41,089 nucleotides of DNA from the NCBI GenBank assembly GCA_025352045.1, contig JANXUD010000096.1, positions 1 to 41,089 on the forward strand, read 5' to 3'. Shown here one piece after another: positions 1 through 41,089 of this stretch (its first letter is position 1; the number at the start of each line of letters is the position of its first letter). The stretch comes from Gammaproteobacteria bacterium. GTDB lineage: Bacteria > Pseudomonadota > Gammaproteobacteria > Xanthomonadales > Xanthomonadaceae. The notes beneath the pieces are model-generated. The model worked only from the letters and a program-made list of their open reading frames with translations. It had not been told where the DNA came from and ran no database searches. Made by a program: the position numbers and the translations under genes.

Positions 1-778
1 CCCGGCCCTGGCGCCAGTCCCACAGTGCACGCTGCAGTTCGGCCGAGATGTCCATCAAGTCCTGGCTGCCGTGCGTACCGCGACCCATCAGGCCCCAGGC
101 CGCTTCGTTGCTCAGCCGGATCTTGTGCCCGCCGTCCACCACCAGGATGCCGGTGCGCATGCGCCGGATCACCAGTTCGTTGAGCTCGCTGAGGGACGCC
201 AGCTCTTCGCCGCGGCGCCGCGCCAGGGACTCGCTGGCGCTCAGTTGCCGGTGCAGCTGCTGGCAGAGCAGGGCGGTGCCGACATAGGTGACCGAGAACA
301 TGGTCGCTTCGGCCGCAGTGCGCGCCGAGCCGTCGTTGGACAGGCGGTTGAACAGGTATTCGACCAGCAGGATCGCGGCGGCGCTGGCGGCAAAGCTGAG
401 GCTGACGGCCGGGCGCAGGATCAGCGCCGCAGCGCCGATGTTGAAGATCATGAACATGGCCAGGCCGCTTTCGCCACCGTCCATCGCCAGCAACGCGGTG
501 CCCCAGACCAGCTGGTCGATGACCAAGCCGACGGCCGCCTGGCTGCGCGGGCTGATGTCCTCGTGTCGGCTGGACCAGAGCAGGAACAGCGACACCAGGA
601 AGTAGCCGCACGAGGCCGCCTGCAGGACGAACGGCTCCCGGATCACGGCCATTGTCAGGCCGAGCGGGGTGAAGGCGACGATGCCGAGGATGCCGGCCTC
701 CAGCACGCGGAACAGCGCGAAGAAGTACAGCTCGCGGTGTTGCGGGTCGGCGGGGGCGGGGTAGGTGGCGGGGGCCAT
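1..778 (-). CDS. pilS: PilS-type sensor histidine kinase, N-terminal part (runs off window)
   Basis: About 259 codons from an ATG at 778 are visible; the gene leaves the window at position 1, before the kinase core. The protein starts with a short cytoplasmic stretch, then several hydrophobic segments over roughly residues 15-170, then the stretch [19 protein letters not shown], which opens the PAS-like domain characteristic of PilS. PilS is the membrane sensor that phosphorylates or dephosphorylates PilR to control pilA (type IV pilin) transcription. A pilS-pilR pair divergent from or next to sucCD is, as I recall it, a common arrangement in Xanthomonadaceae and supports the call. It is divergent from sucC with about 130 bp between the starts. 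Another membrane histidine kinase with a PAS domain cannot be fully excluded, because the HisKA/HATPase region is outside the window. Confidence 0.82.
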
Positions 779-788
779 CCCGCGCACT

Positions 789-818
789 TTGCCACGGCTG
801 GGCCCCATGGGGGACAAT
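789..818 (+). promoter_or_regulatory. Candidate sigma-70 promoter for sucCD
   Basis: TTGCCA (789-794) and GACAAT (813-818) are separated by 18 bp, which is 5/6 and 4/6 of the -35 and -10 consensus. This would start transcription near 825 and leave a leader of about 85 nt that contains the palindromic repeat at 837-897. Judged by eye only. Confidence 0.4.
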
Positions 819-836
819 GCGCGCCCCGGTTTGCCT

Positions 837-897
837 GTGGGAGTGCCTCCAGCCGCGCTCCCCGGGGTCCGGATGTCGCGGCTGACGCCGCTCCCAC
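837..897. repeat. Dispersed palindromic repeat, inverted pair, in the sucC leader
   Basis: Left arm 837-858 matches the window's 22-nt repeat arm at 18/22 positions. Right arm 876-897 is its reverse complement at 21/22. Each arm is itself a small hairpin (GCGGCnnnAGCCGC type), and the two arms can pair with each other. The element ends 11 bp before the sucC ATG, just upstream of the GGACGAGAG ribosome-binding stretch. Confidence 0.75.
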
Positions 898-908
898 AGG
901 GACGAGAG

Positions 909-2089
<1,181 letters not shown>

Positions 2090-2093
<4 letters not shown>

Positions 2094-2968
2094 GCGTTCT
2101 CGTCGACAGCAACACCAAGGTGATCGTGCAGGGTTTCACCGGCACCCAGGGCAGCTTCCATGCCGAGCAGATGCTCGACTACGGCACCAAGGTCGTGGGC
2201 GGCGTGACGCCGGGCAAGGGTGGCACCGAGCATCTCGGCCTGCCGGTGTTCAACACGGTCGCCGACGCGGTCGCCGCCACCGGCGCCAACGCTTCGGTGA
2301 TCTACGTGCCCCCGCCGTTCGCCGCCGACGCCATCCTCGAGGCGGCCGACGCCGGCATCGACGTGATCGTCTGCATCACCGAGGGCATCCCGGTGCTGGA
2401 CATGCTGCGCGTGAAGAACGCGCTCGAGCACTACCCGGACGCGGTGCTGATCGGGCCGAACTGCCCGGGCATCATCACGCCCGGCGCCTGCAAGATCGGC
2501 ATCATGCCGGGCCATATCCACATGCCGGGCAAGATCGCGATCGTATCGCGCTCGGGCACGCTGACTTATGAAGCGGTCAAGCAGACCACGGACGCCGGCC
2601 TTGGCCAGAGCACCGTGATCGGCATCGGTGGCGACCCGATGCAGGGCATGAACTTCATCGACTGCCTGCGCCTGTTCCAGGACGATGCGCAGACCGAGGG
2701 CATCATCATGGTCGGCGAGATCGGCGGCAGCGCCGAGGAAGAGGCGGCCGAGTTCATCGCCGAGCACGTGACCAAGCCCGTGGTCGGCTTCATCGCCGGC
2801 GCCAGCGCGCCGGAAGGCAAGCGCATGGGCCATGCAGGCGCGATCGCATCGGGCGGCAAGGGCACGGCGGCAGGCAAGTTCGCCGCGCTCGAAGCGGCCG
2901 GCGTGACCACGGTGAAGTCGCCCGGCGACCTCGGCGCGGCGATCGCCGCGCGCCTCGCAAAGGCCTGA
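2090..2968 (+). CDS. sucD: Succinyl-CoA synthetase alpha subunit
   Basis: The product is 292 aa, the normal family length. This subunit binds CoA and carries the phosphohistidine intermediate. The N-terminal Rossmann CoA-binding motif [10 protein letters not shown] is present, as are [10 protein letters not shown] and [10 protein letters not shown]. The active-site histidine lies in [13 protein letters not shown], at about residue 248. It starts inside the last codons of sucC (ATGA overlap) and pairs with it to form the alpha2beta2 enzyme. nadE follows after 20 bp. Confidence 0.97.
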
Positions 2969-2988
2969 GCTCCCACACGGGCATCCTG

Positions 2989-4620
2989 GTGGCCCGCACG
3001 CTCCGCCTCGCGCTTGCGCAGTTCGACTTTCCGGTCGGCGACGTCGCGGGCAATGCGGAGCGCATCGCGTCGCTGATCGCCGCCGCGCGCGACGCGCATG
3101 GCGCGGACCTGGTGCTGTTTCCCGAGCTCGCGCTGTCGGGCTATCCGCCGGAAGACCTGCTGCTCCGACCCGCCTTCCTCGCCGATTGCCAGGCCGCGCT
3201 CAAGCGCATCGCCGACGGCGTGCAGGGCATCGTCGCCGTGGTCGGCTGGCCGGAGGCGGCGGGCGCGGTGGTCTTCAACGCCGCCAGCGTGCTGCGCGAT
3301 GGCGCGGTCGCCACGACCTACCGCAAGCGCGAACTGCCCAACTACGCGGTGTTCGACGAGCGCCGGTATTTCTCCGCCGACACCGGGGACTGCGTGTTCG
3401 ACGTCAACGGCGTGCAGGTCGGCCTGCTGATCTGCGAGGACCTGTGGTTTGCGGAGCCGGCTGCGTCCACCGCGGCGCTTGGCGCGGATCTGCTGGTGGT
3501 GCCGAATGCTTCGCCGTTCGAGCGCGGCAAGATCGCCCAGCGCGATGGGCTGCTGGCGCAACGCGTGCGCGAATCCAGGGTCGGCATCGCCTATCTCAAC
3601 CTGGTCGGCGGGCAGGACGAACTGGTCTTCGATGGCGCCTCGGTGCTGTGCGACGGCGATGGCCGCCTGCATGACAACGCGGGCGCATTCGCGGACGCGC
3701 TGCTGGTGGCCGACTACGAGGCCAATTCCCGTCGTTTCACGCCGGTGGAGTGGCAAGGTGAGAGGGACGAAGGCATCGAGTCGCTGGCCTGGCGCGCGAT
3801 CGTGCGCGGCATCCGCGACTACGCCGGCAAGAACGGCTTCGGCAGGGTGCTGCTGGGCCTGTCAGGCGGCATCGATTCGGCCATGGTGCTTGCGTTGGCG
3901 GTCGATGCGCTTGGCGCAGAGGCCGTGACCGCCGTGCGCATGCCGTCGCGCTACACCGCTGACATGAGCAACGACCTGGCGCTGGAGCAGGCGCACGTGC
4001 TCGGCGTGCGCGTCGAGACCCTCCCGATCGCGGGGCCGTTCGAGGGATTCCTGACGACGCTCGCTCCGGTCTTCGCCTATCGCGCGCCCGACGTGGCGGA
4101 GGAAAACCTGCAGTCGCGCTGCCGCGGCGCCCTGCTGATGGCGTTGTCGAACAAGTTCGGCGGGCTGCTGCTCACGACCGGCAACAAGAGCGAGTACGCA
4201 GTGGGCTACGCGACCATCTACGGCGACATGTGCGGCGGCTTCGCGCCGATCAAGGACCTCTACAAGACCGAGGTCTACGCCCTGTGCGACTGGCGAAACC
4301 GGCAGCCGGGCGGCCCGGTCATCCCGTCCGCGGTGATCACGCGGGCGCCATCCGCGGAACTGCGCGAGAACCAGACGGACCAGGATTCCCTGCCGCCCTA
4401 CGACGTACTCGACGCGATCCTGTATCGCTACGTCGACCAGGAAAAGTCGGGGGCGGAGATCGTGGCCGAGGGTTTCGACGCGGACATGGTCGCGCGCATG
4501 CTGAAGCTCGTGCGGACGAGCGAGTGGAAGCGGCGCCAGGCGGCGCCGGGCCCGAAACTGTCGCGGCGCGCGTTCGGCCGCGAGCGGCGCTACCCCATCA
4601 CGTCCGGATACCGCGAATGA
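2989..4620 (+). CDS. nadE: Glutamine-dependent NAD+ synthetase
   Basis: The product is 543 aa and makes NAD+ from deamido-NAD+ (NaAD), ATP and glutamine. The N-terminal nitrilase-type glutaminase domain has its Glu-Lys-Cys triad at about E46 (FPELALSGYPPED), K113 (YRKRELPNYAVFDERRYF) and C149 (LLICEDLWF). The C-terminal synthetase domain has the PP-loop LSGGIDSAM (292-297) and the later GNKSEYAVGY motif. The start is a GTG at 2989 without a strong Shine-Dalgarno; the next residues (TLRLALAQFDFPVGD) are the conserved N-terminus. It lies 20 bp after sucD and overlaps the next gene by 4 bases, so it is probably expressed from the sucCD promoter. Confidence 0.96.
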   Translation: MARTLRLALAQFDFPVGDVAGNAERIASLIAAARDAHGADLVLFPELALSGYPPEDLLLRPAFLADCQAALKRIADGVQGIVAVVGWPEAAGAVVFNAASVLRDGAVATTYRKRELPNYAVFDERRYFSADTGDCVFDVNGVQVGLLICEDLWFAEPAASTAALGADLLVVPNASPFERGKIAQRDGLLAQRVRESRVGIAYLNLVGGQDELVFDGASVLCDGDGRLHDNAGAFADALLVADYEANSRRFTPVEWQGERDEGIESLAWRAIVRGIRDYAGKNGFGRVLLGLSGGIDSAMVLALAVDALGAEAVTAVRMPSRYTADMSNDLALEQAHVLGVRVETLPIAGPFEGFLTTLAPVFAYRAPDVAEENLQSRCRGALLMALSNKFGGLLLTTGNKSEYAVGYATIYGDMCGGFAPIKDLYKTEVYALCDWRNRQPGGPVIPSAVITRAPSAELRENQTDQDSLPPYDVLDAILYRYVDQEKSGAEIVAEGFDADMVARMLKLVRTSEWKRRQAAPGPKLSRRAFGRERRYPITSGYRE

Positions 4621-6098
4621 ACCCGCCTCGGCGCGACCCCTCGCTCTCCGTGCGCATGCTGGGGATGGCCTTTGCCAGTGCAGTCATGGCTGCCTACTAC
4701 TGGCTGCTGTTTCTTCCGCCCCGCCTGGTGGGAAGCAACGATCCCGATCGCTACTACCATCTTGGCATCACCCGCCTGATGTCGGAACACGGCCTGCTCC
4801 GGACCCTGCCCCAGGCCGAGGACATCGGCTGGGCCAAGCACTTTCCCGAAAAGGAATTCCTGTTCCATGCCCTGACCTGGTTCGCCGATCGGCTCGGCGG
4901 CCTCGACGCCGTCATGCTGCTGGTGCCGCTCCTCGGGACGGCGATCGTCCTGGTGCTGTACTGGACGCTTTCACGGGTTTGCCGGCCCTGGCAGGCGATG
5001 CTGTTCTCGACCCTGATCCCGCTTGCGTATTCGGCCTTCATTTTCCGGTTGACGATCCTGCGGCCGCACCTGCTTGCGATCCTGTTTTTCGTGCTGCTAC
5101 TGCTTGCGATCCTGCGGCGGCGCAATTGGCTGCTCGCGATCGCCTGCGCTGGATTCGCGCTGTCCTACCATGCGTTCTACATCCCGATGCTGGTATTGGC
5201 GCTTGCGTACTTCCTGAAATGGCGACCGGAATCCAAGGGCTGGCGTCCGCTGGCCTGGGGACTGGGAGGCCTGGTCGCCGGACTGGTCGTCAATCCGTAC
5301 TTCCCCGACAACATCATCATGGGCGTCATCCACCTTGGCATCGCCATGGGATCGGACGCACCGCCCGCGGCCGAATTCGGAACTGAGATCCAGCATTTGA
5401 CCGGCGGCCAGCTCTTTGCCGCCCTTGGTTTCAATTTCTTCCTGCTGGCCGTCGTGGCCTCGCAACGTTGGTTCCGGCAGGAGTCCGATGCCCGCGGGGC
5501 GGATTTGAGGCTGCTCTTCGCCCTGACCCTGGTCCTGACGCTGCTGAGCCTCAAGAGCATCCGGGCCACGGAGTACGCCATCCCGAGCCTGGTCCTGCTG
5601 GTGGGTTACTTCGTGCAACGTGTTGACCGCCCCTGGTGGACGGCTGCACTGATCGGGCCGCTGCTGATACTGCAGGGCACGACCGCGTTCCAGTACTACT
5701 CGAGGATGTGGACGGAGCCGCAGGGTAGAAACGCGGGGTGGTTCCTCTCGGCGATCTCCGCCCTGCCGCCGACGCCGGGGAAGAAGGTCTACACCTGCCA
5801 GTGGGACGCGGGCGCCTACCTGTTGTTCGCGCGCCCCGACCTGCGTTTCGTCGACCTGCTGGATCCGACCTTCCTCTGGCAGGCCGCGCCCGACAAGTAT
5901 CTGGTTCGTCAACGATTGAACCGCGGAGGCTCGGCCCATCCCCAAGCGGAGCTGCGGCGCACCTTCCATGCGGACTACGTCCTGTGCGGCTCGCCAGGGC
6001 TCAATTCGCAAATGCAATCCGACCCCGGACACTTCCGGGAACTTGGCCACGACGAGTCGATGGGCGCGGTGCGCGTCTTTGAAGTTGCCCCGGAGTGA
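4617..6098 (+). CDS. Polytopic membrane protein, GT-C glycosyltransferase-like
   Basis: The product is 493 aa with about ten hydrophobic segments between residues 15 and 400 and a soluble C-terminal domain of about 100 residues. The first external loop after TM1 carries SNDPDRYYHLG (40-50). An acidic Asp-x-Asp loop in that position is typical of GT-C-fold transferases (STT3, PMT and ArnT types), which use lipid-linked sugars. The C-terminal domain contains TCQWDAGAYLLF and several cysteines. The ATG overlaps the nadE stop (ATGA), so it is likely coupled to nadE although no metabolic link is obvious. The fold is inferred from topology and one motif; it may instead be an uncharacterised membrane protein without transferase activity. 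Confidence 0.6.
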   Translation: MNPPRRDPSLSVRMLGMAFASAVMAAYYWLLFLPPRLVGSNDPDRYYHLGITRLMSEHGLLRTLPQAEDIGWAKHFPEKEFLFHALTWFADRLGGLDAVMLLVPLLGTAIVLVLYWTLSRVCRPWQAMLFSTLIPLAYSAFIFRLTILRPHLLAILFFVLLLLAILRRRNWLLAIACAGFALSYHAFYIPMLVLALAYFLKWRPESKGWRPLAWGLGGLVAGLVVNPYFPDNIIMGVIHLGIAMGSDAPPAAEFGTEIQHLTGGQLFAALGFNFFLLAVVASQRWFRQESDARGADLRLLFALTLVLTLLSLKSIRATEYAIPSLVLLVGYFVQRVDRPWWTAALIGPLLILQGTTAFQYYSRMWTEPQGRNAGWFLSAISALPPTPGKKVYTCQWDAGAYLLFARPDLRFVDLLDPTFLWQAAPDKYLVRQRLNRGGSAHPQAELRRTFHADYVLCGSPGLNSQMQSDPGHFRELGHDESMGAVRVFEVAPE

Positions 6099-6152
6099 AC
6101 CCAAGGCACCGGGTGCGTCGAGCTACGCCCTGCTAAAGGGACCCGGCCCCGT

Positions 6153-6995
6153 TTATTTTTCGCCAGCGAAGGGATTGAGCTTGTGCCACAGCCCGCGGCC
6201 CGCCGGCCAGTTCCCGCTCAGGTAGGGATGCTGCGGGTAGTTCTGCTGCAGCACGCGCCGCGAATCGTCGGACAGGGTCTTCTGGCCGAGCTTGTCGTAG
6301 GACGCCGCCATCAGCGCCACCGCATCCCCCTGGTACTCGCTCTGCGGATAGGTCTCGACCAGGTACTGGCCGCGGTTGAGGGCCGAGACCCAGGCGCCGC
6401 GGTGGTAGTAGAACAGGCCGATGGTCAGCTCATGCCGGGCCAGCTCGTTGCGCAGGTAGACCATCCGCTGGCGCGCGTCCGCCGCGTAGATGCTGTTCGG
6501 ATAGCGACGGATCACCTCGTTGAAATCGTTCATCGAGGTCAGCGGGCCGTTCAGGTCACGCGCGGCCGGGTCCAGGCGCGCCAGGCGGCCGAACAGGGTC
6601 ACGTTGCGGTCGAAGTTGATCACCGCCTTCAGGTAGTAGGCGTAATCGATGTGCGGGTGGCGCGGGTAGGTGCGGATGAAGCGGTCGATCGCGGCGGTGG
6701 CGTCGTCCGGCTTGCCGAGCTTGAGCAGGTCGTAGGCCAGTTCGAGCTGGGACTGCTCGCTGTAGGCGCCGAACGGGAAGCGGGCGATCAGGCGGGTGTA
6801 CTCGCGCTGGGCCTGGCTGTAATCGCCGTCGCGCAGGTTGCCCTTGGCCGAGGCGTACAGCTGCTCGACCGGCAGGCTCTCGGTCTTGGCTTCCTTGTCC
6901 TTGCCAAACCAGCCACCGACAGTCTTGCAACCCGGGACGGCCACGACCAGCGCCAGCAGGAGGGCAAAGCGCACAAATCCGTTGGATCGCATCAT
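6153..6995 (-). CDS. bamD: Outer membrane assembly lipoprotein BamD
   Basis: BamD is the essential lipoprotein partner of BamA in the outer membrane beta-barrel assembly machine. An N-terminal signal (FVRFALLLALVVAVPGC) ends in a lipobox Cys at about residue 23. TPR-like helices follow, with LYASAKGNLRDGDYSQA, YPRHPHIDYAYYLKA and RRYPNSIYAADARQRM, all typical of BamD. Length is about 280 aa against about 245 in E. coli. The start is uncertain: ATGs exist at 7013, 6995 and 6992, none with a clear Shine-Dalgarno. The tandem ATG at 6995/6992 gives the best signal peptide. The gene is divergent from rluD, and bamD next to rluD and pgeF is a familiar arrangement in gammaproteobacteria. Confidence 0.95.
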   Translation of the reverse strand: MMRSNGFVRFALLLALVVAVPGCKTVGGWFGKDKEAKTESLPVEQLYASAKGNLRDGDYSQAQREYTRLIARFPFGAYSEQSQLELAYDLLKLGKPDDATAAIDRFIRTYPRHPHIDYAYYLKAVINFDRNVTLFGRLARLDPAARDLNGPLTSMNDFNEVIRRYPNSIYAADARQRMVYLRNELARHELTIGLFYYHRGAWVSALNRGQYLVETYPQSEYQGDAVALMAASYDKLGQKTLSDDSRRVLQQNYPQHPYLSGNWPAGRGLWHKLNPFAGEK

Positions 6996-7098
6996 CGTTG
7001 GAAAGGTCTGCATGGAGTGGATGGCGGCGCGCGGTGGCTTTGCGACGGTTTTCCCGGGCGGTTCGGGCGTGCTGCAGGCCCCGGACCGCCTGATGGGG

Positions 7099-7104
7099 GA
7101 TAAT
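7099..7104 (+). promoter_or_regulatory. -10-like box directly before rluD
   Basis: GATAAT lies 7 nt before the rluD ATG, with no Shine-Dalgarno between. If used, transcription would begin at or next to the A of the start codon and give a leaderless mRNA. No convincing -35 is visible. Confidence 0.4.
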
Positions 7105-7111
7105 AACCGAA

Positions 7112-8125
7112 ATGACCCCGACCGATCCCCAGGCCCCGGCCGCTGTCGACAGCGACGAGTCCGACTTCGAATTGCAGGAAGCGACCGTGCCGGTCGAATT
7201 GGCCGGCAAGCGCTTCGACCAGGCCCTGGCCGAGATGTTCCCGGACTTTTCGCGGTCCCGCCTGACTGAATGGATCAAGGGCGGCGATGCCCTGCTCGAC
7301 GGCAAGCCGGCCCGGCCCCGTGACGCCGTCCGCGGCGGCGAGACCGTGTCCGTGGCCCTGCGCACCGAGGTCGAGACCACCGCTGGCGCCGAGGACATCC
7401 CCTTGCGGATCGTCTACGAGGACGCCGACGTTCTGGTGATCGACAAGCCCGCCGGCCTGGTCGTCCACCCGGGCGCCGGCAATCCGCGCGGCACCCTGGT
7501 CAATGCCCTGCTGCACTTCGACCCGCGCATGGCCGAGCTGCCGCGCGCCGGCATCGTCCACCGCCTGGACAAGGACACGTCGGGCCTGATGGTGGTGGCG
7601 CGTTCGCTGCGCGCCCATGCCTCGCTGGTGCAGCAGCTGTCCGAGCGCGAGGTGCATCGCCAATACGTCGCGGTCGTCGTGGGCCCGATGATCGCGGGCG
7701 GCACCGTCAACGCGCCGATCGGCCGCCATGCCACCGATCGCGTCCGCCAGGCCGTCGTCAAGGAGGGGGCCGGGCGCGACGCGATCACCCATTACCGGGT
7801 CCGCGAGCGGTTCCGCGCGCATACCGTCCTGGAGTGTCGGCTGGAGACGGGGCGCACGCACCAGATCCGCGTGCACATGGCGCATGCCAAGCACCCGCTG
7901 ATCGGCGATCCGCTGTACGGCGGCTCGTTCAAGCTGCCCAAGGCCGCGACGCCGGAACTGGTCGAGGTCCTGCGCGCCTTCAAGCGCCAGGCGCTGCATG
8001 CCGAGAAGCTGGAGTTCGTGCATCCCAACACCGGCGAGCCGGTGACCACCACCGCGCCGATCCCTGACGACATGCAGTTGCTGATCGCGACCCTGCGCGC
8101 CGATACCGCCGCCCATAAGCTGTGA
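7112..8125 (+). CDS. rluD: 23S rRNA pseudouridine synthase D (1911/1915/1917)
   Basis: The product is 337 aa. RluD isomerises three uridines in helix 69 of 23S rRNA and is needed for normal 50S maturation. An S4 RNA-binding domain spans about residues 25-85 ([20 protein letters not shown]). The RluA-family catalytic domain follows, with [11 protein letters not shown] holding the catalytic Asp at about residue 153. [11 protein letters not shown] and GDPLYGG are further family motifs. It overlaps pgeF by 4 bases (GTGA). The related RluC and RluA are less likely given the bamD-rluD-pgeF-clpB order, which is the same as around E. coli rluD. Confidence 0.95.
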
Positions 8126-8856
8126 TCCAGGCGGACTGGCCCGCGCCGGCGAACGTCCACGCGTTCAGCACGACGCGCGATGGGCCGGGCGTGTCGCTGC
8201 CACCGTTCGACCGCTTCAATCTCGGCGCCCGCTGCGGCGACGATCCGGTGCATGTCGCGGCCAATCGCGCGGCGCTCATTGCCAGCGCGGGCCTGCCGTC
8301 GTCGCCCGCGTGGCTGCGGCAGGTGCATGGCATCCGTGTCGTTCGCGTGGATCGCGCGCCGGCCCCGGGCGATGGCGAACCCGAGGCCGACGCTGCGGTG
8401 ACAGCCGTACCCGGCGTGGTCCTGGCCATCCTCACCGCCGACTGCCTCCCCGTCCTGTTCTGCGATCGCGCCGGCACCGAAGTCGGCGCGGCGCATGCCG
8501 GGTGGCGCGGACTGGCCGCGGGCGTGCTCGAGGCGACCGTGGCGGCGATGCACTCGCGGCCCGGCGAGCTGTTGGCGTGGATCGGTCCTGCCGCTGGACC
8601 AGCCCACTACGAAGTCGGCGCGGAAGTGCGCGATGCGTTCGTGGCCAACGACCCGGGCGCGGGGATCGCCTTCGTCTCGACGCGCCCGGGCCATTGGCTG
8701 GTGGACCTGCCGATGCTTGCGCGGCGACGCCTGGCCGCCGCGGGCCTGCACGCCGTGCATGGCGGCACCGAATGCACGATTGCCGATGCGTCGCGGCACT
8801 TCTCGTTTCGTCGCGACGGCGGCACCGGTCGCCTCGCCACGCTTGGCTGGCTCTGA
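8122..8856 (+). CDS. pgeF: Polyphenol oxidase/laccase-domain protein (PgeF, YfiH family)
   Basis: The product is 244 aa, full length for the family. The zinc ligands typical of this fold are visible: His69 (RQVHG), Cys108 ([11 protein letters not shown]) and His125 (AAHAGWRG), followed by [13 protein letters not shown]. Members have been reported as peptidoglycan editing factors that exclude misincorporated serine, and as purine nucleoside phosphorylase/adenosine deaminase-like enzymes. Which role applies here cannot be read from the sequence. It starts with GTG overlapping the rluD stop and lies just before clpB. Confidence 0.9.
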
Positions 8857-8877
8857 CCCCGGTTTGCTGGAAATGGC

Positions 8878-8906
8878 CTTGAAACGGGCAGGCTTGGCCC
8901 GCAAAT
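8878..8906 (+). promoter_or_regulatory. Heat-shock (sigma-32) type promoter for clpB
   Basis: CTTGAAA (8878-8884) is a perfect sigma-32 -35 box. After 13 bp comes CCCGCAAAT (8898-8906), a partial match to the CCCCATNT -10. It lies in the 98-bp gap between pgeF and clpB, where the clpB heat-shock promoter is expected. Confidence 0.65.
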
Positions 8907-8954
8907 CCCAGGCATCGGCTGCCCCGGAGGCGGCCCCGCGACCGGAGCCACCCC

Positions 8955-11573
<2,619 letters not shown>

Positions 11574-11591
11574 GCGCATCCGGCCACTGGC

Positions 11592-13253
11592 TCAGGCGCC
11601 GGCATCCTGGGCGATCACCATCTCGGCCATCGAATAGGCAAGCTCGCGCTCCGCGAGTACGCCCGCATCCGCGCCGGCGTCCAGCAGGTTCCACAGTTCC
11701 GCCTCGCTGTGCGCACGGGCCAGGATGCTGATCGCGGGATTGGCCGCGCGCAGCCGGGCGATGATCTCGCCGGCCTCGAAGGCATTCGGGATTGCCACCA
11801 GCGCATGGGTGGCGGTCGCCGGCGACAACTCGGCGAGCACATTGGCCGCGGCGGCATTGCCGCGCACGGCGGGGATGCCGTCGGCCCGCGCCTTCGCCAC
11901 CAGGTCCGCATCGGCATCGATCGCCAGCAGGGGCATGCCGCGCGCCCGCAACAGTTCGGCCAGTTGCGAACCCACGCGCCCGTAGCCGACCAGGATGCCG
12001 TGGCCATGCGTGGGCAGCGCCGGTCCGGCACCGTCGCCTGCTTCGGGAGCGGGTACGACTACCTCGCCTGACTGCCAACGCAACACGGCGGCGAAGACCA
12101 ATGGATTGGCGACGATGGAGATCAGTGCCCCGGCGAGGACGAGGTCGCGTGCGTCACCAGGCATCAGCTTGAGCGCCACGGCCAGCCCCGCGAGGATGAA
12201 GCTGAACTCGCCGATCTGCGAGACGCTCGCCGCGATGGTGGAGGCGATGCGGTTGCCGTGTCCGAGCGCGCGCACCAGCGCCCACGCGGCCAGGGGCTTT
12301 CCGACCATGATCACCACCACGCAGGCCAGCACGGGCAGGGGTTGCCGGAGCAGGATGCTCGGGTCGAACAACATGCCGACCGAGACGAAGAACAGCACCG
12401 CGAAGGCATCGCGCATCGGCAGGGAATCGGCCGCGGCCTTGTGGCTGAGCTCGGATTCGTTGAGCAGCATGCCAGCGAAGAAGGCGCCCAGCGCGATCGA
12501 CACGCCGAACCACTGGGAGGACACATAAGCCACGCCCAGTGCGATCGCCAGCACCGCCAGCGTGAACAGCTCGCGCGAGCCGGTGCCGGCCACCTTGCGC
12601 AGCACCCAGGGCACGAAGCGCCGTCCCACCACCACGATCACGCCGGTGAACAGCGCCAGCTTGAGGACGGTCAGGCCGAGCGCCTCGCCCAGGGCGCGCA
12701 GGTCCAGTCCAGCGCTGGCGTCGGCGGACAGCGCACGACCGATCGGCGGCAGCAGCACCAGCACCAGCACCATCACCAGGTCCTCGACGATCAGCCAGCC
12801 GATCGCCGTCTTGCCGCGCCGGGTGTCCAGCAGGCGGTTGTCCTCCAGCGCGCGCAGCAGCACCACCGTGCTGGCGACCGACAGACAGAGGCCGAAGACC
12901 ACGCCCGTGCCCCAGCTCCAGCCCAGCCAGCGCCCCACCAGGGCGCCGAGCGCCGAACCGAAGGCAATCGGCAGCAGGGCCCAGGGCAGGGCGACCTTGC
13001 GCACCGCCTTCAAGTCGGCCACTGAAAAATGCAGGCCCACGCCAAACATCAGCAGCACTACGCCGATCTCGCCCAACTGGCTGGCAAGGTCCGTGTCGGC
13101 CTCGTAGCCCGGCGTGAACGGTCCCACCAGGACGCCCGCCACCAGGTAGCCCACCAGTGGCGAGAGCTTGAACCGGTGCGCGAGGGTGCCCAGGGCAAAG
13201 GCCAGCACGAGGCCGGCGGCAAGCAGGGTCAGCAGCGAGGTTTCATGGGGCAT
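11592..13253 (-). CDS. ybaL: CPA2 cation/proton antiporter with TrkA-N domain (YbaL/KefB type)
   Basis: The product is 553 aa. A CPA2 transporter domain of about 12 helices spans roughly residues 5-385 (LSPLVGYLVAGVLVGPFTPG, IGVVLLMFGVGLHFS, SQIGEFSFILAGLA). It is followed by a Rossmann NAD-binding TrkA-N domain, ILVGYGRVGSQLAEL, at about 415-530. The start of the protein resembles E. coli YbaL more than KefB or KefC. The likely role is K+ or Na+/H+ exchange gated by nucleotide or redox state; the ion is not readable from sequence. It is divergent from the ABC-F gene, with 40 bp between the starts. Confidence 0.88.
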   Translation of the reverse strand: MPHETSLLTLLAAGLVLAFALGTLAHRFKLSPLVGYLVAGVLVGPFTPGYEADTDLASQLGEIGVVLLMFGVGLHFSVADLKAVRKVALPWALLPIAFGSALGALVGRWLGWSWGTGVVFGLCLSVASTVVLLRALEDNRLLDTRRGKTAIGWLIVEDLVMVLVLVLLPPIGRALSADASAGLDLRALGEALGLTVLKLALFTGVIVVVGRRFVPWVLRKVAGTGSRELFTLAVLAIALGVAYVSSQWFGVSIALGAFFAGMLLNESELSHKAAADSLPMRDAFAVLFFVSVGMLFDPSILLRQPLPVLACVVVIMVGKPLAAWALVRALGHGNRIASTIAASVSQIGEFSFILAGLAVALKLMPGDARDLVLAGALISIVANPLVFAAVLRWQSGEVVVPAPEAGDGAGPALPTHGHGILVGYGRVGSQLAELLRARGMPLLAIDADADLVAKARADGIPAVRGNAAAANVLAELSPATATHALVAIPNAFEAGEIIARLRAANPAISILARAHSEAELWNLLDAGADAGVLAERELAYSMAEMVIAQDAGA

Positions 13254-13281
13254 GGATCCATCCTAACCCGCTCCCACAAGG

Positions 13282-13287
13282 TAAAAT
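13282..13287 (+). promoter_or_regulatory. -10-like box directly before the ABC-F gene
   Basis: TAAAAT ends 6 nt before the ATG at 13294 and no Shine-Dalgarno is present, suggesting a leaderless transcript. A 9-nt remnant of the dispersed repeat (CGCTCCCAC, 13269-13277) sits in the spacer region where a -35 would end. Confidence 0.4.
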
Positions 13288-13293
13288 GGCGGG

Positions 13294-15378
<2,085 letters not shown>

Positions 15379-15380
15379 CC

Positions 15381-15749
15381 ATGCCGATCTATGCTTTCGA
15401 ATGCACGCACTGCGGCCATCGCTTCGAGCGCCTGCAGCGCCTGTCCGACCTCGACCCGACCGTCTGCCCCGAGTGCGGCACCGAGAACGAAGTGCGTCGG
15501 CAACTGACGGCGCCCAGCTTCCGGCTTGCGGGTGGCGGCTGGTACGAGACCGATTTCAAGAAGGACGGCAAGCGCAACCTGGCCGACAAGGGCGATGGCG
15601 CATCCACCTCCGGAGCGGGTGCCGATGCCGCCGCCCCGAAGCCTGACGCAAGGCCTGCGGCAGGTGGCGACAGCAAGGGGGCTTCGGCGCCTGCAGCCGC
15701 CACGCCAGCCGTTGCGCCTGCGAAGTCGCCGCCCAGGTCCGATGCCTGA
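15381..15749 (+). CDS. FmdB-family zinc ribbon protein
   Basis: The product is 122 aa. The start MPIYAFECTHCGHRFE with CxxC, then CPECG about 20 residues later, forms the FmdB-type zinc ribbon (about residues 1-42). A conserved GGGWYETDFK follows, then an Ala/Pro-rich, probably disordered tail of about 65 residues. Function is poorly known; the name comes from a putative regulator of formamidase. The ATG at 15381 is 2 bp after the ABC-F stop, so the two genes are probably co-transcribed. In many proteobacteria an fmdB-like gene sits directly before aspS; here two DUF3011 genes lie between. Confidence 0.88.
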   Translation: MPIYAFECTHCGHRFERLQRLSDLDPTVCPECGTENEVRRQLTAPSFRLAGGGWYETDFKKDGKRNLADKGDGASTSGAGADAAAPKPDARPAAGGDSKGASAPAAATPAVAPAKSPPRSDA

Positions 15750-15788
15750 GCCTGCGCGGCTGCCCTGCCCAGTGGCAGTGGGGCCGAA

Positions 15789-15816
15789 AAAAAGCCCCGG
15801 CATGCCGGGGCTTTTT
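15789..15816. terminator. Bidirectional rho-independent terminator
   Basis: A perfect 10-bp inverted repeat AGCCCCGGCA/TGCCGGGGCT (15793-15812) is flanked by an A run on the left and a T run on the right. It can stop fmdB (plus) and the DUF3011 gene (minus), which converge here. Confidence 0.92.
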
Positions 15817-15836
15817 GTTGAGGTGCAGCGCAGGGC

Positions 15837-16829
15837 TTAGCGGAAGCCGAAGCGCGCGCGGCAGCCGGAGTTCACCCACAGGCCGCCGGTGGCGTCATAG
15901 CCCCAGTCGCGCCCTTCGATGCAAGCGCTGCTGGAAATCTGCTGCACGATATAGGGATTGCCATAGCGGCCATCCCAGGTGCAGGCCGTGCGACGGCCAT
16001 CGATGCTGGCGCAGGTGACCGAGTAGTTCGGGTCACGCGCCCAGGTGGAACCGTTGGACTGGCCGCGATCGTCGCGCCAGCCGGGACGCCCGACCGATGC
16101 GAACTGCGCGCGGCAGCCGCGATTCACCCAGACCACGCCGCGACGCTGGCCCCAGCTGCGCCCTTCGACGCAGGCAGCACTGTTGTTGAGGCGATTGACC
16201 AGTTGCACGCGGCCACGGATGCCGGTGTTGCACACGCGATAACGGCCGCGGTAGCTGGTGCAGGTGACCATGCGCGGCGGAACGATGCCGCCGTTGCCGT
16301 TACCCTGGTGGTCCATGCCGCCGTGGTCCATGCCGCCATGATCCATGCCGCCATCGCCCATGCCGCCGTCGCCCATGCCGCCACGGACGATGCCGAAGCG
16401 GGCTCGGCAGCCATTGTTGACCCAGATCACGCCGGGCTTCTGGCCCCAGCTGCGGCCTTCGACGCAGGCGCTCTGCGAGATCTGCTGGGCGACCACGGCG
16501 GTGCCACGGAACGGCGCGGCGCACTCGGCGTAAGCGTTATTGATGCTGGTGCAGATGACGTCGGTCGCGACATAGCCAGACTGCGGGCGCCATGGGTTGT
16601 CACCGTTGGCGCGGATGTCCGCCGTGACCTGGTCCATGGACCAGCCCTGGCTCGAGCGGTCCAGGTAGTACTCGAGCTGGTTGTCGGAAATGTCGGCGCC
16701 GCTGTGCGCGGCGGCATATTCCTGCTCGATCATCCGGATCTGGTCACGCGTGGATTGTGCCCAGGCGCTGCTGGTGGCGACCAGGCCGCCGAGGGCGAGC
16801 AGGGCGGCGAAAAGCGGTTTCGTCTTCAT
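15837..16829 (-). CDS. Secreted DUF3011 protein with three cysteine-paired repeats
   Basis: The product is 330 aa. A signal peptide (MKTKPLFAALLALGGLVATSSAWA) predicts export. After a region of about 65 aa there are three DUF3011-like units. Each has an early C-x-S and R-x-x-C pair, then QISxSACxEGRxWG, then WVNxGCRARFG. Units 1 and 2 are joined by a Gly/Met/Asp/His linker built from GMGDG and GMDHG repeats. DUF3011 proteins are widespread in Xanthomonadaceae and uncharacterised; paired cysteines suggest disulfides in the periplasm or outside. Convergent with fmdB across the terminator; a related smaller gene lies upstream on the same strand. Confidence 0.85.
   Translation of the reverse strand: MKTKPLFAALLALGGLVATSSAWAQSTRDQIRMIEQEYAAAHSGADISDNQLEYYLDRSSQGWSMDQVTADIRANGDNPWRPQSGYVATDVICTSINNAYAECAAPFRGTAVVAQQISQSACVEGRSWGQKPGVIWVNNGCRARFGIVRGGMGDGGMGDGGMDHGGMDHGGMDHQGNGNGGIVPPRMVTCTSYRGRYRVCNTGIRGRVQLVNRLNNSAACVEGRSWGQRRGVVWVNRGCRAQFASVGRPGWRDDRGQSNGSTWARDPNYSVTCASIDGRRTACTWDGRYGNPYIVQQISSSACIEGRDWGYDATGGLWVNSGCRARFGFR
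16309..16383. repeat. 15-bp tandem repeat encoding the GMDHG/GMGDG linker
   Basis: Five copies of a 15-bp unit (plus strand variants of TGGTCCATGCCGCCG), slightly diverged, lie in the first DUF3011 gene. They encode GMGDG twice and GMDHG three times. Copy number could vary between strains. Confidence 0.85.
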
Positions 16830-16992
16830 GACAACGGATCTCCTTGGGAAGCGCCGGCTAGGGCGACCCCGAGGAAACTAGCAGGCGCACAAGGGCTTGC
16901 GGACGTCCAGGCGTCCGGTCGTTCAAGCCATCCTCAGCAAGCCCAACGCCCGCGAAACGCAGGCACGCGAACGGCGCGGCGTCGGGCGGGGT

Positions 16993-17303
16993 TCAGTTCC
17001 CGAAGCGACCGCGGCAGCCCTTGTCCACCCACAGGCCGCGGCCGTCGAATTGCGCCAACCCCAGTTCTGCCCTTCGCGGCAGGTGGTATCGGAAATCTGC
17101 TGGGTGATGCGGGCCCGGCCGCGGAACGGGGTGCGGCATTCGCGGTAGCGCTTGTTGTCGCTGCTGCACACCACCGAGTTCGACGACCAGCCCGGGTTCG
17201 GGTTCCAGCCCGCCTGGGCTGCCGCGGCTGGAGCCGCGGAAACGGCGCAGGCCGCGGCGAAGGCGAGGACAAGGCAGGCGGTGAGTCGGACGGACGTCGG
17301 CAT
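16993..17303 (-). pseudogene. Small secreted DUF3011 protein, frameshifted near its C-terminus
   Basis: From an ATG at 17303 the protein has a signal peptide (MPTSVRLTACLVLAFAAACA, then AAPAAAAQA) and one DUF3011 unit: SNSVVCSSDNKRYRECRTPFRG, then ITQQISDTTCREGQNWGW. The frame then departs from the family. The neighbouring frame reads FDGRGLWVDKGCRGRFGN and stops at 16993-16995, exactly the expected ending. One base appears to be missing near 17050-17056 (GCGCAATTC where GCGCCAATTC would restore the frame). Without correction the frame runs on to 16923 with a non-homologous tail. This is either a recent inactivating mutation or a sequencing error. Divergent from aspS. Confidence 0.8.
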
Positions 17304-17445
17304 ACTCCTCCCGGGACGGTCTTGAGGGCGGCCCGGCCCCGGATGGGCTCGGCCGGCAAGGGGATCAACGCGCGAGCCGGCGGGCACCGGCCCCCTCTGG
17401 CAAAATAGCGGGCTGGATTGGGCCACCTCGGCCCGGAGAGCGATG

Positions 17446-19254
<1,809 letters not shown>

Positions 19255-19266
19255 AGCCGCTCCCGC

Positions 19267-19890
19267 GTGGGAGAAAAGGTGCTGCTGCTGCACGGCCTGC
19301 TGATGCGCCGCCCGGCGCTGTTGCCGCTGGCGCGCCGCCTGCGCGCGCTGGGCTACGACACACGGCTGTTCACCTATTCCAGCCTGTGGAATCGCCCTGA
19401 AACCTCCGTCGCCGCCTTGCGCGCACGGCTGCGCGAGTTGGGCCGCGACGGGTCCGTGCACGTGGTCGCGCACAGCCTTGGCGGCCTGATCGCGGCCGCC
19501 GCCCTCGATGATGCCGATGGCGCCGATCCGCTGCCGCCTGGCCGCCTGGTCTGCCTTGGCTCGCCCATTGCCGGCAGCGCTGCGGCGCGTGGGCTGCGCG
19601 AAAAACGGCTGGGCCTGGTGTCGGGACGTAGCGGCGGCCTGTTGCGCGAGGGGCTGGCGCGACTGCCCCCCGGGCGCGAGGTCGGCATGATCGCCGGGAC
19701 CCGGGCCCTGGGCCTCGGGCGGATGTTCGGGCGCTTCGAGGGCGAAAACGATGGCACCGTCGCCGTGGCCGAAACCCGCCTGCCCGGCCTGGCCGCGCAC
19801 GCGACGATCCCGTGCAGCCATACCGGCCTGGTGTTCTCCGAAGCGGCCGCGGGGCTGGTCGACCGCTTCCTGCGCCACGGCCACTTCTGA
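19267..19890 (+). CDS. Small alpha/beta hydrolase (esterase/lipase-like)
   Basis: The product is 207 aa. VLLLHGLLM near the N-terminus supplies the oxyanion strand. The nucleophile elbow is AHSLGG with Ser70, followed by a likely Asp162 (GENDGTV) and His185 (CSHTGLVFS), completing a Ser-Asp-His triad. VCLGSPIAGS is typical of PGAP1/lipase-class relatives. No signal peptide or membrane segment is seen, so it is probably cytosolic. The substrate is unknown. The start is a GTG at 19267, immediately after the repeat element; its GTGGGAG resembles the first bases of a repeat arm, so the ancestral start may have been altered by the repeat. Confidence 0.82.
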   Translation: MGEKVLLLHGLLMRRPALLPLARRLRALGYDTRLFTYSSLWNRPETSVAALRARLRELGRDGSVHVVAHSLGGLIAAAALDDADGADPLPPGRLVCLGSPIAGSAAARGLREKRLGLVSGRSGGLLREGLARLPPGREVGMIAGTRALGLGRMFGRFEGENDGTVAVAETRLPGLAAHATIPCSHTGLVFSEAAAGLVDRFLRHGHF

Positions 19891-19922
19891 AAGCAGAAAG
19901 GACCCCTTTTTCCGGGGCCGCG

Positions 19923-19928
19923 TATAAT
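19923..19928 (+). promoter_or_regulatory. -10 box of the yebC-ruv operon
   Basis: A perfect TATAAT lies 31 bp before the yebC ATG, in the 69-bp gap after the hydrolase gene. No good -35 is seen at 16-18 bp upstream. This is the strongest promoter-like signal before the yebC-ruvC-ruvA run. Confidence 0.55.
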
Positions 19929-19959
19929 CCGCGCAGTTTCGACGGCAGGGCAGGACGGC

Positions 19960-20682
19960 ATGGGCAGGCTGATGGCGATCGAGGGCCGCAAGGGCGCGCA
20001 GGACGCCAAGCGCGGCAAGGTCTTCACCAAGGTGATCCGCGAGATCACGGTGGCGGCGCGCGCCGGCGGCGGCGATCCAAAGATGAATCCGCGCCTGCGC
20101 CTGGCCATGGACAACGCGTTCGGCGTGAACATGTCGCGCGATGTCATCGAGCGCGCGGTCAAGAAGGCCACCGGAGAGCTCGAGGGCGTCGAGTACGAGG
20201 AAATACGCTACGAGGGTTATGCGCCCGGCGGCATCGCCGTGATCGTGGACTGCATGACCGACAACCGCGTGCGCACCGTTGCCGACGTCCGCCATGCCTT
20301 CAGCAAGTGCGGCGGCAACCTCGGCACCGACGGGTCGGTCGCCTTCATGTTCAAGAAGGTCGGCGTGCTCGGTTATCCGGCCGGCGCCGACGAATCGGCG
20401 ATCACCGATGCGGCGATCGAGGCCGGCGCCGACGATGTGGTCGTGTATCCCGAGGATGGCGCGATCGACGTGATCACGGCGCCGGAGAACTTCCAGGCGG
20501 TGAGGGACGCGATGGCGGCCGCAGGCCATGTGGCCGAACAGGCCGCGGTCACCTTGCGCGCCGACAACGACATCGCCGTGGCCGGCGACACGGCCGAGCA
20601 GGTGGTGAAGATGCTCGACATGCTCGAGGACCTGGACGACGTGCAGAACGTCTACCACAACGCCGAACTGGCCCAGGCTTGA
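19960..20682 (+). CDS. yebC: YebC/PmpR-family regulatory protein
   Basis: The product is 240 aa, full length. [25 protein letters not shown] and the [28 protein letters not shown] stretch are diagnostic. Family members bind DNA as transcription regulators, and YebC-type proteins have also been linked to relief of ribosome stalling at proline runs. Its place before ruvC is the standard arrangement. The N-terminus ([11 protein letters not shown]) differs slightly from the common MAGHSKWANIKHRK form. Confidence 0.95.
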
Positions 20683-20684
20683 CC

Positions 20685-20706
20685 GCGGCAGCGGCCTTGG
20701 CCGCGA
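20685..20706. repeat. Degenerate single arm of the dispersed repeat
   Basis: 17/22 matches to the repeat arm, lying in the 43-bp gap between yebC and ruvC. It can still form a GCGGCC/GGCCGC hairpin. Only one arm is recognisable. Confidence 0.5.
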
Positions 20707-20725
20707 TTCCCCAGGGCGCAAAGAC

Positions 20726-21247
20726 ATGACCCGCATCCTCGGCATCGACCCCGGCTCGCAGCGCACCGGCGTGGGCATCGTGGACTGCGATGCCACCGGC
20801 CGCGCCGTGCACGTTCACCACCAGCCGATCGTGCTGCTGGAGGCGGAGGATTTCCCGCGCCGGCTCAAGCTGCTGCTGGAAGGCCTGGGCGCGATCATCG
20901 ACCAGTTCCGGCCGGATGAAGTGGCGATCGAGAAGGTGTTCATGGCGCGCAATCCCGATTCGGCGCTGAAGCTGGGCCAGGCGCGGGGCGCGGCCATCTG
21001 CGCGGCGGTCATGCGCGACCTGCCGGTGCACGAGTACGCGGCCAAGGAGGTCAAGTTGGCCGTGGTCGGCAAGGGATCCGCCGACAAGGTGCAGGTCCAG
21101 CATATGATCGGCGTCATGTTGAACCTGCAAGGCAAGATCCAGGCCGACGCCGCCGACGCGCTCGCCGTGGCGATCACCCACGGCCATGTGCGCGCCACCG
21201 CCAACCGGATCGGCGTCAGCTCGCGCGACGCCTGGCGGCGCAAATGA
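20726..21247 (+). CDS. ruvC: Holliday junction resolvase RuvC
   Basis: The product is 173 aa and cleaves four-way junctions during recombinational repair together with RuvAB. The RNase H-like active site is intact: Asp8 (RILGIDPGS), Glu69 ([11 protein letters not shown]), and Asp141 with Asp144 ([13 protein letters not shown]). The stop overlaps an ATG at 21244 that begins a 22-codon frame with the first four residues of RuvA. Confidence 0.97.
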
Positions 21248-21312
21248 TCGGTCGCCCCCATCCCGCCACGGAGCCAGCGATGAGCGCTCGCGCGAAGAGC
21301 AAGCCAAGGTGA
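21244..21312 (+). other. Short ORF bridging ruvC and ruvA (22 codons)
   Basis: ATG at 21244 overlaps the ruvC stop (ATGA). The frame reads [18 protein letters not shown] and a few more residues, and ends in a TGA at 21310-21312 that overlaps the ruvA GTG (GTGA). Its first codons repeat the RuvA N-terminus (MIGR); the 11-nt TGATCGGTCGC occurs at both 21245-21255 and 21310-21320. It may couple ruvC and ruvA translation. The peptide itself has no recognisable function. Confidence 0.4.
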
Positions 21313-21902
21313 TCGGTCGCTTGCGGGGCGTGGTGGTGCACAAGCAGCCGCCCTGGCTGGTGGTCGACGTGGGCGGCGTGGGCTATGAGCTGGAAGCGCC
21401 CATGTCCACTTTCTACGACCTGCCCGAGGTCGGCCGCGAGGTGGTGCTGTTCACCCATCACGCGGTGAAGGAAGACTCGGTGGCACTGTACGGCTTCCTG
21501 CGCGAACTGGAACGCCGCCTGTTCCGCGACGTGCAGAAAGTCACCGGCATCGGCGCAAAGATTGCCCTGGCCATCCTGTCCGGCGCCAGCGTGGATGACT
21601 TCGCCCGGCTGGTGCAGGCTGGCGACGTGACCGCGCTCACCCGCATCCCCGGCATCGGCAAGAAGACTGCCGAACGCATCGTCGTCGAACTGCGCGATCG
21701 CACGTCGGACTATGGCGGCGCCGGCGTTCCTCAGGCCGGCCGCGACCGGCCGGGCGACCCGGTCAGCGAAGCCAGCGTTGCCCTGCAGCAGCTGGGCTAC
21801 AAGCCGGTGGAGATCACGCGCATGCTCAAGGAAGCCGCGCCCGGCGACAGCGCCGAGGACATCATCCGCAAGGCGCTAAAATCGATGCTCCGGAACGGTT
21901 GA
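21309..21902 (+). CDS. ruvA: Holliday junction DNA helicase subunit RuvA
   Basis: The product is 197 aa. RuvA tetramers hold the junction and load RuvB. Domain I begins [27 protein letters not shown]. Helix-hairpin-helix motifs are in [13 protein letters not shown] and [13 protein letters not shown]. Domain III is at the end ([22 protein letters not shown]). The start is a GTG at 21309 with AAGCCAAGG just before. An upstream in-frame ATG at 21186 lies within ruvC and would add non-homologous residues. Confidence 0.96.
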
Positions 21903-21914
21903 GGCAGGAAGCCC

Positions 21915-23858
21915 ATGGCACACGGTCAGGAAGCAGCGACGAACGGACCGGGCGGGCACGCCGACGTCGACCTTGCCAGCGCGCATGGGCACGGCCACGG
22001 CGGCAGCCGCTGGCCGCTGGTCCTGGGCGCGATCGGCGTGGTCTTCGGCGACATCGGCACTAGCCCGCTCTACACCTTGCGCGAGGCCTTCGACAAGAAA
22101 TACGGCCTGGCGGCCGACCCGGCCAACATCCTGGGCATCCTGTCCCTGGTGTTCTGGGTGATGACCCTGGTGGTCACCATCAAGTACGTGTTCGTGATCA
22201 TGCGTGCCGACAACCGGGGCGAGGGCGGCATCCTGGCGCTGATGGCCGTGGTCCTGCGCAGCCTGCCGATCGCCTCGCCGCTCACCTATGGCATCGGCCT
22301 GCTGGGCATCTTCGGCACCGCCCTGTTCTTCGGCGACAGCGTGATCACGCCAGCGGTGTCGGTGCTGTCGGCGGTGGAAGGCCTGAAGGTGGCCGCGCCC
22401 GGACTGTCGCACTACGTGGTGCCGATCACCCTGGGCGTCCTGCTGGCCCTGTTCGCCTTCCAGAGCAGCGGGACCGAGCGCGTGGGCAAGGCCTTCGGGC
22501 CGGTCATGGTCCTGTGGTTCATCACCCTGGCGGTGCTGGGCATCCTGCACCTGCTGAAGAATCCCGAAGTCCTGCAGGCGCTCAATCCGATCTGGGCGAT
22601 CCGTTTCTTCCTGCACCACGGCGTGCACGCCTGGCTGGCCCTGGGCGCCGTGGTCCTGGCCGTCACGGGCGGCGAGGCGCTGTATGCCGACATGGGCCAT
22701 TTCGGCCGCATTCCGATCCGCATCGCCTGGATGTGGTTCGCGATGCCGGCGCTGGTGCTGAACTACTTCGGACAGGGCGCCCTGCTGCTGGCCAATCCCG
22801 GCGCCGTGCACAGCCCCTTTTTCGCGATGGTGCCCGAGTGGGCGTCGCTTCCGATGGTGGTGCTGGCGACCCTGGCGGCGGTGATCGCGTCCCAGGCGGT
22901 GATTTCCGGCGCCTTCTCGCTGGCGCGGCAGGCGATCCAGCTCGGCTACCTGCCGCGCCTGAAACTCATCCACACTTCGGCCGACGCCATCGGGCAGGTC
23001 TACCTGCCCTGGGTCAATCGCGTGCTGCTGGTGCTGGTGATGCTGTTGGTGGTGGCGTTCCAGACATCCAGCAACCTTGCCTCGGCCTACGGCGTGTCGG
23101 TCACCGGCAGCATGATGATCGACACCATCCTGCTGATCATCCTGGCGCACGAGCGCTGGCGCACGCCGACCCGGGTGATCGTGCCGCTGGCGGTCGTCTT
23201 CCTCACCGTGGACGCAGCCCTGCTGTCGGCCAATGCGGTGAAGTTCGTCGAAGGGGCCTGGGTGCCGGTGGCGCTGGGCGTGATGGTGTTCACCATCATG
23301 CGCACCTGGCGCCGGGGCCGCGACCTGGTGCGCGAACACATCAACCGCGACTCCCTGCGCATCGAGCACTTCATCCAGAGCGTGCTGGTGGACCCGCCGG
23401 CGCGGGTGACCGGCACCGCCGTCTTCATGACGCCGTCCAACGACTACCTGCCGCCGGCCCTGCTGCACAACCTCAAGCACAACAAGGTGCTGCACGAGCG
23501 CAACGTGCTGCTGAGCGTGGAAACGCTGAGCGTGCCCCGCGCCGACGAGGCCGAGCGGGTGGCCTACACCGATCTGGGCCATGGCTTCTCGCGGCTGAGT
23601 CTGCGCTACGGCTACATGGAGAACCCGGACGTGCCCAGCGCGCTGAAGAACTGGAAGATCCCGGGCCCGCCGTTCGATTCAATGGACACCACGTTCTTCG
23701 CCAGCCGCGAGTCGCTCACCGCCAGCAAGGGCAAGGGCATGGCCCTGTGGCGCGACAAGCTGTTCCTGGTGATGTCGCGCAATGCCACGCCGGCCACGGA
23801 GTTCTTCTCGATCCCGGGCAACCGCCTGGTCGAACTGGGGACGCAGGTCACCATTTAG
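21915..23858 (+). CDS. kup: Low-affinity potassium transporter Kup
   Basis: The product is 647 aa, in the normal range. Twelve hydrophobic helices span about 32-450, beginning VLGAIGVVFGDIGTSPLYTLREAF, the family signature. A cytoplasmic domain of about 190 residues follows (VPRADEAERV, then a DTTFFASRE stretch). It is a K+/H+ symporter of the inner membrane. The N-terminal 30 residues are unusually rich in His and Gly (ASAHGHGHGG), which might bind metal. Preceded by AGGCAGGAAG. It lies inside the ruv cluster, 12 bp after ruvA. Confidence 0.95.
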   Translation: MAHGQEAATNGPGGHADVDLASAHGHGHGGSRWPLVLGAIGVVFGDIGTSPLYTLREAFDKKYGLAADPANILGILSLVFWVMTLVVTIKYVFVIMRADNRGEGGILALMAVVLRSLPIASPLTYGIGLLGIFGTALFFGDSVITPAVSVLSAVEGLKVAAPGLSHYVVPITLGVLLALFAFQSSGTERVGKAFGPVMVLWFITLAVLGILHLLKNPEVLQALNPIWAIRFFLHHGVHAWLALGAVVLAVTGGEALYADMGHFGRIPIRIAWMWFAMPALVLNYFGQGALLLANPGAVHSPFFAMVPEWASLPMVVLATLAAVIASQAVISGAFSLARQAIQLGYLPRLKLIHTSADAIGQVYLPWVNRVLLVLVMLLVVAFQTSSNLASAYGVSVTGSMMIDTILLIILAHERWRTPTRVIVPLAVVFLTVDAALLSANAVKFVEGAWVPVALGVMVFTIMRTWRRGRDLVREHINRDSLRIEHFIQSVLVDPPARVTGTAVFMTPSNDYLPPALLHNLKHNKVLHERNVLLSVETLSVPRADEAERVAYTDLGHGFSRLSLRYGYMENPDVPSALKNWKIPGPPFDSMDTTFFASRESLTASKGKGMALWRDKLFLVMSRNATPATEFFSIPGNRLVELGTQVTI

Positions 23859-23861
23859 CGG

Positions 23862-23867
23862 CATAAT
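23862..23867 (+). promoter_or_regulatory. -10-like box directly before ruvB
   Basis: CATAAT ends 6 nt before the ruvB ATG, in the 15-bp gap after kup, with no Shine-Dalgarno. This suggests a separate, leaderless ruvB transcript. Confidence 0.4.
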
Positions 23868-23873
23868 CCGGGC

Positions 23874-24889
<1,016 letters not shown>

Positions 24890-24893
<4 letters not shown>

Positions 24894-25315
24894 CGCCGGA
24901 CGTTATCCCCGCGTTCAGCTTCCCGATACGCGTGTACTGGGAAGATACCGATGCTGGCGGGGTGGTCTACCACGCCAGCTACCTGCGTTTCCTCGAGCGC
25001 GCGCGCACCGAATGGCTGCGCGCGCAGGGCATCCAGCAGCAGCGGCTGCGCGCGGAGGACGACCTGGTGATGGCGGTGCGCGAGATGCAGATCGACTTCC
25101 TCAAGCCGGCCCGCCTGGACGATCAACTGCGCGCGACCATGGCCCTGGTCGCGCGCAAGCGCGCCAGTTTCCTCGTTTCGCAGGAACTCCTGCGCGGCGA
25201 TGCCTGTCTGCTTCGTGCAAGGGTGCGGATCGCCTGCCTGCACGCCACCGATTTCAGCCCGCGCGCCCTGCCACCCTGGCTCGCGGTCGATACCCGCCAC
25301 GGAGATGCCACCTGA
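24890..25315 (+). CDS. ybgC: Acyl-CoA thioesterase YbgC (Tol-Pal associated)
   Basis: The product is 141 aa with a hot-dog fold. The catalytic stretch [28 protein letters not shown] is the family signature, with the catalytic Asp in EDTDAGG. It hydrolyses acyl-CoA or acyl-ACP and is almost always the first gene of the tol-pal cluster. The start is a TTG at 24890 overlapping the ruvB stop; no better ATG or GTG precedes the conserved region. Its stop overlaps the tolQ ATG by one base. Confidence 0.93.
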
Positions 25316-26088
25316 TGCTTGCCGAATTCATGCTGCTGTTGAGCGCCGCCCCCGTGCAGGCGCTGCCGCCCGACGCCGTCGCGGCGGTGGCGACAGCCCC
25401 GGTGGCATCGGGCATCGACTACATCGACCTGGTCAGGCACGCCAGCTGGCCGGTGTTCGTGGTGATGGTGCTGCTGCTGGTCGCCTCGGTGATGAGCTGG
25501 TTCGTGATCTTCCGCAAGATGGGCGTGTTCTCTCGCGCCAATCGCGAGGCGGAGGAATTCGAGGGCCGGTTCTGGTCGGGCGGCGACCTCAATGCCCTGT
25601 ATCGCACGGCCACCGAGCGCAATCGCGTGGTCGGCGGGCTGGAGGCGATTTTCGAGGCCGGCTTCCGGGAGTTCACCCGGTTACGCCAGCAGCACCGCAC
25701 GATCGACGCCCGCAGCCAGCTGGAAGGCGCCCAGCGCGCGATGCGCGCCACCCTGGCGCGCGAGGTGGACGCGCTCGAGCACAACCTGGAACTGCTGGCG
25801 AACGTTGGATCCACGGCGCCGTACGTAGGCCTGGTCGGTACCGTGTTCGGCATCATGATCAGCTTCCATGGGCTGGCGCAGAACAAGCAGGCCACCATCG
25901 CCACCGTCGCGCCCGGCATCTCCGAGGCGCTGGTCGCCACCGCGATGGGACTGTTCGCCGCCATCCCCGCCGTGTGGGCCTACAACCGCTTCGCGACGCG
26001 GGTCGAGCGCCTGTCGGTGCGCTACGAGAGCTTTGCCGAGGAATTCAGCTCGATCCTCCAGCGCCAGTCGCACCTGGACGAGGCGTGA
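25315..26088 (+). CDS. tolQ: Tol-Pal motor protein TolQ
   Basis: The product is 257 aa. TolQ and TolR form the proton-driven inner membrane motor that energises TolA for outer membrane constriction at division. The first membrane helix is about residues 40-62 (PVFVVMVLLLVASVMSWFVIF). Helices 2 and 3 carry ANVGSTAPYVGLVGTVFGIMISF and ISEALVATAMGLFAAIPAVWAYN, the conserved MotA/TolQ/ExbB core. ATG at 25315 overlaps the ybgC stop. A gap of 89 bp separates it from tolR. Confidence 0.97.
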   Translation: MLAEFMLLLSAAPVQALPPDAVAAVATAPVASGIDYIDLVRHASWPVFVVMVLLLVASVMSWFVIFRKMGVFSRANREAEEFEGRFWSGGDLNALYRTATERNRVVGGLEAIFEAGFREFTRLRQQHRTIDARSQLEGAQRAMRATLAREVDALEHNLELLANVGSTAPYVGLVGTVFGIMISFHGLAQNKQATIATVAPGISEALVATAMGLFAAIPAVWAYNRFATRVERLSVRYESFAEEFSSILQRQSHLDEA

Positions 26089-26177
26089 CCAATGGGTAAC
26101 CCCAGCCCCTGCCAAGCGCCGTTAACCCGACACCGACGTCACCGCGCCCTTGGTCGAAGCGATCCCGCAGGAAGCCC

Positions 26178-26615
26178 ATGAGCGCCGCCTTCAAACGCCA
26201 GGTCCGCAAGCGCAAGCTCAAGTCAGAGATCAACGTCGTGCCCTACATCGACGTGATGCTGGTGCTGCTGATCATCTTCATGGTGACCGCGCCGCTGCTG
26301 AACCTGGGCGTGGACATCGACCTGCCCAAGTCCGAGGCCCGGGCGGTAGACCAGAACAAGAAGCCGTTGATGGTGATCGTGGACAAGGACGGCCACTACA
26401 CGCTGTCTTCGCCCGGGGGCGGCCACAAGGCCGTTGACGCGGCGCAACTCAAGGCCGAGGTGGAGGCGCTGGTTCGCGCCGATCCCCAACTGGGCGTACT
26501 CGTCGCCGGCGACCAGGCGGCGAGTTACCAGCACATCTACCTGGCGTTGGGCATCCTGCAGAGTGCGGGCGTGTCGAAGGTCGGGCTCATGAGCAAGCCA
26601 CCCGAGGCGCACTGA
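26178..26615 (+). CDS. tolR: Tol-Pal motor protein TolR
   Basis: The product is 145 aa. The single N-terminal membrane helix includes the essential Asp25 in VPYIDVMLVLLIIFMVTAPL. The periplasmic ExbD/TolR domain follows. AGGAAG stands 5 nt before the ATG. Confidence 0.97.
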   Translation: MSAAFKRQVRKRKLKSEINVVPYIDVMLVLLIIFMVTAPLLNLGVDIDLPKSEARAVDQNKKPLMVIVDKDGHYTLSSPGGGHKAVDAAQLKAEVEALVRADPQLGVLVAGDQAASYQHIYLALGILQSAGVSKVGLMSKPPEAH

Positions 26616-26622
26616 GATCGCG

Positions 26623-27552
26623 ATGGAGTCCTCGTCCGACCGGGCCCGCGCCTTTGCGCTCGCGCTGGCCCTGCACATCGGCCTGTTCCTGCTGATCTGG
26701 GGAAGCGCGTCCTGGATCGTCCCGTCCGCCGACGAGGCCGCGGCGGGCGAACCGGTGCAGGCTACGTTGCAGATGTCCGCCGCCGACCTCCGGCGCGCCG
26801 CGCAGGCGGTCGCCGCCGCACAGCACGCGCCGCCGACGCCCAAACCCCCGGAAGCGCCGAAACCGCAGCCCATTCCCGTGCCCAAGCCCCAGGTCGCGGA
26901 CGCACCCGCCCAGCCCGTACCGCAGGCGCGCCTCGACAAGCCCGACACCGTCGACCAGCAGGCCGTCTCCAAACTGGCCGAGCAGCCGGCCGACAAGCCC
27001 GCGCCAGAGGAACAGGAACAGAAGAACCGCCAGGCGCAGGTCGACCTGACCGAACAGCAGATCCGCCAGCGCATCGCCGAGCGTCGCCAGCAATTGCGCG
27101 CGCAGATCGAGGCGATCCAGCTCCAGCGCGACGCGGCGGCGAAAAGCACGCGTCTGGAGGAACAGCGCCTGCAGCAGCTCGCCGACCGCCAGGCCGCCGC
27201 TACGCCCGCGCCCGCCCGCAGTGCCACCCCCCAGGCCGCGCCGGTCGGCAATCGTGGCGTGGATGTGGGGCTGCTCGCGCGCTACAAGGCCGACATGCTG
27301 ATGACCGCCGACGGCAACTGGAACCACCTGGGCGTACCCGAGCGCACGCACTGCCAGGTCCGTTTCACCCAATTGACCGGGGGCGAGGTTATCAATGTCG
27401 AGTTCATCGCTTGCCCGTACGATGCGGGGGGCCGGGAAACCGTGGACCGCGCCCTGAGGAAGACCCCGATGCCCTACGCCGGATATGAAACGGTGTTCGT
27501 GCGCCAGGTGACGCTGGATTTTTGCCATCCGAGAGAGGAATGCTCCCCGTGA
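26623..27552 (+). CDS. tolA: Tol-Pal periplasm-spanning protein TolA
   Basis: The product is 309 aa. There is one N-terminal membrane helix (about 10-30), then a Pro-rich segment (PTPKPPEAPKPQPIPVPKP) and a long Gln/Arg/Ala helix (about 120-195) spanning the periplasm. The C-terminal domain of about 90 residues (ERTHCQVRFTQLTGGEVINV, then VFVRQVTLDF) binds Pal and TolB. The shape is TolA-like although the sequence of this family varies widely. It is shorter than E. coli TolA (421 aa). It overlaps tolB by 4 bases (GTGA). Confidence 0.93.
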   Translation: MESSSDRARAFALALALHIGLFLLIWGSASWIVPSADEAAAGEPVQATLQMSAADLRRAAQAVAAAQHAPPTPKPPEAPKPQPIPVPKPQVADAPAQPVPQARLDKPDTVDQQAVSKLAEQPADKPAPEEQEQKNRQAQVDLTEQQIRQRIAERRQQLRAQIEAIQLQRDAAAKSTRLEEQRLQQLADRQAAATPAPARSATPQAAPVGNRGVDVGLLARYKADMLMTADGNWNHLGVPERTHCQVRFTQLTGGEVINVEFIACPYDAGGRETVDRALRKTPMPYAGYETVFVRQVTLDFCHPREECSP

Positions 27553-28877
27553 AGAAACCCCGCTCCCCGATCAAGACATTGCTGGCGGTCTTCCTGCTCC
27601 TGCTTCCTGCCGCCTGGGCCCAGGCGCAGGGACTCGACATCGGCCTGGTCTCCGGCAACGAGGGGTCGCTGCCGATCGCCGTGGTCGCCATGCCCTACCA
27701 GGGCCATGGCACCGCGCCGGATACCGACGTGGCGTCGGTGATCCGCAACGACCTCAACCGCTCCGGCCAGTTCCGCTCCGACGATACGGCCAGCTTCAAG
27801 AACCAGCCGACCCGCGGCAGCGACATCGACTTCGCCGAGTGGCGGGCGCGGCGCCAGGACTTCGTCGTGGTGGGCCGCGTCCTGGATGCCGCCGATGGCG
27901 GCTACCGCGTCGAGTACGAGCTGTACGACGTGTCCAAGCCGCAAGCCCGGCTGCTGGGCCTTGCCATCGGCGGGCGGCCCAAGGGCATGCGCGACGTCGC
28001 GCACCAGGTCGCCGACCAGATCTACGAAAAGATACTGGGCGTGCGCGGGGCCTTCTTCACCCACATCGCCTACGTGACTGCGACCGGCCTCGGCGCCAGC
28101 ATGCAGTACTCGCTGATGGTCGCCGACTCCGACGGCTTCAATCCGCAGAGCATCGTGCACTCGCGCGAGCCGCTGCTGTCGCCAGCCTGGAGCCCGGATG
28201 GCAAGAAGCTCGCCTATGTGAGTTTCGAGCGCGGCAATTCGACCATCTACGTGCAGGAGACGCTGACCGGCGCGCGCCAGGTCGTGGCCAGCTTCAAGGG
28301 CATCAACGGTGCGCCGGCCTTCTCGCCGGACGGTAGCCGGCTGGCGATGACCCTGTCCAAGTCGGGCAATCCCGAAATCTACGTGATGGACCTTGGCAGC
28401 AAGGCGCTGACCCAGATCACCCACCACTACGGCATCGATACCGAGGCGATCTGGACCCCGGACGGCCGCAGCCTGCTGTTCACCTCCGATCGCGCCGGCA
28501 AGCCGCAGGTCTACTCCGTGCCGGCCTCTGGGGGCGAGCCGACCCGGCTGAGCTTCCAGGGCGAATCCAATGCGCGCGCCACCGTCAGTTTCGACGGGAA
28601 GAAGGTCGCCATGGCCCAGGGCACGGGTAATGTCTATCGGATCGCGGTGCTGGATCGCAGCTACGGCGGCAATGGCCGCTGGCAGACCCTGTCCCCGGGC
28701 AACCTGGACGAGTCCCCGAGCTTCGCTCCGAACGGCTCCATGCTGCTGTACGCGACCAAGGAAGGCCGCCGCGGCGTACTCTATGCCGTATCCGCCGACG
28801 GCCGGGTCCGCCTGCGCCTGGTGACCGCCGATGGCGACGTGCGCGAGCCGGCCTGGTCCCCGTTCAGGCAGCGCTGA
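27549..28877 (+). CDS. tolB: Tol-Pal beta-propeller protein TolB
   Basis: The product is 442 aa. A signal peptide (MKKPRSPIKTLLAVFLLLLP, cleaved after AQA) leads to the periplasm. An N-terminal alpha/beta domain is followed by a six-bladed propeller with repeated SPDGxxLAY/F units (SPAWSPDGKKLAYVS, FSPDGSRLAMTLS, WTPDGRSLLFTSD). It binds Pal and TolA. The GTG at 27549 is preferred: it overlaps the tolA stop and has GAGAGAGGAA 8-9 nt upstream. An ATG at 27540 lies too close to that ribosome-binding site. Confidence 0.96.
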   Translation: MKKPRSPIKTLLAVFLLLLPAAWAQAQGLDIGLVSGNEGSLPIAVVAMPYQGHGTAPDTDVASVIRNDLNRSGQFRSDDTASFKNQPTRGSDIDFAEWRARRQDFVVVGRVLDAADGGYRVEYELYDVSKPQARLLGLAIGGRPKGMRDVAHQVADQIYEKILGVRGAFFTHIAYVTATGLGASMQYSLMVADSDGFNPQSIVHSREPLLSPAWSPDGKKLAYVSFERGNSTIYVQETLTGARQVVASFKGINGAPAFSPDGSRLAMTLSKSGNPEIYVMDLGSKALTQITHHYGIDTEAIWTPDGRSLLFTSDRAGKPQVYSVPASGGEPTRLSFQGESNARATVSFDGKKVAMAQGTGNVYRIAVLDRSYGGNGRWQTLSPGNLDESPSFAPNGSMLLYATKEGRRGVLYAVSADGRVRLRLVTADGDVREPAWSPFRQR

Positions 28878-28929
28878 GACAGCCACCCGCACACTTGCTG
28901 AACCGCTTATTCAAGGAAAAGGACAATCC

Positions 28930-29454
28930 ATGAACAACACGACCCGCATCGCCGCGACCCTGATGGCCTGCCTGGCCATGGCCGCCTGCACGAAGAAGGT
29001 CAAGGAAGTCCCGCCGTCCGAGACCGGCACGATCGTCAATCCCGGCGCCCAGACGACTCCGATCGCCGAGACGACGCCGGGCCGCTATTCCGCCGCCGAC
29101 CTGGACACCGACTCCTGCCTGCGCCAGCGCGTGGTCTATTTCGATTTCAACGACGACACCCTGCGACCGGAATTCCAGGCCGTCGTCGCCTGCCACGCCA
29201 AGTACCTGCGTGACCAGCCGCAGTCGCGGATGAACCTGGAGGGCAATGCCGACGAACGCGGCACCCGCGAGTACAACCTCGGCCTGGGCGAGCGCCGCGG
29301 CAATGCGGTCATGGCGGCGGTGCAGGGCAACGGCGGTCCGGCCGCGCAGATGTCCGTGGTCAGCTACGGAGAAGAACGCCCCACCTGCGCCGACTCGACC
29401 GAGGAATGCTGGCAGCGCAATCGCCGGGTCGAGATCGTCTACACGACGCGCTGA
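28930..29454 (+). CDS. pal: Peptidoglycan-associated lipoprotein Pal
   Basis: The product is 174 aa. A lipoprotein signal ends at Cys20 (LAMAAC). The OmpA-like domain (about 70-174) contains VVYFDFNDDTLRPEF, the GNADERGTREYNLGLGERR peptidoglycan-binding motif, and a C-terminal RRVEIVYTTR. Pal anchors the outer membrane to peptidoglycan and is recycled by TolQRAB. AAGGAAAAGGAC precedes the ATG. Confidence 0.97.
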   Translation: MNNTTRIAATLMACLAMAACTKKVKEVPPSETGTIVNPGAQTTPIAETTPGRYSAADLDTDSCLRQRVVYFDFNDDTLRPEFQAVVACHAKYLRDQPQSRMNLEGNADERGTREYNLGLGERRGNAVMAAVQGNGGPAAQMSVVSYGEERPTCADSTEECWQRNRRVEIVYTTR

Positions 29455-29457
29455 TCC

Positions 29458-30306
29458 ATGGCACGCCAGACGATCATCGCCAGCGGCCTGCTCGCGCTTG
29501 CCGCCCTGTCCTTCGGCACCCTGTCCTACCCTGGCCCGGCCCACGCACAGCGCGTGAGCCTGGCTGACCGGGTCAGCGCCCTCGAGAGCCAGCAGGCCGC
29601 GCAGACCGGGTCCGCCGGCCAGGCCAATGTCGAGCTGCTCAACCGCCTGACCCAGTTGCAGTCGGAAGTGCAGGCGCTGCGCGGGCAGGTGGAGCAGTTG
29701 CAGAACGACAACGCCGCCCTGCGCGAGGGCAGCGACAATCGCTACAAGGACCTGGACGGCCGGCTGCAACGCATGGAGGCCACGCCGGGTGCTGCGCCGC
29801 CACTGTCCGCGGCGCCGCCGCGCGCACCGTCGGCAGCGAATCCGCCGCTGTCGTCGGGCCCGGACCTGGTGAACCGCATGCCGGCCGCGCCCTCCGGGCC
29901 GCCGGCCGCTGCTCCGGCTGGTGACGAACGGGCCAGCTACGACAGCGCGTTCGCGGCCCTGCGCGCCGGGGACTATGTCGCGTCGGCGCGGGGTTTCAAG
30001 GCCTATCTCGATGCTTTCCCGGGCGGTGCCCTGGCGCCCAATGCCTGGTACTGGCTGGGCGAGAGCTATTACGTTACCCAGAACTACCCGATCGCGCTGC
30101 AGAGTTTCGACACCCTGCTGCAGCGCTTTCCCGACTCCAGCAAGGCGCCCGACGCCCTGCTCAAGCGGGGCTTCGCCCAGATCGAGCTCGGCCAGGCCGG
30201 GCCGGGGCAGCAGACGCTCAACCGAGTGATCACCGACTACCCGGGCAGCGATGCGGCCCGCCTGGCCGCGGGCAAGCTGCGCACCCTGCAATTGCAGTCG
30301 CACTGA
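29458..30306 (+). CDS. cpoB: Cell division coordinator CpoB (YbgF)
   Basis: The product is 282 aa. A signal peptide (MARQTIIASGLLALAALSFG, cleaved near AHA) is followed by an N-terminal coiled coil (about 30-100, LNRLTQLQSEVQALRGQVEQ). A Pro/Ala linker leads to C-terminal TPR units (about 155-282, YDSAFAALRAGDYVASARGF, YWLGESYYVTQNYPIALQSF). CpoB trimerises, binds TolA and PBP1B, and links outer membrane constriction to septal peptidoglycan synthesis. It is the last gene of the tol-pal cluster. Confidence 0.95.
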   Translation: MARQTIIASGLLALAALSFGTLSYPGPAHAQRVSLADRVSALESQQAAQTGSAGQANVELLNRLTQLQSEVQALRGQVEQLQNDNAALREGSDNRYKDLDGRLQRMEATPGAAPPLSAAPPRAPSAANPPLSSGPDLVNRMPAAPSGPPAAAPAGDERASYDSAFAALRAGDYVASARGFKAYLDAFPGGALAPNAWYWLGESYYVTQNYPIALQSFDTLLQRFPDSSKAPDALLKRGFAQIELGQAGPGQQTLNRVITDYPGSDAARLAAGKLRTLQLQSH

Positions 30307-30355
30307 CCGGCGAGGGCGCGCAGAATAGCGCCCTTTCCGCTTCCAGACTTCCAGC

Positions 30356-31024
30356 ATGCCCGCGACTGACGCCGCGCCGATCGCCGACCGGCTGCGCCTG
30401 ACCGAAATCTTCCTGTCCCTGCAGGGCGAATCGCGCAGCGTCGGATGGCCGACCGTGTTCGTGCGCCTGACCGGCTGCCCGCTGCGCTGCCAGTACTGCG
30501 ACACGGCCTATGCGTTCCACGGCGGTGAATGGTGGGACATCAACGCCATCCTGGCCGAGGTTGCACGCCACGGCGTGCGACATGTCTGCGTGACCGGCGG
30601 CGAGCCGCTGGCGCAGAAGCGCTGCCTTGTCCTGCTTGAACGCCTGTGCGATGCCGGCTACGAGGTGTCGCTCGAGACCTCCGGCGCAATCGATGTGTCG
30701 GCCGTGGACCCGCGCGTCTCGCGCGTCGTTGACCTGAAGACCCCGGGTTCGATGGAAATGCCGCGCAACCTGCTGGCGAACATCCCCTTGCTGGGCGCGC
30801 GCGACCAGGTGAAGTTCGTCATTTGCGACCGCGCCGACTACGACTGGGCCCGCGGCATGCTGGCCGAGCACGCGCTGGTGGATCGCTGCGAAGTGCTGTT
30901 CTCGCCCAGCTTCGACCAGGTGCCGGCCCGCGAGCTGGCGGAGTGGATCCTCGCCGACCGCCTGCCGGTGCGCTTCCAGATGCAGCTGCACAAGCAGTTG
31001 TGGGGCGAGGAGCGCGGCAAGTGA
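30356..31024 (+). CDS. queE: 7-carboxy-7-deazaguanine synthase
   Basis: The product is 222 aa. This radical SAM enzyme makes 7-carboxy-7-deazaguanine in queuosine (preQ0) synthesis. The iron-sulfur ligands are Cys41, Cys45 and Cys48 ([15 protein letters not shown]), the QueE-type CxxxCxx[19 protein letters not shown] and VCVTGGEPL are other family motifs. The stop overlaps the queC GTG by 4 bases. Confidence 0.95.
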
Positions 31025-31692
31025 CGGCGCGCGCGGTGGTGCTGGTGTCGGGCGGCATGGATTCGGCGGTGGTGCTGGCGCTGGCCCGAGAGCGCGGCCT
31101 GGATTGCCACGCGCTGACCGTCAGCTATGGCCAACGACATTCGGCCGAACTGGCCGCGGCCGCGGAATTGGCGCAACTGCAGGGCGCGGTCGAACACAAG
31201 CTGGTGGTCGTGGACCTGCGCAGCATCGGCGGCTCGGCGCTGACCGCCGACATCGCCGTGCCCGAGCAGGCGGGCGAGGGCATCCCGGTCACCTATGTGC
31301 CCGCGCGCAACACCATCATGCTTTCGATGGCGCTGGGCTGGGCCGAGGTGCTGGGCGCGCAGGAAATCCATTGCGGCGTGAACGCGGTGGATTATTCGGG
31401 CTATCCCGACTGTCGGCCCGAGTTCATCGCCGCATTCGAATCGCTGGCGCGACTGGCCACCAAGGCCGGCGTCGAGGGCCGGCCGCTGTCGGTGCGCGCG
31501 CCGCTGATGCGCCTGTCCAAGGCCGACATCGCCCGCGAGGGCGTGCGCCTGGGCGTGGATTTCTCGCGCACGGTGAGCTGCTACCAGGCCGATGCCGACG
31601 GGCGCGCCTGCGGGCGCTGCGATGCCTGCCGTCTGCGGGCGCAGGGGTTCGCGGAAGCGGGTATGAAGGATCCGACACGGTACCAAGCCTAG
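31021..31692 (+). CDS. queC: 7-cyano-7-deazaguanine (preQ0) synthase
   Basis: The product is 223 aa. It converts carboxydeazaguanine to preQ0 with ATP and ammonia. The PP-loop is [13 protein letters not shown] (about 9-21). [10 protein letters not shown] and [17 protein letters not shown] are family motifs. Four cysteines near the C-terminus ([20 protein letters not shown]) bind zinc. GTG start at 31021 is coupled to queE. The preQ0 pathway here serves tRNA queuosine; no folate or toyocamycin-type genes are nearby. Confidence 0.96.
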
Positions 31693-31714
31693 CGGGGTGG
31701 TCATTTAAGACGGT

Positions 31715-31736
31715 GTGGGAGCGGCTTGAGCCGCGA
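31715..31736. repeat. Single arm of the dispersed repeat upstream of tRNA-Lys
   Basis: 21/22 matches to the arm (TTGAG instead of TTCAG in the loop). It ends 5 bp before the tRNA -10 box, so it occupies the -35 region. Confidence 0.75.
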
Positions 31737-31741
31737 TGCGT

Positions 31742-31747
31742 TAAAAT
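31742..31747 (+). promoter_or_regulatory. -10 box of the tRNA-Lys gene
   Basis: TAAAAT lies 12 bp before the tRNA and is followed by a GC-rich stretch (CGCGGCCCGG), which fits a discriminator of a stringently controlled stable-RNA promoter. No clear -35; the expected place is covered by a repeat arm. Confidence 0.5.
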
Positions 31748-31759
31748 CGCGGCCCGGAT

Positions 31760-31835
31760 GGGTCGTTAGCTCAGTTGGTAGAGCAGAAGACTTTTAATCT
31801 TTTGGTCCCGAGTTCGAGTCTCGGACGACCCACCA
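31760..31835 (+). tRNA. tRNA-Lys (anticodon UUU)
   Basis: A full cloverleaf of 76 nt with encoded CCA. The acceptor stem is GGGTCGT/ACGACCC. The D-loop region is TAGCTCAGTTGGTAGAGCA. The anticodon stem AAGA/TCTT holds loop CTTTTAA with anticodon TTT. The T arm is CCGAGTTCGAGTCTCGG. The short anticodon stem carries an A-A at its fifth pair position. The 3' end is the source of the downstream repeats. Confidence 0.97.
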
Positions 31836-32210
31836 TCCAGTCCTAGCAGGACTCGAACTTAATGAGAAAAGCCGGTTTACCCCGGCGAAATGGGAGCCTT
31901 TTGGTTCGCCGGCTTTTCTCCGCCCGCCCGTTTTTGTCGGCCGCAGCCCGATTTTCTCTAAATCGACTTTGGGCGGAAAAAGGTGATTCAGCCTTTTTGC
32001 TCAGGTTCGAGTGCCTGTGAGACCACCATCCAGTCCGGCGGTTCTTGAAACCAAAGAGAGCGCGCCGAGTCTCCCAGCCAAATGCTGGCCTTCCGGGCAT
32101 GGCGCTAATTTTTGTAGGTCGGTTTCGGGAACGTAAGCCCGCGGCTTCTCGAAAAAGGCTTTCCGCCGACAAAGGCTATCTGAACTTTTCTGCTCAGGTT
32201 CAAGTAGCCG
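31802..32210 (+). repeat. rtT-like tRNA-Lys 3'-end repeats, first cluster
   Basis: The tRNA 3' end plus flank (CCACCATCCAGTC, 31830-31842) recurs at 32023-32035, 193 bp downstream, preceded by a T-arm-like CAGGTTCGAGTGCCTG. A third, decayed copy (CTGCTCAGGTTCAAGTAGCC) lies near 32191-32210. The units share diverged sequence between these marks (for example AAAAAGG near the end of each). They contain no convincing gene; Arg-rich minus-strand frames here follow from the repeat composition. Confidence 0.7.
31864..31920 (+). terminator. Long hairpin after tRNA-Lys, possible terminator or processing site
   Basis: GAGAAAAGCCGG (31864-31875) and CCGGCTTTTCTC (31909-31920) are a perfect 12-bp inverted repeat. 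An alternative inner pairing CCGGCGAA/TTCGCCGG (31882-31889 with 31905-31912) competes with it. A T run follows further on (GTTTTTG near 31930). Confidence 0.55.
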
Positions 32211-32449
32211 CTTGCATGGGAAGCAGCCCGCATCTCTCGGAACAAATAGGGACCGCTGACTGGCGACCGAGCGTATGCCTTATTCGCAGGCGTCGAACCT
32301 TGGCCTCTGGACGCGCCGCGCCAACCTCGTGGTAATGCGCTAGAGTTTGCGACGGGGTTCATTTTGCTAAGCATGTTCACGGCTAGTTAGCTAAAACGCC
32401 CCTTTGGCAGTTGCTTAACTGGCGAACACACATAGCGAAGCGAGTCATC
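32211..32449. other. Gap between the first repeat cluster and the hsdM remnant
   Basis: No supported gene. Base composition shifts from GC-rich to more AT-rich at about 32330. The last 110 bp (32340-32449) may be the original upstream region of the hsdM remnant; TTGCTTAACTGG near 32411 is a weak -35-like sequence. Confidence 0.4.
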
Positions 32450-32509
32450 ATGATAACCGGCGAAATCAAGTCGAAAGTCGACAGCATCTGGACATGGCGC
32501 CCGAATTGA
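32450..32509 (+). pseudogene. 5' remnant of a type I restriction methyltransferase gene (hsdM)
   Basis: ATG at 32450 begins MITGEIKSKVDSIW, then TWRPN and a stop. The first 14 residues match the very conserved start of HsdM-type N6-adenine methyltransferases (M-x-TGE-x-KS-x-D-x-IW, normally continuing DAFWSGG). Similarity ends abruptly at about 32491, where an unrelated frame takes over. The rest of hsdM, hsdS and hsdR is absent, so this is a deletion scar of a restriction-modification system. Short match, but position-specific and starting exactly at an ATG. Confidence 0.55.
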
Positions 32510-32844
32510 TTTCAAGCCCGAGTTACGCTGCGGGGGCGCAGTCCATGAAGGGCTTGGGGCATAACGCCGGCGCTCTGGGGGCTGTGCTCGATGTCGCAAA
32601 AGCGTTGAATCCGGAGAATTCGACGGGCGAGCGCATACACGGCGGAGCTGGCGCAACGATATGGGCTGTCACGTCTCTCGCCGGCCAGCCAGAAATTGCC
32701 CTCACATACACCGCTGTCGATCGTGCTGCCAGCAACACGCAGTACATCAATGATGATGGGTCGATCACAAGGGGATACCCGGCTGTCGGACTCTACATCG
32801 AGGATCTGCACATGCGAGACCCGTACGTTATAGGGAATCCTTGA
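32494..32844 (+). CDS. Hypothetical protein, probably the 3' remnant of a larger gene
   Basis: The frame gives 116 aa. I do not recognise a family. It has a Gly/Ala-rich centre (KGLGHNAGALGAVLDVAKAL, then GGAGATIWAVTSLAG) of the kind seen in the last part of RHS-type and other polymorphic secreted toxins, and a hydrophilic end. The ATG at 32494 has no Shine-Dalgarno, and the frame stays open upstream into the hsdM remnant. So the visible N-terminus is likely created by the deletion junction at about 32491. The stop is directly followed by the ATG of a membrane protein gene, so the two were probably a coupled pair. AT-richer than the core genes, consistent with transfer. Confidence 0.45.
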   Translation: MAPELISSPSYAAGAQSMKGLGHNAGALGAVLDVAKALNPENSTGERIHGGAGATIWAVTSLAGQPEIALTYTAVDRAASNTQYINDDGSITRGYPAVGLYIEDLHMRDPYVIGNP

Positions 32845-33333
32845 ATGCTTGACCCAATGCGCGGACTTCGAATGTTGTACGCCGCTGCTGTCGACGCGCA
32901 GAGAATTCGACCAGGAATTGATTTCTATTTCTTTCCGTTCGTATTCTTTAGCATATTCTTTGCGGCTTTTGGCCGAAGTGTTTTCTCATTGCTTGGCTTC
33001 GTTCCACTGAAGGAGCTTTGTAGCGCGCCAACTTCATGCCTCGGTCTAGACGGCACCGAGCTAGCAGGATATGTCATAGGAGTTCTTCTTACGACCGTGC
33101 TTCTGGAGCGGCGAAGTTCTGCGATTCAAGCTGAGTTTGCAGAAGTCTCGGCCAGAACTCTCCCCAGACGAATCGCTGTGCTCTTGCTCACCTTCGGCGT
33201 CGCCTTCGTCGAGTTTTGGCTCAGCTATTGGACGCCTTGGGGTTGCGTCCTGACATCAATCTGCTATCTGTTAGTGCTCACCGGGGCTTCGGATAACGCC
33301 TTTCAGCCGAGCGAAGGTCCGAAGTCCCGATAG
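32845..33333 (+). CDS. Hypothetical four-helix membrane protein
   Basis: The product is 162 aa with four hydrophobic segments at about 27-52 (YFFPFVFFSIFFAAFGRSVF), 70-90, 113-131 and 136-152. No motif I can name. It follows the preceding ORF without a gap (TGA then ATG), which suggests translational coupling. A membrane protein coupled to the end of a possible toxin would fit an immunity protein, but this rests on arrangement alone. Low GC at third positions compared with flanking core genes marks it as acquired. Confidence 0.55.
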   Translation: MLDPMRGLRMLYAAAVDAQRIRPGIDFYFFPFVFFSIFFAAFGRSVFSLLGFVPLKELCSAPTSCLGLDGTELAGYVIGVLLTTVLLERRSSAIQAEFAEVSARTLPRRIAVLLLTFGVAFVEFWLSYWTPWGCVLTSICYLLVLTGASDNAFQPSEGPKSR

Positions 33334-33500
33334 CTGAGCTGAATGCAGCAGCGCTATTGCGATCCGCAGGTGGGGTAAACGGAGCCGCGAAGGAAGCTTC
33401 CATTGCGCTAAAAGAGGGTAGTCAGGCCGCAGCAGGAAGAGCAGCTACTGGCACCGTCGGGGCTGCTCGCGACCTAGACACAGCGCAACGGAATCATTGA
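33297..33500 (+). pseudogene. Open frame without a clear start, possible gene remnant
   Basis: A stop-free frame of 67 codons ends at TGA 33498-33500, overlapping the end of the membrane gene at its 5' side. The reading AELNAAALLRSAGGVNGAAK, then EGSQAAAGRAATGT, is Ala/Gly-rich and looks like the tail of a longer protein. No ATG is present in frame (one TTG). It ends just before the ribosome-binding site of the next small gene. May be chance. Confidence 0.25.
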
Positions 33501-33510
33501 GGGAGTTGTC

Positions 33511-33717
33511 ATGCGGCCAACCATGATTGTCATGTGTTTAACACTTTTTCTTACGGCGTGTTCAATATTTTCGCTGTTTTTGACTCGAGTTGTATTGGGC
33601 CGAAACTCAATTACTGTTTTTGGCGTCGTGCTCTTGGTTGTCGCTTTGGCCTGCGTCTGGTGGCTGGTAAAGATCGCACTCGCGTACGTAAGGGGCGAGG
33701 GGCATAAGTTTCGATAG
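33511..33717 (+). CDS. Small membrane protein, two helices
   Basis: The product is 68 aa with two hydrophobic stretches (about 4-26 and 34-58) and a basic end. GAGGGAG lies 5-11 nt before the ATG, a good ribosome-binding site. No family recognised. The sequence up to Cys17 (IVMCLTLFLTAC) could alternatively be read as a lipoprotein signal. AT-richer than the core. Confidence 0.5.
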   Translation: MRPTMIVMCLTLFLTACSIFSLFLTRVVLGRNSITVFGVVLLVVALACVWWLVKIALAYVRGEGHKFR

Positions 33718-33779
33718 GCGAATCGGTCCGCCTTAGGTCGATCGAGTTAACTTCAGTAGCAGCCGCGCATCATCCGCAA

Positions 33780-33808
33780 CAAAAAGCCCGCGCACTGCGC
33801 GGACTTTT
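33780..33808 (+). terminator. Rho-independent terminator after the 68-aa gene
   Basis: AAAAAGCCCGCGC and GCGCGGACTTTT pair with one mismatch around a 3-nt ACT loop and end in a T run. Confidence 0.8.
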
Positions 33809-34200
33809 CGTTGCCGCTGCGGCAGCTTACTGCTGCGACGTCCCCCGCGACGTCCCCCCGCTTTCAGTAGCGGGAGTGACTGGAGTCCGGTTTAAGGTCG
33901 TAGGACCGGCCACTGCGCACTTCCTGACGTGGGGCGGATTGCTGAGACCGCATATGGCCCCGGTCCAGTAGCTGCTTCAGGCTACACCCGCTCGGTGGAA
34001 GTTACCCTCGACCCTGCTCGTCGTCGGGAAACGGATTTTCGTTCCCTGATAGCGGAGCAGGGAATCGGGCAGCAGAGGGCTTCGTAGCTGCTGCTTAGCC
34101 CGGCAAAGCGGTGGAGGCGATTCGAAATCGCAATATTTCTCTGTTATTTTCGCTGAAAGCAGGCAATTGGCGGCTGAGAGGCTTGAGCAGCTGACTGCGC
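33809..34200. other. Gap without a convincing gene
   Basis: A tandem CGACGTCCCCCG-type duplication occurs at 33836-33860. A plus-strand frame is open from 33896 to 34087 and reads ASGYTRSVEVTLDPARRRET near its end, but it has only GTG starts and is short enough to be chance. A minus-strand frame at 33977-34210 looks like its shadow. AT-rich sequence near 34125-34155 has no clear role. Confidence 0.35.
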
Positions 34201-34500
34201 CCACCACCATCCAGTCGGGTTTTTCTCGGAACCAAGCAGAAATCGCTCATTCTTTTGGCCAAATGCAGGCCTCCTGGTCCCTGGGCTTTTCTGGGCCATG
34301 GGTGTCACCGCCCATGACTCGCGTTTTCTCCAAGTCGGCCGGTCGGGCAAAAAGGTGGGCCAGCTTTCGCCCCCAAGTTCGAGTGCCTGTCAGACCTCCA
34401 TCCAGTCGGGTGATTTTCCAAACCTAGAGAAATCGCCCATTCTGTTGGCCATGCATGCCTCCCTGACGGCCAATCTGAGTCGGTTTGGGGCTTTCCTCGG
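34194..34500 (+). repeat. rtT-like tRNA-Lys 3'-end repeats, second cluster
   Basis: CCACCATCCAGTC at 34204-34216 and CCTCCATCCAGTC at 34395-34407 are 191 bp apart; the second follows AAGTTCGAGTGCCTGTCAGA, again T-arm-like. The start of the unit repeats: AGAAATCGC, then CATTC, TTGGCCA and GCCTCC occur after both copies. The end of the unit (TTTTCTCCAAGTCGG, then AAAAAGGTG) matches the end of the first unit behind tRNA-Lys (TTTTCTCTAAATCGA, then AAAAAGGTG). Confidence 0.7.
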
Positions 34501-34659
34501 CGTAGTCGTCAGGGTGTTGATGTCTGCCTTCGGCCAACTGCGGACTGTCGCAGGGCGCAACTTGAAGCAAGCTGCCGCTCTGGCGGCCGCTCTGGCGGCC
34601 GCGCGGCTGGCTCAAGAGCACGATTTATTCCTAGTCGGCGATCTCACTGCTGCGCACGC
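34501..34659. other. Gap between the second repeat cluster and the sigma factor gene
   Basis: Holds a short direct repeat GCTCTGGCGGCC twice in tandem (about 34577-34601). No gene or terminator identified. Confidence 0.4.
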
Positions 34660-35199
34660 TCAGGTCTTCGGGCACATACCCGGACCGAGGAGATACTCCT
34701 GTACGAGCGACCGCGCACGATGCAATCGACTCTTGATCGCTCCGGGCTGCTCGTCGAGCCGCTCGGCCATTTCGGCGATCGTGCACTCCTCGAAATCGCG
34801 CAACAGGATGACTTCGAGGTAGTGCGCCGGCAGCGACTCGAGAGCGTTGGCAAGATCGATCCGTAACGCGTCGTCGGTCCCGCATGCCAACTGATGCTGC
34901 GCAAGATCCTCGTCGAGAGGATCGTTCTTGAACATCATCCGCGCAAGCCTTTGGCACTCGCGCCTGATGACCGTAAAAATCCAGGAGGAAAAAGCTACCG
35001 CTGCTTTGAGCCCCTTGACCTTGCGCGAGATGACCAGAAGCGCCTCCTGGACCGCATCATCGACATCGCTGGCCTGACAATGCTTGTACGCGTATCGACG
35101 GACGTCTGCCTGGCATGCGGCCAAGAGGCGCCCGATGGCGGCGGGATCGCCGGTCTGAGCGGCAAAGATCAGATTGTCCCGGTCGATCCCGCCATTCAT
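34660..35199 (-). CDS. ECF-type RNA polymerase sigma factor
   Basis: The product is 179 aa. Region 2 spans about 20-90, with the SDVDDAVQEALLVISRKVKGL core and WIFTVIRRECQRLAR for -10 recognition and melting. Region 4 spans about 110-170, with LESLPAHYLEVILLRDFEECTIAEMAERL and a helix-turn-helix ending AIKSRLHRARS. It would direct RNA polymerase to a small set of promoters. No anti-sigma gene is adjacent. The only partner is a small DUF2892 membrane protein 3 bp upstream on the same strand, so the two form an operon. Confidence 0.9.
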   Translation of the reverse strand: MNGGIDRDNLIFAAQTGDPAAIGRLLAACQADVRRYAYKHCQASDVDDAVQEALLVISRKVKGLKAAVAFSSWIFTVIRRECQRLARMMFKNDPLDEDLAQHQLACGTDDALRIDLANALESLPAHYLEVILLRDFEECTIAEMAERLDEQPGAIKSRLHRARSLVQEYLLGPGMCPKT

Positions 35200-35202
35200 C
35201 GG

Positions 35203-35412
35203 TCAGTGATCCTTGTCGAGCTTGCGACCGGCCATCGCGCACATGGGGCAAAAGCCCAACAGGCCGGTCATGGAAAGCATGGCGCCCATGATGCCAGCAC
35301 CGACGGCAAGTGACGATCCGCCCCAATTCGACCAAGCAACGGCCAACGCCATCACGCCCATGAGCACCCGTAGTGCACGTTCCCAGCCCGGTATGTTTTT
35401 GACGTAGAACAT
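35203..35412 (-). CDS. DUF2892 (YgaP-type) small membrane protein with CPMC motif
   Basis: The product is 69 aa. The N-terminal MFYVKNIPGWERALRVLMGV and two hydrophobic helices (about 12-30 and 33-52) are typical of DUF2892. The C-terminus has GFCPMCAMAGRKLDKDH, with two cysteines spaced CxxC at the membrane border, which could be a redox or metal site. AGGGAG lies 6 nt before the ATG and fixes the start; the frame is open further upstream without homology. First gene of a two-gene operon with the ECF sigma factor. Confidence 0.85.
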   Translation of the reverse strand: MFYVKNIPGWERALRVLMGVMALAVAWSNWGGSSLAVGAGIMGAMLSMTGLLGFCPMCAMAGRKLDKDH

Positions 35413-35589
35413 GTCTTTCTCCCTGGATTGTTTTGCAATTGAGGACTGCCCTCGGAAGCCAAGAGGCGGCTTGGGTGCAAAACGGTTCGCGGGAGGAGAA
35501 AAAAGTTTCGATGGTCGGCATGGCTCAACTAACACCTGCCGTTGTCAAATGACCGCAATGGACCACCCAGAAGCAGGCGTCCGTACCGC

Positions 35590-35650
35590 GCCTGACGCCT
35601 GGATCAAGCTGAAGCCGCGAAGCGGCTTGGGCTGGAATGATTTGCCGGGC
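35590..35650 (-). other. Integron-type attC site (59-base element) A
   Basis: Read on the minus strand, the site runs R'' GCCCGGC, then AAATCATTCCAGC, a stem AAGCCGC-TTC-GCGGCTT, then AGCTTGATCCAGGC, and R' GTCAGGC. This is the layout of classic 60-bp attC sites. R' matches GTTRRRY at 6/7 and R'' matches RYYYAAC at 5/7 (AA replaced by GG). It begins 15 bp after the stop of the 163-aa gene, as expected for the attC of a cassette. Confidence 0.78.
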
Positions 35651-35665
35651 GACGTGCGAGGCCAA

Positions 35666-36157
35666 TCATTTCAGGTGTGGATGCAAAGCCTTGTGATGGC
35701 TGGTGCTGAGTTCATGGTCCACGTACGCAACGAATCGTGGACTGAACATTTCCTTTGCATCCGCCCACCAGATACGGCCGCTCTTACTTGCGATCACGGA
35801 CAAGTTTGCACGCGCGAAACCTTGTATAAGCCCGATATCTACGAGGTTTAATGCGCGCTGGTAGTACACACCTTCGAATCTTCGAGTTGCCATGACAAAT
35901 GCGATGTAGAGCCTTGCCCGCTCGAGTTCCGTCAGGCTGTTCTCATCGGCGCTGGCCTTTAGGGAAATAGCAACCAGGCTTTCGTTTTCTGCCCACACCT
36001 GGGAATTGCTGCTCAGGCTTTGAATCAAATTCTGGATAGTTGAGGCCTTAACGGCCTTGGTGCCTTGGCGAAGCTGCATCGCAACAAACAAGAGCGACAC
36101 GATAACGCCTATCGCGGCGGCAAGTTGGGACAGGTCTGCCAGTGTCTTAAGGTTCAT
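35666..36157 (-). CDS. Cassette-borne hypothetical membrane-anchored protein
   Basis: The product is 163 aa. One N-terminal hydrophobic helix (about 7-27, DLSQLAAAIGVIVSLLFVAM) is followed by a helical soluble domain: QLRQGTKAVKAS, LTELERARLYIAFVMATRRFE and IWWADAKEMFSPRFV. Proteins of this plan (short anchor, QLRQ-T-A motif, then a helical domain with a conserved Trp pair) are common uncharacterised proteins in marine and soil proteobacteria. No enzyme motif is visible. The start is the ATG at 36157, 14 bp after the R' box of attC B; the stop is 15 bp before attC A. Gene and sites together form a complete integron cassette of about 580 bp. Confidence 0.75.
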   Translation of the reverse strand: MNLKTLADLSQLAAAIGVIVSLLFVAMQLRQGTKAVKASTIQNLIQSLSSNSQVWAENESLVAISLKASADENSLTELERARLYIAFVMATRRFEGVYYQRALNLVDIGLIQGFARANLSVIASKSGRIWWADAKEMFSPRFVAYVDHELSTSHHKALHPHLK

Positions 36158-36171
36158 GGTTTTCGCGAGTC

Positions 36172-36278
36172 GCCTGACACCTGAATTGAGCCCCAGACTC
36201 TGCGGAGGCAATAGGAATGAAGAAGGACCTTCGAAGTCTGCCGCCATGAACGGTGTTCGGTTAAATGAATTGTTGGAT
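36172..36278 (-). other. Integron-type attC site B
   Basis: On the minus strand it runs R'' ATCCAAC (7/7 to RYYYAAC), then AATTCATTTAACC, a long imperfect palindrome including AGACT/AGTCT, then GGCTCAATTCAGGT, and R' GTCAGGC. R' is identical to that of attC A. At 107 bp it is within the attC size range. It stands immediately upstream of the 163-aa gene in cassette orientation. Confidence 0.75.
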
Positions 36279-36763
36279 GCGGGGCGTGAGTAGTCCCATA
36301 CCCGGGATCCGCTGCTGTAACCAAAAGGCGGGCATCGTTCTGCCGGTAGTCGGAAAGCCGTGCCCACGGGTGTTCACGGAACGCCAAGGGTTGCCTCCTT
36401 CGGGCAATGCTTGTTGGCGAGTCTAGGCCGCGGCTCACCGCTGGGCAATTCGTCACCCTCACGGCGTTCGGCCCACCCTGCAAACCGCGGCAAGGGCGAC
36501 GTTTCCCGGCTGACGCCCAGGCGGCGAAAGCCGTGCTGCGTGAGGCCATCCAGATCCAGGAACACCTGGCGGCGCAGGACGCATTGCCGCAGAAGCTGAT
36601 CGAAGAACTGGTGGATCGAAAAGCGCCCCGGGACCACGCAGACGCGGTTCCCCCCAGCAATCCAATGACGGGACGTAGAGGAGCATTCGGCAGATCGCCA
36701 TGCAAACGGGGCCTTGGCTTGGCCGCATCCAGTCCCGTCGATGACGCCCTGGCAGGCGCCGGG
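36279..36763. other. Stretch between attC B and the RNB gene; palindrome and possible gene end
   Basis: No supported complete gene. A nested palindrome lies at 36382-36419 (CGCCAA/TTGGCG outside, TTGCC/GGCAA inside). A plus-strand frame at about 36505-36660 reads ADAQAAKAVLREAIQIQEHL, then PQKLIEELVDRK, which looks like genuine helical protein but has no start nearby and runs on without homology. It may be the 3' end of a lost gene. Confidence 0.4.
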
Positions 36764-38248
36764 TCAGAGGCCCGGGCTTGCCGCGACGATCTCGAAGCGT
36801 GTCAGCCGGCGTGAAGGATCGGCCTCGACCAGTCGCACGGTGACATCCGCGCCGAGGACCAATTCGGCGGTGGTGCTCACGCCTGCCTCGATCGCCGGTT
36901 CGCGCAGCATGACGACGCCGCCGTGCGCTGCGTTGCCCGCTGGTTGAGCGCGCGGGTTTCCGTTGCCTGACACTTCGATGATTGCCCCTGCGAAGGTCTC
37001 GCCGATGCGCGGCGCCATGATCACCGCTTCGGTCAGGTCGATCACGGCGCGCTCGTACTGGCGGGCGCGATGGTCCGCCGCCTGCATGGTCGGCGGGAGG
37101 CCCGGCAAGGCGGCCAGCACCCAGACCGGAACCGGCTGCTTCGCGCACAGTGCGACGCACACTTCGCCCGCGTAGCGATCCGCCAGCCGGCGCAGGGGCG
37201 CGGTGACATGGGCATATTCGGCGGCCAGCGCCGAGTGCATGGGCTGGTCGGGAAGGGCACCGTTGAAGGCGGCGTAACCGGCGCCGCGCAGGACAGTGGT
37301 GCAGGCCGTCATCATGGCGACGTGCGCATCCTGCGCGGGGTCGAGGGTGCGGATGAAATCGGGATAGGACTGCGCGTCCGGCCACGCGATGCCGAGCGCC
37401 TGCGCAGTCAGGCGCAGGCGCTGGATGGATCGTGGATCCGGCGGCGGCAGGGTGCGCAGCAGGCCGACCTTGGCCTGGACCATCAACCTGGCCCCGGCCA
37501 TGCCGGTCAGCAACGAAATCTGTGCGTTCCAGTCCTCCACCGGATGATTGACGCGATAGGCCAGTTCCCAGCGTCCGTCGGCGAAGCGGATCTCCTGTTC
37601 GGGCAGGGCGAGGCTGACGCCGCCGCGCGCCTGCTCGAGCCGCTGGCGCAGCTCGCCAACCGCCTGCAGGACGCCCCACATCGGGTCCGCGTCGCCGGCA
37701 TCGATGCGTTGCTGGACACCTGCGTAATCGAGCTTGGCTCGGCTACGGACCCGCGCGCGACGCACGTCGGTCGCGATGATCTCGCCGCTGGCGTCCAGGT
37801 CGATAGTCCACAGCAAGGCCGGGCGGAGCTGGTCGGGCAACAGCGAGGCCGCGCCTTCGGACAACACCGGGGGGTGCAGCGTGATGCGCGAGTCCGCGCC
37901 ATACAGGGTCACGCCGCGCCGATGCGCCTCCATGTCCACCGGGTCGCCCGCAGTGACGAAGGCGGCGACGTCGGCGATGGCGTAATACACGCGATAGTCG
38001 CCGCCGAGGCGCTCGAGGTACATGGCCTGGTCAAGGTCCATCGATCCGGGAGGATCGATCGTGACGAAGGGCAGGTCGGTGCGATCCAGATCGGGCAGTC
38101 GCGGATTGGCCGCGGCGTGCGCGGCGGCGGCCTCGACCTCGGGCGGAAAGGCCAGCGGCAGTTGCAGCTCGCGCTGGATGCCTGCGATGCCTTCTTCGAA
38201 GCTGAAGTCACCCGAGGGCTGGATGTGGATGCGTTGGGTCGTCGGCAC
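36764..38248 (-). CDS. RNB-domain exoribonuclease (RNase II/R family, short form)
   Basis: The product is 494 aa, against about 640-810 for RNase II and RNase R. The RNB domain covers about 50-400: FVTIDPPGSMDLDQAMYLERL holds the metal-binding Asp65, Asp71 and Asp73, and TAPLRRLADRYAGEV is the later conserved motif. Gln74 stands where RNase II has a fourth Asp, as in many DPPGSxDLDQ-type relatives. The N-terminal cold-shock domains are missing, and a degenerate S1-like region lies at about 410-494. It probably degrades single-stranded RNA 3' to 5'. Same strand as the phosphodiesterase upstream. Confidence 0.88.
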   Translation of the reverse strand: MPTTQRIHIQPSGDFSFEEGIAGIQRELQLPLAFPPEVEAAAAHAAANPRLPDLDRTDLPFVTIDPPGSMDLDQAMYLERLGGDYRVYYAIADVAAFVTAGDPVDMEAHRRGVTLYGADSRITLHPPVLSEGAASLLPDQLRPALLWTIDLDASGEIIATDVRRARVRSRAKLDYAGVQQRIDAGDADPMWGVLQAVGELRQRLEQARGGVSLALPEQEIRFADGRWELAYRVNHPVEDWNAQISLLTGMAGARLMVQAKVGLLRTLPPPDPRSIQRLRLTAQALGIAWPDAQSYPDFIRTLDPAQDAHVAMMTACTTVLRGAGYAAFNGALPDQPMHSALAAEYAHVTAPLRRLADRYAGEVCVALCAKQPVPVWVLAALPGLPPTMQAADHRARQYERAVIDLTEAVIMAPRIGETFAGAIIEVSGNGNPRAQPAGNAAHGGVVMLREPAIEAGVSTTAELVLGADVTVRLVEADPSRRLTRFEIVAASPGL

Positions 38249-38326
38249 GTTGGCTTATCCTGTTGGCATCGGCGGGCGGGCGGTCCGACCGGATCGGCGA
38301 GGCCGTGCTCTGCGGAATATACCGCG

Positions 38327-39314
38327 CTAGGACAAGCGGACGGTTTGCCGGCGGCGCACGGCGGTGATCGCCCACAGCGGCGCGAACAGCAGCGCAAGCC
38401 CGAGGGTCCAGGTCAGGTCGGGATGGGTCCGGCACCAGACGCGGACATGCTGGCGGTCGTAGAACGCGCCGCTTTCGCTCAGCCGATGCAGCCACGCGCC
38501 CTTCTGCCGATGGCAGCTCGCGGCGTTGTTGGTGACCGCGATGTCCACGCCCTGCTCGAACACGCGGTCGCAACTGGCCTTGAACCGTTCCTCGGTGAAC
38601 TGGTAGCGCCAGGCATCCACGGAGACCAGCTTGCCCTGCGCATGCAAGGCGGCGATGGACTGGCTCGACAGCTGGTCGCGACCCAACTCCACGATCCGCA
38701 GGAGAGGATCGCGCGCATCGAGGATCCAGTGCATTGCAGCAGGCGACTTGGCACTGGCCATCATTGCGATGTCCGGTGACACGCTCCGCACCAGCTGGTA
38801 GGCACGCTGGCTGTCGCGCACCTGGAAGTAGACCCAGCCGGCCGCGCCATGCGCTTGCACCAGGCGCGCTGCAGGCTGTGAGACCTCGTCGGTCTTCAGC
38901 TCAGCGCTGATCATGCGGCTTCCACCGACCAGGTCCAGCACGTCCGAGAACAGGGCGATCCGCTCGCCATTTGTCAGGTTGCAGGCGAGCAGGTCGCGGT
39001 ACGAGGTGCCCTCGACGGTGCCCTGGCAGTCGGATTTCCCGGGGAGTGCGTCGTCGTGGAAGACGACCACCTTTCCGTCCGATGTCAGTCGCAGGTCCAG
39101 CTCGAGGATGTCTGCATCCGTCGTCTGAAGGGCTTGCGCGAACTGGACCAGCGTGTTGGGCTTGCCGAATTCGCCGCCCCGATGCGCAGCCACCAGCGGA
39201 GGCTGCAGGCGATCGAGGATGGATTCGTTCCGGGCCAACGCTGGATGAACGGCGAGCAGGAGCGCCAGGACACCCGCGGCAAGGGTGCGCGGTCGTCCGC
39301 CGGGGAAACTGCAT
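38327..39314 (-). CDS. Glycerophosphodiester phosphodiesterase family protein, start in another frame
   Basis: The frame from about 39300 down to 38327 encodes a signal-like LAAGVLALLLAVHPALA. The GDPD domain follows, with LVAAHRGGEFGKPNTL, then ILELDLRLTSDGKVVVFHDD and ISAELKTDE (catalytic His and metal-binding Glu/Asp). Near the C-terminus is a membrane helix (TWTLGLALLFAPLWAITAV), so the protein is probably anchored with its domain outside the cytoplasm. No ATG, GTG or TTG lies in this frame at a sensible place. An ATG at 39314 reads MQFP and would continue perfectly if one C of the CCCC at 39302-39305 were absent. Either a frameshift or a non-standard start. Without the signal, a GTG at the LVAAHRGG stretch is possible. 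Confidence 0.75.
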
Positions 39315-39435
39315 GCAATGGTGTTCGTGGAAATGTCCCGGCCGGCCGCCGCCGGGTCGGCAACGTGTCGGGGACATGGTGCGACAAGGACCTTTCCCGG
39401 CGGTTTCCCCCGGCTTTCGCCAATGGAAAGGCAGG

Positions 39436-41089
<1,654 letters not shown>

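Follow-up and report, generated by a model that had tools for sequence, protein, structure and literature searches.

The window analysed here, 41,089 bases long and identical with the whole of contig C83 in a genome of 141 contigs (G000), contains a complete gene cassette flanked by two attC-type sites. The segment is very probably a CALIN relic of one cassette, probably immobile, with sites of an attC type common in the genus, and it lies within a low-GC variable segment between tRNA-Lys and recQ. The features concerned are as follows.

31760..31835, plus strand: tRNA-Lys (ttt), left edge of the low-GC segment.
31836..36520: low-GC segment holding the cassette, delimited by composition, with an approximate right edge and no counterpart in the relatives examined.
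35590..35650, minus strand: attC A, the cassette's own site, 61 bp, with R'' GCCCGGC at 35650-35644 and R' GTCAGGC at 35596-35590.
35596..36177, minus strand: predicted cassette unit, 582 bp, between the two G/TC cut points as read from the sequence.
35666..36157, minus strand: cassette gene, an ORF of 163 aa (ATG...TGA) belonging to no named family.
36172..36278, minus strand: attC B, the upstream boundary site, 107 bp, with R'' ATCCAAC at 36278-36272 and R' GTCAGGC at 36178-36172.
36524..36685, plus strand: 3' gene remnant, 63% over 54 aa to a 216-aa ORF on contig C112 of the same genome.

Read along the minus strand, the order is attC B, ORF, attC A, which is the normal cassette order. The R' box is the one that holds the integron cut point. 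The R' of attC B stands 14 bp before the ATG, the TGA stands 15 bp before the R'' of attC A, and the centre of attC A reads AAGCCGC-TTC-GCGGCTT. A single gene is thus followed by its attC and bounded by two co-oriented R' boxes, as is required of an integron cassette. The initial annotation had claimed an attC-like pair with a common R' (GTCAGGC) around a 163-aa gene, as well as GG for AA in the R'' of attC A; order, spacing and boxes are all present as described, and that R'' is indeed GCCCGGC.

Statistical support for the two sites comes from a covariance model (R1) and from a separate scan of half-sites. R1 was built from 24 attC sites of other genus members only, leaving out the window and its own genome, the sites having been picked from arrays of the other genomes by a strict RYYYAAC/GTTRRRY rule. 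With filters off, the best match in the window is attC A (35.6 bits, E=3.2e-7), followed by attC B (11.7 bits, E=0.75, alone not significant); the covariance-model check proposed in the initial annotation, carried out here with our own model, places both sites at the head of the list, attC A with significance and attC B without. Eighteen matches are listed for the whole window at E<=10, the opposite strand of attC A coming third and chance-level scatter after it. When R1 is applied to 34300-36800 only, the E-value of attC B falls to 0.045, though the opposite strand of attC A also comes to 0.088. In a whole-genome search in which 150 of 5,421 candidates were scored, attC A is found at E=2.3e-5; the 15 rows at E<=10 do not include attC B. 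The attC A region gives short matches of 76-91% in other genomes of the same genus, and no Rfam family is found at gathering score over either site.

Since R1, trained mostly on sites of 56-60 bp, must span the 107 bp of attC B, the halves were also scored apart, using position-weight matrices for the R''-L'' and L'-R' halves trained on the same 24 sites and 30 first-order Markov random sequences as a control. For one half attC B scores 24.7 and attC A 17.9 bits against a random maximum of 11.0; for the other half the scores are 19.9 and 14.3 bits against 13.1. For each half, no other place in the whole window, on either strand, scores as high as these two sites. The halves of both sites thus lead the ranking and exceed the random maxima, and the two sites are therefore attC-derived. 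Consensus half-patterns, chosen after the sites had been seen, find attC B alone, with 2 mismatches in each half where the chance means are 0.00 and 0.02. Neither the half-site scan nor R1 on 34300-36800 finds a third attC near the cassette: below the two sites, the best remaining minus-strand scores in 35300-36800 are 1.2 bits for the right half and -9.3 bits for the left half. Two candidates for a third site, GTCAGCC at 36514-36508 and CAGGTGTTAG within 35527-35547, were rejected on these low scores.

Both sites depart from the conserved boxes. The conserved attC triplets are given as AAC for R'' and GTT for R' in the available part of PMC2727003. Here R' begins with GTC in attC A and attC B alike, and R'' ends in GGC in A and in AAC in B; lacking the triplets of an intact attC, the sites are filed as attC-derived. 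For comparison, 138 sites were aligned, namely those that remain of the best 150 of 226 R1 matches once the window's own site and 11 copies that overlap or lie on the opposite strand are set aside. R' starts with GTT in 125 of them and with GTC in 2; at the end of R'', 125 have AAC and 3 have GAC, in a sample that is biased to GTT and under-represents decayed boxes because R1 was trained on GTT only and the weaker 76 matches were left unaligned. Given the rarity of GTC at R', as counted in this GTT-biased sample, decay is likelier than a lineage type. For the GTC common to both R' boxes, decay in a genome of 67% G+C is the best reading, though the triplet could also be shared through common origin. 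Of 44 arm positions of attC A, 10 depart from the consensus of the relatives, and in 7 of these an A or T has given way to G or C.

Pairing points partly the same way. In unconstrained folding with DNA parameters, L-arm pairs are fewer in the bottom strand of attC B than in any of the 138 sites, and this strand takes no canonical fold; the arms of attC B are well conserved in sequence and its stem pairing is largely lost. The L-arm pairing of attC A is ordinary (41 of the 138 sites are lower), so its decay is only partial, and its R arms hardly pair. By a crude measure R-box pairing is low in both, with 11 of the 138 sites below attC A and 7 below attC B. As to the effect of a GTC triplet, no test was met in the available parts of PMC2727003, PMC3053210 and PMC10127599, which state the conserved triplet, nor anything in that of PMC8946536. 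Constraints on the second triplet base are called lax in the available part of PMC10127599; the window's sites differ at the third base.

An integron integrase is present elsewhere in the genome. An open IntI frame of 371 aa lies on contig C10 (TIGR02249, 460 bits against a cut-off of 265), with an attC site upstream of it on the opposite strand (L002:475-561). It is the only IntI of the genome over the cut-off. None is on C83, where there is accordingly no intI beside an array, as a complete integron would have, and no integrase near the cassette, as is expected of a CALIN. The initial annotation had described the cassette as without an integrase and had advised a search for intI: this description holds for the contig and fails for the genome, which has the integrase on C10 and attC matches on six contigs besides C83. 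Its suggestion of a CALIN stands as far as the integrase of the contig is concerned. With respect to the two-site threshold that accompanies the CALIN definition in the available part of PMC9024848, two sites are counted by the half-site scan and one by the full R1 model at the usual threshold.

The 15 genomic R1 rows at E<=10, again from 150 of 5,421 candidates scored, represent 14 distinct places on C87, C8, C67, C10, C137, C81 and C83 (the last being attC A), and a locus searched directly gave a further match at base 123 of C67 (L046:123-179). Outside C83, 12 of the 13 places lie no more than 2 kb from a contig end and the remaining one, C81:6610, lies at 2.6 kb, a clustering that would be expected from an array broken in assembly. 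In the genus as a whole, own genome included, IntI exceeds the curated cut-off in 21 of 27 genomes and R1 matches at E<=0.001 occur in 23 of 27. Both intI and attC are common in the genus, and cassette sources are therefore at hand. The largest number of R1 rows at E<=0.001 among the 27 members is 103, in the 3.3-Mb genome G026, where a site may in some cases be listed twice, once for each strand.

The sites of the cassette are closer to those of relatives than to those of the local array. Over 48 arm bases, attC A has a mean of 25.8 matches to nine own-genome sites versus 32.7 to 103 sites of genus relatives, with a best match to a relative of 38/48; for attC B the corresponding values are 30.4, 34.5 and 40/48. 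Judged by these arm sequences, the sites look like the relatives' type rather than the local array's, and the local integron may therefore never have handled the cassette.

The chromosomal surroundings are variable as well. G+C content, taken in 800-base steps, is 53-60% from tRNA-Lys to about 36.5 kb and 66-72% on both sides. To the left lie tolB, pal, ybgF, queE and queC (identified by NCBIfam), followed by tRNA-Lys. A 32-base piece comprising the 3' end of tRNA-Lys and the bases beyond recurs at 32005 (75%) and 34377 (72%), and partly at 34203; such repeats are possibly old att-like repeats, remains of successive island insertions, and short repeats can also be due to chance. At the right edge, the 5' part of the gene remnant at 36524-36685 was not found beside it, and the 216-aa ORF on C112 that it resembles matches no Pfam family at E<=0.1.

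Counting its own, 25 of 27 genus genomes have the queC protein. For 15 of the 24 besides its own, the region downstream of queC was fetched, with a length of 9-15 kb in 14 of them and of 1.4 kb in G023. queC and tRNA-Lys are together in all 15. recQ, identified by NCBIfam in the window and in G001, follows tRNA-Lys in 10 of the 15 at 1,163-6,146 bp, compared with 7,601 bp in the window; in four others there is none within the 11-14 kb read, and the contig of G023 ends too soon. In tblastn at E<=1e-4, none of the 15 regions matches the cassette gene, the ECF sigma factor, the DUF2892 gene, RNB or the GDPD piece; tblastx gives no match to 31836-36764 there, and R1 none at E<=0.1. With gene, attC and segment all without a match in these relatives, the cassette lies within a stretch that has no counterpart there, at a variable tRNA-Lys-recQ interval. 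The right-hand neighbour RNB is found in only one of 27 genus genomes, its own (E<=1e-30), and in 19 of 297 family genomes, own included (E<=1e-40). An orthologous empty site was sought by way of RNB and none was accepted, the 18 other loci having no ECF, DUF2892 or cassette gene within a flank of at most 1.5 kb. In the presence/absence comparison proposed by the initial annotation, then, gene and attC were not found at the tRNA-Lys locus in any of the 15 relatives fetched, and a precise empty site with rejoined cassette edges is not seen because the flanks themselves vary.

The same interval has features of its own in some relatives. In G026 (L190, C1:1398000-1412700) tRNA-Lys is followed by a low-GC stretch, as well as by another, weaker tRNA match whose end lies about 2.6 kb on; the same tRNA-Lys site may have received another insert there. 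Tandem tRNA-Lys genes (ttt, then ctt) follow queC in L199 (G007) and L200 (G022), and a single one does in the other 13 regions.

Three other explanations of the segment were considered. The window could be a broken-off end of the genome's own working integron array, parted from intI by assembly, as might be suspected in a genome of 141 contigs with attC matches on six other contigs and 12 of 13 places close to contig ends. Against this, the 41-kb contig runs on for 4.8 kb beyond the cassette, which stands between queC-tRNA-Lys and recQ; the sites differ from those of the genome's own array, and no third attC was found nearby. Together these points make the explanation highly improbable. The alternative in the initial annotation, the end of a longer array, finds no support, given the same lack of a nearby third site and a tRNA-Lys-recQ stretch without counterpart in the relatives examined. 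Chance resemblance, in which an ordinary chromosomal gene would happen to have a palindrome and a few heptamers next to it, could be argued from the E-value of attC B alone; given the E-value of attC A, and the halves of both sites that exceed the maxima of 30 random sequences and take the top two places in the window, it is the least probable of all and can practically be dismissed.

A lineage with a genuine GTC triplet, in which both sites would be functional variants matched to a variant integrase, would agree with the identical GTCAGGC boxes, and one site in G003 with GAC in R'' and GTC in R' does keep its pairing. In the window, attC A instead sets GTC against GGC, not GAC, and attC B sets it against AAC and takes no canonical fold; GTC at R' and GAC at R'' are moreover as rare as stated above in the GTT-leaning sample. 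Such a lineage is thus very unlikely. The initial annotation had left the choice between decaying sites and a lineage-specific attC type: divergent boxes and, in part, weak pairing favour the former, and the scarcity of GTC (2/138, against 125/138 for GTT, with the GTT bias of the sample) speaks against the latter.

The product of the cassette gene has one hydrophobic, putative membrane segment at about residues 12-29, as read from the sequence, followed by about 130 aa. It has no Pfam or NCBIfam match above cut-offs; PADLOC gives one weak match (AbiEii, E=0.003, 49 residues), and a plasmid of Microvirga lotononidis gives the one plasmid match (33%). The PADLOC, Pfam and NCBIfam results speak neither for nor against the defence or stress function raised in the initial annotation. 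Among 50 candidate stretches of genome contigs no relative was confirmed. In a family search 5 of 395 genomes match at E<=1e-4, and 7 of 398 match in a phylum search, own included in each; over both searches there are homologues in 10 other genomes, with identities of 22-34%. One of these, in another genus of the family (L109 of G102, at 1447-1944; 22% identity, E=6e-7), sits in a run of six attC sites and is flanked by those at 1320-1397 and 1997-2056. It is the only one of the 10 homologue loci with R1 sites; R1 being built for one attC type, sites of other types at the remaining nine would be missed. An alignment of eight members has a common layout and only two invariant columns. A small membrane-anchored accessory protein is our best guess for the product, held with low confidence.

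The cassette gene has stayed open and may still be in use. A crude neutral simulation gives a probability of 0.11-0.16 that the ORF remains free of stops at 15% change, and of 0.06-0.10 at 20%, which is too weak for a claim of selection on the ORF. Promoter and terminator scanning found nothing, where 0.5 and 1.4 are expected by chance. Domestication, whereby the recombination sites decayed while selection kept the frame and the former integron cargo turned into a fixed gene of the chromosome, within a tRNA-linked island, is a possible but rather doubtful outcome.

For the stranded cassette the following history is proposed. From its anatomy and from known integron biology, an integron integrase would have taken up the cassette in circular form and, by recombining the folded bottom strand of its attC, placed it behind another cassette, giving the order attC B, gene, attC A. 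The cassette would then have parted from its integrase, either through break-up of the array or through transfer with the island. Substitutions would have spoiled both cleavage triplets (GTT to GTC, if GTT is ancestral) and the pairing of attC B, and the cassette is now probably fixed in place despite the open-frame integrase elsewhere in the genome. Its past mobility, its present immobility and its route to the tRNA-Lys site are what we infer from the state of the sites and their position. No new mechanism is called for.

The locus presents a small, clean case of cassette cargo stranded in a chromosome, with worn edges, an open gene and a variable place beside a tRNA, and it adds one more locus to the CALIN positions of the family. 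It also illustrates that integrase loss must not be inferred from a single contig. No general view is changed.

Comparable elements have been described close by. In the available part of a paper on Xanthomonas, about half of the genomes are reported to have CALINs at places other than the ilvD/intI locus. The window resembles these in having two attC-type sites and an integrase that is not nearby but elsewhere in the genome; it differs in having a single cassette with both sites decayed, one of them not significant in R1, and in its position, tRNA-Lys-recQ not being among the loci named in that part of the paper (lamG, secF, secD, recD and others). Carriers of the Xanthomonadales-like attC clade include Pseudoxanthomonas, Thermomonas and Lysobacter according to the available part of PMC8352920, and the host of the window is probably of the same bacterial family. 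Within the genus, the nearest parallel in our data is L037 of G003 (C1:377500-381500), where R' likewise has C for T (GTCAGGC, GCCAGGT) and coding-length stretches separate successive sites; there, in contrast to the isolated cassette of the window, a run of sites lies on the intI contig, 7-8 kb beyond intI (C1:371451-372392). L037 is a place where attC decay could be studied along a single array. In this company the stranded cassette looks like an ordinary element for the bacterial family, a fossil of a well-known gene-capture system.
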